From NCBI RefSeq assembly GCF_002261475.1, contig NZ_NEVN01000002.1, forward strand, positions 372,001 through 436,000: a DNA stretch of 64,000 nt, written 5' to 3'. The notes beneath the pieces were generated by a model. The model was not told the DNA's origin and searched no databases. It saw nothing but the letters and a program-made list of their open reading frames with translations. This document shows positions 1-64,000 of the stretch, in pieces (the first letter of the stretch is position 1; every line of letters starts with the position of its first letter). Source of the DNA: Bordetella genomosp. 5. GTDB taxonomy: Bacteria; Pseudomonadota; Gammaproteobacteria; Burkholderiales; Burkholderiaceae_B. The position numbers were made by a program, and so were the translations under genes.

Positions 1-3
1 CCC

Positions 4-2731
<2,728 letters not shown>

Positions 2732-2737
2732 TCCGCT

Positions 2738-2775
2738 CAGCACCCGCAGCACCCGCAGCACCACGCAGCACCATG
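2738..2775. repeat. 9-10 bp tandem repeat, four units
   Basis: Four consecutive units based on CAGCACCCG (the last two CAGCACCACG and CAGCACCATG) fill the space between the serS stop codon and its terminator. The first two copies are identical and the later ones have drifted by a base or two. No function is evident. Confidence 0.7.
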
Positions 2776-2778
2776 CAG

Positions 2779-2806
2779 AGCCCGGAGAATTTTCTCCGGG
2801 CTTTGT
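2779..2806 (+). terminator. Rho-independent terminator after serS
   Basis: The inverted repeat AGCCCGGAGAA / TTCTCCGGGCT forms an 11-bp stem with a tiny loop and is followed by TTTGTCGTTTT. It lies about 48 bases past the serS stop. Confidence 0.85.
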
Positions 2807-3127
2807 CGTTTTGGCACGCCGCGAGGGCAGGGCGCGGCACGCGGCGTGCGTATCGGGCGATGCAGCGCGCACGATTTCACCGATTTGTACTGATTTTCGT
2901 CAGGGAAAACGCGGTCAGGCACGGCACTTGCTGTATGGGCTTCGCCTAAAGAGTGGTAGTCTGGAGGCGGGGGATAGCCATAATTCTGTCTTATGGCTCC
3001 GCTAGACTCTCAGTACTGCTGCTATTGATGTGACAAATATGTACAAGCGATTAAAAGGGCCGTATCTTGCGGCACAATAGCTCGCTAGGCAGGTATGTCC
3101 CCTTCATTTCAATAGAGGAAGCTAACC
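2807..3127. other. Intergenic region upstream of two small overlapping genes
   Basis: No convincing gene is seen here. It holds an AT-richer stretch from about 3020 to 3100 (dyads such as GCCATAATTCTGTCTTATGGC at about 2976-2996, with T-rich surroundings) that probably includes the promoter of the small gene at 3128. A GAGG ribosome-binding sequence lies about ten bases before that gene. I could not assign a unique -35/-10 pair. Confidence 0.5.
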
Positions 3128-3376
3128 ATGACTTCACGAATGATTGGCGATTTTCGAGTCCGTTGCAGCGTAGTGCCGCAAGATGGTCACGGATTTAGTG
3201 TCCGTGTCTGGACGCGCCGAGTTGGCGGTACCGCCCCCGAAAAAGGGTGGGAAATCCCCGGCCTGGCAGCCTACGCGAGCCAAGGTGAAGCCGAACAGGA
3301 AAGCCAGCAGATTTTCCAAAAAATCAATGGTGTACGTTTCAATGGTGAACCGGAGTTTGCACATGCGACCGCATAA
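3128..3376 (+). CDS. Small conserved-looking hypothetical protein (82 aa)
   Basis: I do not recognise this 82-residue protein. It is hydrophilic, with a mixed N-terminal part (GDFRVRCSVVPQDGHGFSVRVW) and a glutamine/glutamate-rich C-terminal part, and has no signal peptide or membrane segment. It has its own ribosome-binding sequence (GAGG, about nine bases upstream) and an apparent promoter region, and is followed within 180 bases by a strong terminator, all of which argue that it is real. A second short gene overlaps its end by 14 bases in another frame. Confidence 0.6.
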   Translation: MTSRMIGDFRVRCSVVPQDGHGFSVRVWTRRVGGTAPEKGWEIPGLAAYASQGEAEQESQQIFQKINGVRFNGEPEFAHATA

Positions 3377-3515
3377 CGGCTGGTGGAAAACCACCAGCAC
3401 CCCGCGCCGTTGGATCGAAGCGATCCGCGCCCAAGATCCGCGCCAGGCCGAAGTGGCCGACGTCGAATCCCAAGTGCAGAAGCTCGAACCCCAACCGGTC
3501 CAGGCTGCCGCCTGA
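3363..3515 (+). CDS. Small hypothetical protein (50 aa) overlapping the preceding gene
   Basis: This possible 50-residue product begins MRPHNGWWKTTSTPRRW and ends in a glutamine/alanine-rich tail. Its ATG lies inside the last codons of the preceding 82-residue gene (14-base overlap), which would allow translational coupling. The stop is just ahead of a rho-independent terminator, so both small frames fit neatly on one transcript. The frame is open further upstream, but those starts lie deep in the first gene. Function unknown; coding status likely but unproven. Confidence 0.45.
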   Translation: MRPHNGWWKTTSTPRRWIEAIRAQDPRQAEVADVESQVQKLEPQPVQAAA

Positions 3516-3528
3516 ACCAGGCGCTTGA

Positions 3529-3560
3529 TGCAAAAGCCGCTCCGAAGAGCGGCTTTTTTC
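3529..3560 (+). terminator. Rho-independent terminator after the small-gene pair
   Basis: The stem AAAGCCGCTC / GAGCGGCTTT with a short CGAA loop runs directly into a T-tract (TTTTTT). It is placed about 15 bases after the stop of the 50-residue frame. Confidence 0.88.
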
Positions 3561-3695
3561 ATACCTGGCGCTGCCGTGAGAGAACACTGGGTCTGCCAAG
3601 ACGGGCGAGTCTCGGGCCAAGGGCTATACCAGCGGTACACGGAGTCGGCTGCGCGAGGCTTCGCCGGTGAGGCCGCCGGCTGGGCTTCCGTTGTC

Positions 3696-3737
3696 GGGCG
3701 CCCCTCGCCGGGCGCCCCTCGCCGGGCGCCCCTGGCC
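3696..3737. repeat. 14-bp GC-rich tandem repeat, three copies
   Basis: Three consecutive copies of GGGCGCCCCTCGCC (the third with one change) plus a degenerate fourth copy lie between convergent genes. Each unit contains the self-complementary GGGCGCCC, so the array can fold into hairpins and may help terminate transcription coming from the minus-strand gene at 3778-4122. Confidence 0.75.
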
Positions 3738-3777
3738 GGGCACCCAGCTAGAGGCGCCCCGAACCGGGCTGGCCGCC

Positions 3778-4122
3778 TCAGCGGCGCCAGCCGTCGCCGT
3801 GGCCATGACCATGACCGTGGCCCTTGCCGCGGTAGTGTCCCGGAGGACCGCCGTGGCGCCAGTGGCCGCGCGGGCCGCCGTAGTAGACCGGCGCCGGATA
3901 GACGACGGGCGGGGCCACGTACACGGGCGGCGGACGGTAGTAGACCGGGGGCGGGGCGTAGACGGGCGGCGGGGCCACATACACCGGCGCCGGGGCATAG
4001 ACCGGCGGGGCGACGATGACGCCGGGGACCCCGATCGAGATGCCAACGTCCACCCGCGCCATCGCTGCACTCGAGAGAAGGAGGGCGGCGGCACCGAAAC
4101 CGGCAATGAGCGCTTTTTTCAT
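3778..4122 (-). CDS. Exported Pro/Tyr/Val-rich repeat protein with His/Gly tail
   Basis: The 114-residue product starts with a clear Sec signal peptide (MKKALIAGFGAAALLLSSAAMA). The mature part is made of repeated PPPVY/APVY/PPVYV units, about eight of them, followed by a Gly/His-rich tail (GHGHGHGHGDGW). Such small proline-tyrosine repeat proteins with a histidine tail are widespread in Burkholderiales and are usually unnamed; the His tail could bind metal, which is inference. A GGTAGG ribosome-binding sequence precedes the ATG. It lies alone on the minus strand between convergent units. Confidence 0.8.
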   Translation of the reverse strand: MKKALIAGFGAAALLLSSAAMARVDVGISIGVPGVIVAPPVYAPAPVYVAPPPVYAPPPVYYRPPPVYVAPPVVYPAPVYYGGPRGHWRHGGPPGHYRGKGHGHGHGHGDGWRR

Positions 4123-4270
4123 TTTTTCCTACCTTGCTGTCCAGGACAGCATCGTTCAGAGATTCGTTGGTTCTATTTTCCCGCGTTCGGGCCTCGTATT
4201 TGTACGAGCCCTTGCGGCAATGGCGACATTCCGCAACCAACACCCCTGTCCGCCACGGTGACATTGTCGC

Positions 4271-4310
4271 AATGCAGCAGGCCCGCCTCCAAGGAGGCGG
4301 GCCTGCATTG
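4271..4310. terminator. Long GC-rich inverted repeat (bidirectional hairpin)
   Basis: A near-perfect dyad, CAGGCCCGCCTCC / GGAGGCGGGCCTG with a two-base spacer, is extended by further pairing of flanking AATGCA/TGCATT. It lies between two minus-strand genes, after the ASCH-like gene and before the proline-rich repeat gene. No long T-tract follows, so termination efficiency is uncertain. Confidence 0.6.
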
Positions 4311-4356
4311 AAACCGACTGAAATCGACTGGAATAAGGTGGAATCGACGGCAGAAA

Positions 4357-4830
4357 TTACATTCCCTCACCACCGTCCGGGCGCGCCAGCCGGAAGTCGA
4401 GCGCCCACACCCACGGATTGGCGCCCCAGGCCGCCTGACCGTAGCGTTCCGACCACGTTCCGGCGAAGTCCTGCACCGACGTGCAGGCCTCGGCGAGCGC
4501 GTCGGCCAGGCTGATCGACTGCAGGCGCTGCACCCGGATGCCCAGCAGAAACGCGTGCGCGAAGGGTGTGCCATCGAGCGCCGTGAGCGCGACCAGGGTG
4601 CCGGGCCGGCCGTAGGGGCACACGATCCAGTTGGACGGATCCGGCGCACGCGCGCCCGCCGCCGTTTCCTGGGCGAGCGCGAGCCAGCGCTCGGGGCTGC
4701 GCGGATCGCTGTACCAGCGGCGGGTGTGGGGGGGAGGTTGGGGTTTGAGGATGCGGCGCGTCTGGCGCCGGGTCCCTGCCAGAATGGCGGGTACGGAAGT
4801 CTGGGCGAACGGTAGCGCTTGCGCTTTCAT
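4357..4830 (-). CDS. ASCH/PUA-like domain protein (phage morphogenetic-protein-like)
   Basis: This 157-residue protein has the signature of a small family often annotated as a phage morphogenetic or ASCH-like protein: an N-terminal ILAGTRRQTRRILKPQP segment, a central CPYGRPGTLVAL strand, the RVQRLQSISLADALAE turn and a C-terminal YGQAAWGANPWVWALDFRL segment. The PUA-like fold is usually involved in RNA or modified-nucleotide binding. No other phage genes are adjacent, so it is probably domesticated or a stand-alone accession. Family membership comes from recall of the pattern, and the actual substrate is unknown. Confidence 0.7.
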   Translation of the reverse strand: MKAQALPFAQTSVPAILAGTRRQTRRILKPQPPPHTRRWYSDPRSPERWLALAQETAAGARAPDPSNWIVCPYGRPGTLVALTALDGTPFAHAFLLGIRVQRLQSISLADALAEACTSVQDFAGTWSERYGQAAWGANPWVWALDFRLARPDGGEGM

Positions 4831-4950
4831 CCGGGCTCCTGGGTGTCGGGGCAGTATGCCCCAATCGCGGCCGGATTGTCAGGGTGGCGTTTCCCCGAAG
4901 ATTGCGGCGGGCGCCGTGGCAAGACGACGGCTTATTTGTATACTCGACGC

Positions 4951-5151
4951 ATGACTACGCAACTGCCGCACGATCTCAAGCCCGGGTACTACTGGTACAC
5001 CATGGAGAAGGACCCGCTGGCCATCATCCACATTCACGCCGATGGGGGCGCGACCCTCATGGGCACGGACTTCCGCATGGAGCCCGAAGGCGTCGCCGGC
5101 ATGATCCGTCAGGGCGAACGCTTCTACTGGATCGAACCGCCGATCGTCTGA
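4951..5151 (+). CDS. Small hypothetical protein (66 aa)
   Basis: The product begins MTTQLPHDLKPGYYWYTMEK and is a compact, soluble 66-residue protein rich in aromatic residues. There is no signal peptide. The frame is open upstream to 4819, but the composition changes there and that region overlaps the promoter side of the divergent ASCH-like gene, so the ATG at 4951 is preferred. I do not recognise the family. Confidence 0.6.
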   Translation: MTTQLPHDLKPGYYWYTMEKDPLAIIHIHADGGATLMGTDFRMEPEGVAGMIRQGERFYWIEPPIV

Positions 5152-5204
5152 CCCCGCGGGCCGCGGCGCTGCCGCATCCGTCCCGGCTCCTGGCGCATCC
5201 TCTA

Positions 5205-5906
5205 CTACGCTGGCCGGTCCTGTTGGACCGGCCAGTTTGCCATCACGATGTCGTTTTTGCCGGCCTGCTTCGCGCGATACAGCGCGTGGTCCGAGGCCGC
5301 GTAGATGTCCCGCCACGCCGGTTGCAGACCGGGCGCGATCCATACCAGCCCGAAGGTCGCCGTCATGGCGGGCAGGCCGCGTCCCAGCTCGGCCGGGTCC
5401 AGTGCCCGGATCGCGAGCATCAGTTGCCGCGCCTGCCACATGGCGTCGGTCGGCGAGCGCGCCGAACAGATCGCCGCGAATTCGTCGCCACCCAGCCGAC
5501 AGAGGCTGTCGCCGGTGCGACGCAGGACGCTGTTCGCGGCGCGCGCGACGAGGCGCAGCACCCGATCGCCGACGTGGTGGCCGTGCTGATCGTTGATGCG
5601 CTTGAAGTCGTCCAGATCGAACAGGATGAGCGCCACACCCTGCGCGCGTGCGTTCGCCTGCAGCGCGCGGCGCAGATGGGTCGAGAAATAGCGGCGGTTG
5701 TATGCGCCGGTCAGGTCGTCCGTGTGCGCCAGCGCGCGCAGCCGGGCATTCTCGTCGCGCAGCGCCTGCATGCGCGCCTGTATTGCCGGGGTCAGGCCGG
5801 ACAGCCGCGGGCCAGTGGGACGGCCGCGCACGCCACCACGCCGGCGCGGGGCCGGCGGCGGTTCCACGGCAAGGGTGGGAAGGAGAAATCTGCGAGCGTC
5901 GATCAT
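5205..5906 (-). CDS. GGDEF-domain diguanylate cyclase
   Basis: The 233-residue protein makes cyclic di-GMP from two GTP. After a short basic/proline-rich N-terminus and a predicted coiled coil (about residues 45-62), the GGDEF domain starts at HTDDLTGAYNRRYF. The active-site motif LGGDEF is intact, and an inhibitory-site RxxD (RTGD) lies five residues before it, so product inhibition is expected. There is no membrane segment and no sensory domain, so the trigger is unclear. The frame can be extended to 6014, but MIDARRFLLP at 5906 with an AGAGGA just upstream is the more natural start. It is divergent from the methyltransferase gene. Confidence 0.88.
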   Translation of the reverse strand: MIDARRFLLPTLAVEPPPAPRRRGGVRGRPTGPRLSGLTPAIQARMQALRDENARLRALAHTDDLTGAYNRRYFSTHLRRALQANARAQGVALILFDLDDFKRINDQHGHHVGDRVLRLVARAANSVLRRTGDSLCRLGGDEFAAICSARSPTDAMWQARQLMLAIRALDPAELGRGLPAMTATFGLVWIAPGLQPAWRDIYAASDHALYRAKQAGKNDIVMANWPVQQDRPA

Positions 5907-6084
5907 GGTCCTCTGCGAGTGCGGGCGCCAGGTCGCAAGACTAATGCGAATCGCGTGCTCGCCGGCGCTTGGCATGGTCAACAATTGCAAAGGGTGCGCC
6001 GAGGTGCGAACCACCGCACATGCGCGATTACGCCCACGCCGCCTCTACAATGCGCTTTCCCCCTGATTCGAGGAGCAAGGCACG

Positions 6085-6744
6085 ATGGACGCCGAATTCT
6101 GGCTCGAGCGCTGGCGCGATGGCCGTACTCACTTTCACCAGAGCCGGGTCACCCCGCTGCTGCAGAAATACTGGCCTGCCCTCGAGCTCGGCCCCGGTAG
6201 CCGGGTGCTGGTGCCGCTGGCCGGCAAATCGCTCGACATGGTGTGGCTGGCAGGGCAGGGGATGCAGGTCCTGGGCGTGGAGCTCGCGCGGCAGGCCGTC
6301 GAGCAGTTCTTCGACGAAAACACGCTCACCCCGGTCATCAGCCAGACCCCGGCGGGAGACCTTTATACGGCGGGCGATGTGGCGCTGTTGTGCGCCGATA
6401 TCTTCGACCTGGACGCGGCCCTGCTGGGTTCGTGTCACGGCGTATACGACCGCGCCGCGCTGGTCGCCCTGCCCGCCGACATGCGGGCCCGCTACGCCCG
6501 CCATGTGTACGGCCAGCTCGCGCCCGACTACCGCGGCATTCTGATCACGCTCGACTACCCGCAGGCGCAGATGGACGGGCCGCCGTTCTCCGTCAACGAC
6601 GAAGAGGTGCAGCGGATCTACGCCGGCCACAGCCGCGCGACCCTGATCGATCGTCGCGACATACTCGAAAAAGAGCCGAAGTTTCTGGACCGCGGCGTCG
6701 CGAGCCTGGACACGCTGGTCTATCGACTCGACGGCGCGCGCTGA
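6085..6744 (+). CDS. tpm: Thiopurine S-methyltransferase family protein
   Basis: This 219-residue SAM-dependent methyltransferase begins [19 protein letters not shown] and contains the SAM-binding block [20 protein letters not shown] followed by [13 protein letters not shown], which are diagnostic of the TPMT family. In bacteria these enzymes methylate thiols or tellurite/selenite; the natural substrate here cannot be told from sequence. A GAGGAGC sequence upstream is the likely ribosome-binding site. Length is standard. Confidence 0.92.
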
Positions 6745-6840
6745 GCGATCACCCGACCGGGTGGCTGGGGTGCGACCGGCGAGGTGCGGCCGGCCAGGTG
6801 CGGCCGGGCCGCCCCCGGTGCGCACCGGGTCGGCTGATCC

Positions 6841-6896
6841 CGGCCGGCGTATCCCGGCCGGCGTATCCCGGCCGGCGTATCCCGGCCGGCGTATCA
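6841..6896. repeat. 14-bp tandem repeat, four copies
   Basis: Four head-to-tail copies of CGGCCGGCGTATCC (the last ends TCA) follow a partly related GC-rich run from about 6775. It sits between the methyltransferase gene and the sigma-factor gene, upstream of the candidate Fur site. Copy number could vary between strains. Confidence 0.9.
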
Positions 6897-6975
6897 CCCG
6901 TGCAACGGGGCGGCTCTGCCTCGCGTCCCGCGGTTGCCAAACCGCCGGGGGGCGGGCAATAATTCCGGCTGAAAA

Positions 6976-6994
6976 GCAATTGATAACCGTTCGT
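6976..6994. promoter_or_regulatory. Candidate Fur box upstream of the FecI-like sigma gene
   Basis: The sequence GCAATTGATAACCGTTCGT matches 11 of 19 positions of the classical Fur consensus GATAATGATAATCATTATC, including the central TGATAA. It lies 30-50 bases before the likely sigma-factor start codon in an otherwise GC-rich region. Iron repression is expected for FecI-type sigma genes, so position and sequence agree, but the match is partial. Confidence 0.45.
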
Positions 6995-7024
6995 ATTCAA
7001 CGGGCGGTGAGCGAGAACGCCACC

Positions 7025-7600
7025 GTGAGTGGACACAATCAGCCGTCCCAGGATTTCGAGCATCTGTATGGCAGCCACCACGGCTGGCTCTACAAGTGGC
7101 TGCATCGCCGACTGGGCAATGCGGCCGATGCCGCCGACCTCGCGCAGGATGCCTTCCTGCGCGTGCTGACCGGCAAATGCCGTTTCGACAACGACCCGCA
7201 GGCCCGCGTCTATCTTCGTACGATGGCCTCGGGCATGTGTGTCGACCTCTGGCGTCGGCGCGAGCTCGAACAGGCCTGGCTCGACACCCTGGCCGCCCGT
7301 CCCGAACCCACCGCGCCGTCCGCCGAACATCAGGCCATGGTGCTCGAGGCCCTCGGCGAAATCGACGCCATGCTGCGCGGATTGCCGCCGAAGGCCGCGC
7401 AGGCGTTCGTCATGGCCGTGGTCTGCGAAGCCACCGATGCCGAGGTGGCCGCTGCGCTGGACGTGTCGACGCGCATGGTGCGCAAGTATGTCGCCCAAGC
7501 CATGTTGCGCTGCATGTTGCTCGAAGCCCGGCTCGGACTCGATCCCGCGTCCTCGGCTGCGCGCCCGGCGCACATGCCGCCGCTGGCGGGCGCGCTGTGA
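7025..7600 (+). CDS. ECF RNA polymerase sigma factor, FecI-like
   Basis: The 191-residue product has sigma70 region 2 (FEHLYGSHHGWLYKWLHRRL, then ADAADLAQDAFLRVL) and region 4 with its helix-turn-helix (ATDAEVAAALDVSTRMVRKYVAQAM). It is the cytoplasmic partner of the FecR-like anti-sigma factor encoded next, with which it shares a GTGA stop/start overlap. It should direct transcription of the downstream TonB-dependent receptor when the ferric siderophore is sensed. The GTG at 7025 is chosen because family similarity begins just after it; another in-frame GTG at 7007 is possible. The frame is open further upstream through repeat DNA that is unlikely to be translated. Confidence 0.88.
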   Translation: MSGHNQPSQDFEHLYGSHHGWLYKWLHRRLGNAADAADLAQDAFLRVLTGKCRFDNDPQARVYLRTMASGMCVDLWRRRELEQAWLDTLAARPEPTAPSAEHQAMVLEALGEIDAMLRGLPPKAAQAFVMAVVCEATDAEVAAALDVSTRMVRKYVAQAMLRCMLLEARLGLDPASSAARPAHMPPLAGAL

Positions 7601-8613
7601 GCGCCACCTCGCACCGCGTCAGGACCGACCCGCCCGTTCAGGAACCCTCTCACCGGGCCATGGAGCAGGCCGCCGACTGGTATGCCCTGCTGCGTTCGGG
7701 CGAGGCCAGCGCACAGGATCATGCCGCGTGGCGGCTCTGGCTGGAGGGCGCCGCCGAGCATCAACAGGCGTGGCACTACGTCGAACGGATCGGCATGCGC
7801 TTCGCCCCGCTGCAGGCCAGCGCAGACCGCGATGCCGCCGTCGCGGCCTACCGCCGCGCCTCGGCCGGCGGCGGACGCACGCGACGCCAGGTGGTCCTGG
7901 GACTGTTCGGCGCGATCGGCGCCGGATGGCTCGGCTGGGCAAGCTGGCGCCATACCCCCCTGCCCGCGCTCGCGGCGGGGTGGGGCGCCGATCACCGTGC
8001 AGGCATCGGCGAGACGCGCCAGATCTCGCTGCCGGACGGCACGCGGGTCTGGTTGCGCGCGCTCAGCGCCTTCAACGTCGACTACGGCGCATCGCTGCGC
8101 AGGCTGGAACTGGTCGAGGGCGAAATGCTGATCGACACGGCGCCCGATGCCGCCCGGCCGTTTGTCGTCGATACCGGCGCGGGGCGGCTGCAGGCGCTCG
8201 GAACGCGCTTCACCGTGCGGCAGGAGCATGACGCCGTGCTGGTCGCCGTGTTCGATGGGGCGGTGAGGGTGGCGCCGTCGCGAGGCGGCGCCACGGGTGT
8301 GGTGTCGGCGGGCGAACAAGCCTATTTCGGCGAAGACGGCCTGCGGCCGCGGGTCGCGGCCAACCCCGGGCACGAGGCCTGGACACGCGGCGTGCTGGTG
8401 GCCGACGGCCTCACGTTGGGTGAGGTGGTGGGCGAACTTCGCCGCTACCACCTGGGTCACCTCGGCCTTGCGCCCGAGATCGCGCATCTGCGCGTGTTCG
8501 GCAGCTTCCCGATCGACGACGTGCCGCGTGCGCTGGCCATGCTGGCCTCCGTCATGCCGATCCGGGTGCGCCAGCCGCTGGCCTTCTGGATCAGCGTCGA
8601 CGCGCGCGCATAG
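7597..8613 (+). CDS. FecR-family anti-sigma regulator
   Basis: This 338-residue protein relays occupancy of the outer-membrane receptor to the ECF sigma factor. It has the N-terminal cytoplasmic FecR_N/DUF4880 region (AADWYALLRSGEASAQDHAAW), a single membrane span near residues 95-115 preceded by a twin-arginine-like RTRRQVVLGLFG, and a periplasmic FecR domain containing RQISLPDGTRVWLRALSAFNV and LVEGEMLIDTA. The GTG start overlaps the sigma-factor stop codon, indicating translational coupling. The Tat-like motif fits known Tat dependence of some FecR proteins; that link is inference. Confidence 0.92.
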   Translation: MSATSHRVRTDPPVQEPSHRAMEQAADWYALLRSGEASAQDHAAWRLWLEGAAEHQQAWHYVERIGMRFAPLQASADRDAAVAAYRRASAGGGRTRRQVVLGLFGAIGAGWLGWASWRHTPLPALAAGWGADHRAGIGETRQISLPDGTRVWLRALSAFNVDYGASLRRLELVEGEMLIDTAPDAARPFVVDTGAGRLQALGTRFTVRQEHDAVLVAVFDGAVRVAPSRGGATGVVSAGEQAYFGEDGLRPRVAANPGHEAWTRGVLVADGLTLGEVVGELRRYHLGHLGLAPEIAHLRVFGSFPIDDVPRALAMLASVMPIRVRQPLAFWISVDARA

Positions 8614-8769
8614 CCGCGCGGCCTGTCGTTACAAATTCGGGTTCCGCATTTTCATGCCTCGTTCGATGAGGGAGGTAGAGAGCCAGTCATGCTCGCGCCG
8701 TGAGTTCCGCGGCGCCGGCGCGGCCAGGCTCGCACAGACCCATACATCGATTGAGAGCCCAGGTTCATC

Positions 8770-11226
8770 ATGCCCGTTCGTTTTCCTCGCTCCGCGTCCG
8801 CGATTCGACGCTCCCCCGCTGCGCGCGCATCCACTGCTGGTTTCGGCCGTACCCGTGCCTTGAGCCTCGCGCTGGCTTTGGCCGGTACCGCGCTGTGGGC
8901 CGCGCCCGCCGCCGCGCAGTCCGGCGCGGGCCAGGCCGAGGTGCAACGGCAATTCAACGTGCCGGCCGGCCCGCTGAATCAGGTGCTGGCACGGCTCGCG
9001 AACGAAACCGGCATTCTGCTGATCGCCACGCCTGAGCTGGTGGCGGGCCGGCAAAGTGCCGGCGTCCAGGGCAGCTTCACGCGGCAGGCGGCCCTGTCGC
9101 GGGCGCTGGCCGGCACCGGCCTGCGTGCCTCGCAGGATGCGCCGAATCAATATCGCCTGAGCCCCGTGCCTGCCGGTTCCGCGACCGAGCTCGAGACCGT
9201 GACGGTCACCGGCACCGCGACCACGGGCCTGTCGCCCGTCTACGCCGGCGGTCAGGTCGCCACGGGTGGCGCCCTCGGCCTGCTGGGCAATCGCGACGAC
9301 ATGGACACGCCGTTCAGCGTGACGCAGTACACCTCCAAGCTGATCGAAGATCAGCAGGCGCAGAACATCGGCGACGTGCTGGTCAACGATCCCTCGGTGC
9401 GCAATACCTACTCGCGCGGCGCCGGCCGCGACGAGTTCAACATCCGTGGCTTCACGCTCTACAACTACGACGTGTCGTTCAACGGCCTGTACGGCGTGTC
9501 GCCGCGCAACTCGAGCTCGCTGATCGGGGTGGAACGCGTGGAAGTGCTGCGCGGTCCGAACGCGCTGCTCAACGGCATGTCGCCCTACGGCTCGGTGGGC
9601 GGCTCGATCAACCTCGTGCCCAAACGTGCGGGCGCCGAGCCGCTCAATCGCTACACGCTCTCGTACATCAGCGACAGCCAGTTGGGCCTGCACGCCGACC
9701 TCGCGCGCCGCTACGGCGACGCGCAGGAGTTCGGCGTGCGCCTGAACGTGGCGGGCAGCGGCGGCGATCTGGCCATGGACGGTGCCAACGAAGATCTGGG
9801 CGCCGTCGCCCTCGGCCTGGATTTCAAGGGCGATCGCTTCCGCATCGAGGGCGACATCAACTATCAGAATCGCGTCACCGACGCGCGCAGCGGGCTGCTG
9901 TTCCCTCCTGCGGCCGGTACCGACATCGGCCGCGCACCGGATGCGCGCCGCAACTTGTTCCCGTCGTGGACGTACTGGAAGACGAAGGAATGGTCGGGCG
10001 CGGTGCGTGCCGAGTACGACGTGGCCTCGGACTGGACGGTGTACGGCGCGCTCGGCGCGCGCAAGCATGATTTCGAAAGCATGCAGACCTCGTGGCTGAT
10101 GCAGGATGGCAACGGCAGCATCGCGTCCATCCCGGCGCGCCTGGACGAGTCGCTCATCAGCAAGACGGGCGAGATCGGCGTGCGCGGCCTGTTCCACACC
10201 GGCCCGATCAAGCACCAGCCCGCGCTGAGCGCGAGCTTCATGGACATCGATTATTCGTCGGCCCGCGTCCGTTCGAGCATCGTCACGTCCAACATCTACC
10301 ACCCCGCCGATCTGGCCAAGCCCAACATCGCGCGGCCGGGCGATCTGCCGCGCACGAGCGACACGCGCCTCTACAGCGTGGCCGCGGCCGACACGATGTC
10401 GTTCATGGATGACCGCGTGCAGTTCATCGCGGGCGTGCGCAATCAGCGCGTGCAGTCGACCAACTTCAGCGCGACCACGGGCGACGCCACCTCCAACTAC
10501 GGCAAGTCGAAGCTCTCGCCGGCCTTTGCCCTGACGGTGCGCCCGGTGCGTCAGCTGTCGCTCTACACCAACTACATCCAGGGCCTGAGCCAGGGCGCCA
10601 CCGCGCCGGCCGGCACGGCGAACGCCGGCGAGACGTTCGCGCCGGAAGTGGCCAAGCAGTTCGAGGTGGGCGCGAAGTACGACTTCGGTGATTTCACCAC
10701 CACGCTCAGCGCGTTCCAGATCGAGCGCCCCAGCGGCTTCGTCGATCCCGGCTCCAACCGTTACGTCGTCAACGGTGAGCAGCGCAATCGCGGCATCGAG
10801 CTGCTGGGCGAGGGCGAACTCAGCCGCAGCGTGCGCGTGCTGGGTGGCGTGGCCTACACCGACGCCCGCCTCACGCGCACCGTCGGCGGGCTGAACGATG
10901 GCAATCGCGCGCCTGCCGTGCCGCGCTATCAGTTCAATGCCGCCGTCGAGTGGGACACGCCGTTCGCGCAGGGCCTGACGCTCACGGCGCGCATGCTGCG
11001 CACCACCGATCAATACGTGGACGTCGGCAACACGCAGACCATCCCGGGCTGGACCCGCTTCGACGTGGGTGCGCGCTACGCGTTCAAGGCCGGCGGCACG
11101 CCGATGGTCATGCGCGCGACGGTCGAGAACGTGTTCAACAAGAACTACTGGCAATCCGCCGCACGCGAGGGCCTGACCGTGGGCGCGCCGCTGACCGTGC
11201 TGCTGTCGCTGAGCGCGGAATTCTGA
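8770..11226 (+). CDS. TonB-dependent siderophore receptor with signalling (STN) domain
   Basis: The 818-residue outer-membrane receptor has an arginine-rich signal peptide ending near residue 50 (AAPAAAQ). A secretin/TonB short N-terminal signalling domain follows (about 60-130, FNVPAGPLNQVLARLANETGI), then a TonB box-like ETVTVTG, a plug domain (TPFSVTQYTSKLIEDQQAQN) and a 22-strand barrel ending in the usual terminal phenylalanine (SLSAEF). The STN domain is what contacts FecR, so the three genes form one cell-surface signalling circuit. Overall resemblance is to ferrioxamine/ferrichrome-type receptors (FoxA, FhuA, FpvA class); the ligand is not assignable. Confidence 0.94.
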   Translation: MPVRFPRSASAIRRSPAARASTAGFGRTRALSLALALAGTALWAAPAAAQSGAGQAEVQRQFNVPAGPLNQVLARLANETGILLIATPELVAGRQSAGVQGSFTRQAALSRALAGTGLRASQDAPNQYRLSPVPAGSATELETVTVTGTATTGLSPVYAGGQVATGGALGLLGNRDDMDTPFSVTQYTSKLIEDQQAQNIGDVLVNDPSVRNTYSRGAGRDEFNIRGFTLYNYDVSFNGLYGVSPRNSSSLIGVERVEVLRGPNALLNGMSPYGSVGGSINLVPKRAGAEPLNRYTLSYISDSQLGLHADLARRYGDAQEFGVRLNVAGSGGDLAMDGANEDLGAVALGLDFKGDRFRIEGDINYQNRVTDARSGLLFPPAAGTDIGRAPDARRNLFPSWTYWKTKEWSGAVRAEYDVASDWTVYGALGARKHDFESMQTSWLMQDGNGSIASIPARLDESLISKTGEIGVRGLFHTGPIKHQPALSASFMDIDYSSARVRSSIVTSNIYHPADLAKPNIARPGDLPRTSDTRLYSVAAADTMSFMDDRVQFIAGVRNQRVQSTNFSATTGDATSNYGKSKLSPAFALTVRPVRQLSLYTNYIQGLSQGATAPAGTANAGETFAPEVAKQFEVGAKYDFGDFTTTLSAFQIERPSGFVDPGSNRYVVNGEQRNRGIELLGEGELSRSVRVLGGVAYTDARLTRTVGGLNDGNRAPAVPRYQFNAAVEWDTPFAQGLTLTARMLRTTDQYVDVGNTQTIPGWTRFDVGARYAFKAGGTPMVMRATVENVFNKNYWQSAAREGLTVGAPLTVLLSLSAEF

Positions 11227-11236
11227 CGCGCGCGGC

Positions 11237-12931
11237 ATGAGCGGGCGCGGTACGGCGCAGGGGCACGAAAGCCTGCGCCAGGCGATGAGTTGGCTGCACA
11301 CCTGGGCCGGGCTGCTGCTCGGCTGGGTGCTGTACGCCGTGCTCTGGACCGGCACGCTCGCCTACTACCGGGCCGAAATCACGGCCTGGATGCAGCCCGA
11401 GCTGCCGGTGGTCGCCGCCTTGCCCGAGGCCGGGCAGGCCGCGGCGGTGGCGCAGGCGTACATGACCCGGCACCACGCGGATTCGCCGCGCTGGACGCTG
11501 GTGCTGCCCACGCCGCGCGAGCCGCGGATCACGCTTGCCTACGAGGAGGCCGCGCCGGTAGCGGGTCAGCCGGGCTTTGGCACCGCGCTGCTGCATCCGG
11601 TCACGGGCGCGCTGCTCACGCCGCGTTCGACGCGCGGGGGCGACTTCTTCTATCGCTTTCATTACGAACTTCAGCTGGCCTATCCATGGGGCCGCTGGAT
11701 CGCCGGCGTTGCCGCGATGTTCATGCTGGTCGCGGTCGTGAGCGGCGTCATCGTGCATCGCAAGCTGTTCCAGGATTTCTTTGTGTTTAGGCCGAGCCGC
11801 GTCAGGCCGGGCCGCGTTAGGCCGGGCCGCGGCGGTTCTGACGGCTCCCGTCAGCTCGTTGCGAGTCTGCGCGGCGCGACTTCGAGCGGAAGCGGGACTA
11901 AGGTGGGCGATGCAGGGAGGCGTGAGGCCACCCGACGCGGCGGCGGCGCGCGCGCGTGGATGGACGGTCACAACGTGCTGGCGGTACTCGGCCTGCCGTT
12001 CCACCTCATGATCTCGTTCACGGGATTGATCCTGCTGATGAGCATGCTGATGCCGGCCGGCATCCTCGCGGCCTATGACGACACGCGCCATTTCACCGCG
12101 CAACTCGTGCCGGGACATCGGGCGCCGCCGGCGTCGGGCGTGGCCTCGCCGCTGATGCCGCTGCAATCGATGGTGGAGCGAGCCGAGGCGCAGTGGGACG
12201 GTCGGGCAGGGCGCGTGACGGTGCTGCACGCCGGCGACGCGGCCGCCACGGTGGTCGTGCAGCGCCTCGCCGCCGAGCGCGTGTCGCACAGCCTCGTGCC
12301 GCCCGCGCTCGCCTACGAGGGCGCCACCGGCAGGCCGATCGGAGACCCCAAAGATCGCAGCCCGGCGCTCGTCGCGGTCGGCGGTCTCATCGGCCTGCAT
12401 CTCGGCTGGTTCGCCGAGCCCATGTTGCGCGCGCTGTACTTCCTGATCGGCATGGCCAGCACGGCCATGGTCGCGACGGGCCTGATCCTGTGGCTGGCCA
12501 AGCGCCGCCAGAAAGGCGCGCGGGCAAGCCCGACAAGCTTGCCCGATGCCAGCCCGTCGCTACGCCTCGTCAACGCCCTGAACATCGCCACGATCGCGGG
12601 CCTGCCCCTCGCCACCGCGGCCTATTTCTGGGCCAATCGTCTGTTGCCGGCCGACCTGCCGACGCGTGCGGCCTGGGAGGTGCGGGCGTTCTTCATCGCG
12701 TGGCTGGCGGCCTGTGCCTGGACCCTGATTGCGCGCCGCAATCGCTGGCGTGACCTGCTCGGTGCGTCCGCGCTGCTGCTCATGGGCCTGCCGCTGCTCA
12801 ACGCGTTCACGGCCTCGCACCTAATCGCCACGATGGCGCAGGGCGATGGCGTGCGTGCCGGCTTCGAGATGATCTGCATCGGCGGCGGGGCGGTGCTGGG
12901 CTGGATCGGGTATCGCAGCGGGCAAACCTGA
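11237..12931 (+). CDS. PepSY-associated TM protein (siderophore/iron reductase-like) with internal repeat insertion
   Basis: The 564-residue inner-membrane protein starts ten bases after the receptor gene and belongs to the PepSY-TM family, members of which are found beside TonB receptors and are thought to help release iron from siderophores. Membrane spans are seen near residues 25-45, 155-175, 250-275, 395-415 and in a C-terminal group of four. The family block normally running from the LFQDFFVFRP segment to the RAWMDGHNVLAVLGLPFHLM segment is interrupted by about 45 residues of basic, Gly/Ser-rich sequence that includes the repeat RVRPG. The insertion keeps the frame. It may be tolerated as a cytoplasmic loop. 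Confidence 0.85.
   Translation: MSGRGTAQGHESLRQAMSWLHTWAGLLLGWVLYAVLWTGTLAYYRAEITAWMQPELPVVAALPEAGQAAAVAQAYMTRHHADSPRWTLVLPTPREPRITLAYEEAAPVAGQPGFGTALLHPVTGALLTPRSTRGGDFFYRFHYELQLAYPWGRWIAGVAAMFMLVAVVSGVIVHRKLFQDFFVFRPSRVRPGRVRPGRGGSDGSRQLVASLRGATSSGSGTKVGDAGRREATRRGGGARAWMDGHNVLAVLGLPFHLMISFTGLILLMSMLMPAGILAAYDDTRHFTAQLVPGHRAPPASGVASPLMPLQSMVERAEAQWDGRAGRVTVLHAGDAAATVVVQRLAAERVSHSLVPPALAYEGATGRPIGDPKDRSPALVAVGGLIGLHLGWFAEPMLRALYFLIGMASTAMVATGLILWLAKRRQKGARASPTSLPDASPSLRLVNALNIATIAGLPLATAAYFWANRLLPADLPTRAAWEVRAFFIAWLAACAWTLIARRNRWRDLLGASALLLMGLPLLNAFTASHLIATMAQGDGVRAGFEMICIGGGAVLGWIGYRSGQT
11789..11833. repeat. 15-bp in-frame tandem repeat inside the PepSY gene
   Basis: Three consecutive 15-bp units of the form AGGCCGGGCCGCGTT (with 1-2 changes) encode repeated RPSRV/RPGRV/RPGRG. 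The same unit occurs in the opposite orientation in the intergenic repeat near 25557-25586, so this is a dispersed repeat that has landed in a coding region. Confidence 0.8.
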
Positions 12932-13077
12932 CGCAGCGTTCTCCGGCGTGCGGGTCCTGCCCGCGCATGTGGGCCACGCCCGCGGCGCGGCATCGGGCGC
13001 CGGTGTGGAACCGAAGCGCGGCGGGCGTTACTCATCCGGCAATATGCCCATCCGATGAATCGCCTTAGGAGCCGAAT

Positions 13078-13602
13078 GTGACCGCGCAGCTCATCCATGA
13101 CAGACTTCCCGGCCTGGTTGCCCTGGTGTCGGATAAAGACGTGGCGAAGGCCACCACGGAAATTCATCAGGCGCGCGTGGCGAATCTCGAAAACAAGATG
13201 GCCGACCTGATCGGCAAGATTCAAGGCAATAAGGCGCTCGCCAGCCTGCTGCAAGGCGTGCTGACGCAGATAAACGCCCTCGTTGCACTTCTCCCGGCCG
13301 AAAGCAACCATCCGGATGACCGCGTGCCCGATACGCGTGAAATCCGCCAGGCCGCTTATGACGCCGCCTATGCGGCCCTGCCCGCGGAGTTGCTTTTGCC
13401 CATGTCGGCGAATGACCTGCCCGCGCCTACGCGCGAAGAGTTGGCGGAATCAACCCGCATGGTCGAGTACAAGCTCTTGACGGCGGCCAGAGAGCTGGCC
13501 TCCGACATGGTCGACCTGAAGTTCACCATGGGCAAGCACGAAGAGGCCAGCGCACTGCGGGCCAAGTTCTACGAAGCGTTGGGAACCGAGCTGTACTACT
13601 AG
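13078..13602 (+). CDS. Helical hypothetical protein (174 aa)
   Basis: The product begins MTAQLIHDRLPGLVALVSDK (GTG start, with AGGAG six bases upstream). It is predicted to be almost entirely alpha-helical, with a hydrophobic amphipathic stretch at about residues 40-72 (MADLIGKIQG, then ASLLQGVLTQINALVALLP). There is no signal peptide. I do not recognise the family. The composition resembles small secreted or chaperone-bound helical proteins, but no secretion genes are adjacent. It is monocistronic, followed by the tRNA-Ser terminator in the opposite direction. Confidence 0.65.
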   Translation: MTAQLIHDRLPGLVALVSDKDVAKATTEIHQARVANLENKMADLIGKIQGNKALASLLQGVLTQINALVALLPAESNHPDDRVPDTREIRQAAYDAAYAALPAELLLPMSANDLPAPTREELAESTRMVEYKLLTAARELASDMVDLKFTMGKHEEASALRAKFYEALGTELYY

Positions 13603-13741
13603 GGAGGGATTGCGCCTCGCCGTGGGACGAGACGTCGTGGCAGTGCCCGGCATTGCCGTGCCGGCACGCGGGCGAAATTGCGCGGCGCGGTGTTTTGCGC
13701 AGCGGGCTCGACGGTGACGAGTGACCGGGCCGGTAGTCGGA

Positions 13742-13771
13742 AAACAAAAAGGCCCCGAAAGATCGGGGCCT
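13742..13771 (-). terminator. Rho-independent terminator of tRNA-Ser(CGA)
   Basis: Read on the minus strand, the stem AGGCCCCGAT / ATCGGGGCCT (loop CTTTC region) is followed by TTTTTGTTTT. It lies about 30 bases beyond the tRNA 3' end. Confidence 0.88.
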
Positions 13772-13798
13772 GTAGCGCAGCACTGAGTGCTTGAATCC

Positions 13799-13888
13799 TG
13801 GCGGAGAGGGTGGGATTCGAACCCACGATACGCCTAAACGTATACCGGATTTCGAGTCCGGCGCATTCGACCACTCTGCCACCTCTCC
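13799..13888 (-). tRNA. tRNA-Ser (anticodon CGA)
   Basis: The 90-nt sequence folds into a class II tRNA: the acceptor stem GGAGAGG pairs with CCTCTCC, a G discriminator and an encoded CCA follow, and the T-arm is GTGGG TTCGAAT CCCAC. The anticodon loop CTCGAAA gives anticodon CGA, reading UCG serine codons. The long variable arm (TATACG...CGTAT region) is typical of tRNA-Ser. Confidence 0.95.
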
Positions 13889-14229
13889 GTGACGGGTACT
13901 GCTGCAAGGAAGCTCCGTGATGCGTCTTGTGGTCTTAAGCTCGCATCAGGGCGGATAACGATGCATCCGCAAGGCCTTGCCTTTTACTTCTGGTTTTCAC
14001 TTCGCTGGGTTCAGGAGCATTTCTGTTCTTGAGCAGCGAAGCCCGCCATTCTACACAAAAAAATCCGCTTGTGTGAACGTTGCTCAAATTTTTTTGAATT
14101 CTTGCATCGCGCGGCGGTGCGGCATGCGCCGCGACGCGCCGAATTTTGCCAGAATGCGGCCAAGAGTGCTGGCGCGGGCCGGCACCTTCTCGAGCGGGCC
14201 GGCCTCCCGGGCATGCCCCGTCATGGATC
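13889..14229. other. Intergenic region between tRNA-Ser and the antiporter gene
   Basis: It must contain the minus-strand tRNA-Ser promoter and the plus-strand promoter of the antiporter gene. An AT-rich island at about 14054-14100 contains an ACACAA/TTGTGT dyad and the run AAATTTTTTTGAATTC. No gene is seen. Confidence 0.5.
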
Positions 14230-15519
14230 ATGGACCTCATCACGCTGCTGTTGTTGGCCGCCGTCATCTGCGTACCCCTGGCGCACCGCCTCGGCCTGGG
14301 CGCCATTCCGGGCTATCTGCTGGCCGGCATGGCGATCGGGCCGTCCGGCCTGAGCATGGTCACCGACGTGCCGCAGATCCTCAACGTCTCCGAATGGGGC
14401 GTGGTGATGATGCTGTTCGTGATCGGACTCGAGCTCGCGCCCAGGCGCCTGTGGGGCATGCGGCGCGAGGTCTTCGGCGCCGGGACACTGCAGGTGCTGG
14501 CGTGCGGCCTGGTGCTGGGGCTGGTGTTCGGGGCCGGGCTGCGGCACCTGGCCGGGATGTCCTGGGTCGCGGCGGTGCTGTGCGGTCTGTCGCTCTCGCT
14601 TTCTTCCACGGCAGTGGCGTTGCGGCTGCTCGAAGAGCGCGGTTTGTTGAAGACGCCGGTGGGCTACTCGGCGCTCGGTGTCTTGCTGTTCCAGGACATG
14701 GCGGCGATTCCCATGCTGGTCGCGGCAGGGCTCTTGGGCTCGGGCGGGGCGAGTGCGCCGTCGTTCGGGGTGGCCCTCGCCGGGGTCGCCGTGGTGCTCG
14801 TCATGCGGCGCGTACGGCTGCTGAGCCTGGTGGTGCGCACGAAGGTCCGTGAGCTGTTCACGGCGGCCACCTTGCTGATCGTGCTGGGCTCGGCGCAGTT
14901 GTTCGACTACGCCGGTCTGTCGGCGGGCCTGGGTGGCTTTCTGGTAGGCGTGCTGCTGGCCGAGTCGTCGTATCGCGAGGAGCTCGAGCGCACCATCGAA
15001 CCGTTCAAGGGTCTGTTGCTGGGGCTATTCTTCCTCGCGGTGGGCATGTCCGTGAACGTGCGCGAGGCCTGGACATTCTGGCCGTATGTGCTCGCGGGCG
15101 TGGCGGCGCTGTTGCTCATCAAGCTCGCCCTCATCTACGTGCTGGCGCGCATCGTGGGCCTGCCGCACTACCATCGGCTGCTCTACGCACTGGTGCTGGC
15201 GCAGGGCGGCGAGTTCAGCTTCGTGATCTTCAACGAGGCCTGGGACAACAACCTCATGACGCTGGCGCAGCGCGACCTGCTGGCCGTGGTGGTGGCGATA
15301 TCGATGGGCCTGGTGCCGTGCCTGATCCGTTTGCTCGAGCGGCTCCCCGCGCGGTATGGCGGGATCGCGGGCATGGACGTGACGCCTGTGGGCTTCGAGG
15401 GGCCCGCCGCCCAGACCGAGGGCGCGAGCGGCGAGGCCCGGATCCGGGCCGCGGACGCCGCGGCGATCGCTGCGGGCGCAACGGTCGACGGCGACGGCCC
15501 CGACGCACGCCGCCCCTGA
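14230..15519 (+). CDS. Monovalent cation:proton antiporter-2 (KefB-like membrane domain, no RCK)
   Basis: The 429-residue inner-membrane protein belongs to the CPA2 family. It begins MDLITLLLLAAVICVPLAHR and has about 11-12 membrane spans, with family motifs GAIPGYLLAGMAIGPSG, LLFQDMAAIPML and QGGEFSFVIFNEA. Classical KefB/KefC proteins carry a further C-terminal RCK/TrkA-N nucleotide-binding domain of about 150-200 residues; here the sequence ends in a short hydrophilic Ala/Gly-rich tail, so ligand gating by that domain is absent. The frame is open upstream to 14146, but the ATG at 14230 begins the first membrane helix. Confidence 0.88.
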   Translation: MDLITLLLLAAVICVPLAHRLGLGAIPGYLLAGMAIGPSGLSMVTDVPQILNVSEWGVVMMLFVIGLELAPRRLWGMRREVFGAGTLQVLACGLVLGLVFGAGLRHLAGMSWVAAVLCGLSLSLSSTAVALRLLEERGLLKTPVGYSALGVLLFQDMAAIPMLVAAGLLGSGGASAPSFGVALAGVAVVLVMRRVRLLSLVVRTKVRELFTAATLLIVLGSAQLFDYAGLSAGLGGFLVGVLLAESSYREELERTIEPFKGLLLGLFFLAVGMSVNVREAWTFWPYVLAGVAALLLIKLALIYVLARIVGLPHYHRLLYALVLAQGGEFSFVIFNEAWDNNLMTLAQRDLLAVVVAISMGLVPCLIRLLERLPARYGGIAGMDVTPVGFEGPAAQTEGASGEARIRAADAAAIAAGATVDGDGPDARRP

Positions 15520-15635
15520 CAGCGCCATGAACGCCTTGTCGATAGCGCGGCGGTGGTCGGCTGTGCCATGATAGATCGATGCGGCGCGGCTACACTCATG
15601 GCCGTCGTCCCACCCGATCCATCAGGAGAAAGCAC

Positions 15636-16418
15636 ATGCTCAAAGGTAAAGTCGCTGTCGTCACCGGTTCCACCAGCGGGATCGGCCTGGGTATCGCCAC
15701 CGCATTCGCGCAGCAAGGCGCCGATGTGGTGCTCAACGGGTTCGGCGATGCCGGCGAGATCGAGGCGCTGCGCGCCCGTCTGGCCGAGGAGCATGGCGTC
15801 AAGGTGCTGTACGACGGCGCCGACCTGTCCAAGGGCGAGGCCGTGCGCCAGATGGTGGCCAACACCGTGCAGACCTTCGGTCGCATCGACATCCTCGTCA
15901 ACAACGCCGGCATCCAGCACACCGCGCTGATCGAAGACTTCCCCATCGACAAGTGGGATGCCGTCATCGCGCTCAATCTCTCGGCCGTGTTCCACGGCTC
16001 GGCCGCCGCGCTGCCCCACATGAAAAAGCAGGGCTGGGGCCGCATTATCAATATCGCGTCGGCGCACGGCCTCGTGGGCTCGGCGCAAAAATCCGCCTAT
16101 GTGGCGGCCAAGCACGGGGTGGTGGGCCTGACCAAGGTCACCGCGCTCGAGACGGCCGGCCAGGGCATCACCGCCAACGCGATCTGCCCGGGCTGGGTCC
16201 GCACGCCGCTCGTCGAAAAGCAGATCACGGCACTGGCCGAACGCGGCCACACCGACCAGGAAGCGGCCGCGCGCGAGCTGCTCGGCGAGAAGCAGCCCTC
16301 GCTGCAGTTCGTCACGCCCGAACAACTCGGCGGCACCGCCGTCTATCTTGCTTCCGAAGCAGCCGCGCAGGTTACCGGCACCACCATTTCCGTCGATGGC
16401 GGCTGGACCGCCCGCTGA
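15636..16418 (+). CDS. bdhA: 3-hydroxybutyrate dehydrogenase
   Basis: This 260-residue short-chain dehydrogenase interconverts 3-hydroxybutyrate and acetoacetate with NAD, part of polyhydroxybutyrate turnover. The N-terminal dinucleotide motif TGSTSGIGLG, the NNAGIQH block, the catalytic YVAAKHG and the FVTPEQLGGTAVYLASEAAAQVTGTT tail are those of the BdhA group. The ATG is preceded by AGGAGAAAGC. Length is standard. The YaaA gene follows within 20 bases. Confidence 0.94.
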   Translation: MLKGKVAVVTGSTSGIGLGIATAFAQQGADVVLNGFGDAGEIEALRARLAEEHGVKVLYDGADLSKGEAVRQMVANTVQTFGRIDILVNNAGIQHTALIEDFPIDKWDAVIALNLSAVFHGSAAALPHMKKQGWGRIINIASAHGLVGSAQKSAYVAAKHGVVGLTKVTALETAGQGITANAICPGWVRTPLVEKQITALAERGHTDQEAAARELLGEKQPSLQFVTPEQLGGTAVYLASEAAAQVTGTTISVDGGWTAR

Positions 16419-16437
16419 ACCACCAGGACTCTCTTAC

Positions 16438-17211
16438 ATGCTGTTCTTGCTCTCTCCGGCCAAAAAGCTCGACTACGACACGCCGGTCAAGACCGAGTTG
16501 CACACGCAACCGTTGTTCGTCGATCAGGCGGCCGCCCTGATCAGGGTGCTCAAGACCAAGTCCGCCGAGGATATCGGCGAGCTCATGAGCCTGTCGCCGG
16601 CGCTGTCCGAGCTCAACGTGGCGCGCTACGGCGCATGGAAGAAGACCTTCACGCTCGATAACGCGCGCCAGGCCGTGCTGGCCTTCAATGGCGACGTGTA
16701 CGAGGGTCTCGAGGCTCCCAGTCTGTCCGAGCGCCAGCTCGAATGGGCGCAGGATCACGTCGTGATCCTGTCGGGCCTCTACGGCGCGTTGCGGCCGCTC
16801 GACCTGATGCAGCCGTATCGCCTCGAGATGGGCACGCGGCTGGAGAGCCCCAAGGGCAAGAACCTGTACGAGTACTGGGGCTCGAGCGTGGCCGACTATC
16901 TCAATACGCGCCAGGAAAGCCAGAAGGCGCCCGTGGTCATCAACCTCGCCTCCGAAGAGTATTTCAAGGTGGTCGACAAGAAGGTGCTCAAGGCGCGCGT
17001 GGTGCAGTGCGTGTTCCAGGACTGGAAGGGCGGCGACTGGAAGGTCATCAGCTTCCATGCCAAGCGCGCGCGCGGCCTGATGGCGCGCTACGCCATCACG
17101 CACAAGATCGCCAAGCCCGAAGGCCTGCAGGCGTTCGACAGCGAAGGCTATGCCTTCGCCGCCGACGTCTCCAGCGCCGACAAGCTGGTGTTCCGCCGCA
17201 AGCAGGCCTGA
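16438..17211 (+). CDS. yaaA: Peroxide stress protein YaaA
   Basis: The 257-residue product begins MLFLLSPAKKLDYDTPV, the invariant start of the YaaA/DUF328 (UPF0246) family, and keeps the family block LSGLYGALRPLDLMQPYRLEMGT. In E. coli YaaA lowers free iron during peroxide stress and binds DNA. The gene lies 19 bases after bdhA and 7 bases before an MFS transporter gene, so the three are probably cotranscribed. Confidence 0.95.
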   Translation: MLFLLSPAKKLDYDTPVKTELHTQPLFVDQAAALIRVLKTKSAEDIGELMSLSPALSELNVARYGAWKKTFTLDNARQAVLAFNGDVYEGLEAPSLSERQLEWAQDHVVILSGLYGALRPLDLMQPYRLEMGTRLESPKGKNLYEYWGSSVADYLNTRQESQKAPVVINLASEEYFKVVDKKVLKARVVQCVFQDWKGGDWKVISFHAKRARGLMARYAITHKIAKPEGLQAFDSEGYAFAADVSSADKLVFRRKQA

Positions 17212-17218
17212 GCCGGTC

Positions 17219-18436
17219 ATGCCGGCCGGCCTGCGCGTCTTTCTGTTTTTCTCGCTCGGCTATCTGATCTCGTATGTGTTCCGCGGCCTGAACATCGGCT
17301 TCGGACCCTACCTGACCCAGGAGCTGAGCCTGTCGGCGGCCGACCTCGGCACGCTCACGAGCCTGTACTTCCTCGGGTTTGCGCTGCTGCAGATTCCGGC
17401 GGGCCTGATGCTCGACACCTGGGGCCCGCGCCGCGTCAACGCGGCGATGCTCGTGGTGGCCGCCATCGGCACGCTGATCTATGGCATGGCGACCACCCTG
17501 GGCGGCCTGATGGTCGGACGCCTCCTGATCGGCGCCGGCGTCTGCGTGTGCCTGGGCGCCACCTTCCAGGCCCTGGCCCATACGTTCCCGCTGTCGCGCC
17601 TGCCGAGCATCAATGGCCTGGTGATGGCCGTGGGCGGCATGGGCGGCGTGCTGGTCGGCTCACCGTTGTCCGAGCTGCTGCAGCACACCACCTGGCGCAC
17701 CGTCAGCATCGGCATGGCCGCGGCCACGCTGATCGTCGCCGCGCTGATCTGGTTCGGTTCGCCGCGCGAAACCGGACCCGCGCGCGCGCCCGTCACGCTG
17801 GGCCAGCAATGGCGCGGCACCTGGACGCTGCTCACGTCCGCGCATTACTGGCGGCTCGTCTCGCTGCCCGTGATGACCGGGGGCGTGTTCTACGGTGTGC
17901 AGTCGCTGTGGGTGCGGCCCTACCTGATCGAGGTCAACGGGCTGGACGCGGTGCCCGCCGCCTGGCTGGTGTCGTTGCTGGGTCTGGCGATGATGGCCGG
18001 CAATATCGGGCTGGGCGTGGCCGCGCGCCGTGTCGAACGCATGGGGCTCGGCCTGTACGGCTTCGGCGGCCTGTGCATGGTGCTGTTCCTCGTGATCCAG
18101 CTGCTCATCGTGCTGCGTGTGCCGCTGCCGCTGGCGGCCCTGTGGGCCGGCTATGGCATCTTCGGCTCGGCCAACATTCTGGTCTACGCGCTGCTGGCGG
18201 GCGAGTTCCCGCGCGAGCTGCTGGGCCGCGTGGCCTCGACCACCAACCTGCTGATGTTCCTGATGATCTTCCTGTGCCAGGTCGGCGTGGGCTGGGTCGT
18301 CGATCTCTGGCCGCGTGTCGCCGGTGGCTTCAACGCCGACGGGCATCTGGCCGCATGGGCGGTGTTGTTGGTGGCGCAGGTGGCGGCAGCGGTCTGGTAC
18401 TTCTGGCCGCGGCGTCAGGCGGTGGCGTCGGCCTGA
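17219..18436 (+). CDS. MFS transporter
   Basis: The 405-residue protein has twelve predicted membrane helices and begins MPAGLRVFLFFSLGYLISYVF. The MFS motif A-like loop GLMLDTWGPRRVNAAML lies between helices 2 and 3. The fold and length fit the major facilitator superfamily, but the substrate is not readable. The start codon lies just after the yaaA stop, suggesting a shared transcript. Confidence 0.88.
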   Translation: MPAGLRVFLFFSLGYLISYVFRGLNIGFGPYLTQELSLSAADLGTLTSLYFLGFALLQIPAGLMLDTWGPRRVNAAMLVVAAIGTLIYGMATTLGGLMVGRLLIGAGVCVCLGATFQALAHTFPLSRLPSINGLVMAVGGMGGVLVGSPLSELLQHTTWRTVSIGMAAATLIVAALIWFGSPRETGPARAPVTLGQQWRGTWTLLTSAHYWRLVSLPVMTGGVFYGVQSLWVRPYLIEVNGLDAVPAAWLVSLLGLAMMAGNIGLGVAARRVERMGLGLYGFGGLCMVLFLVIQLLIVLRVPLPLAALWAGYGIFGSANILVYALLAGEFPRELLGRVASTTNLLMFLMIFLCQVGVGWVVDLWPRVAGGFNADGHLAAWAVLLVAQVAAAVWYFWPRRQAVASA

Positions 18437-18448
18437 GCCGGCGCTTAG

Positions 18449-18472
18449 CCCGCGGGAGTCCCTGCCCGCGGG
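18449..18472. terminator. GC-rich hairpin between convergent genes
   Basis: Two copies of the self-complementary octamer CCCGCGGG are separated by eight bases and can form a hairpin in the 43-base gap between the MFS gene (plus) and the FUSC gene (minus). There is no clear T-tract, so this is a weak terminator call. Confidence 0.45.
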
Positions 18473-18479
18473 CGCCCCT

Positions 18480-20690
18480 TCACGCCGCCCGCACCGCCAC
18501 CGGGCGATGTTCGCCCGGGTCCGCCACGGCTTCGAGTTCCTGGCGGATCAGCGCGGTGGCGCGCAGCATCTGCTTGATGGGGTAGGCCAGCGTCGCCAGT
18601 TCGCCGGTGGTGTCGAACTGGGTCGGCAGCTGGCCGGGATCCGGCGCCTGCGGATCGAGCTGCTGCACCATGCCGTTCAGCGCCTCCTGGATCGGCGCCG
18701 GTGTCTGCGGCAGCGCGGCCAGGATCGGCATGGCCGCGGTGATCTGCGAGGCCAGGATGTGATTCTGGATCAGCAGGTTGTTGAACTCGGGCACGCTCAC
18801 CTGATGCTGACGCGGCTCGCTCATCATGCGATAGAAGGCCTCGGCATAGTTGCTGAACGCGATATGCACGTTCTTGCGCGCGAGGCGCCAGTGCAGGTCG
18901 GCCTCGGCCACGGCGGGCTCGTCGTCGGTCTTGCCGGGGTGGGCCTGCATCACTTCCACATAGCCCAGGCCCGCGCGCAGGTATTCGCGATTGGCGCGCG
19001 ACGCGGCCTGCGCCAGCGGCTTCATGTAGCGCGCTTCCCACCACGGCAGGATGTAGCTGCACACCAGCGCCAGCACGCAGCCCAGCAGCGTGTCGAGCGC
19101 GCGCTCGCCGATCACATCGAGCGAGACCGTGCCGGGCGCCACGAAGTGGAACACCAGCACCACGAACAGCGTGTTGAAGATCGCGCTGCCCATGTAATTG
19201 AGCTGGATCAGGCTGTTGCCCATGATGCAGGCGCCCAGCAACACCGCGAACAGCACTTCGGGGCGCTGGGTGATGGCGAACAGCGCCAGCGCGGCCACGC
19301 AGCCGATCAGCGTGCCCATCAGGCGCCAGACGTTGCGCTGGCGGGTGAGGGCGAAGCCGGGCTTCATGATGATGACGATGGTCAGCAGCACCCAGTAGCT
19401 GTGCGCGGCCATGTTGTTCGACAGCCAGGTGCCGATGAGCCCCATCGCCGCGGCCGCCGCGAGGCTGACGCGTAACGCGTAGCGGAAGTGGGGCGAGTCG
19501 AAGCGCAGATTGCTCGTGATCATGCCCAGGCGCACCTCCTGGCGCGACATGAACCGGGTCAGCGATTTGTTGATGCGCAGCTCGCTGGTGGGCACCGCGT
19601 TGGCTTCCTGGGCCGTGTGGCCGGCCAGCTTGTCGACGATGCGGGCCGCGTTGCGCAGGCGGCGCAGCACCTGCACGATCAGCGCCAGCGTTTCGGGTTC
19701 GCGCTCGCCCAGGCCTTGTTGCTTGAGCTGTTCGATCTCGTACTCGATGGCGCGCAACTCGGCCTTGGCGCTGCTGCGATACTGCGTCTGGCGGCCGCGC
19801 GACACGTCGAGCGCGATCCGGCTCATCTCGAGCGACATCTTCACCAGCGCGTCGCGCATGAAGATCAAGGCGTCGCTGCCGGCCAGTGCGCGGCGCAGCG
19901 CCACGTAATCGGTGTGCGTGGCGACCAGCGTATCCAGCATCTGCAGCATGTCGACGAACATGTTCCAGAGCATGATGCGCTCGCCCTCGCGAAAGCCCTG
20001 GCCCCGCGGCAGCGCCCGCAACACCAGATCGCGCGCGGCCTGGTGGTTCTCGGTCATGAGCGATTGGCGCTGGATCAGCGTGCGATACGAGTCGTCGAGA
20101 TCGGCGTTTTCGTCGTAGAAGCTGGCGCGGGCCGCCATGTAGTCGGCGGTCGCGAAGAGCGCCACCGACATGGCCTGACGCTCTTCGCGCAACCAGAACA
20201 CCCGGCGGAACGTGAGCGAAAACAGCAGATAGAACAACGCGCCGCCGGCGGTCGCGAGCGAGTGGTAGAGCACCTCTTCGGGCGGCAGCGGCGAATGCAT
20301 GGTCAGCGTCATGAGCAACAGTCCGGCAAAGCCGATCAGGCCGCCGCGCTTGCCGAACACCGAGAACATCGAAAACAGAAAGCACTGCGCGATCACCACC
20401 AGCCACAAAATGAGCGGGTAGGTCGAGGCCAGGCCGGTGATCGTGACGGTGGCGGTGCCCAGGAAGGCGCCGCCCAGCATTTCGTTGGTGCGATGGCGCT
20501 GCGGGCCGCCGGGCTGGTCGATGATCGCCAGGCACTGCGCGCCGAAGGTGGCGACCAGCCCCATGCTGTACTGCCCGAAGAGCCCGCCCAGCACCAGCAC
20601 GGGCAGCAGCATGCCGATGCCCTGCCGCACGCCGCCGAAAAAGTAGTGGCTGTAAAGAAAGCGCCGGATGCTGGCGATGCGCAGGTCCAT
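18480..20690 (-). CDS. FUSC-family membrane protein (YccS/YhfK type)
   Basis: The 736-residue inner-membrane protein begins MDLRIASIRRFLYSHYFFGGVRQ, as do YccS/YhfK-type proteins. Two blocks of membrane helices (about residues 20-155 and 395-525) flank and follow a soluble helical domain, and the second block contains the fusaric-acid-resistance-like HSYWVLLTIVIIMKPGFALTRQR motif. These proteins are related to aromatic-acid efflux components (AaeB), but the substrate of YccS itself is unknown. It is transcribed convergently with the bdhA-yaaA-MFS unit. Confidence 0.9.
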   Translation of the reverse strand: MDLRIASIRRFLYSHYFFGGVRQGIGMLLPVLVLGGLFGQYSMGLVATFGAQCLAIIDQPGGPQRHRTNEMLGGAFLGTATVTITGLASTYPLILWLVVIAQCFLFSMFSVFGKRGGLIGFAGLLLMTLTMHSPLPPEEVLYHSLATAGGALFYLLFSLTFRRVFWLREERQAMSVALFATADYMAARASFYDENADLDDSYRTLIQRQSLMTENHQAARDLVLRALPRGQGFREGERIMLWNMFVDMLQMLDTLVATHTDYVALRRALAGSDALIFMRDALVKMSLEMSRIALDVSRGRQTQYRSSAKAELRAIEYEIEQLKQQGLGEREPETLALIVQVLRRLRNAARIVDKLAGHTAQEANAVPTSELRINKSLTRFMSRQEVRLGMITSNLRFDSPHFRYALRVSLAAAAAMGLIGTWLSNNMAAHSYWVLLTIVIIMKPGFALTRQRNVWRLMGTLIGCVAALALFAITQRPEVLFAVLLGACIMGNSLIQLNYMGSAIFNTLFVVLVFHFVAPGTVSLDVIGERALDTLLGCVLALVCSYILPWWEARYMKPLAQAASRANREYLRAGLGYVEVMQAHPGKTDDEPAVAEADLHWRLARKNVHIAFSNYAEAFYRMMSEPRQHQVSVPEFNNLLIQNHILASQITAAMPILAALPQTPAPIQEALNGMVQQLDPQAPDPGQLPTQFDTTGELATLAYPIKQMLRATALIRQELEAVADPGEHRPVAVRAA

Positions 20691-21196
20691 GGGGAAACGC
20701 GATAGAGGCCGTGAATAGCGCCAGTATAGAGAGGGTCGGGGCTTACGGGGTCAGATCGATGCATCAGAGCTTGGTATGCCCTGGCCACCCCGCCGAATCA
20801 GGCGGTGTGGCGCCGTACCGACAGACCTGATTTGCTCGGTTTGCCGCAACGCGGTAAATTCGCTCCTCTTGCGCCGGTCTGCCTATCCGAAACCGGCGCG
20901 CGGGCGAGCAAGACCCGGGCCACCTTCCGCGGTCTGCTGCGCCAGTAACACCTGCCGTTGGCCGCGCCACAAGCGTGTGATGCCGAGGCTTCCATTTCGA
21001 CCTCCAGCGCTCCCTTGGGCGTTTGCACTGCGTTTCTGATGAGCGCGTGCCGGGTCGGCAAGGTGTCCGGGTGGCGTGGCTCCGTGAGCCGCTAAGCGCC
21101 GGACATGTTGTCGTAACCGGTTCGGGTTCTGATTGCTGCCGTATCCGGGCAAGTAATGATCAGTGGGGCAGGGCCGGTACTGAAAGGAATGACAAC
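20691..21196. other. Long leader/promoter region upstream of ilvI
   Basis: About 500 bases separate the divergent FUSC and ilvI genes. No convincing protein gene or branched-chain-residue-rich leader peptide is found; the short frame MSACRVGKVSGW near 21039 has no run of Ile, Val or Leu codons. Several GC-rich dyads are present between about 20880 and 21110, so a structured 5' leader is plausible. AAAGGAATG at about 21182 supplies the ilvI ribosome-binding site. Confidence 0.5.
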
Positions 21197-22912
21197 ATGG
21201 AAATGAATGGCGCCGACATCGTCGTGCGCTGCCTGGCCGATGAGGGCGTGGAACACGTCTTTGGCTATCCTGGCGGCGCGGTGCTCTACATCTACGACGC
21301 GATTTTCAAGCAAGACAAATTCCAGCACATCCTGGTTCGTCACGAGCAAGCTGCCGTGCACGCTGCCGATGCGTATTCGCGCGCCTCGCAAAAGGTGGGC
21401 GTCTGCATCGTGACCAGCGGCCCGGGCGTGACCAATGCCGTCACCGGCATCGCCACCGCCTACATGGACTCCATCCCGATGGTGATCATCAGCGGGCAGG
21501 TGCCGACCGCGGCCATTGGCGAAGACGCCTTCCAGGAGTGCGATACCGTCGGCATCACGCGTCCCTGCGTCAAGCACAACTTCCTCGTGCGCGACGTCAA
21601 GGATCTGGCCGAGACCATGCGCCGCGCGTTCTACATTGCGCGCACGGGCCGTCCCGGTCCGGTGCTGGTGGATATCCCCAAAGACATCACCGTTGCCCAG
21701 TACAAGTACACCCCGCCCAAGGGTGAGATTGCACTGCGCTCCTACGCGCCCGTCACCAAGGGGCATCAAGGCCAGATCAAGAAGGCCGTGCAGATGCTGA
21801 TGTCTGCCGAGCGCCCGATGATTTATTCGGGTGGCGGCGTGATCCTGTCCGATGCCTCCGACGAGCTGCGCGCTTTCGCCGAGGTGCTGGGTGCCCCTGT
21901 CACGAACACGCTGATGGGCCTGGGTGCCATGCCCGCCAGCAACGGCCAGTTCGTCGGCATGCCCGGCATGCACGGCACGTACGAGGCGAACATGGCCATG
22001 CAGCACTGTGACGTGCTGCTGGCGATCGGCGCCCGTTTCGATGACCGCGTGATCGGCAATCCCAAGCACTTCGCCCAGAATGCGCGCAAGATCATCCACA
22101 TCGATATCGACCCCTCGTCGATCTCGAAGCGGGTGCGCGTCGACGTGCCGATCGTGGGCAACGTCAAAGACGTGCTGGTCGAACTGACGGCGCAATATGC
22201 CGCGGCCCGTGCCGAGAACAAGCCCGCCTCCACCGAGAAGTGGTGGCAGCAGATCGAAACGTGGCGTGGCCGCGAGTGCCTGAAGTACATCGGCTCCGAC
22301 GAAGTGATCAAGCCGCAGTACGTGGTCGAGAAGCTCTGGGAAGTCACGGGCGGCGACGCCTTCGTGACCTCCGACGTGGGCCAGCACCAGATGTGGGCTG
22401 CGCAGTACTACAAGTTCGACAAGCCGCGCCGCTGGATCAACTCCGGTGGCCTGGGCACGATGGGTGTGGGCCTGCCGTACGCCATGGGCGTGCAGATGGC
22501 CAATCCGGGCACCGACATCGCCGTCATCACCGGCGAAGCGTCGATCCAGATGAACATCCAGGAACTGTCGACCTGCCAGCAATACCACCTCACGCCCAAG
22601 ATCGTGTGCCTGAACAACCGCTTCCTGGGCATGGTGCGGCAGTGGCAGCAGATCGATTACGGCTCGCGCTATTCCGAGTCGTACATGGATTCGCTGCCCG
22701 ACTTCGTCAAGGTCGCCGAGGCCTATGGCCACGTGGGCCTGCGCATCGAGCGTCCGGCCGACGTCGAGCCCGCGCTGCGCGAGGCATTCAAGAAGCACAA
22801 GGATCGTCTGGTCTTCCTGGACTTCATCACCGACCGCACCGAAAACGTGTGGCCGATGGTCAAGGCCGGCCGCGGCCTGACCGAGATGCTGCTCGGTTCC
22901 GAGGATCTGTAA
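21197..22912 (+). CDS. ilvI: Acetolactate synthase large (catalytic) subunit
   Basis: The 571-residue thiamine-diphosphate enzyme condenses pyruvate with pyruvate or 2-ketobutyrate, the first common step of valine, leucine and isoleucine synthesis. The catalytic glutamate region RHEQAAVHAADAYSRAS, FAD-domain FDDRVIG and ThDP half DVGQHQMW are present. The metal-binding motif normally reading GDGS is GEAS here (in VITGEASIQMNIQELST), followed by the usual NNR. The frame is open to 21023, but the ATG at 21197 with AAGGAATG upstream begins the family alignment. ilvH follows after ten bases. Confidence 0.95.
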   Translation: MEMNGADIVVRCLADEGVEHVFGYPGGAVLYIYDAIFKQDKFQHILVRHEQAAVHAADAYSRASQKVGVCIVTSGPGVTNAVTGIATAYMDSIPMVIISGQVPTAAIGEDAFQECDTVGITRPCVKHNFLVRDVKDLAETMRRAFYIARTGRPGPVLVDIPKDITVAQYKYTPPKGEIALRSYAPVTKGHQGQIKKAVQMLMSAERPMIYSGGGVILSDASDELRAFAEVLGAPVTNTLMGLGAMPASNGQFVGMPGMHGTYEANMAMQHCDVLLAIGARFDDRVIGNPKHFAQNARKIIHIDIDPSSISKRVRVDVPIVGNVKDVLVELTAQYAAARAENKPASTEKWWQQIETWRGRECLKYIGSDEVIKPQYVVEKLWEVTGGDAFVTSDVGQHQMWAAQYYKFDKPRRWINSGGLGTMGVGLPYAMGVQMANPGTDIAVITGEASIQMNIQELSTCQQYHLTPKIVCLNNRFLGMVRQWQQIDYGSRYSESYMDSLPDFVKVAEAYGHVGLRIERPADVEPALREAFKKHKDRLVFLDFITDRTENVWPMVKAGRGLTEMLLGSEDL

Positions 22913-22922
22913 GGAGGCCACC

Positions 22923-23414
22923 ATGAAGCATGTGATTTCGGTTCTCATGGAGAACGAACCCGGCGCGCTGTCGCGCGTGGTGGGCCTGTTCTCCGCTCGC
23001 GGCTACAACATCGAGACGCTGACCGTGGCGCCCACCGAAGACGCGACGCTGTCGCGCCTGACCGTGGTCACGGTGGGGTCGGACGATGTGATCGAGCAGA
23101 TCACCAAGCACCTCAACCGTCTGGTCGACGTGGTCAAGGTGGTGGATCTCACCGAAGGCGCGCACATCGAGCGTGAGCTGATGCTCATCAAGGTGCGCGC
23201 GGTCGGCAAAGAGCGCGAAGAAATGAAGCGGATGGCGGATATCTTCCGCGGCCGCATCATCGACGTGACGGACAAGTCGTACACGATCGAACTGACCGGC
23301 GACCAGGATAAAGTCCAGGCATTCATCGACGCCCTGGACCGCAGCGCCATCCTCGAAACCGTCCGTACCGGGGTTTCCGGCATCGGCCGCGGCGAACGGA
23401 TCCTGAAGCTCTGA
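22923..23414 (+). CDS. ilvH: Acetolactate synthase small (regulatory) subunit
   Basis: The 163-residue product begins MKHVISVLMENEPGALSRVVGLFSARGYNIETLTVAP, the classic N-terminal ACT domain that binds valine and imposes feedback inhibition on the large subunit. A second, ACT-like C-terminal half (ELTGDQDKVQAFIDALDR) completes the normal length. A GGAGGCC sequence between ilvI and ilvH serves as ribosome-binding site. Confidence 0.97.
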   Translation: MKHVISVLMENEPGALSRVVGLFSARGYNIETLTVAPTEDATLSRLTVVTVGSDDVIEQITKHLNRLVDVVKVVDLTEGAHIERELMLIKVRAVGKEREEMKRMADIFRGRIIDVTDKSYTIELTGDQDKVQAFIDALDRSAILETVRTGVSGIGRGERILKL

Positions 23415-23466
23415 CCGGCGTACCCGCCGGGGCATCACCCAATTTGTTTGAATTCAACGTATCTAG

Positions 23467-24507
<1,041 letters not shown>

Positions 24508-24570
24508 TGTCGCTCGTGCCACGCCGGCGCAGCCGGCGTGCGCACCTGCCGGGCCCCGAGCCCGGGATAA

Positions 24571-24603
24571 CGGCATCTCCGCGCAGCGGGGATGCCGTTT
24601 TTC
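24571..24603 (+). terminator. Rho-independent terminator after ilvC
   Basis: Stem CGGCATCTCCGC / GCGGGGATGCCG with a short loop, followed by TTTTT. It lies about 65 bases after the ilvC stop and before the pssA gene, separating the two units. Confidence 0.88.
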
Positions 24604-24651
24604 ATTGGGGTGGGCAGGAATACCGCTTGCTGGCTGCGCAAGCGGGGCCAT

Positions 24652-25479
24652 ATGAGTTACCCTTTCGACATACGCCGCTCGCGAACCATACCTATACCTA
24701 TGCCGAATTTCTCCATGCGCGATTCCGAGAATCGCCATCGCAGCATTTACCTGCTGCCGAACGCCTTCACCACCGCGGCCCTGTTCGCCGGCTTTTACGC
24801 CGTCGTGCAGGCCATGAACGACCGTTTCGAAACGGCGGCCATCGCGATTTTCGTCGCCATGGTGCTCGACGGCATGGATGGCCGGGTGGCGCGTCTCACG
24901 AACACGCAATCGTCGTTCGGCGAGCAGTACGACTCGCTCTCCGACATGACGTCGTTCGGCGTGGCGCCGGCGTTGGTCGCCTACGAATGGATCCTGCAGG
25001 ATCTGGGGCGCTGGGGCTGGCTCGCGGCCTTTGTATATGTGGCGGGCGCGGCGCTGCGTCTGGCGCGCTTCAATACCAACATCGGCGTGGTCGACAAGCG
25101 CTTCTTCCAGGGCTTGCCCAGTCCCGCGGCCGCGGCATTGGTGGCGGGCTTCGTCTGGCTTGCGATCGATAACAAGCTGCCGATACACGATAGCGTGATG
25201 GCGTGGGTCGCGTTCGTGCTCACGATGTACGCCGGCATCTCGATGGTGAGCAACGCGCCGTTCTACAGCGGCAAGAGCTTCGCACTCGGCCGCAGCGTGC
25301 CGTTCTGGGGCATTCTGGTCGTGGTCGCCGTGTTCGTGTTCGTGTCCAGCGATCCCCCGGTGGTGCTGTTCGGCCTGTTCGTGCTGTATGGCCTGTCGGG
25401 CTGGGTGCTGTGGGCGTGGCGCTGGAACCGCGCCCGCCAGTTGCAGCGCGCTCGCCGCGCCGGCGGTCAGCACGACTGA
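24652..25479 (+). CDS. pssA: CDP-diacylglycerol--serine O-phosphatidyltransferase
   Basis: This inner-membrane enzyme makes phosphatidylserine, the precursor of phosphatidylethanolamine. The CDP-alcohol phosphotransferase signature is complete (DGMDGRVARL, then FGEQYDSLSD), and seven to eight membrane helices are predicted. The protein is 275 residues from this start (MSYPFDIRRS). Starts at 24700 (MPNFSMRDS) or 24715 are possible; the frame also extends into the ilvC terminator, which is not credible. Confidence 0.93.
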   Translation: MSYPFDIRRSRTIPIPMPNFSMRDSENRHRSIYLLPNAFTTAALFAGFYAVVQAMNDRFETAAIAIFVAMVLDGMDGRVARLTNTQSSFGEQYDSLSDMTSFGVAPALVAYEWILQDLGRWGWLAAFVYVAGAALRLARFNTNIGVVDKRFFQGLPSPAAAALVAGFVWLAIDNKLPIHDSVMAWVAFVLTMYAGISMVSNAPFYSGKSFALGRSVPFWGILVVVAVFVFVSSDPPVVLFGLFVLYGLSGWVLWAWRWNRARQLQRARRAGGQHD

Positions 25480-25497
25480 CGCTCGCCGCGTTGGATG

Positions 25498-25530
25498 AAA
25501 CAGGGGCCGCTTATGCGGCCCCTTGTTTTT
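25498..25530 (+). terminator. Rho-independent terminator after pssA
   Basis: Stem ACAGGGGCCGC / GCGGCCCCTTGT with loop TTAT and a following T-tract, about 20 bases past the pssA stop. Confidence 0.88.
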
Positions 25531-25540
25531 GGCGCGGCCT

Positions 25541-25656
25541 GCGTGGCCCGGTCTGCGCGGCCCGGCCTGACGCGGCCCGGCCTGGCATGGTTTTTCTGGT
25601 CTGGTTTGGTCAGGCCCGGCCGGTCTGGCTAGCCGTGGCAGCCCCGCAGGCCCGGC
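25541..25656. repeat. Degenerate GC-rich repeat cluster (GCGGCCCGGCCTGAC units)
   Basis: Between the pssA terminator and the convergent lipoprotein gene lies a run of related segments. The clearest are two adjacent 15-bp units at 25557-25571 and 25572-25586 (GCGGCCCGGCCTGAC and GCGGCCCGGCCTGGC), with decayed copies on both sides. The unit is the reverse complement of the repeat inside the PepSY gene at 11789-11833. Confidence 0.75.
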
Positions 25657-26190
25657 CTACAGCCCGAAGAAGCGCTCGTCGTCGTACATCGGGTCCGGGC
25701 CGGGATGAAAGCGGGTGACCTGCCGGCCGTCCGCGCCCAGGTAGACGTACATCAGCGAATTCCAGGCATCTGCCTCGCGGTAGCGATAGGCCCACACCAC
25801 CTGTCGGCTGCTGCCCAGGCCGGCCTCGGACACGCGGGCGGGCGGGCCAAATTCGCAGCGCACCTGCTCGGCGCTCCAGGTGCCTTGCGAGAGCAGGCGG
25901 AAATGTTCGTCGCGCAGGATGGAGATCACCGGCCCGACCCGTCCGTCGGGCGTGACATTCGTGCCCCAGGCGTACTGGCCCATGGGCTGCTGCGTCCAGA
26001 TGACCCGGCGGCCGCCGTCGGGGCGGTCGCAGAAGAAGTTGGGCCGGCCCCACTGCGCCTCGACGTCGGCAAGCGGAGTGCCGGCCGGTACCTGGGTCAT
26101 GTTGGTGCAGCCCGCGAGCGCGCCGGCGAGTGCCAGCGCCGCGGCCAACCGGGCGAACGCGGAGGGGAGGGTAAGGGGCGGCGCGAACAT
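25657..26190 (-). CDS. Putative lipoprotein (177 aa)
   Basis: The N-terminus has a signal peptide ending in a lipobox LAGC (about residues 25-28), so the mature protein should be lipidated. It contains two similar segments, PLADVEAQWGRPNFFCDRPDGG and a later region with EFGPPARVSEAGLGSSRQVVWAY, that recall the SmpA/OmlA (BamE-like) pattern of a lipoprotein with a G-P turn before a W/Y-rich strand. That relation is tentative. The gene is monocistronic on the minus strand, divergent from the rpsO-pnp unit. Confidence 0.8.
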   Translation of the reverse strand: MFAPPLTLPSAFARLAAALALAGALAGCTNMTQVPAGTPLADVEAQWGRPNFFCDRPDGGRRVIWTQQPMGQYAWGTNVTPDGRVGPVISILRDEHFRLLSQGTWSAEQVRCEFGPPARVSEAGLGSSRQVVWAYRYREADAWNSLMYVYLGADGRQVTRFHPGPDPMYDDERFFGL

Positions 26191-26525
26191 GGTCAGCTCC
26201 AGGGGTGATTATTGGTGCCGGATGCCCGGCGGGGCGAGCGAGGCATCCCGGCGACACCGGACCACGAAGGGTTTCCGGTCAGTTTACCGAATCAGCTATA
26301 ATTGCTGACGCTTTGCACATAGGCCGGGTGATTGCCCGGCTTTGTTCTGCCAAGCCGATTGCTTCCAGTGTGTTGTTTTCGGGAGCAATCCGCATGCCGC
26401 CGGCCGGGTTGTCGTAATGCCCGGCGCGGGCCGGAGAACATCCCGGCGGGCCATGCCACATCACCATTTTTTTAAACCCACGTCCGGGCGCCTCGGCCCT
26501 GACGCATGTCCGTAGAGGTCATCAA
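26191..26525. promoter_or_regulatory. rpsO promoter and structured 5' leader
   Basis: A perfect -10 hexamer TATAAT lies at 26297-26302, with TTCCGG about 18 bases upstream as a weak -35. Shortly after the expected start point, GCCGGG/CCCGGC at 26323-26340 followed by TTTGTT looks like an early terminator or attenuator. The remaining leader of about 180 bases has further GC-rich dyads and an ATTTTTTTAAA stretch at about 26465. S15 autoregulation through a leader structure is known in other bacteria and could apply. Confidence 0.55.
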
Positions 26526-26795
26526 ATGTCTGTCGCTGACATCAAGAAATCCGAAATCGTCTCGCAGTTCCAACGCGCTCAAGGCGACACCGGCTCCCCC
26601 GAAGTTCAGGTGGCTCTGCTTACCGCCCGCATCAACGAACTGACCGGTCACTTCAAGGCTCACATGAAGGATCACCACTCGCGCCGCGGTCTGCTGCGCA
26701 TGGTCAGCCGTCGTCGCAAGCTGCTCGACTACCTCAAGGGCCGCAATCCCGATTCGTACCGCGCTCTGATCGAAAAACTCGGTCTGCGCAAGTGA
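26526..26795 (+). CDS. rpsO: 30S ribosomal protein S15
   Basis: The 89-residue product [21 protein letters not shown]... contains the S15 signature [34 protein letters not shown]15 binds 16S rRNA early in assembly of the small subunit. The classical rpsO-pnp order is kept, with a hairpin between the genes. Confidence 0.98.
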
Positions 26796-26825
26796 TCGAC
26801 GGGGCTGGCTCCCCATGACGCCCAA

Positions 26826-26865
26826 CCGTGGCCGCCGCGACATTGTCGCGACGGCCACGGTTTTT
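26826..26865 (+). terminator. Hairpin between rpsO and pnp
   Basis: A long dyad, CCGTGGCCG / CGGCCACGG with an inner CGCGACA/TGTCGCG extension, is followed by TTTTT. In related operons this position carries an attenuating terminator and the RNase III processing site that underlies PNPase autoregulation, so both roles are possible. Confidence 0.82.
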
Positions 26866-26886
26866 CATTTGTAAGGAATCATCGTC

Positions 26887-29040
26887 ATGTTCAATAAAGT
26901 GACCAAGACCTTCCAATACGGCCAGCATACGGTCGTGCTGGAAACCGGCGAGATCGCTCGCCAGGCCTCCGGCTCGGTTGTCGTGTCCGTCGAGGACACC
27001 GTCGTGCTGGCTACGGTGGTGGCTGCCAAGAAGCCCAAGCCCGGCCAAACGTTCTTCCCGCTGACCGTCGACTACATCGAAAAGACGTACGCCGCCGGCC
27101 GCATCCCGGGTGGCTTCTTCAAGCGTGAAGGCAAGCCCTCCGAGAAGGAAACGCTGACCTCGCGCCTGATCGATCGTCCGCTGCGTCCGCTGTTCCCCGA
27201 AGGTTTCTACAACGACGTGCAAGTGGTCATCCACACGCTGTCCGTCAACCCGGAAATCGATCCCGACATTCCCGCCATGATCGGCGCCTCGGCCGCGATG
27301 GCCATCTCGGGCATCCCGTTCAATGGCCCGATCGGCGCCGCCCGCGTGGGCTACATCGACGGCCAGTACGTGCTGAACCCCACCGCCACGCAGCTCAAAA
27401 GCTCGCAGATGGACCTGGTGGTCGCCGGCACCGAAACCGCCGTGCTGATGGTTGAATCCGAAGCCAAGCAGCTGTCCGAAGACGTGATGCTCGGTGGCGT
27501 GGTGTTCGGTCACGAACAACAGCAAGCCGCGATCAACGCCATCCACGAACTCGTCCGTGACGCCGGCAAGCCCGACTGGGACTGGACCGCGCCCGCCAAG
27601 GACGAAGCCCTGATCAACGCCGTCTCGACCGCCGCTCAGGCCGGTCTGCAGGCTGCCTACCAGGTTCGTGACAAGCAGGCTCGTACCAACCAGCTGCGCG
27701 AAGTCTATTCCGACGTGCACGCCAAGGTCGCCGAGCAAGCTGCTGCCGCTGGCAACGACAAGCCCGACAGCGTCACCGTCGACAACATCCTGTTCGACCT
27801 CGAAGCCCGCATCGTGCGCGGCCAGATCCTGAGCGGCGAGCCCCGTATCGACGGTCGCGACACCCGCACCGTGCGTCCGATCAGCGTGCGCCTGGGCGTG
27901 CTCCCGCGCGCTCACGGCAGTGCGCTGTTCACCCGCGGCGAGACGCAGGCCCTGGTGGTCGCCACCCTCGGCACCAAGCAAGACGAGCAGATCATCGACG
28001 CCCTGATGGGCGAGTACCGCGATCGCTTCATGCTGCACTACAACTTCCCCCCCTTCGCCACCGGCGAAACGGGCCGGATTGGCGTGCCCAAGCGTCGCGA
28101 AATCGGTCACGGCCGTCTGGCCAAGCGTTCGCTGGTCTCGATGCTGCCGGCCGCCGATGAGTTCCAGTACACGATCCGTCTGGTCTCCGAAATCACCGAA
28201 TCCAACGGCTCCTCGTCGATGGCTTCCGTCTGCGGCGGCTCGCTCGCGCTGATGGACGCTGGCGTGCCGATCAAGGATCACGTGGCGGGTGTGGCCATGG
28301 GCCTGATCCTCGACGGCGGCAAGTTCGCCGTGCTGACCGACATCCTCGGCGACGAAGATCACCTCGGCGACATGGACTTCAAGGTTGCGGGTACCGAAAA
28401 CGGCATCACCGCGCTGCAGATGGACATCAAGATCCAGGGCATCACCAAGGAAATCATGCAGGTGGCGCTGGCCCAGGCCCGCGACGGCCGTCTGCACATC
28501 CTCGGCAAGATGCGTGATGCGCTCGACGGTTCGCGCACCGAGCTGTCGGCCTTCGCGCCGCGCATGCTGACCATCAAGATCAACCCCGAGAAGATCCGCG
28601 ACGTGATCGGCAAGGGCGGCGCCACCATCCGTGCGCTGACCGAAGAAACCGGCACGCAGATCGACATCTCCGACGACGGCACGATCGTGATCGCCAGCGT
28701 CGACGAATCGCAGGCCAAGGAAGCTCAGCGCCGCATCGTCGAGCTGACCGCCGACGTCGAAGTGGGTCAGGTCTACGACGGTTCCGTGCTGCGTCTGCTG
28801 GACTTCGGCGCGATCGTGCAAGTGCTGCCGGGCCGCGATGGTCTGCTGCACATCTCGGAAATCGCCAACTACCGCATCGCCAACATCAATGACGTGCTGA
28901 AGGTGGGCCAACAGGTCCGCGTGAAGGTCATCGAAGCCGACGACAAGGGCCGTCTGCGCCTGTCGATCAAGGCGATCGGCGGTATCGAGCAGCAGACCGA
29001 GGGCCAGGCCCCGGCCGCCGAACAGCCCCAGGCTGAATAA
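26887..29040 (+). CDS. pnp: Polyribonucleotide nucleotidyltransferase (PNPase)
   Basis: The 717-residue phosphorolytic 3'-5' exoribonuclease is a degradosome and RNA-quality enzyme. Two RNase PH domains are seen (about 10-145 and 320-545, with [28 protein letters not shown] and [20 protein letters not shown] blocks), then a KH domain ([21 protein letters not shown]) and an S1 domain ([23 protein letters not shown]). The Gln/Ala-rich end is normal for Burkholderiales. It is preceded by AAGGAATC. Confidence 0.98.
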
Positions 29041-29086
29041 GGCGAAACGAACGTGGCGCGCGAGCGCCGCGTTCGTGCAGGATCAA

Positions 29087-29116
29087 GACGCCGCGGCCTC
29101 GTGCCGCGGCGTTTTT
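29087..29116 (+). terminator. Rho-independent terminator after pnp
   Basis: Stem GACGCCGCGGC / GCCGCGGCGTT with a CTCGT loop and a T-tract, about 50 bases past the pnp stop. Confidence 0.9.
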
Positions 29117-29308
29117 CATTGGCGCGGGCGTACCCGTTCGAGCCCGTGTGCGGCCGGGCCGGTAGCCAGGACGCACACGCGGGACGCGCACAGCGTCACC
29201 CAGTTAGGGTAAATTCGTCCTACATCAAGGCGGCGACACGCCGCCGCGACCGATCACAGATGCCGGCGTCAGACGCGACCGGGTCACAGCAAGAGGGGAA
29301 GCGAACGC

Positions 29309-30046
29309 ATGACGGGCAAGTTGCGCGCGTGCATAGCCGGGTGCCTGGCTTCGATCTGGTTGAGCGGTTGTATCGTGCCGCAGGCCACCCCATCGACCGC
29401 CCGGGCGACCGGGCCGAAAGGCGAGTCGATGTCGGCGGATCAGTTTGCCCAGACGGACTTCAATCGCACCGTCACGATCGAAATCCGCGACAACCTCAAC
29501 AGCCTGTATTCGCTGCTCGACAAGCTCTACCGGCGCAACCCGCGCGAATGGCGCAAGACCGGCGTCACGAGCCAGGAAGACGCCGTCGCGCGCGTGAAGC
29601 GCCTGATCGAAACGCGGCGTTCGCCCCCGGGCCTGGCGGGTCTGCGCGATATCCAGATTCTCGCTGTTTCTCTTGACCCCAATTATCAGGGCGACCGCGT
29701 GGCCGCCTTCATCTACGGTCTGGCCGATACGCTGATCGCGGCGCACAACGACAAGACCCGCATCTACGTGTCCGATGTCCTGGACGGCCAGCGTCTCTAC
29801 AATGCCGCGCGCAACGTCGAGGCAGCCGCCTGGCTGCTGTCGTCGCGGCGCAATGCGCAAGGCGAGCCGCTATTGCTCGCCAATGAAATGTCCGCCACTG
29901 CCATCAATCTGAGTTTCGAGCGCGAGTTCGGCGCTATCATCGGCCGGCTGGACCTGATCGCCAATCTGCTCGGCGAAAACTCCCGCCGCATCGGCATCAA
30001 TTATGCGCAGGGCCTGCTTTTCTTCAATTTCCTGCCAGTACGTTAG
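29309..30046 (+). CDS. Putative lipoprotein (245 aa)
   Basis: A signal peptide with a lipobox LSGC (residues 18-21) starts the protein, which then continues as a soluble, mainly helical domain with FNRTVTIEIRDNLNSLYSLLDKLYRRNPREW and a later GLADTLIAAHNDKTRIYVSDVLDGQRLYNAARNVE segment. I recognise the general look of a conserved betaproteobacterial lipoprotein of unknown function but cannot name it. It ends just before the threonine dehydratase gene (14-base gap). Confidence 0.82.
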   Translation: MTGKLRACIAGCLASIWLSGCIVPQATPSTARATGPKGESMSADQFAQTDFNRTVTIEIRDNLNSLYSLLDKLYRRNPREWRKTGVTSQEDAVARVKRLIETRRSPPGLAGLRDIQILAVSLDPNYQGDRVAAFIYGLADTLIAAHNDKTRIYVSDVLDGQRLYNAARNVEAAAWLLSSRRNAQGEPLLLANEMSATAINLSFEREFGAIIGRLDLIANLLGENSRRIGINYAQGLLFFNFLPVR

Positions 30047-30059
30047 ACCGGACTTCAAC

Positions 30060-31277
30060 GTGATCGACCTCTCCGCCATCCAGACCGCCCGCGAGAATCT
30101 GCGCGGACAAGTGCAGAAAACCCCGTTCACGCTGTCGCGCACGCTCTCCGACATCCTGGGCGCGCAGATCTGGCTCAAATTCGAAAACCTGCAGTTCACC
30201 GCCTCGTTCAAAGAGCGTGGCGCGCTCAACCGCATGCTGACGCTCTCCGACGCCGAGCGCAGGCAGGGCGTCATCGCCGTCTCGGCCGGCAATCACGCGC
30301 AGGGCGTGGCGTACCACGCGCAGCGCATGGGCATCCCCGCCGTGATCGTGATGCCGCGCTTCACGCCCACGGTCAAGGTCGCCAACACCCGCCGCTTCGG
30401 CGCCGAGGTCGTGCTGGCCGGCGACACCTTCGATGATGCGAAGTCGCACGGACTCACGCTCGCGCACGAACGCGGCCTCGTCATGATTCACCCCTACGAC
30501 GACGAAGACGTCATCGCGGGGCAGGGCACGGTCGGGCTCGAAATGCTCGAAGACCAGCCCGATCTCGACGCCGTCATCATTGCGATCGGCGGCGGCGGTC
30601 TCATCTCGGGCATCGCCACGGCGGTCAAGACGCTCAAGCCGGACATCGAAGTGATCGGCGTGCAGACCGAACGCTTTCCGTCCATGTACGCAGCGCTCAA
30701 CGGCCAGGAGCTCAACGCCGGCCACTACACGATCGCCGAAGGCATCGCGGTCAAGACGCCGGGCACCATCACGCAAGAGATCTGCAGCCGTTTGGTCGAT
30801 CGCATCGAGCTCGTGAGCGAGGCCGATATCGAGCACGCCATCGTGGTGCTGCTCGAGATCGAAAAAACCGTGGTCGAAGGCGCCGGCGCGGCCGGTCTGG
30901 CGGCGCTGCTGCTGGAGCAGCAACGTGGCGCGTCCCGCTTCGCCGGCAAGCGCGTGGGCCTGGTGCTCACGGGCGGCAACATCGATCCGCTCATGCTGGG
31001 CGAGCTCATCGAGCGCGGCATGGTCCGCGCCGGGCGTCTCGCGCGCATCCGCGTCGACCTGCGAGACCTGCCGGGCGCGCTCGCGCAGGCCACCAAGCTG
31101 ATCGCCGACGCGCACGCCAACATCACCGAGGTGCATCACCAGCGCGCGTTCACGACGCTGCCGGTGCGCAATGTCGAAGTCGATTTCGTGCTGCAGACGC
31201 GCGGCCCCGAGCACATTCTGGAAGTGATCGACGTGCTCAACCGGGCGGGTTTTGCCGCCAGCAATCACGATCATTGA
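30060..31277 (+). CDS. ilvA: Threonine ammonia-lyase (biosynthetic threonine dehydratase)
   Basis: The 405-residue PLP enzyme deaminates threonine to 2-ketobutyrate, feeding isoleucine synthesis together with the ilvI-ilvH-ilvC unit 6 kb upstream. The PLP lysine lies in TASFKERGALN, the glycine loop is GGGGLISG, and one C-terminal ACT domain is present (RIRVDLRDLPGALAQATKLIAD). The single ACT domain and length fit the shorter form rather than the two-ACT E. coli IlvA. The GTG at 30060 (VIDLSAIQTARENL) is chosen because the ATG at 30003 would overlap the lipoprotein gene. Confidence 0.93.
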   Translation: MIDLSAIQTARENLRGQVQKTPFTLSRTLSDILGAQIWLKFENLQFTASFKERGALNRMLTLSDAERRQGVIAVSAGNHAQGVAYHAQRMGIPAVIVMPRFTPTVKVANTRRFGAEVVLAGDTFDDAKSHGLTLAHERGLVMIHPYDDEDVIAGQGTVGLEMLEDQPDLDAVIIAIGGGGLISGIATAVKTLKPDIEVIGVQTERFPSMYAALNGQELNAGHYTIAEGIAVKTPGTITQEICSRLVDRIELVSEADIEHAIVVLLEIEKTVVEGAGAAGLAALLLEQQRGASRFAGKRVGLVLTGGNIDPLMLGELIERGMVRAGRLARIRVDLRDLPGALAQATKLIADAHANITEVHHQRAFTTLPVRNVEVDFVLQTRGPEHILEVIDVLNRAGFAASNHDH

Positions 31278-31339
31278 GCTTGTGCCGGGCCCCGCGTGAA
31301 CCGCCTCGGATCCGCGCCCGGCCCGCACGCCTTGCGTCT

Positions 31340-31372
31340 GGCCAGCATTTGGCCAGCACTCGGCCAGCATTT
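31340..31372. repeat. 11-bp direct repeat, three copies
   Basis: Three head-to-tail copies of GGCCAGCATTT (the middle one ending ACTC) lie between ilvA and the convergent PIN-domain gene. Confidence 0.75.
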
Positions 31373-31392
31373 CGCCCGCTCGTCGTCCGCGC

Positions 31393-32055
31393 TCAGTCCG
31401 TCGCCTGTCCGGCGCCCGAAGCCTGCGCGGCGTACCGCTCCGCCAGCTTGCGCACGCGATACAGCCGCTCGCGCTGCAAGGTGGCTCCCAGCGGCTCGGG
31501 CTCGCGGCCCAGGGCCAGCCAGTCGGCGCTCACGCCGTTCACCGCCGCCATCAGCGCCTCCGGCTGCGTCTCGAACCAGCGCGCCAGCAGGTGATCCGGA
31601 TTGAACACATCGAGGCCCTGGCGCCGCAGTTCGGAGCGATTGAAGTCCTTCAGGTTCCAGGTCATCACCTGCACGACGGGTAGCCGCTGCGCGCCGCAGC
31701 GCGCCCGCCGCGCCAGGCCGGCGGCGATCACATGGAAGTCCTTCGGGTCGCTGTAGCGCAGCCCGGCCTCGTACACGCCCACGTCGGCCTCGAGCGCGCC
31801 GGGGCAGCGTGCGTTCATCTCGGCCCATTGCTCGCTCATCACCTCGGGCGGAATCGCCCACAGTCGCGACGCATTGCGCCGCCATTCCTCGCCGATACGC
31901 TCGGTCCATACCGGCTGATACACGCCGGCCTCGGCCAGGCGCAACATCAGGCGGCGCACGATGCCGGACATCAGGACGCAGGCGTCCAGCACGATGAAGG
32001 GGGGAGGGGTTGCGGACGACAAGATGGGGAACGGCGAGGCGATGGGACGGCGCAA
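31393..32055 (-). CDS. PIN-domain protein
   Basis: The 220-residue protein has a PIN-type (VapC-like) nuclease domain: an N-terminal acidic FIVLDACVLM strand, EEWRRN, and the later acidic cluster YSDPKDFHVIAAGL followed by TWNLKDFNRSEL. PIN domains use a cluster of aspartates to bind Mg/Mn and cut RNA. It is longer than typical toxin VapC (about 130-140 aa), and no antitoxin gene lies beside it, so it may be a solitary PIN protein rather than a toxin. The C-terminus (about 140-220) is an additional helical region. Confidence 0.82.
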   Translation of the reverse strand: MRRPIASPFPILSSATPPPFIVLDACVLMSGIVRRLMLRLAEAGVYQPVWTERIGEEWRRNASRLWAIPPEVMSEQWAEMNARCPGALEADVGVYEAGLRYSDPKDFHVIAAGLARRARCGAQRLPVVQVMTWNLKDFNRSELRRQGLDVFNPDHLLARWFETQPEALMAAVNGVSADWLALGREPEPLGATLQRERLYRVRKLAERYAAQASGAGQATD

Positions 32056-32154
32056 GAATAACCGGTTTTGCCGGGCGCGGCCCGGGCGAAAAGGTGTGCG
32101 ACGCCGCGCGTCAGGGGGCGGGCGCGTTCACGGCCAAGTGCTTGATATTCCAGG

Positions 32155-32239
32155 TGGTGCACCCACCCGGGGTCGAACCGGGACGCCTTGCGGCGAGGGA
32201 TTTTAAGTCCCTTGCGTCTACCAATTTCGCCATGGGTGC
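32155..32239 (-). tRNA. tRNA-Leu (anticodon UAA)
   Basis: An 85-nt class II tRNA: acceptor GCACCCA/TGGGTGC, discriminator A and encoded CCA; T-arm CCCGG TTCGACC CCGGG. The anticodon stem-loop GGGACTTAAAATCCC gives UAA, reading UUA/UUG leucine codons. It is 2 bases from the neighbouring tRNA-Ser and probably cotranscribed. Confidence 0.95.
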
Positions 32240-32241
32240 AA

Positions 32242-32331
32242 TGGCGGAAGCGGTGGGATTCGAACCCACGAAGGGTATAAGCCCTTGCCGGTTTTCAAGA
32301 CCGGTGCCTTCAACCGCTCGGCCACACTTCC
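32242..32331 (-). tRNA. tRNA-Ser (anticodon UGA)
   Basis: A 90-nt class II tRNA with acceptor stem starting GGAAGTG, discriminator G and encoded CCA, T-arm GTGGG TTCGAAT CCCAC and a long variable arm. The anticodon loop CTTGAAA gives UGA. It lies upstream of tRNA-Leu(UAA) on the same strand. Confidence 0.95.
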
Positions 32332-32449
32332 GCGTGCGCACGGCGAGCGCCGCGCTCGGGTAACCCTGCGACCGTTACCGGCAAGTGCATGGATTCCCGT
32401 AAAGGGCAGCATAATAATCCATTTACCAGAATCACGACGGAGGCGTTTC

Positions 32450-33424
32450 ATGAAAGCAGTCGAAATCACTCAGCCCGGCGGGCCGGAAGTCCTGGTGGCC
32501 AGCGAGCAGCCGATGCCTGTGCCCGCCGCGGGCGAAGTGCTGATCAAGGTCAGCGCGGCCGGCATCAACCGCCCCGACGTGTTTCAACGCAAGGGCAACT
32601 ACGCGCCGCCTCCGGGCGCCTCCGAGCTGCCCGGCCTCGAAGTGGCCGGCGAGATCGTGGGCGGCGACGCCGCGCTGGCGGGCTTCAAGGTGGGCGACAA
32701 GGTCTGCGCGCTGGTCGCGGGCGGTGGCTATGCCGAGTACTGTGTCGCGCCCGCGCTGCAGTGCCTGCCCATCCCCAAGGGGCTGAGCGACATCGAGGCT
32801 GCCGGCCTGCCCGAGACGTACTTCACGGTGTGGAGCAATGTGTTCGACCGCGGCGCACTGGCCGACGGCGAGGCGCTGCTGGTGCACGGCGGCGCGAGCG
32901 GCATCGGCACCACGGCGATCCAGATCGCGCGCGCGATGGGTCACACGGTCTATGCCACGGTCGGCAGCGACGAGCGCGTGGCCGCCGTCGAAAAGCTCGG
33001 TGCCATCGGCATCAACTACAAGACGCAGGACTACGTCGAAGAGATCAAGCGCCATACCGGTGGCAAGGGCGTGAACGTGATCCTCGACATGGTGGCGGGC
33101 GACTACATCAACCGCGATCTGAAGTGCCTGGCCGACGACGGCCGCATCGTCATCATTGCGCTGCTCGGGGGCCCCAAGGCCACGATCGACTGCAACGAGC
33201 TGATGCGTCGCCGCCTGACCGTGACGGGTTCGACCCTGCGTCCGCGCTCGGTCGAGTTCAAGGGCGAGATCGCGCGTGCGCTGCGCGAACGCGTCTGGCC
33301 GCTGCTCGAAGCGGGCAAGATCAAGCCGATCATTCACGCCACGCTGCCGCTCGATCAGGCTGCCGCGGGCCACGCCATGATGGAAGCCGGTGAACAGGTC
33401 GGCAAAATCATCCTGACGGTCTGA
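32450..33424 (+). CDS. NAD(P)H:quinone oxidoreductase (zeta-crystallin-like MDR)
   Basis: The 324-residue enzyme is a zinc-independent medium-chain dehydrogenase/reductase. The quinone-oxidoreductase signature GINRPDVFQRKGNYAPPPGAS and the NADPH motif VHGGASGIGTTAIQIARAMG are present, and the structural/catalytic zinc cysteines are missing as expected. In this family the enzymes reduce quinones by one or two electrons. The ATG is preceded by CGGAGG. The same gene stands before tpiA-secG in related Burkholderiales. Confidence 0.93.
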   Translation: MKAVEITQPGGPEVLVASEQPMPVPAAGEVLIKVSAAGINRPDVFQRKGNYAPPPGASELPGLEVAGEIVGGDAALAGFKVGDKVCALVAGGGYAEYCVAPALQCLPIPKGLSDIEAAGLPETYFTVWSNVFDRGALADGEALLVHGGASGIGTTAIQIARAMGHTVYATVGSDERVAAVEKLGAIGINYKTQDYVEEIKRHTGGKGVNVILDMVAGDYINRDLKCLADDGRIVIIALLGGPKATIDCNELMRRRLTVTGSTLRPRSVEFKGEIARALRERVWPLLEAGKIKPIIHATLPLDQAAAGHAMMEAGEQVGKIILTV

Positions 33425-33611
33425 CGATCTGCCTCGGCGCAATTCGCGCCGACACGCTACAATCATGGGTTTGGCTCGGGAAGCTTTTCGGGCCGATCGC
33501 CCCCTGTCCGGCCCCGAGGGTCCTGTGGGATGGTTACCGTGAGCGCGCCAGCGCGCGCACCGGGCCTCTCTCAGGGCGCTTCCAGGGCCTCTTTATCGCC
33601 CACTATTGCGC

Positions 33612-34358
33612 ATGACCCAAACCGCGAATCGCGCCCGCCTCGTGCTGGGCAACTGGAAAATGCACGGCAGCCTGGCCGACAACGCCGCGCTGCTGGACGC
33701 ACTGCGTGCGGCCGATGCCGCCAGCCACTGTCAGATCGGCGTGTGCGTGCCTTTCCCGTACCTCGCCCAGACGGCTCAGGCCTTGGCCGGCAGCGCCATC
33801 ACCTGGGGCGCGCAAGACGTGAGCGCCCAGGCCAAGGGCGCCTTTACCGGTGAAGTGTCGGCGTCGATGCTCAAGGAATTCGGCTGCCGCTGGGCGCTGG
33901 CCGGTCACTCCGAGCGCCGCACGCTGCACGGCGAGAGCGACCAGCTCGTGGCCGACAAGGCCCGCGCCGCGCTCGAGCAAGGTCTCACGCCGGTGGTCTG
34001 CGTGGGCGAATCCCTCGAACAACGCGAAAGCGGCGACACCCTCGCCGTGATCGAACGCCAGCTCGCGCCGGTACTGGCGCTGGGCCGCGAGGCCGTGGCC
34101 GCCATGGTGCTGGCCTATGAGCCCGTGTGGGCCATCGGCACCGGCCGTACCGCCACGCCCGAGCAGGCGCAAGAAGTCCACGCCGCGATCCGCGCCGCGC
34201 TGACCAAGCTGGGCGCGCCGCAGGTGCAGGTGCTGTACGGCGGCAGCGTCAAGGCTGCCAACGCGGCCACCCTGTTCGCCATGGCCGACATCGACGGCGC
34301 CCTCGTGGGCGGCGCGTCGCTCGTGGCCGAAGAATTCCTGCGCATCGCCGCAAACTAA
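33612..34358 (+). CDS. tpiA: Triose-phosphate isomerase
   Basis: The 248-residue glycolytic enzyme interconverts dihydroxyacetone phosphate and glyceraldehyde 3-phosphate. GNWKMHG, the AGHSERR histidine block, the catalytic AYEPVWAIGTG and the YGGSV phosphate loop are all present. The ATG at 33612 directly follows a TTGCGC; the leader contains GCTACAAT at about 33456-33463, a plausible -10. secG follows within 20 bases. Confidence 0.97.
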   Translation: MTQTANRARLVLGNWKMHGSLADNAALLDALRAADAASHCQIGVCVPFPYLAQTAQALAGSAITWGAQDVSAQAKGAFTGEVSASMLKEFGCRWALAGHSERRTLHGESDQLVADKARAALEQGLTPVVCVGESLEQRESGDTLAVIERQLAPVLALGREAVAAMVLAYEPVWAIGTGRTATPEQAQEVHAAIRAALTKLGAPQVQVLYGGSVKAANAATLFAMADIDGALVGGASLVAEEFLRIAAN

Positions 34359-34378
34359 GTTTCCGTACGGAGTCTGTA

Positions 34379-34837
34379 ATGTCTATGATCCTTCCCACCT
34401 TGATGATCGTGCAGGTCGTGTCCGCGCTGGCGATCATCGTGCTGGTGCTGTTGCAACAGGGCAAGGGAGCCGATATGGGCTCGTCCTTCGGCAGCGGTTC
34501 GGCCGGCAGCCTGTTCGGTGCCTCGGGCGCCGCCAACTTCCTGTCGCGCAGCACCAAGTGGGCCGCCGTGGTGTTCTTCGCCACGACCGCCGGCCTGGCC
34601 TATGTCACGCACAGCAACAACGGCGTCGGTGTCGACAGCGGCATCATGCAAAACTACCAAGACCGCTCGGTGCCCCAGGCGCCCGGCGCCGGCCCCTCGG
34701 CTCCCGGCACGCCCGCGCCGAACTCGGTGCCGTCCGTGCCCGCGCCCGCCGCGCCGGCCCAGCCCGACGCCTCCGTGCCCAGCGTGCCTGCCACGCCGGC
34801 CCCGGCACCGGCCGAAGCGCCCAAGCCCGCGCAGTAA
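34379..34837 (+). CDS. secG: Preprotein translocase subunit SecG
   Basis: The 152-residue inner-membrane protein begins MSMILPTLMIVQVVSALAIIVLVLLQQGKGADMGSSFG, with the SecG signature QQGKGADMG followed by a second membrane helix (AVVFFATTAGLAYVT). The C-terminal half is a long, low-complexity Pro/Ala/Val-rich tail as in other Burkholderiales SecG. It assists SecYE by improving export. The start is chosen at the first ATG of the family sequence; a tRNA-Leu gene follows. Confidence 0.95.
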   Translation: MSMILPTLMIVQVVSALAIIVLVLLQQGKGADMGSSFGSGSAGSLFGASGAANFLSRSTKWAAVVFFATTAGLAYVTHSNNGVGVDSGIMQNYQDRSVPQAPGAGPSAPGTPAPNSVPSVPAPAAPAQPDASVPSVPATPAPAPAEAPKPAQ

Positions 34838-35143
34838 GGCATCAACAGTCAAGCGCGGGGTGAGTGGTCGGCACCCCGCGAGCTCAGGTCTTTCGTGGCA
34901 AGACCGCGGCGCACCGGGATGCACGCGTTGGCTTCCTCCCGGCGCCGCAAGCAAAAAAGCCTCGCGATTTTGCACAATCGAAAAACAGTGCTAGAATGCA
35001 CGGCTTTCCAGGACAGCGCCAAACAAGCACTGTCAGCCAGGCGAAAATCCTTCGGGATCTACGCCACGGATGAAGAAGACCGAGGGCACGCCGCAAGGCA
35101 AACCCGAGCTTCGTTTCCCAGGCACTGGAAAAATCTGGTGAAT
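34838..35143. promoter_or_regulatory. secG-tRNA-Leu intergenic region with tRNA promoter
   Basis: A dyad CGCGGGGTG / CACCCCGCG at about 34854-34880 may terminate secG. A good sigma70 promoter, TTGCAC (34970-34975), 16-base spacer, TAGAAT (34992-34997), points to the tRNA-Leu gene about 145 bases further on; the intervening leader would be removed by processing. No protein gene is seen. Confidence 0.65.
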
Positions 35144-35228
35144 GCCGACGTGGTGAAATTGGTAGACACGCTATCTTGAGGGGGTAGTGGCGAAAGCTGT
35201 GCGAGTTCGAGTCTCGCCGTCGGCACCA
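35144..35228 (+). tRNA. tRNA-Leu (anticodon GAG), island insertion target
   Basis: An 85-nt class II tRNA: acceptor GCCGACG/CGTCGGC, A discriminator and encoded CCA; T-arm GCGAG TTCGAGT CTCGC. The anticodon stem-loop GCTATCTTGAGGGGGTAG gives GAG, reading CUC/CUU. Its 3' end doubles as the attachment site of the island that follows, and the tRNA itself is intact. Confidence 0.95.
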
Positions 35229-35234
35229 AGAATT
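35204..35234 (+). repeat. attL: 3' end of tRNA-Leu(GAG)
   Basis: The 31-base segment starting AGTTCGAGTCTCGCC and ending CACCAAGAATT spans the T-arm, acceptor and CCA of the tRNA. It is repeated at 51733-51762 with one substitution and one missing base, and both copies are followed by similar terminators. Confidence 0.85.
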
Positions 35235-35265
35235 TGTCCAAGGTCGTCCCTGGACGTGTAAAGAA

Positions 35266-35298
35266 CCCGCATCTCTCCTATGAGGATGCGGGTTTTTT
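35266..35298 (+). terminator. Rho-independent terminator after tRNA-Leu(GAG)
   Basis: Stem CCCGCATC / GATGCGGG with an internal CTCTC...GAG region and a following TTTTTT. It closely resembles the terminator downstream of attR (51790-51818), as expected if one copy came with the element and the other is ancestral. Confidence 0.85.
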
Positions 35299-35338
35299 GT
35301 TGCCTGGCGTCCCCGTTTGTCCATCAGCATCCATTGCG

Positions 35339-35365
35339 TTTGAGTAGGGCTTTGAGTATGTTTTT
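35339..35365 (+). repeat. Integrase arm-like repeats, left end
   Basis: TTTGAGTAGGG is followed by TTTGAGTATGTTTTT (35351-35365). The same 15-mer plus a GAGTAGG copy recurs just inside attR at 51679-51704. Repeats of this kind close to the integrase gene and att sites are probable arm-type binding sites of the integrase or its excision factor. Confidence 0.7.
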
Positions 35366-35393
35366 GGCTACATACTTAAAACGGGCCCTATTT

Positions 35394-36653
35394 ATGCCTA
35401 GTCTGGCAAAAGGATTGACCGATCTGGCGGTCAAAAATGCGAAACGCAAAAACAAGCGCTACACCCTAGCAGACGGGGGAGGCCTACATCTCGAGGTGCT
35501 TCCGACGGGCAGAAAATCCTGGTTTTCGCGGTACAGACTGCCAGATGGCAAGCAGCGCACTGTCGTCCTGGGTTTATATCCAGTCATGAGTCTCGCTGAA
35601 GCTCGTCTGAAGACGGAAGAAGTTCATTACGCTAGCAGGACGGGCGGGTCAATTGTCGGGGCGAGAGCCGAGGCAAAGATGCATGTTCAAGCTCTGACTA
35701 TGGAGCAGGACCGGATTCAGCAGGCGGCCGAGGAGTCTAAGCGCTATTCGTTCGCCCGACTGTCCGAGGCTTGGCTAGCATTCCGTAAGAACAGTTGGGC
35801 TCCTGAGAGCTATCGAAAGGCCCAATACGTAGTTCGGAAATTGCTTCAGCCCGCCATCGGCGAGCGAGACATGCGCACGCTGCGTAGTCCTGATGTGACC
35901 GACACGCTGCGAAGCATTGCGGCGAATACTCCAAGCTTGGCCAAGAAAGCCCAGCAGTACCTAAACGGCGTCATTGAGTATTGCATCCACGAGGGTGTCC
36001 GCGGGGATGATCAGGTGCTCAGGCTGAAAGGCATTCTACCTAGTCACCGGGGTGGGCATGTGCCGGCCGTGACTCGACAGCAGGAAGTTGGCCAACTGAT
36101 GCGGACGATCCAAGCCTACGAAGGTATTGTTGTCCGTTCAGCGTTGCTGCTCGCGGCCTGGACCGCCTTACGTCCCGGCGTTGTCGCGAGCGCCAAATGG
36201 TCAGAAATAAATCTGCAAACAGCGGAGTGGCATATTTCGGGCATGAACGCCGATGGATCTCGGCGTATGAAGACGGGGAATGACCACCTCGTCAGTCTGC
36301 CGACGCAGGCCATCGCAATGCTGACGGACATGCAGCGGTTCTCAGGTGGGGATATGTACGTTTTTCCTGCCGTGGGTAAGCTTAAGAATCCACATTTGCA
36401 CCGGGATGCGCTTTCCCGCGCGCTGCGCTTGATGGGGTTTGCAGGTGAGCACAGTCCCCATGGGTTTCGCGCAATGCTCCGCACCATAGCGCGCGAGCGG
36501 CTTAAGATCGATTTCGATGTGCTGGAAGCGCAGCTTGCGCACGCCAAACGGGACCAAATCCAGGCGGCCTATGACCGAACAGGGTTTGTGGATGAGCGTC
36601 GTGAGGCAATGCAGAAGTGGGCGGATTACTTGGATGTGCAGGCTGCCGGGTAA
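35394..36653 (+). CDS. P4-type tyrosine integrase
   Basis: The 419-residue site-specific recombinase carries the N-terminal DUF4102/arm-binding domain (LTDLAVKNAKRKNKRYTLADGGGLHLEVLPTG) and the catalytic domain with the first arginine in AWTALRPGVVASAKWSEI, the HGFRAMLRT box (HxxR), LAHAKRD and the tyrosine nucleophile in AAYDRT. It should integrate the element into tRNA-Leu(GAG). The frame is open to 35280, but the ATG at 35394 (MPSLAKGL) begins the family alignment and leaves the arm-like repeats outside the coding region. Confidence 0.94.
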   Translation: MPSLAKGLTDLAVKNAKRKNKRYTLADGGGLHLEVLPTGRKSWFSRYRLPDGKQRTVVLGLYPVMSLAEARLKTEEVHYASRTGGSIVGARAEAKMHVQALTMEQDRIQQAAEESKRYSFARLSEAWLAFRKNSWAPESYRKAQYVVRKLLQPAIGERDMRTLRSPDVTDTLRSIAANTPSLAKKAQQYLNGVIEYCIHEGVRGDDQVLRLKGILPSHRGGHVPAVTRQQEVGQLMRTIQAYEGIVVRSALLLAAWTALRPGVVASAKWSEINLQTAEWHISGMNADGSRRMKTGNDHLVSLPTQAIAMLTDMQRFSGGDMYVFPAVGKLKNPHLHRDALSRALRLMGFAGEHSPHGFRAMLRTIARERLKIDFDVLEAQLAHAKRDQIQAAYDRTGFVDERREAMQKWADYLDVQAAG

Positions 36654-36979
36654 TGATCAAGAAGCTGCGTTCGGCCACCGCTATGGATGCTGTTGTGTGA
36701 GGAATGTGAGCCGATTTCGATATGAAGACCGCTTGAAGTGCTCGCCGCCCTATGTTAGATTTTCATCCACAGCACCCTCGCTGTAAGGTGTGATGGTCTA
36801 CCAAGTATCAAACGACCGTCATTCCTTCTGCCCTCTTGCCGCTCTGGCTGAGGCATAGAAGATGCGCCTAATGGTAATAGGCTCCTCCAGTTCCGTATAA
36901 GTCGCTCCAATGTGCCTGGTAAGCGCCTCGTAACCCATCTTCGTCCGACCGGGCGTTTTACAGATGGGAGAATTTCAGC
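36654..36979. other. Regulatory region between integrase and AlpA-like gene
   Basis: No gene is seen. A fair promoter, TTGAAG (36733-36738), 17-base spacer, TAGATT (36756-36761), points to the AlpA-like gene. GGGAG at about 36966 provides the ribosome-binding site. Confidence 0.55.
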
Positions 36980-37174
36980 GTGTTGTCTGACAAGCTTATT
37001 GGCCTTCATGAGGTCTGCGGGATCGTGGGCCTCAAAAAGTCGACGATCTATGCGCTCATTGCTGCGCAGCGTTTCCCCCGTATCGTTAAGTGCGGTCGAA
37101 AGACCCTGTTCTCTGCAAGCCAAGTAGATTCTTGGGTACAAGATCGAATTAGAGAAAGCGAGCTGGCGACCTAG
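36980..37174 (+). CDS. AlpA-family excisionase/transcriptional regulator
   Basis: The 64-residue protein (GTG start) is a winged-helix AlpA/MerR-type DNA-binding protein: LIGLHEVCGIVGLKKSTIYALIAAQRFPRIVKCGRKTLFSASQVDSWVQDRI. Such proteins in P4-like elements control integrase expression and/or act as excision factor. Position immediately between the integrase and primase genes fits. There is no other domain. Confidence 0.9.
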   Translation: MLSDKLIGLHEVCGIVGLKKSTIYALIAAQRFPRIVKCGRKTLFSASQVDSWVQDRIRESELAT

Positions 37175-37341
37175 GCAAGTAACAAGTCCTCCACTCCAGA
37201 TAGAGAAATGGCGTGCCCTTTCTCCCTGCAAAAAAAGTGAGTGATGTGAGCGTACTTGTTTACTTATTTTTATGCCTTTTCATAATCGAAAAGGGGTAAT
37301 AGGTTGGCCGCTAACTTCGCTCACACTCAAGGAAATTTCCA

Positions 37342-39648
37342 ATGAGTAGTGAGATCAATATCCGACGGCATCCCGACTTTCACGAGGCGCGGGAAGTGTG
37401 CCAAGCGTTGTTCGAAGATTCGTACGAATTCACGATCAAACTGATCAGATTGGAGTCACAAGGGTCTGTGGGTCAGGTGACGTATTCGCACGGAAGGCTG
37501 GCGGATCAAGTCAGGCAGTTCCCGAAGTGGAGGGCAGAGCAGTTGCAACCCTTCATGATGGTGGGGACGAGTGATGGCCAAGGTGTGGGATCCAGTAATG
37601 TGCTGGAAACGTGGGCAATCGCCGTCGACTTGGATCGCGACGTCGATATGTCCCAATGGGAGCAGGCGGCCTTTCGCCCTACGATCGCGATCAACACGTC
37701 TGACAACCGGCAGCACATGCTGTGGGTCCTCAAAGACTCGATCGACCGCGATACTCACCGGCAAGCCGCCCGTGCTCTGGCCTATCGACTCGACGGCGAT
37801 ATGTGCTTCGCTCACCAAGCCCAAGCAATACGGCTGCCTGGTTTCGTAAACGCGAAGCATGGGAACGAGGTCAGACTTTCAATGCTGAATTCGGGTCGCA
37901 CATACGACTACGCCAGACTGGCTGCTGCTTTTGATTTTGATCTGGTCAGGGCCACCGTACAGGCAACTGTTCCGTTCATAAGCAACACGCTCGCGATCAA
38001 GGTTAGGTCCAGCGACGAAACGAAAAAAAGGCTGGAGGACTTAAAGGACTCGCTGCGCCACATTTCATCGGATAGCTACGACGTGTGGTTCAAAGTCTTG
38101 GCGGCATTGCGACGAGCCGGCCCCGATGGGGAGAGCGTTGCGCGCGAGTGGTCGAAGAGTTCAAAGAAGTTCGATGAAAGTGCGTTCAGCAGGAAATGGA
38201 ATGACGTTGAGAAGGTAACTGGGATTAGCCCAGGCTCCATCTTCTTAATGGCCGCGCGTAATGGATGGCGCAATCCCGGGCATGACTCTCCCACGATCAA
38301 CATGCGACAACCAATCACCGAGCGAACTCTCGGCCGAATGCTGGCTCCTGTTATGGATAAGGAGTTCGCAGTGGCACGCTTGGGGCGAGGAGATAAGCAA
38401 ACGTTGCAAGCGCTGAAGTGGGACGGACACAAATACGCTGAGGTCGACCAGTTCGCATTCCGTCAGTGCGTGGAAGACTATTGCAAGCGACTATCCGTTG
38501 GAGATGATGAGGATGCTAGGCGAGCTCTTTCGGCTGCGATCGCGAAGCATACCGGTGACGTCCGGGCGTTAGATTCTTTGGGACGAAGCACGCTCGAATT
38601 CCTGCTTTCAAGGAGTGACTCTCTGCATGCCACGAAGTATCCCTACTTTCCTGTCGCCAATGGGATTTTGAACCTCCTGAGTGGTCAGCTTCTTCCTTCC
38701 CATTTGCGAGCAGTATCTCTGCGCCATAGTGCGGTAGTGTTCGATCCAAGTGCTGGAGCCCCTCGCTTTATACGCTTTCTTGAGGAGATATTTGAAGGTG
38801 ATCACGAGATCATCAGATTTCTATTGCGGCTCGTGGGCTGCATGCTTTTGGGGAAGCCAGTAGACCATGCATTCGTGATCTTTCATGGTCCACAAGGGAG
38901 AAATGGAAAATCGGTACTTGTAGAGGTGCTTGCCGCGATATTCGGTGACTTCGCAAGCAACGTCGGCGTAGCAACGATCATGGTCAAGAGCACCCTGACT
39001 GATGGTCCCACGTCGGCTCTGGCTCGACTGGAAGGCCGAAGGTTGGTGATCATCAATGAACCGAATGGGAAACACCAGTTAGACGCGGGCCTAGTCAAAC
39101 AATTGACGGGAGGTGATCGTATTACGGCTAGGCCTCTTTACGGCGCAGAGGTGGAGTTTCTGCCGGAGTTCGTTCCTATCATGGTAACCAACTTCATTCC
39201 CAAGATTCATGCTGCGGATGAAGCACTCTGGGCACGGATCAAGATCATCCGATTCATGCGGACCTTCTCGCCAGATGAGATTGATCTTGGGCTGAAGGAC
39301 AAGTTGCTGTCTGAACTCCCCGGCATTTTGAACATGTTCTTGGCTGGTGCGGCGGACTATCTTGAAGGAGGGTTGCGGCCTCCCTGCAAGGTTAGTTCGG
39401 CAGGCCAGGAGCAACGCAAGCTGGCGGATGGATTTGAGGCTTGGTTGGACGAACGTGCAATGCGTGGAGATTATGAGTGCCAGTTCAAGCCGCTTTATGA
39501 CGATTACGTCACATGGGCGAAGTTGAATTCCGACTTTGATCGCTTAAGTCAGAAGGAGTTTAAGGCCAAATTGGAGGGGCAATTCCGTTCTCGGAAGCAC
39601 CGCAACCACAAAATTATCTCTGGGATCACGTTGAACGACGCCGTTTAG
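37342..39648 (+). CDS. P4-type primase/helicase (RepB-like primase + SF3 helicase)
   Basis: The 768-residue replication protein has an archaeo-eukaryotic-type (RepB-like) primase domain at the N-terminus, with the acidic VDLDRD at about 95-100 and the DNRQHMLWVL histidine block at 121-130. A PriCT-like segment follows (about 243-300, SDSYDVWFKVLAALRRAG), then a D5-type superfamily 3 helicase with Walker A GPQGRNGKS at 516-524 and Walker B LVIINE. This arrangement initiates replication of P4-like elements. Canonical P4 alpha has a zinc-finger toprim primase instead, so this is a primase variant. It lies alone, followed by a small gene. Confidence 0.9.
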   Translation: MSSEINIRRHPDFHEAREVCQALFEDSYEFTIKLIRLESQGSVGQVTYSHGRLADQVRQFPKWRAEQLQPFMMVGTSDGQGVGSSNVLETWAIAVDLDRDVDMSQWEQAAFRPTIAINTSDNRQHMLWVLKDSIDRDTHRQAARALAYRLDGDMCFAHQAQAIRLPGFVNAKHGNEVRLSMLNSGRTYDYARLAAAFDFDLVRATVQATVPFISNTLAIKVRSSDETKKRLEDLKDSLRHISSDSYDVWFKVLAALRRAGPDGESVAREWSKSSKKFDESAFSRKWNDVEKVTGISPGSIFLMAARNGWRNPGHDSPTINMRQPITERTLGRMLAPVMDKEFAVARLGRGDKQTLQALKWDGHKYAEVDQFAFRQCVEDYCKRLSVGDDEDARRALSAAIAKHTGDVRALDSLGRSTLEFLLSRSDSLHATKYPYFPVANGILNLLSGQLLPSHLRAVSLRHSAVVFDPSAGAPRFIRFLEEIFEGDHEIIRFLLRLVGCMLLGKPVDHAFVIFHGPQGRNGKSVLVEVLAAIFGDFASNVGVATIMVKSTLTDGPTSALARLEGRRLVIINEPNGKHQLDAGLVKQLTGGDRITARPLYGAEVEFLPEFVPIMVTNFIPKIHAADEALWARIKIIRFMRTFSPDEIDLGLKDKLLSELPGILNMFLAGAADYLEGGLRPPCKVSSAGQEQRKLADGFEAWLDERAMRGDYECQFKPLYDDYVTWAKLNSDFDRLSQKEFKAKLEGQFRSRKHRNHKIISGITLNDAV

Positions 39649-39694
39649 GTCGGAGTGCTGACACCTTTTCATTGCTAACGAGAGAATACAGATT

Positions 39695-39934
39695 ATGAAT
39701 ATCGATCAAATCGTGGCGCAGCTGCGAGGCCTAGACTTTTTCATCCACCAAGTAAAAGTTATCCCTCATGGAGCGCAGATCGATCTTGGGTGTGGTGTGA
39801 AAATTTCCGTGTATAGGAACGGGACCGTAATGGCGCAAGGAAAGTTCGTTGATAGGCTGTCGCGTGTCGAGGGCATGCCGCTCCTTAGAAAAATTCTGCC
39901 GGCATCGACGGTGTGGGGAATCGGCGTGAAGTAA
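39695..39934 (+). CDS. Small protein resembling the RNase HIII N-terminal (TBP-like) domain
   Basis: This 79-residue protein has the segment GVKISVYRNGTVMAQGKF (about 34-51), which resembles the strand-turn-strand of the TBP-like N-terminal domain of RNase HIII (consensus like G-x-T-I-x-x-Y-x-S-G-K-x-x-x-Q-G). That domain binds nucleic-acid hybrids; here it would be free-standing, with no nuclease domain. It lies between the primase and Kiwa genes, 46 bases after the primase stop. The resemblance is short and needs confirming. Confidence 0.5.
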   Translation: MNIDQIVAQLRGLDFFIHQVKVIPHGAQIDLGCGVKISVYRNGTVMAQGKFVDRLSRVEGMPLLRKILPASTVWGIGVK

Positions 39935-40235
39935 ATTTGCATTCAATAACGACGGAAAATGGTTTCGGTCGGGGCTCCGTCCACAGGAGGGCGTCTTCCC
40001 CGGCCGGATCTACCAGGCTACGCTGGCCGCTTGCGCTTGCCATGATCGGGGAGTGTGTATTACTCTACTTCCTAAAGTAACGATAGGACACATTCAGTCC
40101 CGGCCACTCTTTCAGCAACGTTCCAAACTGTTGCGAACTGGTGATATCCGTCGATCATCTCTCGTGGTGCTATGGACGCTGAAGCTGGGCATCCTAGATT
40201 CATAGGGAAAACCATACTTACGATAGCGTCCTGGC
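39935..40235. other. Intergenic region upstream of the Kiwa genes
   Basis: No convincing gene is present. TTGCCA at about 40037 followed 15 bases later by TATTAC is a weak promoter candidate for the downstream pair. A 72-codon minus-strand frame (40072-40290) overlaps kwaA and was rejected. Confidence 0.45.
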
Positions 40236-40820
40236 ATGCAATTCCATCTTCTCCCCGGATTATTGGTCTTTCTTGGCTCATACTTGCCACTCGCGATTAT
40301 TCTCGCGATGCAAGATATTCCGGCTGAATGGTGGTCGCGCCCTCTTTGTTCGTTGGAAAATCTTAGCGCAGGCAAGTGCGACTTCATTCCATTTGAGAAT
40401 CCCGTTCTATCCCTGGCATTCCTCACAATTGCTGCGGTGGCCACAATTCTGGCCAAAGTGTCCCTCCAGAAGATTAAATACCCGTTCGTGGTCGAGGTAA
40501 AGCGCCTTAAGGCGACGCCAAACGAGATCATCAACTACACCTTTCCGTATGTGGTCTCCTTCATGGGCATTGCATATGGTGATCCCCAAAAACTGATCGG
40601 CTTTGGTGTCTTTCTACTTTGGATGTTTGCAATATCGCTAAAGTCAGGGCAGATTCTTATGAATCCGCTCTTGTTAATCTTTGGCTGGAAGTTGTATGAG
40701 GCAACGATCGTTATCAATAATGTGGAAAGAGATGTCCGCGTCTTGAAACACGGCGCTCTCGGTCTCGGAACCCACATGGCGCAGACCGTGCAGGATTTCT
40801 ACATACTCAGGGAAAAGTAG
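40236..40820 (+). CDS. kwaA: Kiwa defence membrane protein KwaA
   Basis: The 194-residue protein has about four hydrophobic membrane segments (residues 3-25, 57-77, 100-122, 125-160) and no enzymatic motif. Its size, topology and immediate linkage to a DUF4868 protein identify it as KwaA of the two-gene Kiwa anti-phage system, in which KwaA forms a membrane sensor that captures infecting phage and recruits KwaB. The stop codon abuts the kwaB ATG (TAGATG). Start choice is uncertain because no strong ribosome-binding sequence is seen. Confidence 0.78.
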   Translation: MQFHLLPGLLVFLGSYLPLAIILAMQDIPAEWWSRPLCSLENLSAGKCDFIPFENPVLSLAFLTIAAVATILAKVSLQKIKYPFVVEVKRLKATPNEIINYTFPYVVSFMGIAYGDPQKLIGFGVFLLWMFAISLKSGQILMNPLLLIFGWKLYEATIVINNVERDVRVLKHGALGLGTHMAQTVQDFYILREK

Positions 40821-41735
40821 ATGCAGCAGAATTTCGCTTCTCTTCGAGATTTTGACTTCGCTAATAGCGAAATTCATCTTTGGGTCTTCAAGCGAAGCAC
40901 GACCCTGCAGCGTTTCTCTGCCTTCTATGTACAAACCGACGAAGAGCTTGATTCCATACTGCTCGGCGTGGTGCAGGGCGAGGTGGACCGTATCACCGAA
41001 TGGGCGAATTACACATATCTTTCGGAGACAAACGAGAATAGCTGTCTCGCTGCTCCTATTGCTGGCAGTGATTTTGAGTTTCTGAAGGAGCGGGTGGATC
41101 GCCCCGAGCCCGAATGCCGAGTGCGTTCAATAAAGGACCTGAAAAATGCGGACGGATACGTCGTCAAATTTGTGCGCAATAATCAGACGGTATACGCGGT
41201 AAAGAAAACGGCAAAAAACTGGAAGGCCTCTTATCTAAAAACTCACATCAATATTATTTTTCGGGATGGTGAGTTGTCGGCTGCTGAGGATAACGGCTTT
41301 GCAATCGAGAAATACTTCGACTTCTATGCCTTTGATCAGACGCTTTTCATCGCCAGAAAACGTGCATTTGAATCTGCCATGGAGCATCGTGCTTCCTACG
41401 CGCAGGCCTTTGTCGATCTTCGACAAAACGCCGGCTTCTCGGCACTATTTACCGACATGCAACCGATCGTTGACTACGTGGGGACAAACTCGATCCAGTT
41501 GAGACGCATGGCAAGGGTTGAAGAGCGTTCCTTGTTTAATAGGCAAGGATTTCTTGCCGCCGTCCAGACAGTAAGCGCTAGGCGGGGATGGGGGCTCAAC
41601 TTCCATCCCGTGACAAATCAGCTTATCCCGTGTGATCAAACGATCAAGGCGATCATACAAGTTCTCTTGGATCATCGGCTACTGAGCGAGGTGACCGATC
41701 TGATCTATGACGTCCCGGACGCAACGCAACTGTGA
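40821..41735 (+). CDS. kwaB: Kiwa defence protein KwaB (DUF4868)
   Basis: The 304-residue product matches DUF4868: TVYAVKKTAKNW, the IEKYFDFYAFDQTLFIARKRAFE segment and the C-terminal LRRMARVEE...NQLIPCDQTIKAIIQVLLDHRLLSE block. KwaB is the cytoplasmic DNA-binding effector of Kiwa that acts with KwaA against phage replication and transcription. It starts at the base after the kwaA stop codon, so the two genes are translationally coupled. Its base composition is AT-rich compared with the chromosome. Confidence 0.8.
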   Translation: MQQNFASLRDFDFANSEIHLWVFKRSTTLQRFSAFYVQTDEELDSILLGVVQGEVDRITEWANYTYLSETNENSCLAAPIAGSDFEFLKERVDRPEPECRVRSIKDLKNADGYVVKFVRNNQTVYAVKKTAKNWKASYLKTHINIIFRDGELSAAEDNGFAIEKYFDFYAFDQTLFIARKRAFESAMEHRASYAQAFVDLRQNAGFSALFTDMQPIVDYVGTNSIQLRRMARVEERSLFNRQGFLAAVQTVSARRGWGLNFHPVTNQLIPCDQTIKAIIQVLLDHRLLSEVTDLIYDVPDATQL

Positions 41736-41772
41736 TGCCGGCCCGTCTAAGGGGGCCTCGTTTCAGCTGTCG

Positions 41773-42057
41773 CTACACTGCCTGTCCGGAGAACCGCGTG
41801 TCGATAAAGCCTTTCACATTTATTGAAACGTAGAAGCGTTCTTTGAAAACGCTTACGTCCACTTTTTCATGCGTGCTGATACAGTGATCCAACGCCGCAT
41901 TAAGCTTTTCCTCAATATCCAGAACGGTGGGGTAAAGCTGGTCGGGAGTAAGCTGGAATCTGTATGGTTTTTGGAGTTCGGTCTCGATTACAACGCCAAC
42001 CCACTCGCCGGAAGGGGCAATTTCAACCTTGTAAGACTTTACTTGATGCTTCGCCAT
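41773..42057 (-). CDS. Small hypothetical protein (94 aa)
   Basis: A 94-residue soluble protein beginning MAKHQVKSYKVEIAPSGEWVGVVIETELQKPYRFQLTPDQL, apparently of mixed alpha/beta type. It is convergent with kwaB (37-base gap) and lies downstream of the ABC-3C operon in the same direction. I do not recognise the family; a regulatory or antitoxin-like role would be a guess. Confidence 0.5.
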   Translation of the reverse strand: MAKHQVKSYKVEIAPSGEWVGVVIETELQKPYRFQLTPDQLYPTVLDIEEKLNAALDHCISTHEKVDVSVFKERFYVSINVKGFIDTRFSGQAV

Positions 42058-42373
42058 TTTAATGTTTATCCTATTGGCCCCATCCGGGCTCCATTGACTT
42101 GAATTATGGGTTGAGGGGTTTTAAAGAGCAAGAGAGATCGTCTCGTTTTTTGGGGTGCTATTTAAACAACCTTCGCTCTAGCGGCGCCGTTTGTCGAAAT
42201 GACCGCTTTGTGGTGTGTGGGCAGCTGTTTGAAAGCAATAATCGGGTTTGGTTTTTGAGTAGCGATAATGGTGTGTTTTCGCTAGTTGATAACGGTTTGT
42301 GAGCCCGGCCCCGTGAATGGTTTTGCTTTGGATTTCGTCTGAAGTGGCGCGAAATCCAGTACGACTGCGATAT
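42058..42373. other. AT-rich gap between the 94-aa gene and the ABC-3C ATPase gene
   Basis: A 67-codon plus-strand frame (42099-42302, MNYGLRGFKEQERSS) is open here but has no ribosome-binding sequence and no recognisable features; it is left uncalled. Nothing else is seen. Confidence 0.4.
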
Positions 42374-44341
42374 CTAGGAGCGTGCCTTGACCCATGTCTC
42401 CGGCACAAGACCTTTGCCACGCCACTCTTCGACAAGGTGAACGTTGTTAAGCCCTCCCCAAACTTCCTCGTTCGCATGATCTAGCACGATGATTTGGAGG
42501 CGCCCCGTTGTCTTCTTAATGATGCCGTCAAATAGCGCGAACACCTTTCTGACAGCGACAATATCTTCGTTTTGCCAAGTTGGATCGAGTTCCTCTTCGG
42601 TATTTTTTCGGGCGCTGCGCGCCGGAAAGTAAACTTGACTCGGCTGGTCATAGATTAGCAATGCGGGAACTGGGTGCTGAGGCGAGCGCAAGAAGTACCC
42701 TTGCAACGCAAGACTGAGGGCAATGTGATATGCCAACCAGTTCGCGCCGCTGCCAATTTCCCAGAGGAAGTCGTCTCGCGTTTCTCGGATGACTCTCACG
42801 GTCAGATCTTGGATAACAAGTCGGATTGGTGCGTCGGGCCACTCACCGTCAAGCTGCGGAATTAGCCTGCCGGAGATGGCCTGGATGGTATCGAGCGCGT
42901 TCTCCAGCTTCCGGCCGATTTCATGCTCGGACACCAGCTTGGCCAGCCTTTCGATCTCGGTCTTCAGCGTCGAAATTTCTTGGTTCAACTCTGAGGAAGT
43001 GTCAGCCATGTCGTAGAGTCTGAGAGCCTCTTGCAACCGGCCCAGGAACCGGGAAATCTCCTCGCTGCGGCTGGCGACCTTCCTCGCGTCAGCAGACTGC
43101 CCCTCCAAGGTATGAATCTCCGCCCGCACGGCAGCTAGGTCGCTAAGCACGGTGTCGACCAATTCGCGCTGGCGCAGCGTCTCCCTTCCGAGCGATTCCG
43201 CAACTTCTGGATATGACCGCAGCCGCAACTCAATGCCATCCAGCGTTTGGCACAACTGATCGATTCGCGCACGACCGGCTTCACTTGGTTCAAGCACCGC
43301 AGAGGGATGCTCTGACGCAAGGTCTCTAATCCATGTAGACAAGTTCAAACGGTCGCGCTGAATGTGCAGACCATCACGATACTCATCACTGCTTTCGTCA
43401 AGACGGCGCAGTTCATGAAGACGCTGACGGGACTGACTAAGGGTCATCGTGAGTTTCGTCTCCACGGCGCGCAGCTCGGTGACTCTGCTCATAATGACGT
43501 CCATCGCCGCTAACGACGTCGTTGCGGCTTGAACGTCTCCGCTCAGAGCTTGTCGGAGTAGATCGACAGTCGTAGGCCAATCATCAGGCACCATTGTATG
43601 TGCCGGCAAAAGTCCATACTCAATTGCCAGGCGGGCCCAAGCAAACCCTTCCCGCTGCCACGCGGCGCCCGTGTCCTGCCGTGCTTTCAATTCCCCCTCC
43701 TTGCGGCGGAGAACCCGAGACAGCCGATCGAGTTCATGTCGCGCGTGTAGAAGTTCGGGGCTTATCGCGCCGAGAACATACGGGAATATCGTCTTTAGCT
43801 TCTCACGATGTTCCGTAGTGTCCGCCTTGAAGAACAGCACATCGGGATTTGCAACGATGTTTTGAGGTTGGAACAGGAAGGCCATTAAGTCGCGGAAGCT
43901 CACGCGCGACTTGAATCGCTCATCAGTCCCAGGATCAAACTGCAGGCTAGACAAGCCCGCGAGCCTGTTCAAGACAGCCTTCACATAGTCGACGTTCTGA
44001 TTCTTCTCCGTGATGACGGAAGGGATCTCAACGGCAGGGCCCTCTAGGAGCAGCATTTCGCCAGATGCCTTGTGGCCACCCGGCTCCCGTCGAGCGAGCA
44101 GCTTTTGCCCTTCAAGGGTATCGACCACCACGCCAAACCAGGAACACGTCTCTCTGATAACGCCTACGGGAATGGCACACTTATCTGATCCCAGGCAATA
44201 GTCAATAATCGGAATGACCGACGATTTCCCAGTCTTCGATGCGCCGCTAATGACATTGACCTTGCCAGTTTTGAATTCGACTACCCTCGGTTCACCGCCG
44301 ACACGCGGCCAAAGGATGACTTTTAAAAGTTGGAAGTGCAT
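42374..44341 (-). CDS. SMC-like ATPase of an ABC-3C system (DUF3732)
   Basis: The 655-residue protein has an N-terminal Walker A GASKTGKS (33-40) and the typical continuation SSVIPIIDYCLGSDKCAIPVGVI, a long central coiled-coil region (about 215-480) and a C-terminal Walker B-like LLIYDQPSQVYFP with a LDHANEE segment. This is DUF3732, the ATPase of many ABC-three-component (ABC-3C) conflict systems. Its start overlaps the stop codon of the middle-component gene (TAATG), so it is the third gene of a coupled operon. It probably senses invading DNA or repair intermediates and licenses the effector. Confidence 0.82.
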   Translation of the reverse strand: MHFQLLKVILWPRVGGEPRVVEFKTGKVNVISGASKTGKSSVIPIIDYCLGSDKCAIPVGVIRETCSWFGVVVDTLEGQKLLARREPGGHKASGEMLLLEGPAVEIPSVITEKNQNVDYVKAVLNRLAGLSSLQFDPGTDERFKSRVSFRDLMAFLFQPQNIVANPDVLFFKADTTEHREKLKTIFPYVLGAISPELLHARHELDRLSRVLRRKEGELKARQDTGAAWQREGFAWARLAIEYGLLPAHTMVPDDWPTTVDLLRQALSGDVQAATTSLAAMDVIMSRVTELRAVETKLTMTLSQSRQRLHELRRLDESSDEYRDGLHIQRDRLNLSTWIRDLASEHPSAVLEPSEAGRARIDQLCQTLDGIELRLRSYPEVAESLGRETLRQRELVDTVLSDLAAVRAEIHTLEGQSADARKVASRSEEISRFLGRLQEALRLYDMADTSSELNQEISTLKTEIERLAKLVSEHEIGRKLENALDTIQAISGRLIPQLDGEWPDAPIRLVIQDLTVRVIRETRDDFLWEIGSGANWLAYHIALSLALQGYFLRSPQHPVPALLIYDQPSQVYFPARSARKNTEEELDPTWQNEDIVAVRKVFALFDGIIKKTTGRLQIIVLDHANEEVWGGLNNVHLVEEWRGKGLVPETWVKARS

Positions 44342-44850
44342 TAGAAGTCTACTCTTAACGTGTGGGCCACCTGTTGATCCGTCAGGCCGGCGAACCAGTA
44401 GCCGATCTTTTCGCAGGCGGGTGCGATTCGCCGGATTCGTTCAGGAAGCGTCGGAGGCTGCACGTGATGGTGCGGGCTGAATGCCCGGACCGTCGCGGTA
44501 ATTGGCTCGATCCGAACGAGGAGCGACTGTTCGGCAACGATGAGCGATCCAAGCGTCAATTTTCGAAGAGCGATGGTGCGCCCGTGAACCGCCAACAAGT
44601 TCTCTCGCTGCTCGCCAAGCTTGCCGGCCAAGAGATGCAAACCAGAAGCTTTTTGCGTGCTCAACACCATGGCGAGGGTTGGCGCGTGAAGGATCATTGG
44701 TAAGAGCAGGAACACCAGAGGGAAGGTCACGGATTGTTCATTACGTTCCTGAAAACCTAGGCAGAATCGCCAGATAGCGTATGCGCCGAGAGCTTCGTTT
44801 TGGACGATCGCTGCTTCGCTGAGGCGTACCGCATGGGCGCGGTTCATCAT
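44341..44850 (-). CDS. ABC-3C middle component
   Basis: The 169-residue protein has the middle-component pattern: an N-terminal NEALGAYAIWRFCLGFQE helix followed by the hydrophobic FPLVFLLLPMILHAPTLAMVL block, and a helical C-terminal half (RIRRIAPACEKIGYWFAGLTDQQVAHTL). In ABC-3C systems this component links the ATPase to the effector. It overlaps the effector stop by four bases (ATGA) and the ATPase start by one base. Family assignment rests on the pattern and the context. Confidence 0.75.
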   Translation of the reverse strand: MMNRAHAVRLSEAAIVQNEALGAYAIWRFCLGFQERNEQSVTFPLVFLLLPMILHAPTLAMVLSTQKASGLHLLAGKLGEQRENLLAVHGRTIALRKLTLGSLIVAEQSLLVRIEPITATVRAFSPHHHVQPPTLPERIRRIAPACEKIGYWFAGLTDQQVAHTLRVDF

Positions 44851-46022
44851 TTCTCGTCCCCCTCATTTAGAAGATTCAGGTGATCCGGATGCCACCCCAG
44901 TCTTCGTCTATCGGCCAAGTCGTTAAAGCTACCATGGGTGAAATGACCGGGCACTGCGCGGCCGTCCAGCGGGAGGTCCATAGCAGCACAGCGGCTGTAG
45001 ACGACCCGACCTTGTGCGTCCTCGGGTTTCTCTGCGTAAGTCTCTTGCACCTCGCTCAGCGTGGCGTCGTGCTTGCGTAGCAAAGTGTCTTCCCAGTCTT
45101 CAAAGGTGCCGTCGAAGACGAGGCCTTGGTCCGCCCATTTCACCTTGTCTCCGGACGTGCGCATCAGGTCACTGGCCGCTCGAAGCTGCTGCTCTTCGGA
45201 CGCCGCTATCAACTGCAGTTGTCGCGCGAAGACAGGGCGATTTGTTAGTAGCGCCTTCGTGACATCTTTAGATGGTGCCGGTGTAAAGGTTGGCAGATAG
45301 CCTGACATGTTGTTTTGTTGGACAAAGGCGTGGAAGTTCCTACGGAACTCCGCAACATTCACCACTGCCGGGGACTTTCTGCGAATGCACTTGTCGGCTG
45401 CCTCCTTGGCTTGGCCGATCGCCGAGGCGCAAATAACGTCTAGCGAAATCTCTGGGACCGTAGGTCTCAATAGGGTGCGAAGAGGCTCCAATGGGTCGGC
45501 ATCAGTCGCATAGATAGTGGTTTTTCCCACTACTGATAAACGCAGTGTGTCCGACGCGTCGAGGAACTTCTGAATGTGCGCTATGCACTTAGGTGGGATG
45601 GGCCGTTTATTAAGCTTGTCCTTGACTTGCTTGACCAGTGCTGCGATAGCTTTGGCGTCAAGCGCAGCATGCATTGACGCGCTCAGCTTGCCGAGCTTTG
45701 CCGGCGTCACATAGAGCTGGAAAGAGGTTTTCGGTCCAGACACTTTTTGTGTTTCGACCGCATCTAACCAATTGGCAACTGTCTTCCACAAATCATCGGA
45801 CCAGTCGGAAATCGGGTTGTGCGCTAGGGCGCTCTTGCACTGTTCCAACAGTAGCGTGCCGTCTGCGTAGTGGACGGCAACATCATCGAGGTACTCAAGT
45901 GACACGCTCGAGTCATGCGGGCTGCTCAGGAGGTGATAACACATCCTGACGGGCTGCAATGCAAAGCCGAGGTAAGGACCGGCGGCGGCGTGCTTTATTA
46001 CAAGGGGCGCCGTTTGAGTCAT
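44847..46022 (-). CDS. ABC-3C effector with REase-like nuclease domain
   Basis: The 391-residue first gene of the operon has an N-terminal segment SLEYLDDVAVHYADGTLLLEQCKSAL (about 41-65), with acidic residues at 46-47 and an E-Q-x-K at 60-63. This resembles the D...(E/Q)xK core of restriction-endonuclease-fold proteins such as the dsDNA nuclease (DUF4297/Cap4) group. The remainder is helical with a conserved-looking C-terminus (GRAVPGHFTHGSFNDLADRRRLGWHP), probably the ABC-3C C-terminal domain. The nuclease call is a short-motif inference; the effector position in the operon is strong support. Confidence 0.68.
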   Translation of the reverse strand: MTQTAPLVIKHAAAGPYLGFALQPVRMCYHLLSSPHDSSVSLEYLDDVAVHYADGTLLLEQCKSALAHNPISDWSDDLWKTVANWLDAVETQKVSGPKTSFQLYVTPAKLGKLSASMHAALDAKAIAALVKQVKDKLNKRPIPPKCIAHIQKFLDASDTLRLSVVGKTTIYATDADPLEPLRTLLRPTVPEISLDVICASAIGQAKEAADKCIRRKSPAVVNVAEFRRNFHAFVQQNNMSGYLPTFTPAPSKDVTKALLTNRPVFARQLQLIAASEEQQLRAASDLMRTSGDKVKWADQGLVFDGTFEDWEDTLLRKHDATLSEVQETYAEKPEDAQGRVVYSRCAAMDLPLDGRAVPGHFTHGSFNDLADRRRLGWHPDHLNLLNEGDEK

Positions 46023-46570
46023 TGGACCGGCCTAGTGATCGATCTCGATGACGAGCATAGGCTGTGAATAGCGTATTTCATGCCCTCTCCCTCTGCTTGG
46101 TGTGGCTAACTAAGAGGTAGCCGATTCACATCTAGTTACTATGTTAGCTGAGTTTGGAGACGATAGGTGTGAGGCGTCCTGGGCGATTCAACTAAGAATT
46201 TTTGGATTCCGTGGTGAGCTTCTATGGCCATTCACGGGAAAACCTGCGAATTTCGCGTGCATGAAACCAGTCTTTGTGTGGCTCGAGACCGAGTGCGAGG
46301 CGGAGCTACGACTTTTGCTGGCTGCCACTCGACCGAATATATGCGTTGCAACGTTTCTTTCTGTACGGCGGGTAGCGACGTCATCAGCTCGCAACGCTAG
46401 ACCGCGAATGAGCCGTTTGAGGGAGCTCAAGTTGCTCTGCTTTGTCCGCTTTCCTGTGTGGCCATACGGGCCTTAACTTGTCGTAGAGCGCAATTCGAGT
46501 GGTAATGTATTATCTATGACTTGGTGTTGCTGTTGGAAATTAAATATATCAAACTTGCTGAGGAGACGCT
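46023..46570. other. Long gap between divergent ABC-3C and PRTase/SLOG operons
   Basis: About 550 bases with the promoters of both operons. Small frames on either strand (46141-46476 plus, 46188-46430 minus) lack ribosome-binding sites or recognisable features and are not called. The plus-strand end is AT-rich (AAATTAAATATATCAAAC) and ends in AGGAGACGCTGTG, the ribosome-binding site and GTG start of the next gene. Confidence 0.45.
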
Positions 46571-47146
46571 GTGAACGTGACCTTGAAAGAAATCTACGGT
46601 CCCTGGGAGTCAGGCTGGGCACTGGATAAACATGTGCTATCCAGCACCTATCTTGGAGATAACGAGTGGGGACATCCTCAGTTCGATACGCAGCGTTCGC
46701 AAGTAGGGGAGGCTTCTTTCCAATTGAAGTATCGTTCAGACTGGAGCCAAGTCGCGCCGCTGGCCCAAGCGTTGGCCACACATCTTTTCCCGAAACTTGG
46801 CAATGTTGGTTTCATCGTTCCGATGCCTGCCTCGAAGGCCCGGCCGCGTCAGCCGGTAACAGAAGTTGCGCGCGTGCTGGGAGAGTTGGTACAAAGACCT
46901 GTGTTCGAATCACTCGTTAAGGCCCCTGGTGGCCCAGCACTGAAGGATCTGCCGACAAGGGAGGCGAAGCTCGAAGCACTCGCCGAACGCATCAGTGTGG
47001 TGGATGTCATTGCTGACGGGCGGTGGAACGTGCTTCTAGTGGACGACTTATACGACTCGGGCGCTTCGATGGAAGCGGCCTGCAATGCGCTACGTGGGTA
47101 CAGAAAAGTCAATAAAATATATGCTGCCGCCTTGACTTGGAAATAG
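46571..47146 (+). CDS. ComF-like phosphoribosyltransferase
   Basis: The 191-residue protein (GTG start, AGGAG upstream) has a type I phosphoribosyltransferase fold: the PRPP-binding loop LLVDDLYDSGAS at 155-166 is intact, with the preceding strand FIVPMPASKARPRQPV (82-96) and helix as in ComF-like proteins. The N-terminal 50 residues (LKEIYGPWESGWALDKHVLSS) are the kind of segment seen in predicted PRTases of defence islands. It lies five bases before a SLOG-like gene, so the two probably work together. Substrate and reaction direction are unknown. Confidence 0.75.
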   Translation: MNVTLKEIYGPWESGWALDKHVLSSTYLGDNEWGHPQFDTQRSQVGEASFQLKYRSDWSQVAPLAQALATHLFPKLGNVGFIVPMPASKARPRQPVTEVARVLGELVQRPVFESLVKAPGGPALKDLPTREAKLEALAERISVVDVIADGRWNVLLVDDLYDSGASMEAACNALRGYRKVNKIYAAALTWK

Positions 47147-47150
47147 ATTG

Positions 47151-47717
47151 ATGACAACCAAAGTTTTTATCGCGGGTTCGATGGGTATTAAAAACCTCGA
47201 TCCCGAGGTGCGAAAACGCATTGACAACATTATCGAGCAAGACTTCGAGGTCATCGTTGGCGATGCTGATGGCGCGGACACCTCCGTGCAATACTATTTG
47301 CTTGATCATGGAGGTGACCGCGCGACCGTTTTCTGTAGCGGGCAGACACCTCGCAACAACGTAGGGGGGTGGCCCGTGGAACAGGTCATGACTAAACATG
47401 CCGAAGGTTCTCGGGCATTCTTTACTGCTAAAGACCTGCGCATGGCTGAAGTGGCAGACTACGGTCTAATGATTTGGGACGCGAAGAGCACGGGTACTCT
47501 CAGCAATGTCATCGAATTGCTGTTTCGGAATAAGAAGGCGGTGGTATTCGTGAACAAAGCAAGGACTTTTTGCAATGTGGGTACAGTCGAGCAGTTGGAA
47601 GATCTGTTAAGTTTCATGTCCGAGCACGCCAAGAAGAAAGCTGACCAGAAAATTGGCCTTTTGAATCGGATTGAGTCGCTGAAGAGCGAAAAGGCTCAAA
47701 CACGAATGTTCGCGTAG
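47151..47717 (+). CDS. SLOG-superfamily nucleotide-binding protein (YspA/DprA-like)
   Basis: The 188-residue protein has a Rossmann-type SLOG fold: FIAGSMGIKNL at the N-terminus, the glycine-rich VIVGDADGADTSVQYYLLDHG (about 35-54) and a later DYGLMIWDAKSTGTLSNVIEL strand-loop (104-124). SLOG proteins bind or cleave nucleotides (DprA, LOG, YpsA and CBASS-type sensors). There is a charged, lysine-rich C-terminal helix. It follows the ComF-like PRTase gene by four bases (TTG between stop and ATG), so it is cotranscribed. No separate toxin is visible. Confidence 0.75.
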   Translation: MTTKVFIAGSMGIKNLDPEVRKRIDNIIEQDFEVIVGDADGADTSVQYYLLDHGGDRATVFCSGQTPRNNVGGWPVEQVMTKHAEGSRAFFTAKDLRMAEVADYGLMIWDAKSTGTLSNVIELLFRNKKAVVFVNKARTFCNVGTVEQLEDLLSFMSEHAKKKADQKIGLLNRIESLKSEKAQTRMFA

Positions 47718-47800
47718 GCGCCTGATCAGTCAAGCAAAGTCCTGTTGGTTAGCATCAGACTATCGAGCACGATAAGACGCTTAGCCAAAGGACTCGTCTT

Positions 47801-48766
47801 TTACAGCAGAGAGGGCACTTTGCGCTCCGGCCGAATGTATCGCGCCAAGGTGGCCATCGAACGATGGCCTGTCTGTTGCTGAATTTGAAAGGACGGTAAG
47901 CCAGCCATTGCAGCCACGGTTACGTACCCTGCTCGCAGGCTGTGGCCGGCCACGAGACTTGCATTGCCACCAGCGCGTCGGTATGCCGCTTTGAGAATTA
48001 GCGCGACAGATTGTCCGGTAAGTGGTCGACTTCCCACGGTGTCGTGGCGAGTCACCCTTCGGAATACGTAACCGGAGTCTGTGTGGCTCGCTGCTTTCCA
48101 CTGATCTATTGCGGCAACGGGGCACCTGGGCCCTTTGGCGCGAGGGATAAAGACGGTTCGTCCTACCCCTTCCTGGTCTGTCTTGGAACGACGTAGCAAA
48201 ATCTCGATGCCTTCGTCTACTGCCGTGATGTCTTCATACCGAATGGCCACAAGTTCCGCGCGTCGGAACGCCCCCGCGAAGCCAATCAGTAGAAGTGCTC
48301 GGTCACGTGCGGCTCTCATCGGCTTCTGTTGGTCGACCAGGGCAAGCATTTCCAATAAATCATCTTTGACGATCGCCCGCACACGACGTTGGGTGATGTC
48401 CAAGGTTCTACGAATGCCTTGCATGGTCTGCCGCACGCTGACATGGACGGCGGGAGACGTCAGGTTTTGATCTTGATGGGCACGGTGGATGCCGATCAGT
48501 CTTCGCTCTATCGTCGCTACGGCCAAAGTTGCCGCGAGATTGGCCAGGTATGCGCAAAGTTGTTGTGGCGTCGCCGGCAGCTTTCCACCGTTCGCCAAAA
48601 AATGAGCGAGATCAGCCGCATATGCTTTCTTCGTCGCGGCCGATCGGGCAGCATCAATGTAATGCTCAGCCGTCATTGATGCGGCAGTACTCGCGGGAGC
48701 GTTTCGAGAAGGCTTGGACGCATTAGTCTTTGATGCCGTGGCGGCATTTCTGCTGGTGCTTTTCAT
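47801..48766 (-). CDS. Second tyrosine recombinase
   Basis: The 321-residue protein is a tyrosine recombinase distinct from the P4-type integrase: an Ala/Ser-rich N-terminus, a SAM-like core-binding domain (YAADLAHFLANGGKLPATPQQL) and a catalytic domain with AGAFRRAELVAIRYEDI (arginine), HSLRAGYVTVAA (HxxR) and TGHRSMATLARYIRP (histidine and tyrosine). All catalytic positions seem intact. It is transcribed towards the middle of the island; its start overlaps the upstream 158-residue gene by 44 bases. It may mark a nested element or a rearrangement enzyme. Confidence 0.88.
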   Translation of the reverse strand: MKSTSRNAATASKTNASKPSRNAPASTAASMTAEHYIDAARSAATKKAYAADLAHFLANGGKLPATPQQLCAYLANLAATLAVATIERRLIGIHRAHQDQNLTSPAVHVSVRQTMQGIRRTLDITQRRVRAIVKDDLLEMLALVDQQKPMRAARDRALLLIGFAGAFRRAELVAIRYEDITAVDEGIEILLRRSKTDQEGVGRTVFIPRAKGPRCPVAAIDQWKAASHTDSGYVFRRVTRHDTVGSRPLTGQSVALILKAAYRRAGGNASLVAGHSLRAGYVTVAAMAGLPSFQIQQQTGHRSMATLARYIRPERKVPSLL

Positions 48767-49199
48767 GGTCGGAATGGAGTCCTCGTGGAAACTGCACGAT
48801 TGACGTCGGGAAGCAGGGCGAAAGGGAGCCAGGCCATGGGGCGTAATCAGCCAGATGGGATCGACAAGCGATAGAGAGCTCGTGGATGTACAGGAGTACC
48901 TGCCCTAAATCGGCAAGCAGCGAGCCAACACTTGCGATGGACTGTCGTGACGAGGCAGTTTTGCCTGAATCATCCAGTGGGACGCAGGCAAGGAGAGCGC
49001 CAAGCCCCGCGATGCCTTTATGCAGGCAATCGAGCGTGAGGTCTAGTTGGGAGGCCAATGCCAGCAGGAGTTCAGGATCTGCCTCTGCGAAGTCGATACG
49101 ACGATCTGCAGTCTTTGGCAGCAAGCAGAGCATCGCGCAAAGGTCACGCAATGGGGCTCCGTGCGTGGCTGATTTACCAGAATTTTGGTTCGAGCCCAT
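48723..49199 (-). CDS. Hypothetical helical protein (158 aa) upstream of the recombinase
   Basis: From the ATG at 49199 (MGSNQNSGKSATHGAPLRDL), with AGAGGA nine bases upstream, the protein has a helical middle (ELLLALASQLDLTLDCLHKGIAGL) and Ser-rich parts. The end overlaps the recombinase start by 44 bases, suggesting coupling. The frame extends to 49262. I do not recognise the family. Confidence 0.5.
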   Translation of the reverse strand: MGSNQNSGKSATHGAPLRDLCAMLCLLPKTADRRIDFAEADPELLLALASQLDLTLDCLHKGIAGLGALLACVPLDDSGKTASSRQSIASVGSLLADLGQVLLYIHELSIACRSHLADYAPWPGSLSPCFPTSIVQFPRGLHSDHEKHQQKCRHGIKD

Positions 49200-49201
49200 G
49201 T

Positions 49202-49516
49202 TCAATATTCCTCTGGTAGTAGGAGCGTCGTAGCGGACCTGTCGGCCTCGGTGATGATCCATAGCCGCTGACCCGCTACTTCATACGAGGATATGACGCG
49301 GTTGCCATGTATAGCCGCTGCCTCGTTAGCCAGGGCATCCTCCGTTGGCACATCGCCCCAATCGCCTGACCGGTGACGCGATAGCATCTGGAATGGGTTC
49401 AGGTTCGCGCGCTGCAATAGGTTCAATGCGCCCGGAGTTGTCACGACTTGACCAAGTTGAATGGGTAGGCCGCGGCGCTGCGTAGTTGAGGAAGTGTCAC
49501 AGTGAGGTGCTTGCAT
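49202..49516 (-). CDS. Plasmid/ICE-type conserved protein (RHxxGDWG family, 104 aa)
   Basis: The 104-residue product contains GQVVTTPGALNLLQ, the LSRHRSGDWGDV motif and the SSYEVAGQRLWIITEADRSATTLLLPEEY tail. This pattern belongs to a small protein family common on plasmids and integrative elements and often (mis)annotated as a type I restriction or plasmid-related protein. Its function is not known. The ATG at 49516 is preferred over the upstream open frame, which runs through the secreted-protein gene. Confidence 0.72.
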   Translation of the reverse strand: MQAPHCDTSSTTQRRGLPIQLGQVVTTPGALNLLQRANLNPFQMLSRHRSGDWGDVPTEDALANEAAAIHGNRVISSYEVAGQRLWIITEADRSATTLLLPEEY

Positions 49517-49620
49517 GGGCTTTCGCTCTGGATTGGCAAGAAAAAGTTGAGTACCAGAAATGCAAAAGAGCCAAGGTGTGTGGCCTTGGCTCCCGCAGAG
49601 GATGCTGCTAGTCGAGAGGG

Positions 49621-49986
49621 TTACTTCTGGCTGTACTTGCCTGCCATAGAACCGGCAGCGTTCATGCCGCAGTAGCTGTCGCATCCCTTCGTGGTCACTT
49701 GAACGGCGCGATTGGAGAAGTTCAACAGCACGACGCACTGGTCTGCCGGGTCTTCCGACGTCCAGGCAGCTCGGGTCCCGTCAATGGGACGAGCAAACAA
49801 CGGCTCGTCTTCTCCCAGGCTGCATGCATGGGCGCCCACATTGGTGTTAAAGGTGAACTGGACGCCTTGCTGGGATTCTTTGACGATTAGCTCGCCGCCT
49901 TGTTTGATGTATTTGCCCGCGACTCCTGCCAGGGCGGCGGGACTGGTGAGAGCTAAAAGTACTGCCAACGCGTACGAACGCATCAT
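49621..49986 (-). CDS. Secreted/periplasmic small protein (121 aa)
   Basis: A signal peptide (MMRSYALAVLLALTSPAALA) is followed by a compact domain, GVAGKYIKQGGELIVKES... with six cysteines in the C-terminal part (HAC, DQC, GCDSYCG). The layout, strand-rich with CDSYCGMNAAGSMAGKY, recalls small periplasmic lysozyme-inhibitor-like or related proteins; that resemblance is weak. It may protect the host or the element at the cell surface. Confidence 0.65.
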   Translation of the reverse strand: MMRSYALAVLLALTSPAALAGVAGKYIKQGGELIVKESQQGVQFTFNTNVGAHACSLGEDEPLFARPIDGTRAAWTSEDPADQCVVLLNFSNRAVQVTTKGCDSYCGMNAAGSMAGKYSQK

Positions 49987-50029
49987 GAATTCCTTAAAGA
50001 GTAGGACTGAAAACAGAACGGGCGTTTAG

Positions 50030-50509
50030 CTAGCGGCCGGGCATGACGAATTCTTCCTCGGGCCCTCTGAGTAGTCGCCAGCCCTGTTCGGACTGGATCA
50101 GCAGTACTGCGCCTCGCAGGACCGTTTGTCGCGTTTGCGGGTTCACAGCGCCTGCCATGCCTGCAACGACATTTCCCATCTCACCCATGCAAGGCTTGTT
50201 GCGAGGGTCATCGACGAATCCGCGAACGCTGGCGTAAGTACTGCGGGCGAAGTCTTCTCGGATCGTCAGGGTGGCTTCGTAATCGAGTTGGTACTTGTCG
50301 CCCCGCTGGACGCTGTCGATCTTCCTGGCGTTCGAAATGGTCCACAAAGGGCAGCCAGAGAATCGACCTTCAAGGAAGTTCTTGGCTTCCGCATTGCCTG
50401 GTGCCGCCGCACCGCAGCCTGCCGTGAGAAGGGCTGCAAGTATTCCTGCGAGCGCGAGGGTCGCATTGCGTGCGCGGTGTCTGCTGAAAGTTTGTCGTTG
50501 GGTCTGCAT
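50030..50509 (-). CDS. Putative lipoprotein (159 aa)
   Basis: A long basic N-terminus (MQTQRQTFSRHRARNATLALAGILAALLTAGC) with a lipobox LTAGC marks a lipoprotein. The mature domain contains FLEGRFSGCPLWTISNARKIDSVQRGDKYQLDYEATL and WRLLRGPEEEFVMPG. It is transcribed away from the divergent XRE regulator, across the 17-bp inverted repeat at 50536-50588. No family name recognised. Confidence 0.68.
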   Translation of the reverse strand: MQTQRQTFSRHRARNATLALAGILAALLTAGCGAAAPGNAEAKNFLEGRFSGCPLWTISNARKIDSVQRGDKYQLDYEATLTIREDFARSTYASVRGFVDDPRNKPCMGEMGNVVAGMAGAVNPQTRQTVLRGAVLLIQSEQGWRLLRGPEEEFVMPGR

Positions 50510-50535
50510 ATCGGGGGGTTAAGAGTTTCGAAATA

Positions 50536-50588
50536 ACACTTTGAGTTTGGTTGCAGGGCTAAATGTACCAAAACCAAACTCAAAGTGT
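50536..50588. promoter_or_regulatory. 17-bp perfect inverted repeat, probable XRE operator
   Basis: ACACTTTGAGTTTGGTT (50536-50552) is repeated in inverted orientation as AACCAAACTCAAAGTGT (50572-50588), with 19 bases between. It occupies the space between the divergent lipoprotein and XRE-regulator genes, about 35 bases before the XRE start. This is the expected position for an autoregulatory operator. Confidence 0.75.
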
Positions 50589-50623
50589 GTGGAGTGGGGG
50601 GAAGGGATAAGAAAAACTGCGGC

Positions 50624-50851
50624 ATGTCTAACCCAACGCAAAAGTGTGATGCGCAGGCATTGTTTGCCGCGAATATGCGCCGCATCCGCAAAGAAAAGCA
50701 GCTAACTCAGGAGCAGGTGGCTGAAAGGGCGGGCCTGCATCCGAACTACGTGTCTTCTGTGGAGCGCGGGGAACGCAATCTATCGATCGCCAACATCGAA
50801 CGCATCGCGGCCGCACTCGATGTCACGATGGCGGAGCTGGTCACCCCCTAG
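50624..50851 (+). CDS. XRE-family transcriptional regulator (75 aa)
   Basis: The 75-residue protein is a single HTH_3 domain: ANMRRIRKEKQLTQEQVAERAGLHPNYVSSVERGERNLSIANIERIAAALDVTMAELV. It resembles C-protein-like or plasmid/ICE-borne XRE repressors. The ATG at 50624 lies after a long purine-rich leader. It is divergent from the lipoprotein gene across a 17-bp inverted repeat and convergent with the C39-like gene (stop codons two bases apart). Confidence 0.88.
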   Translation: MSNPTQKCDAQALFAANMRRIRKEKQLTQEQVAERAGLHPNYVSSVERGERNLSIANIERIAAALDVTMAELVTP

Positions 50852-50853
50852 CT

Positions 50854-51363
50854 CTACCTGCCGGCGGCGCTTTTCGTGGCCATGGGATGCACGCCGATGT
50901 ACCAGGCCGCGCCAAGCGGCTTGAGGTCAGTTCGGACATGCGCGGACGTCTCGACCCAGTATGCAGGGTCAATCACGTAGGCAATGGTGGTCTTTGGCGA
51001 GTGGCTCGCCGACGCACGGTGGAACAGTACGTGGCGGCCGATTTCCTTGTCGGGGTCGTAGTCCACCATCAGGAGGGCCAGATCCGGGAAATCCGCCAGC
51101 TTGCTTACCTCTTTGTAGACCGTTGCAACCCAGCCGTAGTGCGCCAAAAGCCCGGCAATCAGATCTTCGGTGATCCAGTAGGGACCATGCGCGGGATGCT
51201 TGAACCGGTTCACTGCGAGCTCGCGGATCTCTGCAAGCGGCTTCCCTGTGATGCTCGCGATGCACGCGAAGGCACAATCGAAGTCGCCGTTCTGCGCGAC
51301 GCGAGCGAAGGCGGGCTGGAAGCCCTCTGCGGTCGAGGTTACGGTGCTGGGTATGTTGGGCAT
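50854..51363 (-). CDS. C39-like cysteine peptidase homologue
   Basis: The 169-residue protein has the papain-like C39 pattern: the cysteine in NGDFDCAFACIASITGKPLAEI, a histidine in IGRHVLFHR and an aspartate in AYVIDPAYW, in the right order for a Cys-His-Asp triad. There is no leader-peptidase ABC transporter beside it. The start MPNIPSTVTS at 51363 follows AAGGAAT by eight bases; a start at 51393 is possible. It is the last gene before attR. Confidence 0.68.
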   Translation of the reverse strand: MPNIPSTVTSTAEGFQPAFARVAQNGDFDCAFACIASITGKPLAEIRELAVNRFKHPAHGPYWITEDLIAGLLAHYGWVATVYKEVSKLADFPDLALLMVDYDPDKEIGRHVLFHRASASHSPKTTIAYVIDPAYWVETSAHVRTDLKPLGAAWYIGVHPMATKSAAGR

Positions 51364-51393
51364 GACATATTCCTTCGTTTCAGGTGCGCGCAA

Positions 51394-51732
51394 CGAAGCC
51401 GCCCAGGGACATCAGGGGCACTCAATGGACAAACGGGTAGAGGCGGAAAGTGCAGATCGCCGTTGAGGCAGTCGTCTTTCTGGCAGCGTTGCGGCGCAGG
51501 TTGAGGGGCGCGCCGAGGGCTAAGCTCTGGCGTGCTAAAACCAGCTTAGGGGTGACTGCCGTGTCGGATCAACAACAAAATAACTTTGGCAGTTGGCAAG
51601 TAGAGGGCGGGGTTGTCTTGAAGAAGCCGGCCCTGTAACGGGTTGCTCTGGCAACGAAGAAGCGGCCAGACCACCAAATTTGAGTATGTTTTTGAGTAGG
51701 TTTTGCCGATAAGCGGAGAAATTTACCTATGT
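51394..51732. other. Right end of the island before attR
   Basis: A short plus-strand frame (51450-51638) ending VSDQQQNNFGSWQVEGG has no features that would support it and is not called. The stretch holds the arm-like repeats at 51679-51704 and runs into attR. Confidence 0.45.
51679..51704 (+). repeat. Integrase arm-like repeats, right end
   Basis: TTTGAGTATGTTTTT (51679-51693) runs into GAGTAGGTTTT. The first 15 bases are identical to 35351-35365 in the same orientation, and the second repeat resembles 35339-35349. The pairing of such repeats at both ends supports the element boundaries. Confidence 0.7.
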
Positions 51733-51762
51733 AGTTCGAGTTTCGCCGTCGCACCAAGAATT
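51733..51762 (+). repeat. attR: decayed copy of the tRNA-Leu 3' end
   Basis: This 30-base segment matches attL (35204-35234) except for T instead of C after GTTCGAGT and loss of one G before GCACCAAG. The missing base would break the acceptor stem, so the copy is not a functional tRNA end. Confidence 0.82.
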
Positions 51763-51789
51763 CGATGGTTCCTCCCATCAAACAAAAAA

Positions 51790-51818
51790 CCCGCATCTCG
51801 CAAGAGTGCGGGTTTTTT
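51790..51818. terminator. Bidirectional terminator after attR
   Basis: Stem CCCGCATCTC / GAGTGCGGG (one mismatch) around GCAA, with TTTTTT on the plus side and an A-run on the other (T-run on the minus strand). It can serve both the ancestral tRNA-Leu transcript and the alcohol dehydrogenase gene that ends at 51864. Confidence 0.85.
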
Positions 51819-51863
51819 GTCGTCTGCGGCCGGCCCGTGCGCGACGCCACCGCGCCTCGTGAT

Positions 51864-52988
51864 TTACGCCACGGTGTCGAGCAGCGCGCGCAGCGACGCC
51901 CTATCGAGCGGGCGCGGGTTGGTCGGCAGGGAGTGGTCGGCGAGGGCGCCGTCCACGATGTGCTCGAACATGTCTGGCGTCACGCCCAGCGAGGAGAGTG
52001 TCGACGGGACGCCGAGCCGGTTGTTCAGATCGCGCACCGCGTCGGCAAGCGAGGCAGACGGGGCCAGGTCACAGGCTCGGCGGATGCGGTCGAACTTCTC
52101 TTCGCAGGCGGGCGCGTTGAATTCGAGCACGCTGGGCAAGAGGACGGCATTCAGTGTGCCGTGATGCAGGTTGAGCGCCTGCAGTGCCCCGAGGGGATGG
52201 GACAGCGCATGAACGGCGCCGAGCCCTTTCTGAAAGGCCAGGCCGCCCTGGATGCCGGCCATCATCATCTCCGAGCGCGCTTCGATATCGGCGCCCGTGT
52301 TGGAGGCGCGCTCGATCCAGCGCCACGCGCGGGCCAGTCCATCGAGCGCAATCGCATCGGCCGGCGGATTGAATTTGGGCGAGAGGAAGGTCTCGATGCA
52401 GTGGGTGAGGGCATCCATCCCGGTACCGACTGTCAACGCGCGCGGGAGCCCGAGGGTGAGCTCGGGGTCGCACACGGCAAGCCGGGGCAGGAGGTGTTCG
52501 CTCGCCAACAGCAGCTTGCGCCCGTCGCGCAGGATGATGAGCGCGCCGCGTCCCACTTCGCTGCCGGTACCCGCTGTCGTGGGCACCGCCACGATCGGAA
52601 CGGTCGGGCCGATCTTTTTCGACGCGCCCATGCCCGCGTACTGAGCGAGGTCGCCTGAATGCGACAGCGCCACGGCGACGCCCTTCGCCAGGTCCAGCGG
52701 CGAGCCGCCGCCCAGCGCGAGGATGCCGTCGCAGTTGCCCTTTCTGTACGCCGCCACCGCCTCGTGCACCGCCTGCTCGGTGGGGTTGGGCGGGGTATCG
52801 CAGAAGCAGGCGAGCGCCGCCTGGGAGCTCAGGCCGCCAACGACGCGTTCGTGGATTCCCGCTGCGACGATCCCTGCGTCCGTCACGAGCAGGGGGCGCG
52901 TGATGCCGATCTGGTCCAGATGGGGCTGGAGCGCTTTGGAGGAGCCGCGTTCGAAAAGAATGCGGGTCATGTAGAGAATGTCTGCCAT
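51864..52988 (-). CDS. Iron-containing alcohol dehydrogenase / maleylacetate-reductase-like
   Basis: The 374-residue protein belongs to the group III (Fe-ADH) family. The nucleotide-binding ALGGGSPLDLAKGVAV is present, the NAD-binding VPTTAGTGSEVGRGALI follows, and the metal-ligand region includes GTGMDALTHCIETFLSPKFNPPADAIALDG and FQKGLGAVHALSHPLGAL. The family includes maleylacetate reductases and various alcohol dehydrogenases, and the substrate is not assigned. It starts 21 bases after the desaturase-like gene in the same direction, as the last gene of the rubredoxin cluster. Confidence 0.9.
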   Translation of the reverse strand: MADILYMTRILFERGSSKALQPHLDQIGITRPLLVTDAGIVAAGIHERVVGGLSSQAALACFCDTPPNPTEQAVHEAVAAYRKGNCDGILALGGGSPLDLAKGVAVALSHSGDLAQYAGMGASKKIGPTVPIVAVPTTAGTGSEVGRGALIILRDGRKLLLASEHLLPRLAVCDPELTLGLPRALTVGTGMDALTHCIETFLSPKFNPPADAIALDGLARAWRWIERASNTGADIEARSEMMMAGIQGGLAFQKGLGAVHALSHPLGALQALNLHHGTLNAVLLPSVLEFNAPACEEKFDRIRRACDLAPSASLADAVRDLNNRLGVPSTLSSLGVTPDMFEHIVDGALADHSLPTNPRPLDRASLRALLDTVA

Positions 52989-53008
52989 GGGTCGGGCTCT
53001 CGTGAGGG

Positions 53009-53962
53009 TTATGCCGTGGTGCCGACGCCGTGTTCGGCGCGCGAGCCTTCGCGCAGGCTGCGCACGACGACGCCCGTCGTTTTGATGTAGCCGTGTCCGA
53101 TGTGCTTGATGTGCTCTTTGGTATGCGTGTGAAGCTGGGGCAGTGCGTGGAACGGAACGGCCGGATACGCGTGATGCTCGGCGTGATAGGGCATGTTCCA
53201 GGCGAAGAAATGAACGAACGTGTTGGTGAACGTGGTGCGGGTGTTGTGCAGCATGTTGGACGTGTTGTCGCAGCCCGTGTGCTCCGCCAATTGGTAAGGA
53301 CGCAGGAACCATTGGCCGATGATCACCGGCAGCACCCACAGCCACAGCAGCAGGGTCGAGGCGGCGGCCACCGACGCGGCGATGAGCGCCGCATAGGCGA
53401 GCAGATACAGGCGCGCCTCGCGCACGATGAGGGGTTTCTTGTCCTCGGGGACCCACGGTGCGGTGACGTCGCCGAGCAGGCCGTGGCGCAGCAGAAGCTT
53501 GACCCGGTTGATCCAGATCGGCAGACCGCTCCAGAACAGGATGACGCTGACGCGCCCGCTCGGCACGGCCAGCTGCAGCTCCGGATCCCGCTCTTTGTCC
53601 TGCGTGTACCGGTGGTGGTCCCAATGGAACGCCCGGTAGTACTCGTAGGGCAGCAGAATGACCAGGCCGGAGAGGTGCCCGACCAGGTAGTTCAGAGGCC
53701 GCGAGCGGAAGGCGGTGTGGTGCGCGGTCTCGTGCTCCGCGTTGAACAGAAACGCGAGCAGGTAGCCTTGCAGGACGACGAGAGGGATCGCCCACAGCGT
53801 GTCGCGCAGATTCCATAGCAGGGCCCCGGTGATCGCGATGGCGCCGAAGTGGCCGATCGCGCGCCGGATGCCCGCGCCATTGGTGCGTACCGACAGGGCT
53901 TTCAGTACATCCGCTCTCAATCGTGGGCTCGGGCGTGCGGTGTCGCTGGTGGTTGTGCTCAT
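53009..53962 (-). CDS. Fatty-acid-desaturase-like di-iron membrane enzyme
   Basis: The 317-residue integral membrane protein has the three histidine boxes of the desaturase/hydroxylase superfamily: HETAHH (about 77-82), HWDHHRYTQ (about 113-121) and NMPYHAEHHAYP (about 255-266). Membrane segments are seen near 40-75, 95-110 and 185-215. The neighbouring rubredoxin and rubredoxin reductase provide a plausible electron route. It is not AlkB: the third and fourth alkane-hydroxylase boxes are absent. Desaturation or hydroxylation of an acyl or ring substrate are both possible. Confidence 0.85.
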   Translation of the reverse strand: MSTTTSDTARPSPRLRADVLKALSVRTNGAGIRRAIGHFGAIAITGALLWNLRDTLWAIPLVVLQGYLLAFLFNAEHETAHHTAFRSRPLNYLVGHLSGLVILLPYEYYRAFHWDHHRYTQDKERDPELQLAVPSGRVSVILFWSGLPIWINRVKLLLRHGLLGDVTAPWVPEDKKPLIVREARLYLLAYAALIAASVAAASTLLLWLWVLPVIIGQWFLRPYQLAEHTGCDNTSNMLHNTRTTFTNTFVHFFAWNMPYHAEHHAYPAVPFHALPQLHTHTKEHIKHIGHGYIKTTGVVVRSLREGSRAEHGVGTTA

Positions 53963-53995
53963 GGGTGTCTCTGATAGTGGGGATAAGGCTCGTGA

Positions 53996-55030
53996 TCAGC
54001 TGGCCAGCAGCGCCATGACCTTCTCATTGATGAATGCCCGGGCCTCGGGGACGCCGATCGGATTGCCGGCGCGATGCCCCCAGATGGATCGGATCGGATC
54101 GAGTTGCCCCTGCTTGAGGTGCGCGAGTTCGAGGCGGTTGTCTTCGACACGGAAGTAGAGATCGTGGTCGCAGGGCATCAGCAGGACCTTGGCCTCGATC
54201 GCGCGCAGCGCGGCCGGCAGGTCGCCCTTGAAGGTTTCGCCCGCGCTGATGTCGCCGTGCTCCCAGGTCCAGAACTGCGCGAGCAGATCTTCCGGCGCCC
54301 GGCGCGAGAACGCTTGTTCCCAATAGCGGACCATGAAATCTTCGAGCGAGGAGAAGCCGAGCTGGCGCCACAGCGCCTCGCGGTAGAAGTCCTGGGACAA
54401 GGCCCAGCCGGCGTACACCCTGCCCATGGCGCGGAAGCCGCGCGTCGGGAACGCGGAGAACTCGCCATCCGCATAGGCGGGATCGGCCATCAGGGCGTGG
54501 CGGGCGCCGTCGATGAAAACGCGGTTGTGCGGGGCGCAGCGCGCCGACCCGCAGACCACGGCAATGCGTTCCACGGCGGCGGGAAAGTGCGCGGCCCAGT
54601 GATAGGCCTGCATGGCGCCCATCGACCAGCCATACACGAGCGCGACGGTCTCGATGCCCCAGATGTCCCGCAGCATGCGCCGCTGCACGCGCACGGCATC
54701 CAGAAACGTCACGTTCGGGTACCGGCTGCCTTTCAACGGCCAGGGCACGGACGACGGCGAGCTGGACAGGCCGTTGCCAAACAGATTCGGGATGATGATG
54801 AAGTACTTCTCCGGGTCGAGCGCCTCGCCCGGTCGCACCATGTGATCGATATCCTGCTGCTGCGCGCTGTACGAGGTCGGATACAGAATGACGTTGTCTT
54901 TCGCCGCGTTCAGCGTGCCGAACCATCGATAGGCGAGCCGCATGTCCGGGAAGATTCTGCCGGACTGCAGTTCGACGTCGCCGGCGTTGTAGACGCCGTC
55001 TTGATAGTTGAGTGCGGTAGCTGTGTTCAT
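53996..55030 (-). CDS. Alpha/beta hydrolase, homoserine O-acetyltransferase-like
   Basis: The 344-residue protein has the MetX-like alpha/beta-hydrolase layout: the N-terminal LAYRWFGTLNAAKDNVILYPTSYSAQ, the nucleophile elbow YGWSMGAMQAYHWAAHFP (Ser), an acidic residue in LLMPCDHDLYF and a histidine in IWGHRAGNP. True MetX has GGSMGG at the elbow and lies in methionine loci; here the elbow is GWSMGA and the context catabolic, so a hydrolase acting on an ester or thioester is more likely. It lies between the desaturase and reductase genes in the same direction. Confidence 0.82.
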   Translation of the reverse strand: MNTATALNYQDGVYNAGDVELQSGRIFPDMRLAYRWFGTLNAAKDNVILYPTSYSAQQQDIDHMVRPGEALDPEKYFIIIPNLFGNGLSSSPSSVPWPLKGSRYPNVTFLDAVRVQRRMLRDIWGIETVALVYGWSMGAMQAYHWAAHFPAAVERIAVVCGSARCAPHNRVFIDGARHALMADPAYADGEFSAFPTRGFRAMGRVYAGWALSQDFYREALWRQLGFSSLEDFMVRYWEQAFSRRAPEDLLAQFWTWEHGDISAGETFKGDLPAALRAIEAKVLLMPCDHDLYFRVEDNRLELAHLKQGQLDPIRSIWGHRAGNPIGVPEARAFINEKVMALLAS

Positions 55031-55045
55031 GAACCTTCGCTCCCT

Positions 55046-56221
55046 TCAAGCGTGTCGCTCGGCCATCGATGTGCCGAGCTGTTTGATCAGCGACGCCGTG
55101 TTGGCACTGGCCGCGCCCAGCGCGGCAAAGCCCCGCACGATGCCGACGTCGTCCACGAAGCGCAGCTGCATGCCGCTCTCGATGCCGTCGGCGATCCATT
55201 GCCCCGTCGTCACGGGCGCGGGCGCAACCACTCGCACCGGACACGAGCCGCTCTTCACCGCGATGGGTGTCGTTTGATAACGCACCGAGGTCCGTTCGCC
55301 CGCGAGCGTCTTGGCCAGCGCCCGTGCCTGTTGTAGCAGCGGCGCGACAAACATCTGGACTTGCCCCTGGACCGCCGCGCAGTCGCCGATTGCGTAAACG
55401 CGCTCGTTCGAGGTCTGCAGGAACTCGTCGGTGATGATCCCGCGGTCGACCGCGAGCCCGGCGCTTGTCGCCAGGTCGATTCGGGGCGACAGGCCGGTGG
55501 CGATCACGATGAGGTCGGCGGCCAGCGTGGCACCCTGCGTCAGCAGGACGTTGGCGCAGCCGTCGCTCGTCTCGGTGATGCGCGCGACGGTGGTGCCGCC
55601 ATGGAACTGGATGCCGTTGCCGGTCAGGCAATCCCGCAGATAGGTCTGCGCCGCGGCGGGCAGCAGCCGGGCGAGGGGCATCGGATCGACGCTGATCAGA
55701 TGCGTGGCCAGCCCGTGCTTTGCCATGTCGTCGGCCAGCTCGACGCCGATCAGCCCCGCGCCGACTACGACCGCGGCACGCGCGGTCCGCGCCCGCTCAT
55801 GGAGCGCCCGGAAGTCCTCCAGGTGATTCACGCTGCGGATCCAGGGACTGCCGTCGATCTCCACCGCGAGTGCATTCGGGCGCGCGCCCGTCGCGAAGAC
55901 GAGATCCGCGTAGCCGATCGAGAATGGGCCCGCCTCTGCCTCGCAGTGCACCTCCCGGCTCGCGACGTCGACACGCGTGACGTGCGTCGACGGGTGAATG
56001 GTGATGCCGATTTGCTCGGCCAAGGCACTGGCCTGCTGGCTGATCAATTGTTCGGCGCTCTTGCCCGACGAGAGGGCATTCGACAGCTGAGGCTTGAGGT
56101 AGGCGGCGCCTGCGTCGTTGCAGACGACGACGACGGGCCGGTCAGACCCCGACCGGCGCAGTTCGCGGGCCAGGTTGTAGCCGGCCATTCCGCTGCCGAT
56201 GATCACGACGGTGTTCGTCAT
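55046..56221 (-). CDS. Rubredoxin--NAD(+) reductase
   Basis: The 391-residue FAD/NAD protein (start MTNTVVIIGSGMAGYNLARELRR, dinucleotide motif GSGMAG) has the second Rossmann motif VVVGAGLIGVELADDMAKHG and the FAD-binding VYAIGDCAAVQGQ end. It transfers electrons from NADH to the rubredoxin encoded just upstream. Length and the rubredoxin neighbour fit the RubB/AlkT type. The frame extends upstream to 56323, which would overlap the rubredoxin gene. Confidence 0.9.
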   Translation of the reverse strand: MTNTVVIIGSGMAGYNLARELRRSGSDRPVVVVCNDAGAAYLKPQLSNALSSGKSAEQLISQQASALAEQIGITIHPSTHVTRVDVASREVHCEAEAGPFSIGYADLVFATGARPNALAVEIDGSPWIRSVNHLEDFRALHERARTARAAVVVGAGLIGVELADDMAKHGLATHLISVDPMPLARLLPAAAQTYLRDCLTGNGIQFHGGTTVARITETSDGCANVLLTQGATLAADLIVIATGLSPRIDLATSAGLAVDRGIITDEFLQTSNERVYAIGDCAAVQGQVQMFVAPLLQQARALAKTLAGERTSVRYQTTPIAVKSGSCPVRVVAPAPVTTGQWIADGIESGMQLRFVDDVGIVRGFAALGAASANTASLIKQLGTSMAERHA

Positions 56222-56265
56222 TTCGCGTTCCGTAAAAATGGTCGGTCGATGAGCGGGGCCGGTGT

Positions 56266-56430
56266 TCAGACCTCGACCATCTCGAAATCCGCCTTGCCCG
56301 CGCCGCACTCCGGACAGAGCCATGCGGCGGGGACATCCGCCCAGGCGGTGCCGGCGGGGAGGCCGTGGCTCGGCGCGCCTTCCGCCTCGTCATAGATCCA
56401 CCCACAGATCACGCACATCCACGTTTTCAT
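56266..56430 (-). CDS. Rubredoxin
   Basis: A complete 54-residue rubredoxin: MKTWMCVICGWIYDEAEG (first CxxC), then the second cysteine pair in WLCPECGAGKADFEM. It carries one iron atom and passes electrons from the reductase to the desaturase-like enzyme. It is the first gene of the minus-strand cluster, downstream of the palindrome at 56482-56496. Confidence 0.95.
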   Translation of the reverse strand: MKTWMCVICGWIYDEAEGAPSHGLPAGTAWADVPAAWLCPECGAGKADFEMVEV

Positions 56431-56481
56431 GCTTGCTTCCCTGGTGCCGCGGCACACGCTGGGGCCGCGTCACAACAATAC

Positions 56482-56496
56482 TGTACTACTAGTACA
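56482..56496. promoter_or_regulatory. 15-bp palindrome upstream of rubredoxin (probable TetR operator)
   Basis: TGTACTACTAGTACA is a perfect palindrome around a central C, 52 bases before the rubredoxin start. It shares the format TGTAC-N5-GTACA with the site at 58308-58322 beside the TetR gene. Confidence 0.72.
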
Positions 56497-56624
56497 ATAA
56501 ATGGTCGATCGAAATACACGCCGTGGTTTTCGCGGGATTCGCGGCCGCGGCATGCGATACGGCGGCTCGCCGCCCCGCGATGACGGGGCGGCGTAGCGAC
56601 ACTGGCCTGGCTGGGAGAAGCGGC

Positions 56625-58199
56625 TTACTTCTCGATGTAGACGTCGTCGAAGGTCTCGTTCAAACCGATCGCGGTCTTGACCAGATTCTTGACCTTGCTG
56701 CGGTAGAGAGTGGGGTACTCCATGTCGACGAGAAAGCCGTTGGCCACGTCGTTGACGAGTGTCTTCTGCAGCGTGCTGTACATGGCCTCGCGTTTCGCCG
56801 GATCGACTTCGGAGGCGGCCTGCACCCAGAGCTTGTCGGCCTCGGGGTTGTTGTAGCCCTGAACGTTCGCGAAAGGCGATCCCTTCACCATGTTCGAGGC
56901 CACGTAGAGGCGTTGCACGCCCAGCGCGGGATCGCCGTACTGGTAGGTGAAGCTGGTCGTGATGTCGAAGTCCCAGTTGCCGGTGCGCGCGGCCCAGCCG
57001 CCCGCGTCCGTCGATTCGCTGTTCACCTTGAAGCCGAGCTGTTCCAGCACCTGCTTCGTGTACTCGTCCAGACGCTCCCACGTCGATCCATACGGCAGCC
57101 CGAGCTGACGGATCGTGTAGTCACCGGGGTTGATGCCGGATTCCTTGATCAGGGCGCGCGCCTTCTTCATGTCGAACGGGATGGGCGCGATCGACTTGTC
57201 GAAGAACATCTCGCTGGCCACGAACGGACTGGTCGAGACTTTGCCCTGGCCGAAAAAGATGGCGTTGACCACCAGTTGGCGATTCATCGCGTGCATGACG
57301 GCCTGGCGCACCTTCACATTGTCGAAGGGCGGCTTGCGCATGTTGAACACGAGGTAGGCTTGGGGCGAGAAGAGTTCCCAGCCCTTGGTGGTGTATTCGG
57401 TCCCGGCAACGGAGCGCAGCCGCTTGACGTCGACGTTGTCGATGTCGCCGCCGCGCAGCACATCGACGCTGCCGCGTTCGTAGGCGACGGCGCGCGACGC
57501 GGAGTCGGGGATGACGTTGAAGATCAGCTCGTCCAGATAGGGCAGGCCCGGCTTCCAGTAGGCGTCGTTGCGCTTGAGCTTGATGTGCTGGCCGCGTTTC
57601 CATTCATCGAACTTGAACGGCCCGGTGCCGATCGGCTTCTGGTTGGCCGGGTTCGTGGCGACGTCGGTGCCCGCGTACAGGTGCTTGGGCATGATCGGCA
57701 CCGTGCCCGGATCGAACATCAGGATGAACGCGGGGAAGGGCGCGCTGAGCTTGATCACGACGGTGTGATCGTCGGTCTTCTCGATGCTCTGCAGGAACTT
57801 GCCCAGCACCACCTTGGTCCGGGCGTGCGTCTTCGGCAGAATCTCGGAGATGGTGTAGACCACGTCGTCGGCCGTGAAGTCCTTGCCGTCGTGCCACTTC
57901 ACGCCCTCGCGCAGATGGAAGGTGTAGGTGAGCCCGTCGTCCGAAATCTCCCACGACTTCGCCAGCCCGGGCTGGGGTTTCAGGTCGAACGAATAGGTCA
58001 GCAGGCTTTCGTAGATCTTGCCCGCGACGAACTGCGTCGGACTTTGCTGATTCAGCGCGGTGACCAGCGTGGGCGGCTCCGGCTGAACGATCATGCTGAG
58101 CGAGCCGCCTTTCGTCTGGGCGCTTGCACCGAAACAGGCAGCCAGCAGGCCGGCGGCCAATGCCATTTTGTACGTCGTTTTATTCGTGATGCCGAGCAT
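56625..58199 (-). CDS. ABC transporter substrate-binding protein, family 5 (peptide/opine/solute)
   Basis: The 524-residue protein has a signal peptide ending near SAQ (residue 28) and the SBP_bac_5 layout: AKSWEISDDGLTYTFHLREGVKWHDGKDFTADDVVYTI, NPANQKPIGTGPFKFDEWKRGQ and VRQAVMHAMNRQLVVNAIFFGQG. It would bind a solute in the periplasm for an ABC importer, but no permease or ATPase genes are present in this window. It lies divergent from tetR and downstream of its operator, and upstream of the rubredoxin cluster, so it may deliver the substrate of that pathway. Confidence 0.9.
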   Translation of the reverse strand: MLGITNKTTYKMALAAGLLAACFGASAQTKGGSLSMIVQPEPPTLVTALNQQSPTQFVAGKIYESLLTYSFDLKPQPGLAKSWEISDDGLTYTFHLREGVKWHDGKDFTADDVVYTISEILPKTHARTKVVLGKFLQSIEKTDDHTVVIKLSAPFPAFILMFDPGTVPIMPKHLYAGTDVATNPANQKPIGTGPFKFDEWKRGQHIKLKRNDAYWKPGLPYLDELIFNVIPDSASRAVAYERGSVDVLRGGDIDNVDVKRLRSVAGTEYTTKGWELFSPQAYLVFNMRKPPFDNVKVRQAVMHAMNRQLVVNAIFFGQGKVSTSPFVASEMFFDKSIAPIPFDMKKARALIKESGINPGDYTIRQLGLPYGSTWERLDEYTKQVLEQLGFKVNSESTDAGGWAARTGNWDFDITTSFTYQYGDPALGVQRLYVASNMVKGSPFANVQGYNNPEADKLWVQAASEVDPAKREAMYSTLQKTLVNDVANGFLVDMEYPTLYRSKVKNLVKTAIGLNETFDDVYIEK

Positions 58200-58307
58200 T
58201 CGTTTTCCCCTTGCTGTAGCGTCACCCGTGCTTGGTCAGGTGTCGTGATGGCTGTTTTTGTCTTCGTCTTGCTCCGCGGCACGGAGCACCTCGTAGGACA
58301 GCGTTAC

Positions 58308-58322
58308 TGTACTGGACGTACA
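58308..58322. promoter_or_regulatory. 15-bp operator candidate between tetR and the SBP gene
   Basis: TGTACTGGACGTACA has the same TGTAC-N5-GTACA format as the site at 56482-56496, and both are preceded by TAC. It lies 50 bases before the TetR start and 109 bases before the divergent SBP start, as expected for autoregulation and control of both genes. Confidence 0.72.
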
Positions 58323-58371
58323 CTAATTGAGAATAGGGGTTTTCCTAGCAGCGTGGGATGGAGACACTCGC

Positions 58372-58974
58372 ATGACACAGACAGCGGCTGGTGATCGGAA
58401 AGTGCGCCAGACGAGAAGTCCGGGCAGGCCGCGTTCCATCGAGGCCACGGAGGCCGTGCTCGACGCCGCGTATCGGCTGAGCGCGGCGCACGGACTGCGC
58501 GGCGCGACGATCCAGGCGATCGCCGACGACACCGGCGTGTCCAAGATGACGATCTACAAGTGGTGGGAAAATCGCCTGCATCTGTTGATCGACGCGTTTC
58601 TGCGCAAAGCCAATCAGGCGCTTCCGCTCGGTCCGAACGGCACGGCCAAGGAAATCATCTGTGCCCATGCCGAGCTCTACGTGACAGAGCTGCAGGGGGA
58701 TCTGGGGCGGGTGCAGCTGGCCGTGCTGGCCGAGTGCATGGCCGAAACCGGCAGCACCGAGCTGTTCGTGAGCCGGTATCTGAGCATCCGGCGCGAGCGC
58801 GGCGTCGAGGTGATCCGCCGCGGTCAGAAGTCAGGTGAGATCAAGTCCAGGCGGCCGCCCGAAGACGTATACGACCAGATCTACGGCACGATTTTCTACC
58901 GCTCTCAGTTCGGTCTCGCCGGGCTGGACAGCGCCTTCGTCAAGTCCTTGATCGAGGCCAGCACCGGCGAATGA
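58372..58974 (+). CDS. TetR-family transcriptional regulator
   Basis: The 200-residue protein has the N-terminal TetR DNA-binding domain (ATEAVLDAAYRLSAAHGLRGATIQAIADDTGVSKMTIYKWWENRLHLLIDAF) and a helical ligand-binding domain with a TetR_C-like DLGRVQLAVLAECMAETGSTELFVSRYL. It most likely represses the divergent SBP gene, the rubredoxin cluster and itself, and the pathway substrate or an intermediate would be the inducer. The start is chosen at the ATG with GGATGGAG eight bases upstream; an extension to 58327 is possible. Confidence 0.9.
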   Translation: MTQTAAGDRKVRQTRSPGRPRSIEATEAVLDAAYRLSAAHGLRGATIQAIADDTGVSKMTIYKWWENRLHLLIDAFLRKANQALPLGPNGTAKEIICAHAELYVTELQGDLGRVQLAVLAECMAETGSTELFVSRYLSIRRERGVEVIRRGQKSGEIKSRRPPEDVYDQIYGTIFYRSQFGLAGLDSAFVKSLIEASTGE

Positions 58975-59083
58975 CGCCAACGTCGGCCTGTGCGCCGAAC
59001 GGCGGCGCGACGCCTCCCGGTGCCCGCATCGCGGCGGGCCCGGGCGACGGCATGTCGTCAACGAAGGCGCGGCAGGACGAGCT

Positions 59084-60484
59084 TCAGGCGCGCTGATCCA
59101 TGAACCGGCCCAGGTCGTGCGGCGGCGCGCCGTCGCGCGGATCGAGCTGCACGTCCGGCGGCGTCTGCGGCGTGATCGGCCACTGCCAGATCTCACCCAG
59201 CGTGGTGCGGCCCACGTCCATCGGCGCGATCACGCTGCCCTTGAGTTCGCTGATGTAAGCCGGGATGTCGTCGCCCTTGGGCAGGTCCTGGGCATGCGTG
59301 TGATCGGCGATGCCCGCGCCGATCGCGCCGAGCAACTGGTCGATCTCGTTGCGCACCGCATTGAGCGAGTAGACCATCATGGTGTCGTGGGCCGCGCCGA
59401 AGTCGCTCGCGATGAGCTCGCTCAGGTTTTGATATTGCTGCGTCGCGAGCTTGTTCTCGAGGCGCGCGCCGCGCAGCTCCATATTGCTTGCCGTGCGGTC
59501 CGAAAGCTCGAGCGTCTCGGTCCGGCCGGCGGCCTCGAAGCGCGCCTGGAACACCGCGGGCTGGTCGGGATTGCGCGTCACGCCCTTGAAGTTGGCGCTG
59601 CTGAAGAACGGGTCGTCGAGCCTGTCGGTGATCGCCTGGCGGTCGGTGGCGCTGTCGGCCATGTCCTGCACGCTCTCGCGCGTGGCCTGCGCCGTGTCGC
59701 GCGAGGCCAGCAGCTGGTTGGCGAGACTCAGGCCTTCGCGCGCCTTGGTCGCCATCACGTCGGTGAGGGTGGCACGATCCTGGATGGCCACGGTGCCGAG
59801 TTCGAGCCCCTCGACCGAGAGCGTCGCCGCGGAAAACGCATCGTTGATGGACACCTGCGGGAAGAGATTGCGATCGGCGCCGCCGAGCCCTGGCAACGAG
59901 TGCAGGATGACGCCGAATTTTTCGAGCGCGACGCCGGGGTGATCGAAGCCGGCGCCGTTCGCATGGACCGCGTTCATCTCGCGGAATTGCTCGTGCAACT
60001 GTCGCATCGTGGCGCTGGCATCGATGCCTTGCCGCTCGTGCAGATGGTGCCCCAGGTTCGACAGCATCGTGAAGTCCTTGAACACGGCCAGCGTGTAGCC
60101 GGTGCCGATCGGCAGGTCCTGCGCCGCGGCCAGCGGCTTGTCGTTCACGCTGATGCTGTATGACCAGGTGCGGGTCGCCGGATTCTCCGCGACATCCAGG
60201 CGGGCCAGGGCGGTGTGCGCAGGCTCGAGCGCCTGTTGCAGGTTGCTCAGGTGCACCAGCAGATTCTCATGCGCGGCGAGATCGCCCGCGGCGCCCTGTG
60301 ACGGGGTATGCAGTGCGTCGAAGGCCTGCTTGATGGCTTCTTTCTTGGCGCCGCCCCGGAAGAAGTCCTTGATGCTGTCGAACACGCCCATGCGTTGGGC
60401 CTCGCCCAGCGTTTCGGCCTGCGCAATGTGGTCCATGCGCGACTGGCTGAGATTCACGCCGTTGTAACTTACGCTCGTAGTCAT
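59084..60484 (-). CDS. Hypothetical protein with possible type III effector-like N-terminus
   Basis: The 466-residue protein begins MTTSVSYNGVNLSQSRMDHI and has MGVFDSIKDFFRGGAKKEAIKQAFDALHTP at about 32-61, followed by HENLLVHLSNLQQALEPAHTALA and a TWSYSISVNDKPL strand. This resembles the conserved N-terminal region of SPI-2-type Salmonella effectors. The rest is helical, without a recognised enzymatic motif. No signal peptide is present and no secretion genes lie nearby. The effector interpretation is tentative; a phage or surface protein is also possible. Confidence 0.5.
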   Translation of the reverse strand: MTTSVSYNGVNLSQSRMDHIAQAETLGEAQRMGVFDSIKDFFRGGAKKEAIKQAFDALHTPSQGAAGDLAAHENLLVHLSNLQQALEPAHTALARLDVAENPATRTWSYSISVNDKPLAAAQDLPIGTGYTLAVFKDFTMLSNLGHHLHERQGIDASATMRQLHEQFREMNAVHANGAGFDHPGVALEKFGVILHSLPGLGGADRNLFPQVSINDAFSAATLSVEGLELGTVAIQDRATLTDVMATKAREGLSLANQLLASRDTAQATRESVQDMADSATDRQAITDRLDDPFFSSANFKGVTRNPDQPAVFQARFEAAGRTETLELSDRTASNMELRGARLENKLATQQYQNLSELIASDFGAAHDTMMVYSLNAVRNEIDQLLGAIGAGIADHTHAQDLPKGDDIPAYISELKGSVIAPMDVGRTTLGEIWQWPITPQTPPDVQLDPRDGAPPHDLGRFMDQRA

Positions 60485-60569
60485 ACCGAATCCTCTCGCG
60501 GGCGGGTCCCGGAACGTGGGTACCCGAATGCCCGTGAGTAACGGCGCGGCGCGGATCGTTCCGTTGCGG

Positions 60570-62159
60570 CTATGTGGACGCCGCCGGCCCGCCGATGGGC
60601 GAGGCGGGATGCGCGCGGCCGCGGCCCGCGGCCTTGGCGGCGTAGAGCGCGCGATCGGCGAGCTCCAGCAGGCTGTCCAGATCCGCCGCATCCTGCGGGA
60701 ACATCGCGATGCCGGCCGAGGCGCCCACCTGCTGCAGGACCGCCGGGTAGGGCGCCGAGAGCGCGCGGATCAGCTCCTCGGCCAGGCGCATCGCCTGGTC
60801 CCGATCGGTGTCTTCGAGCAGCACCACGAACTCGTCGCCACCGAAGCGCGCGACGATGTCGGCGCTGCGCAGGGTGTTGCGCATGCGGTCGGCGGCGATG
60901 CGCAGGACCAGGTCGCCGAGGCCGTGCCCGTTCCTGTCGTTGACCTCCTTGAAGTTGTCGAGGTCGAGCGCGAGCAGCGCCACCGGCCGGCCGGTGCGCT
61001 GAGCCGCCGCGAGCGCGTGCAGGGCGAGTTCGCGGAACAGCAGTCGGTTGCTGAGCGCCGTGAGCGGGTCGTGATACGCCAGCTCCTGGGTCTTGATGAG
61101 CATCTGCGAGGCATGCGTCAGCGCGTCTCCCAGCGCCGCGGTTTCGCGGAAGCGGGTGGCCGGCACCTCGATCTCACCGCCGTTGCCCAGCGCCACGGCG
61201 GGCTCGATCAGCGCCGCGACGGACGCCTCGATCATGCGGCCCAGGCGATACGCCAGCAGCATGCCGCTCAGGATGATGGCTCCGCCGGTCAGCATCACCA
61301 GCAGCATCGAGCGCCGCAGCCCCGCTGCCAGCTCGGCAATCGGCGCGCCCACCGCCACGGCCCATTGCGCATCGGTGCTGTGGGTGAAGGCGGTCAGGAC
61401 GGGAATGCCTTCCTTGGTTTCGCTCTGGAGCGTGCCCTCGCGTTGAGATTTGATCGACTCGGCCAGGCTGCCCACGGCCGACTGGCCGATGTAGCGGGCA
61501 TCATCGCGGCTGCGGCCCACGATGACCGCGTTGCTGTCGAGCGCCGCCGCCACCCAGCCGGTATCGAGCTGGTGGCGCTGCAGGATCTGGCTGATGCGAA
61601 TGGGGCGGATGCCGGCGCTGAGCGTATACGGCACGGTTGCCCCGATCTCCACGGGCACGCTCACGGCCAGCGTCAGCTCGCCGCCGATCGCCGTATGAAA
61701 CAGGCCCGACACCGTGGTCTTGCGCTCGTCGATGGCCTGGCTCAGCGTGCCGGCCGGAATGGCGCTGCGCACCGGCACGGCGGGGTAGTGCCGATCCGTG
61801 TTGAGGACTTGCATGCCTTGCGGATCGATCAGCAGGTAGCCGTCGACGTTCTGCAGCCGCAGGGCGTCTTCGATGCGCCGGTAGAACGATTCCATGTCGC
61901 CGCGGGCCAGGTCTTCGGCCGTGGCCAGCACGCGCAGGCCGGCTTCGATGCCGTGCAGCTCGCGCTCGACCTCGGCCACCAGGTTGCGTGCCGTGGATAT
62001 CGCCGACTCGAACACGCGCTCCTTGCGCAGCAGGTAGTCCTGATAGACGGCACCCGCGGCGACCAGCGCGGCGGGCACGGTACAGACCAGGACCAGCGCC
62101 ACCAGAGCCGCCCGCAGAGTGGGGCGGCGCCGGACGGGGCGGGCGGGGGCGTGATCCAT
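60570..62159 (-). CDS. Cache-domain diguanylate cyclase
   Basis: The 529-residue inner-membrane protein has membrane helices near residues 16-40 and 280-305, with a periplasmic double-Cache-like sensor domain between them (about 50-275, including ESFYRRIEDALRLQNVDGYLLIDPQG). The cytoplasmic part has a HAMP-like linker and a GGDEF domain (HDPLTALSNRLLFREL) with an intact FGGDEF motif and an RxxD (RSAD) five residues upstream. It should make cyclic di-GMP in response to an extracellular ligand. It is the second diguanylate cyclase in the window. Confidence 0.9.
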   Translation of the reverse strand: MDHAPARPVRRRPTLRAALVALVLVCTVPAALVAAGAVYQDYLLRKERVFESAISTARNLVAEVERELHGIEAGLRVLATAEDLARGDMESFYRRIEDALRLQNVDGYLLIDPQGMQVLNTDRHYPAVPVRSAIPAGTLSQAIDERKTTVSGLFHTAIGGELTLAVSVPVEIGATVPYTLSAGIRPIRISQILQRHQLDTGWVAAALDSNAVIVGRSRDDARYIGQSAVGSLAESIKSQREGTLQSETKEGIPVLTAFTHSTDAQWAVAVGAPIAELAAGLRRSMLLVMLTGGAIILSGMLLAYRLGRMIEASVAALIEPAVALGNGGEIEVPATRFRETAALGDALTHASQMLIKTQELAYHDPLTALSNRLLFRELALHALAAAQRTGRPVALLALDLDNFKEVNDRNGHGLGDLVLRIAADRMRNTLRSADIVARFGGDEFVVLLEDTDRDQAMRLAEELIRALSAPYPAVLQQVGASAGIAMFPQDAADLDSLLELADRALYAAKAAGRGRAHPASPIGGPAAST

Positions 62160-62573
62160 GACGCAGCGATGCCTTTGTTATGGGACGGTCGGCGTGTCTC
62201 GTGGGCGGTGAGGCGGCAGCGCCGTTTGCTTAGGGTAGTCGGTTTGCGGAAAAAAGGGTCAAGTGGCGTGAGGGTGTTGCAGGAATGCGAAGCGGTGTGA
62301 CGGTTAGCCGGAAATTTGCGAGCGCCCGGTCCTTCAAAGCGCGGGATGTCGGGCTGAATCGGGAGGCCGCCGGAGCATGGCGCAAGCCTGTTGCGTAAAC
62401 CCCGATATCGAACCTTATTTATTGCGTATTTTCACCGCTACGCCGCGTGTTCAAAGGTGTAATATCAGCGCTCGCCAAGGCCTGTGCCCATCTGTAACGA
62501 CGCACTTATTCGCGCCGTGGAGCTCGCCGGCACACAACATCACATCGAGACAAACGGATTGAGGGGTAGTGAC
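62160..62573. promoter_or_regulatory. Intergenic region between the GGDEF gene and the livJ-like gene
   Basis: The AT-rich stretch at about 62408-62470 (CTTATTTATTGCGTATTTTCACC, then GGTGTAATATCAGCG) probably carries the promoter of the livJ-like gene; TAATAT at 62460-62465 is a candidate -10. The leader is about 110 bases with no gene. The other half serves the divergent GGDEF gene. Confidence 0.5.
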
Positions 62574-63728
62574 ATGCAACGCATCAACAAACTTGGCTTG
62601 GCCCTGCTGACCGCCTTCGGCACGCTGGGGACCGCGCACGCCGCCGACATCAAGCTCGGCGTTGCCGAAGCGCTGTCCGGCGGTGCCGCCCAATACGGCG
62701 TGTCGATCCGCAATGGCTTCCAGCTGGCCGCCGAAGAGATCAACGCCGCCGGGGGCGTCAATGGCAACAAGCTCACGCTGGTCATCGAAGACGAGCAGGG
62801 CAAGAAAGAAGAAGCCATCAACGTCTTCAAGAAGCTGATCTTCCAGGACAAGGTCCTGATGGTCTTCGGCCCCACGCTGTCGAACTCGGCGCAGGCCGCC
62901 GACCCGGTCGCGCAAGCCGCCAAGACGGTCGCTTTCGGCACCTCGAACACGGCTGACGGCATCACCTCCATCGGCAACTACGTGTTCCGTAACTCGGTCA
63001 CCGAAGCCGATGTGCTGCCCGCCACCATCGAGACCGTGCGCCGCAAGACCGGCATGAAGAACGTGGCCGTGCTCTACGGCAACGACGACGTCTTCACCAA
63101 GAGCGGCTACGACAACTTCAAGAAGGCGCTCGACGACCAGAAGGTGCCGGTGACCACCACCGAAACCTTCGCCAAGGGCGATGTCGACTTCAAGGCGCAG
63201 CTCACCAAGATCAAGGGCACCAATCCTGACGCCATCGTGCTGTCGGCCCTGCTGGCCGAAGGCGGCCCGATCATGGTGCAGGCGCGTCAGCTCGGCCTGA
63301 ACGTGCCCGTGATCGGTGGCAACGGCATGAACTCGGTCAAGATTTTCGACCTGGCCCCCGGCGGCGCGTCGAACAATCTCTGGATCGGCAGCCCCTGGTC
63401 CATCGAAAACCAGACGCCCGAAAACACCAAGTTCATCGCGGCCTACAAGGCCAAGTTCGGCTCGGCCCCGGATCAGTTCTCGGCCCAGTCGTACGACGCG
63501 CTGTACATCGTGGCGCAAGGCCTGAAAAACGTGAAGCTCACCGGCGACCTCGCCAAGGACCGCACGGCGCTGCGCGACGCGCTGCCCGAAGTGAAGTGGA
63601 GCGGCGCGACCGGCCCGTTCCAGTTCCGCCAGGCCAAGGACCGTGCCGGCAAACCCGCCGGCTACGACGCGCAGCAGGCGCCGATCGTCAGCGTCACCAA
63701 GGACGGCAAGTACGTCATTGAAAAGTGA
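62574..63728 (+). CDS. Branched-chain amino acid ABC transporter substrate-binding protein
   Basis: The 384-residue periplasmic protein (signal peptide MQRINKLGLALLTAFGTLGTAHA) has the type I Leu/Ile/Val-binding fold: the DIKLGVAEALSGGAAQYGVSIRNGFQLAAEEINAAGG start, the FGPTLSNSAQAADPVAQ segment and the NFKKALDDQKVPVTTTETFAKGDVDFKAQLTKIKGTNPDAIVL second half. Length is standard. A livH-like permease gene starts 142 bases downstream, so this is the first gene of a liv-type operon; the substrate could be a branched-chain amino acid, an amide or an aromatic compound. Confidence 0.93.
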   Translation: MQRINKLGLALLTAFGTLGTAHAADIKLGVAEALSGGAAQYGVSIRNGFQLAAEEINAAGGVNGNKLTLVIEDEQGKKEEAINVFKKLIFQDKVLMVFGPTLSNSAQAADPVAQAAKTVAFGTSNTADGITSIGNYVFRNSVTEADVLPATIETVRRKTGMKNVAVLYGNDDVFTKSGYDNFKKALDDQKVPVTTTETFAKGDVDFKAQLTKIKGTNPDAIVLSALLAEGGPIMVQARQLGLNVPVIGGNGMNSVKIFDLAPGGASNNLWIGSPWSIENQTPENTKFIAAYKAKFGSAPDQFSAQSYDALYIVAQGLKNVKLTGDLAKDRTALRDALPEVKWSGATGPFQFRQAKDRAGKPAGYDAQQAPIVSVTKDGKYVIEK

Positions 63729-63818
63729 TGCGCGGTCATTGAACCGCGGCGCGGGCGCCTGAGCGCCCGTGGTCGTCATCGGCCGGTACGCGGCGCCGCA
63801 GGGCGCGGCCCCGGCTGC

Positions 63819-63857
63819 TTGAGGGCGGCGTCGGCGCCGCCCTCAAGGCATTTTTGA
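63819..63857 (+). terminator. Strong hairpin between the livJ- and livH-like genes
   Basis: TTGAGGGCGGCG / CGCCGCCCTCAA with a tight loop, followed by GGCATTTTT. In liv operons such a structure attenuates the permease genes relative to the binding protein, so it probably allows partial read-through. Confidence 0.8.
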
Positions 63858-63870
63858 ACCGGACAACGCC

Positions 63871-64000
63871 ATGTTGGAACAACAATTCGTCAATGCCCTC
63901 TCGCTGGGCTGCGTCTATGCGCTCTTCGCGCTGGGCTTCACGCTGGTCTTCGGCGTGCTCGGCGTGATCAACCTCGCGCACGGCGCGGTGTTCATGACCG
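63871..64000 (+). CDS. livH: Branched-chain amino acid ABC permease LivH-like (partial, cut by window end)
   Basis: The first 43 residues, [42 protein letters not shown], are the characteristic LivH N-terminus with its GVINLAHGA motif. The window ends inside the gene. It forms the membrane channel of the transporter whose binding protein is encoded just upstream. Confidence 0.9.

Follow-up and report, generated by a model that had tools for sequence, protein, structure and literature searches.

Gene Organization and Genomic Island

The window, here meaning the whole 64,000-nucleotide stretch of Bordetella genomosp. 5 DNA that was analysed, carries a gene for a ComF-like phosphoribosyltransferase (PRTase) followed directly by a gene for a SLOG-fold protein. 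This locus raises the question of what two such proteins do together and whether they represent a defense system of a known kind. The relevant features are as follows.

35144-36653 (+): tRNA-Leu(gag) (35144-35228), then tyrosine integrase, at the left edge of the low-GC stretch
37342-39648 (+): P4-type primase/helicase of a mobile element (TIGR01613, 1.7e-56)
40236-40820 (+): Kiwa KwaA (PADLOC, 7.3e-73)
40821-41735 (+): Kiwa KwaB (PADLOC, 2.9e-121)
42374-46022 (-): ABC-3C/Lamassu-type operon (LmuB-like ATPase, 4.8e-122; MC3, 1.4e-26; CTD7, 2.5e-14, with LmuA, 9.4e-42)
46555-46570 (+): region 5' of the PRTase gene, with a GAGGAG Shine-Dalgarno-like stretch at 46560-46565
46571-47146 (+): candidate toxin, ComF-like PRTase, 191 aa, open reading frame with GTG start
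47151-47717 (+): candidate antitoxin, SLOG-fold protein, 188 aa, ATG start
47801-48766 (-): second tyrosine recombinase directly 3' of the pair (Phage_integrase, 6.9e-14)

The island starts at tRNA-Leu(gag) and the integrase, where the GC content falls from 67-69% to about 49-60%. A right end matching the left one was not found, and there was no exact repeat of at least 15 bases between 35144-35289 and the downstream part of the window. The first-pass annotation had described a compact two-gene unit in a defense island, with a PRTase carrying an intact PRPP loop four bases before a SLOG-fold gene. Both descriptions hold: the open reading frames and structure models agree with this layout, and the Kiwa, Lamassu/ABC-3C and tRNA-Leu/integrase neighbors mark the surroundings as a defense and mobile island.

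The PRPP loop of the PRTase reads LLVDDLYDSGAS. The GTG start of this gene and the ATG start of the SLOG gene both agree with the starts in relatives. An alternative TTG start would give the SLOG frame as 47148-47717, but the alignment of close relatives begins at M-T-T, in favor of the ATG start and thus of the gap of four bases. The SLOG protein comprises a SLOG core (residues 1 to about 150), followed by a helical tail, and contains a GDADGAD motif. A simple scan of the region 5' of the PRTase gene gave no sigma-70-like promoter match on the + strand. For both genes, pN falls well short of pS in 10 of 10 compared pairs, with dS saturated in several of them.

Two other stretches of the island deserve mention. 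A small ORF of 94 aa lies between Kiwa and the ABC-3C operon (41773-42057, -), and the approximately 550 bases between that operon and the PRTase start (46023-46570) hold no convincing gene. No reverse transcriptase (RT) was found at 46023-46570, and a retron in the window was rejected, since no RT was found.

Homology and Fold of the Two Proteins

The 191-aa protein is a PRTase only, with no RecQ-like helicase. It matches the general profiles Pfam Pribosyltran (E 0.001, under the gathering score) and comF TIGR00201 (E 0.0012, far under its cut-off), as well as the PADLOC models PsyrT (1.6e-7) and ShosT (1.8e-7). Its AlphaFold (AF2) model is confident (pLDDT 94.5). The VIA-align list for this model is led by ComF, with ShosT second; the top Foldseek matches are PurR and ComF, and ShosT is not among the best 50 matches listed. 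Profile alignment with hhalign gave 98.1% (E 9.4e-14) with PsyrT and was equally good with ComF (98.3%, E 1.6e-14). The window PRTase is homologous to ShosT.

In the PRTase tree, midpoint-rooted for drawing only, the PsyrT PRTases neighbor the window family, with a split supported at 89/84 and with ComF and ShosT on its other side, the ShosT branch being very long and unsure in placement. The window family itself forms a group with support of 81/90, present in 76% of bootstraps. Eight N-terminal cysteines that are invariant in five ComF proteins are missing from the N terminus of the window PRTase. A search with the ShosT family gave matches in 195 of 200 genomes, from which 12 loci were kept: one is a genuine ShosTA locus (L029), and the others (L030-L040) look ComF-like by eye. 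The PsyrT search (1e-60) matched 175 of 274 genomes, most of the matches listed covering the helicase half only, and six PsyrT loci were used (L046-L049, L051, L052). Against the phages collection the window PRTase matched only at E 0.03-0.8, and the window SLOG had no match.

The SLOG protein has no Pfam match, and its fold is known from an AlphaFold (AF2) model (pLDDT 94.6) that Foldseek matches to ShosA and DprA, the best PDB match being ShosA 8zva (E 4.0e-5). A Rossmann-like fold with G-rich loops places it in the SLOG superfamily. Alignment with the PsyrA set by hhalign indicated remote SLOG homology (77.5%, E 1.9e-5; PRTase control, 0.2%), and alignment with one ShosA was weak (11.6%). 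MoCo-carrier, YpsA and DprA chains score alongside ShosA in VIA-align, so the fold alone singles out no antitoxin. The PADLOC models of ShosA and PsyrA gave no match at E values up to 1, and searching the PDB sequences with a SLOG profile gave nothing below E 0.68. The window SLOG lies outside the sequence families of both PsyrA and the DprA-like ShosA, its likeness to the latter being one of fold alone.

Some relatives of the SLOG protein carry a C-terminal HTH domain of one of two kinds. In L017 (1.8e-19) and L018 (1.0e-19) it is HTH_37; in L041 (6.4e-21) and L042 (7.5e-23) it is PF21716, "probable addiction module antidote protein". The HTH present in these four relatives was not found in the window SLOG. 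A further arrangement occurs in a genome of the same taxonomic family as that of the window (L014), where a SLOG domain resembling the window SLOG (E 2.5e-9) is part of a 645-aa protein encoded directly 3' of a protein matching PsyrT positions 389-687 (1.8e-64), which indicates that a SLOG of the window kind partners a helicase-type PRTase toxin.

Coupling and Mobility of the Pair

The same ordered pair recurs, beyond chance, in relatives whose proteins share about 31-81% identity with those of the window. The 32 pairs collected, including that of the window, form 30 clusters at 90% identity, and their PRTase and SLOG distance matrices correlate (Mantel r 0.84, 0/10000 permutations). Both genes are present in 55 of 58 loci, a set that contains several contigs twice; the PRTase always comes first, with match coordinates 3-25 apart.

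The first-pass annotation had made its proposal depend on co-occurrence of homologues of the two genes, and they do co-occur. The SLOG gene lies 3' of the PRTase gene in 8/8 PRTase loci of the genome collection and is present in 21/21 PRTase-carrying viral contigs. Conversely, the PRTase is found in 22 of 25 SLOG-carrying viral contigs, the rest being a locus cut at the contig end (L058) and two orphans (L077, L078). Among the plasmid matches listed, 59 of 60 PRTase records (61 found), including both N. gonorrhoeae plasmid records with a PRTase, also carry SLOG; many plasmid records are near copies, the counts come from the listed part of the 61 PRTase and 98 SLOG records, and the PRTase is split over two places in AP018832, AP018835 and CP074549 (with SLOG whole) and lies in two pieces in a few others, so that not all counted pairs are intact. 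The sole listed plasmid PRTase without SLOG, from C. braakii (L044), matches residues 1-149 only and is followed by an IS1 transposase. The match stops at residue 149, so the PRPP loop is absent at that place; the record has a second PRTase place besides this cut-short one.

Homologues of the pair are sporadic among genomes. The class-level sample contains the PRTase (E<=1e-12) in 3 of 369 genomes, SLOG (E<=1e-3) in 3 of 369 and both in 2, and the family-level sample contains SLOG in 2 of 151, the window genome being counted in each case. The exceptions in the class sample are a locus with SLOG only (L021) and two loci of one genome with a distant PRTase relative and no SLOG in the locus. One of these relatives forms the C-terminal portion of a 531-aa protein that has a PRPP loop (L023:457-2052), and the other is a fragment at a contig end (L024). 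Ten loci from distant relatives (L021, L077, L078, L101-L107) have SLOG with no PRTase in the stretch covered, and the existence of such genes implies that SLOG also has another role. In several proteobacterial groups the pair resides on conjugative plasmids, prophages and islands, and one Listeria plasmid carries it too; 38 of the 61 PRTase plasmid records were typed as conjugative. This sporadic and mobile distribution is not that of a housekeeping operon, and the defensive role assumed in the first-pass annotation is probable.

Genomic Contexts of the Relatives

The chromosomal pair of E. coli, about 67% identical to the window in DNA over 260 bases, occurs in 16 of 5426 complete E. coli genomes, with both genes covered in 16/16. 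In both of the two contexts examined (L109, strain D2, with the pair at 8315-9456, and L110) it is located between phage portal and replication endonuclease genes of a P2-like prophage, which is the gpQ-gpA hotspot of P2. According to Rousset et al. (PMC9122126), this hotspot is rich in anti-phage systems, and a DprA plus PRTase system from it protects against T7 and lambda.

Elsewhere the neighbors include KwaB together with a helicase that gave a partial match to type IV restriction (Brenneria, L009), SIR2 and nucleotidyltransferase genes (Sinorhizobium, L017), phage terminase and portal genes (Delftia, L002) and replication/partition genes (Roseomonas, L019; Klebsiella, L016). The defense-gene scan covered 20 hand-picked neighbor ORFs at seven loci, L002 and L005 giving none among those scanned; with hand-picked ORFs and no control set, no enrichment is claimed, and the helicase and methyltransferase matches may represent housekeeping genes. 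On an E. coli plasmid (L108:6001-12077) type II restriction and methyltransferase genes come after the pair, and recombinase genes flank both sides.

At four loci a retron-type RT gene ends 5 bases 5' of the PRTase gene (L003:771-1703, L004:9060-9992, L005:9060-9992, L007:2109-3041). These RTs are 98-100% identical and thus represent one event. The best PADLOC match, tested on L004, is RT_VI (6.5e-76), and an HTH_3 gene precedes the RT in L004. One RT query found these four loci only and not the window, a search that unlike RTs could escape; no relatives of the RT were found in viral contigs. Rfam detected no retron RNA in L003 and L004, and PtaRNA1 and traJ-II were found in L004.

The orphan SLOG genes of two large viral contigs (L077:4965-5414, L078:2080-2481), with about 40% identity and no PRTase found nearby, are possibly phage-borne antitoxins. 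Plasmids of Mesorhizobium, Shinella and Aminobacter (L101, L103, L106) share a repeated gene order of toprim, DUF2493, orphan SLOG and DUF736, and a strawberry-notch gene lies 5' of this neighborhood in L103 and L106. At L021:118-2031 a SLOG gene without PRTase is located 3' of a gene for a 432-aa protein that is HEPN-like by eye, and at L105:2405-4540 another lies 3' of an annotated HEPN protein gene, with a small gene in between. SLOG may partner other toxins at loci of this kind.

Proposed Function and Alternative Explanations

By analogy with characterized PRTase systems, the pair is probably a two-gene toxin-antitoxin defense module acting through abortive infection. The PRTase would be a PRPP-using toxin that alters the purine or nucleotide pool, as reported for ShosT, and the altered pool would damage DNA replication, so that the infected cell is arrested or killed. 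The SLOG protein would act as antitoxin, binding the PRTase and keeping it inactive until the complex is disturbed by infection. The first-pass annotation had noted no adjacent toxin; on the present reading the PRTase is itself the likely toxin. The SLOG protein appears antitoxin-like because its relatives are fused to HTH domains and because SLOG is repeatedly seen without PRTase, and PRTase hardly ever without SLOG. Several observations count against this reading: the window SLOG matches neither the ShosA nor the PsyrA models and has a fold that other chains share, ComF suits the PRTase as well as PsyrT does, the RqlH PRTase domain is not toxic by itself, the distant PRTase relatives L023 and L024 lack a SLOG in their loci, and SLOG also occurs alone.

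The accompaniment of the PRTase by SLOG almost everywhere would also suit a sensor-effector pair, in which a nucleotide or DNA signal detected by SLOG turns on the PRTase, SLOG being required for its activity, as Rousset et al. (PMC9122126) suggested for DprA plus PRTase. SLOG and DprA folds bind nucleotides or DNA, and the VIA-align list includes LOGs solved with AMP. We consider this arrangement unlikely: the HTH and addiction-antidote fusions fit an autorepressing antitoxin, the only listed plasmid PRTase without SLOG (L044) is cut short, and in RqlHI the PRTase protein is held in check by its DprA-like partner (PMC4670107).

A comparably improbable explanation is that the pair serves as a plasmid or prophage addiction module with no part in phage defense. 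The large share of conjugative plasmids among the PRTase records and the location near replication/partition genes in L019 and L016 are consistent with addiction, while the two E. coli contexts at the P2 gpQ-gpA hotspot, like the Kiwa, Lamassu, restriction and SIR2 neighbors, point to defense.

The first-pass annotation had proposed a base-exchange or nucleotide-signal cycle common to both enzymes. In such a scheme the PRTase makes and SLOG cleaves the N-glycosidic bond of a signal nucleotide that an outside effector reads. Both folds do include enzymes of this type, and the fold matches include LOG proteins, but the analysis found no evidence for a common cycle, which was rejected, and SLOG has the appearance of an antitoxin. 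In LOG enzymes the GT loop holds a catalytic Glu (PGGxGTxxE), whereas the loop of the window family is K-S-x-G-T-x-x-N, with N119 invariant. By product name, no third gene recurs as an effector next to the pair at nine annotated plasmid loci (L015-L019, L041-L043, L108), the genome loci being covered by a sample, and coupled catalysis is very unlikely. A housekeeping salvage or ComFC-like competence operon is extremely improbable and was rejected: SLOG is rare and patchy in the class- and family-level samples, the pair is found on plasmids and prophages, and the PRTase lacks the Cys-rich N terminus of ComF.

The toxin-antitoxin reading allows a further proposal, which is itself doubtful. The bare SLOG may be the minimal shared core of the PRTase antitoxins, a nucleotide sensor rather than an ssDNA-binding DprA, that would release the PRTase when a phage changes the nucleotide pool. 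The orphan SLOGs (L077, L078 and the rhizobial plasmid backbones) would then be stolen antitoxins disarming such systems, and the PRTase-SLOG cassette could be plugged in behind a retron RT, as in L003, L004, L005 and L007.

As anti-phage effectors, PRTase toxins form a class that is poorly understood; a bare pair of 191 and 188 aa would be a very small version, with a complex that should be easy to solve. Public records label the two proteins "ComF family protein" and "hypothetical protein"; with such names and a weak PADLOC match to one gene only, defense surveys probably miss the pair. The copy in the E. coli P2 hotspot makes it directly testable in E. coli.

Comparison with Known Systems

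ComFC proteins have a Cys-rich N terminus with CxxC pairs, unlike the SLOG-partnered and mobile window PRTase. Type III-A retrons (PMC12548924) combine an RT, a PRTase and a winged-helix protein; they resemble the window in joining a PRTase effector to a partner, which is DNA-binding there and a SLOG protein in the window. They differ in having an RT, which the window lacks, and the RT of L003, L004, L005 and L007 best matches RT_VI rather than III-A.

Closer parallels are offered by ShosTA and PsyrTA/RqlHI. ShosTA likewise consists of two genes, with the PRTase first and a SLOG/DprA-fold partner second, and the genuine locus L029 has the gene order of the window. The E. coli P2 hotspot occupied by the window family is also the source of the DprA plus PRTase system of PMC9122126. 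The differences are that the window SLOG is bare, with 188 aa against 303 and 327 positions in the PADLOC ShosA models, and that the PRTases are only distant kin (PADLOC E 1.8e-7). A review (PMC12593503), citing Pu et al. 2025, reports that ShosT acts as phosphoribosyltransferase and pyrophosphatase and upsets purine metabolism, with DNA duplications, filamentation and death as the result, and that ShosA counteracts it, T7 Gp0.7 being one trigger.

PsyrTA/RqlHI shares with the window a PRTase located 5' of a DprA/SLOG-type partner, and the PRTase domains of the two are neighbors in the tree, but in hhalign ComF fits the window PRTase as well as PsyrT does. PsyrTA/RqlHI differs in its RecQ-like helicase, absent from the window, and the window SLOG is not of DprA length. 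RqlI binds RqlH and counters it (PMC4670107); it also has a C-terminal HTH, as do some SLOGs of the window family but not the window copy. The same paper reports that growth, SOS response and filamentation are not notably affected in mutants of the RqlH PRPP site, with viable counts only modestly affected, and that the RqlH PRTase domain expressed alone is not toxic.

Membership of the window pair in either system as a whole was rejected, its partner lying outside their sequence families. The view of the first-pass annotation that no named system has the same composition must nevertheless be revised: ShosTA and PsyrTA/RqlHI pair a PRTase toxin with a DprA/SLOG-like antitoxin in the same order. 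The bare pair was not found described in the open-access literature searched, where subscription papers and preprints mostly fell outside the search. In a figure legend, DefensePredictor (PMC13092281) names a PRTase among its validated systems, and the window pair or a similar one may have been tested before in that screen. The locus is of a known kind, a PRTase toxin with a DprA/SLOG antitoxin. Within this kind the window family stands as a variant of its own, with a PRTase alone, a bare SLOG and a partner outside the ShosA and PsyrA models.
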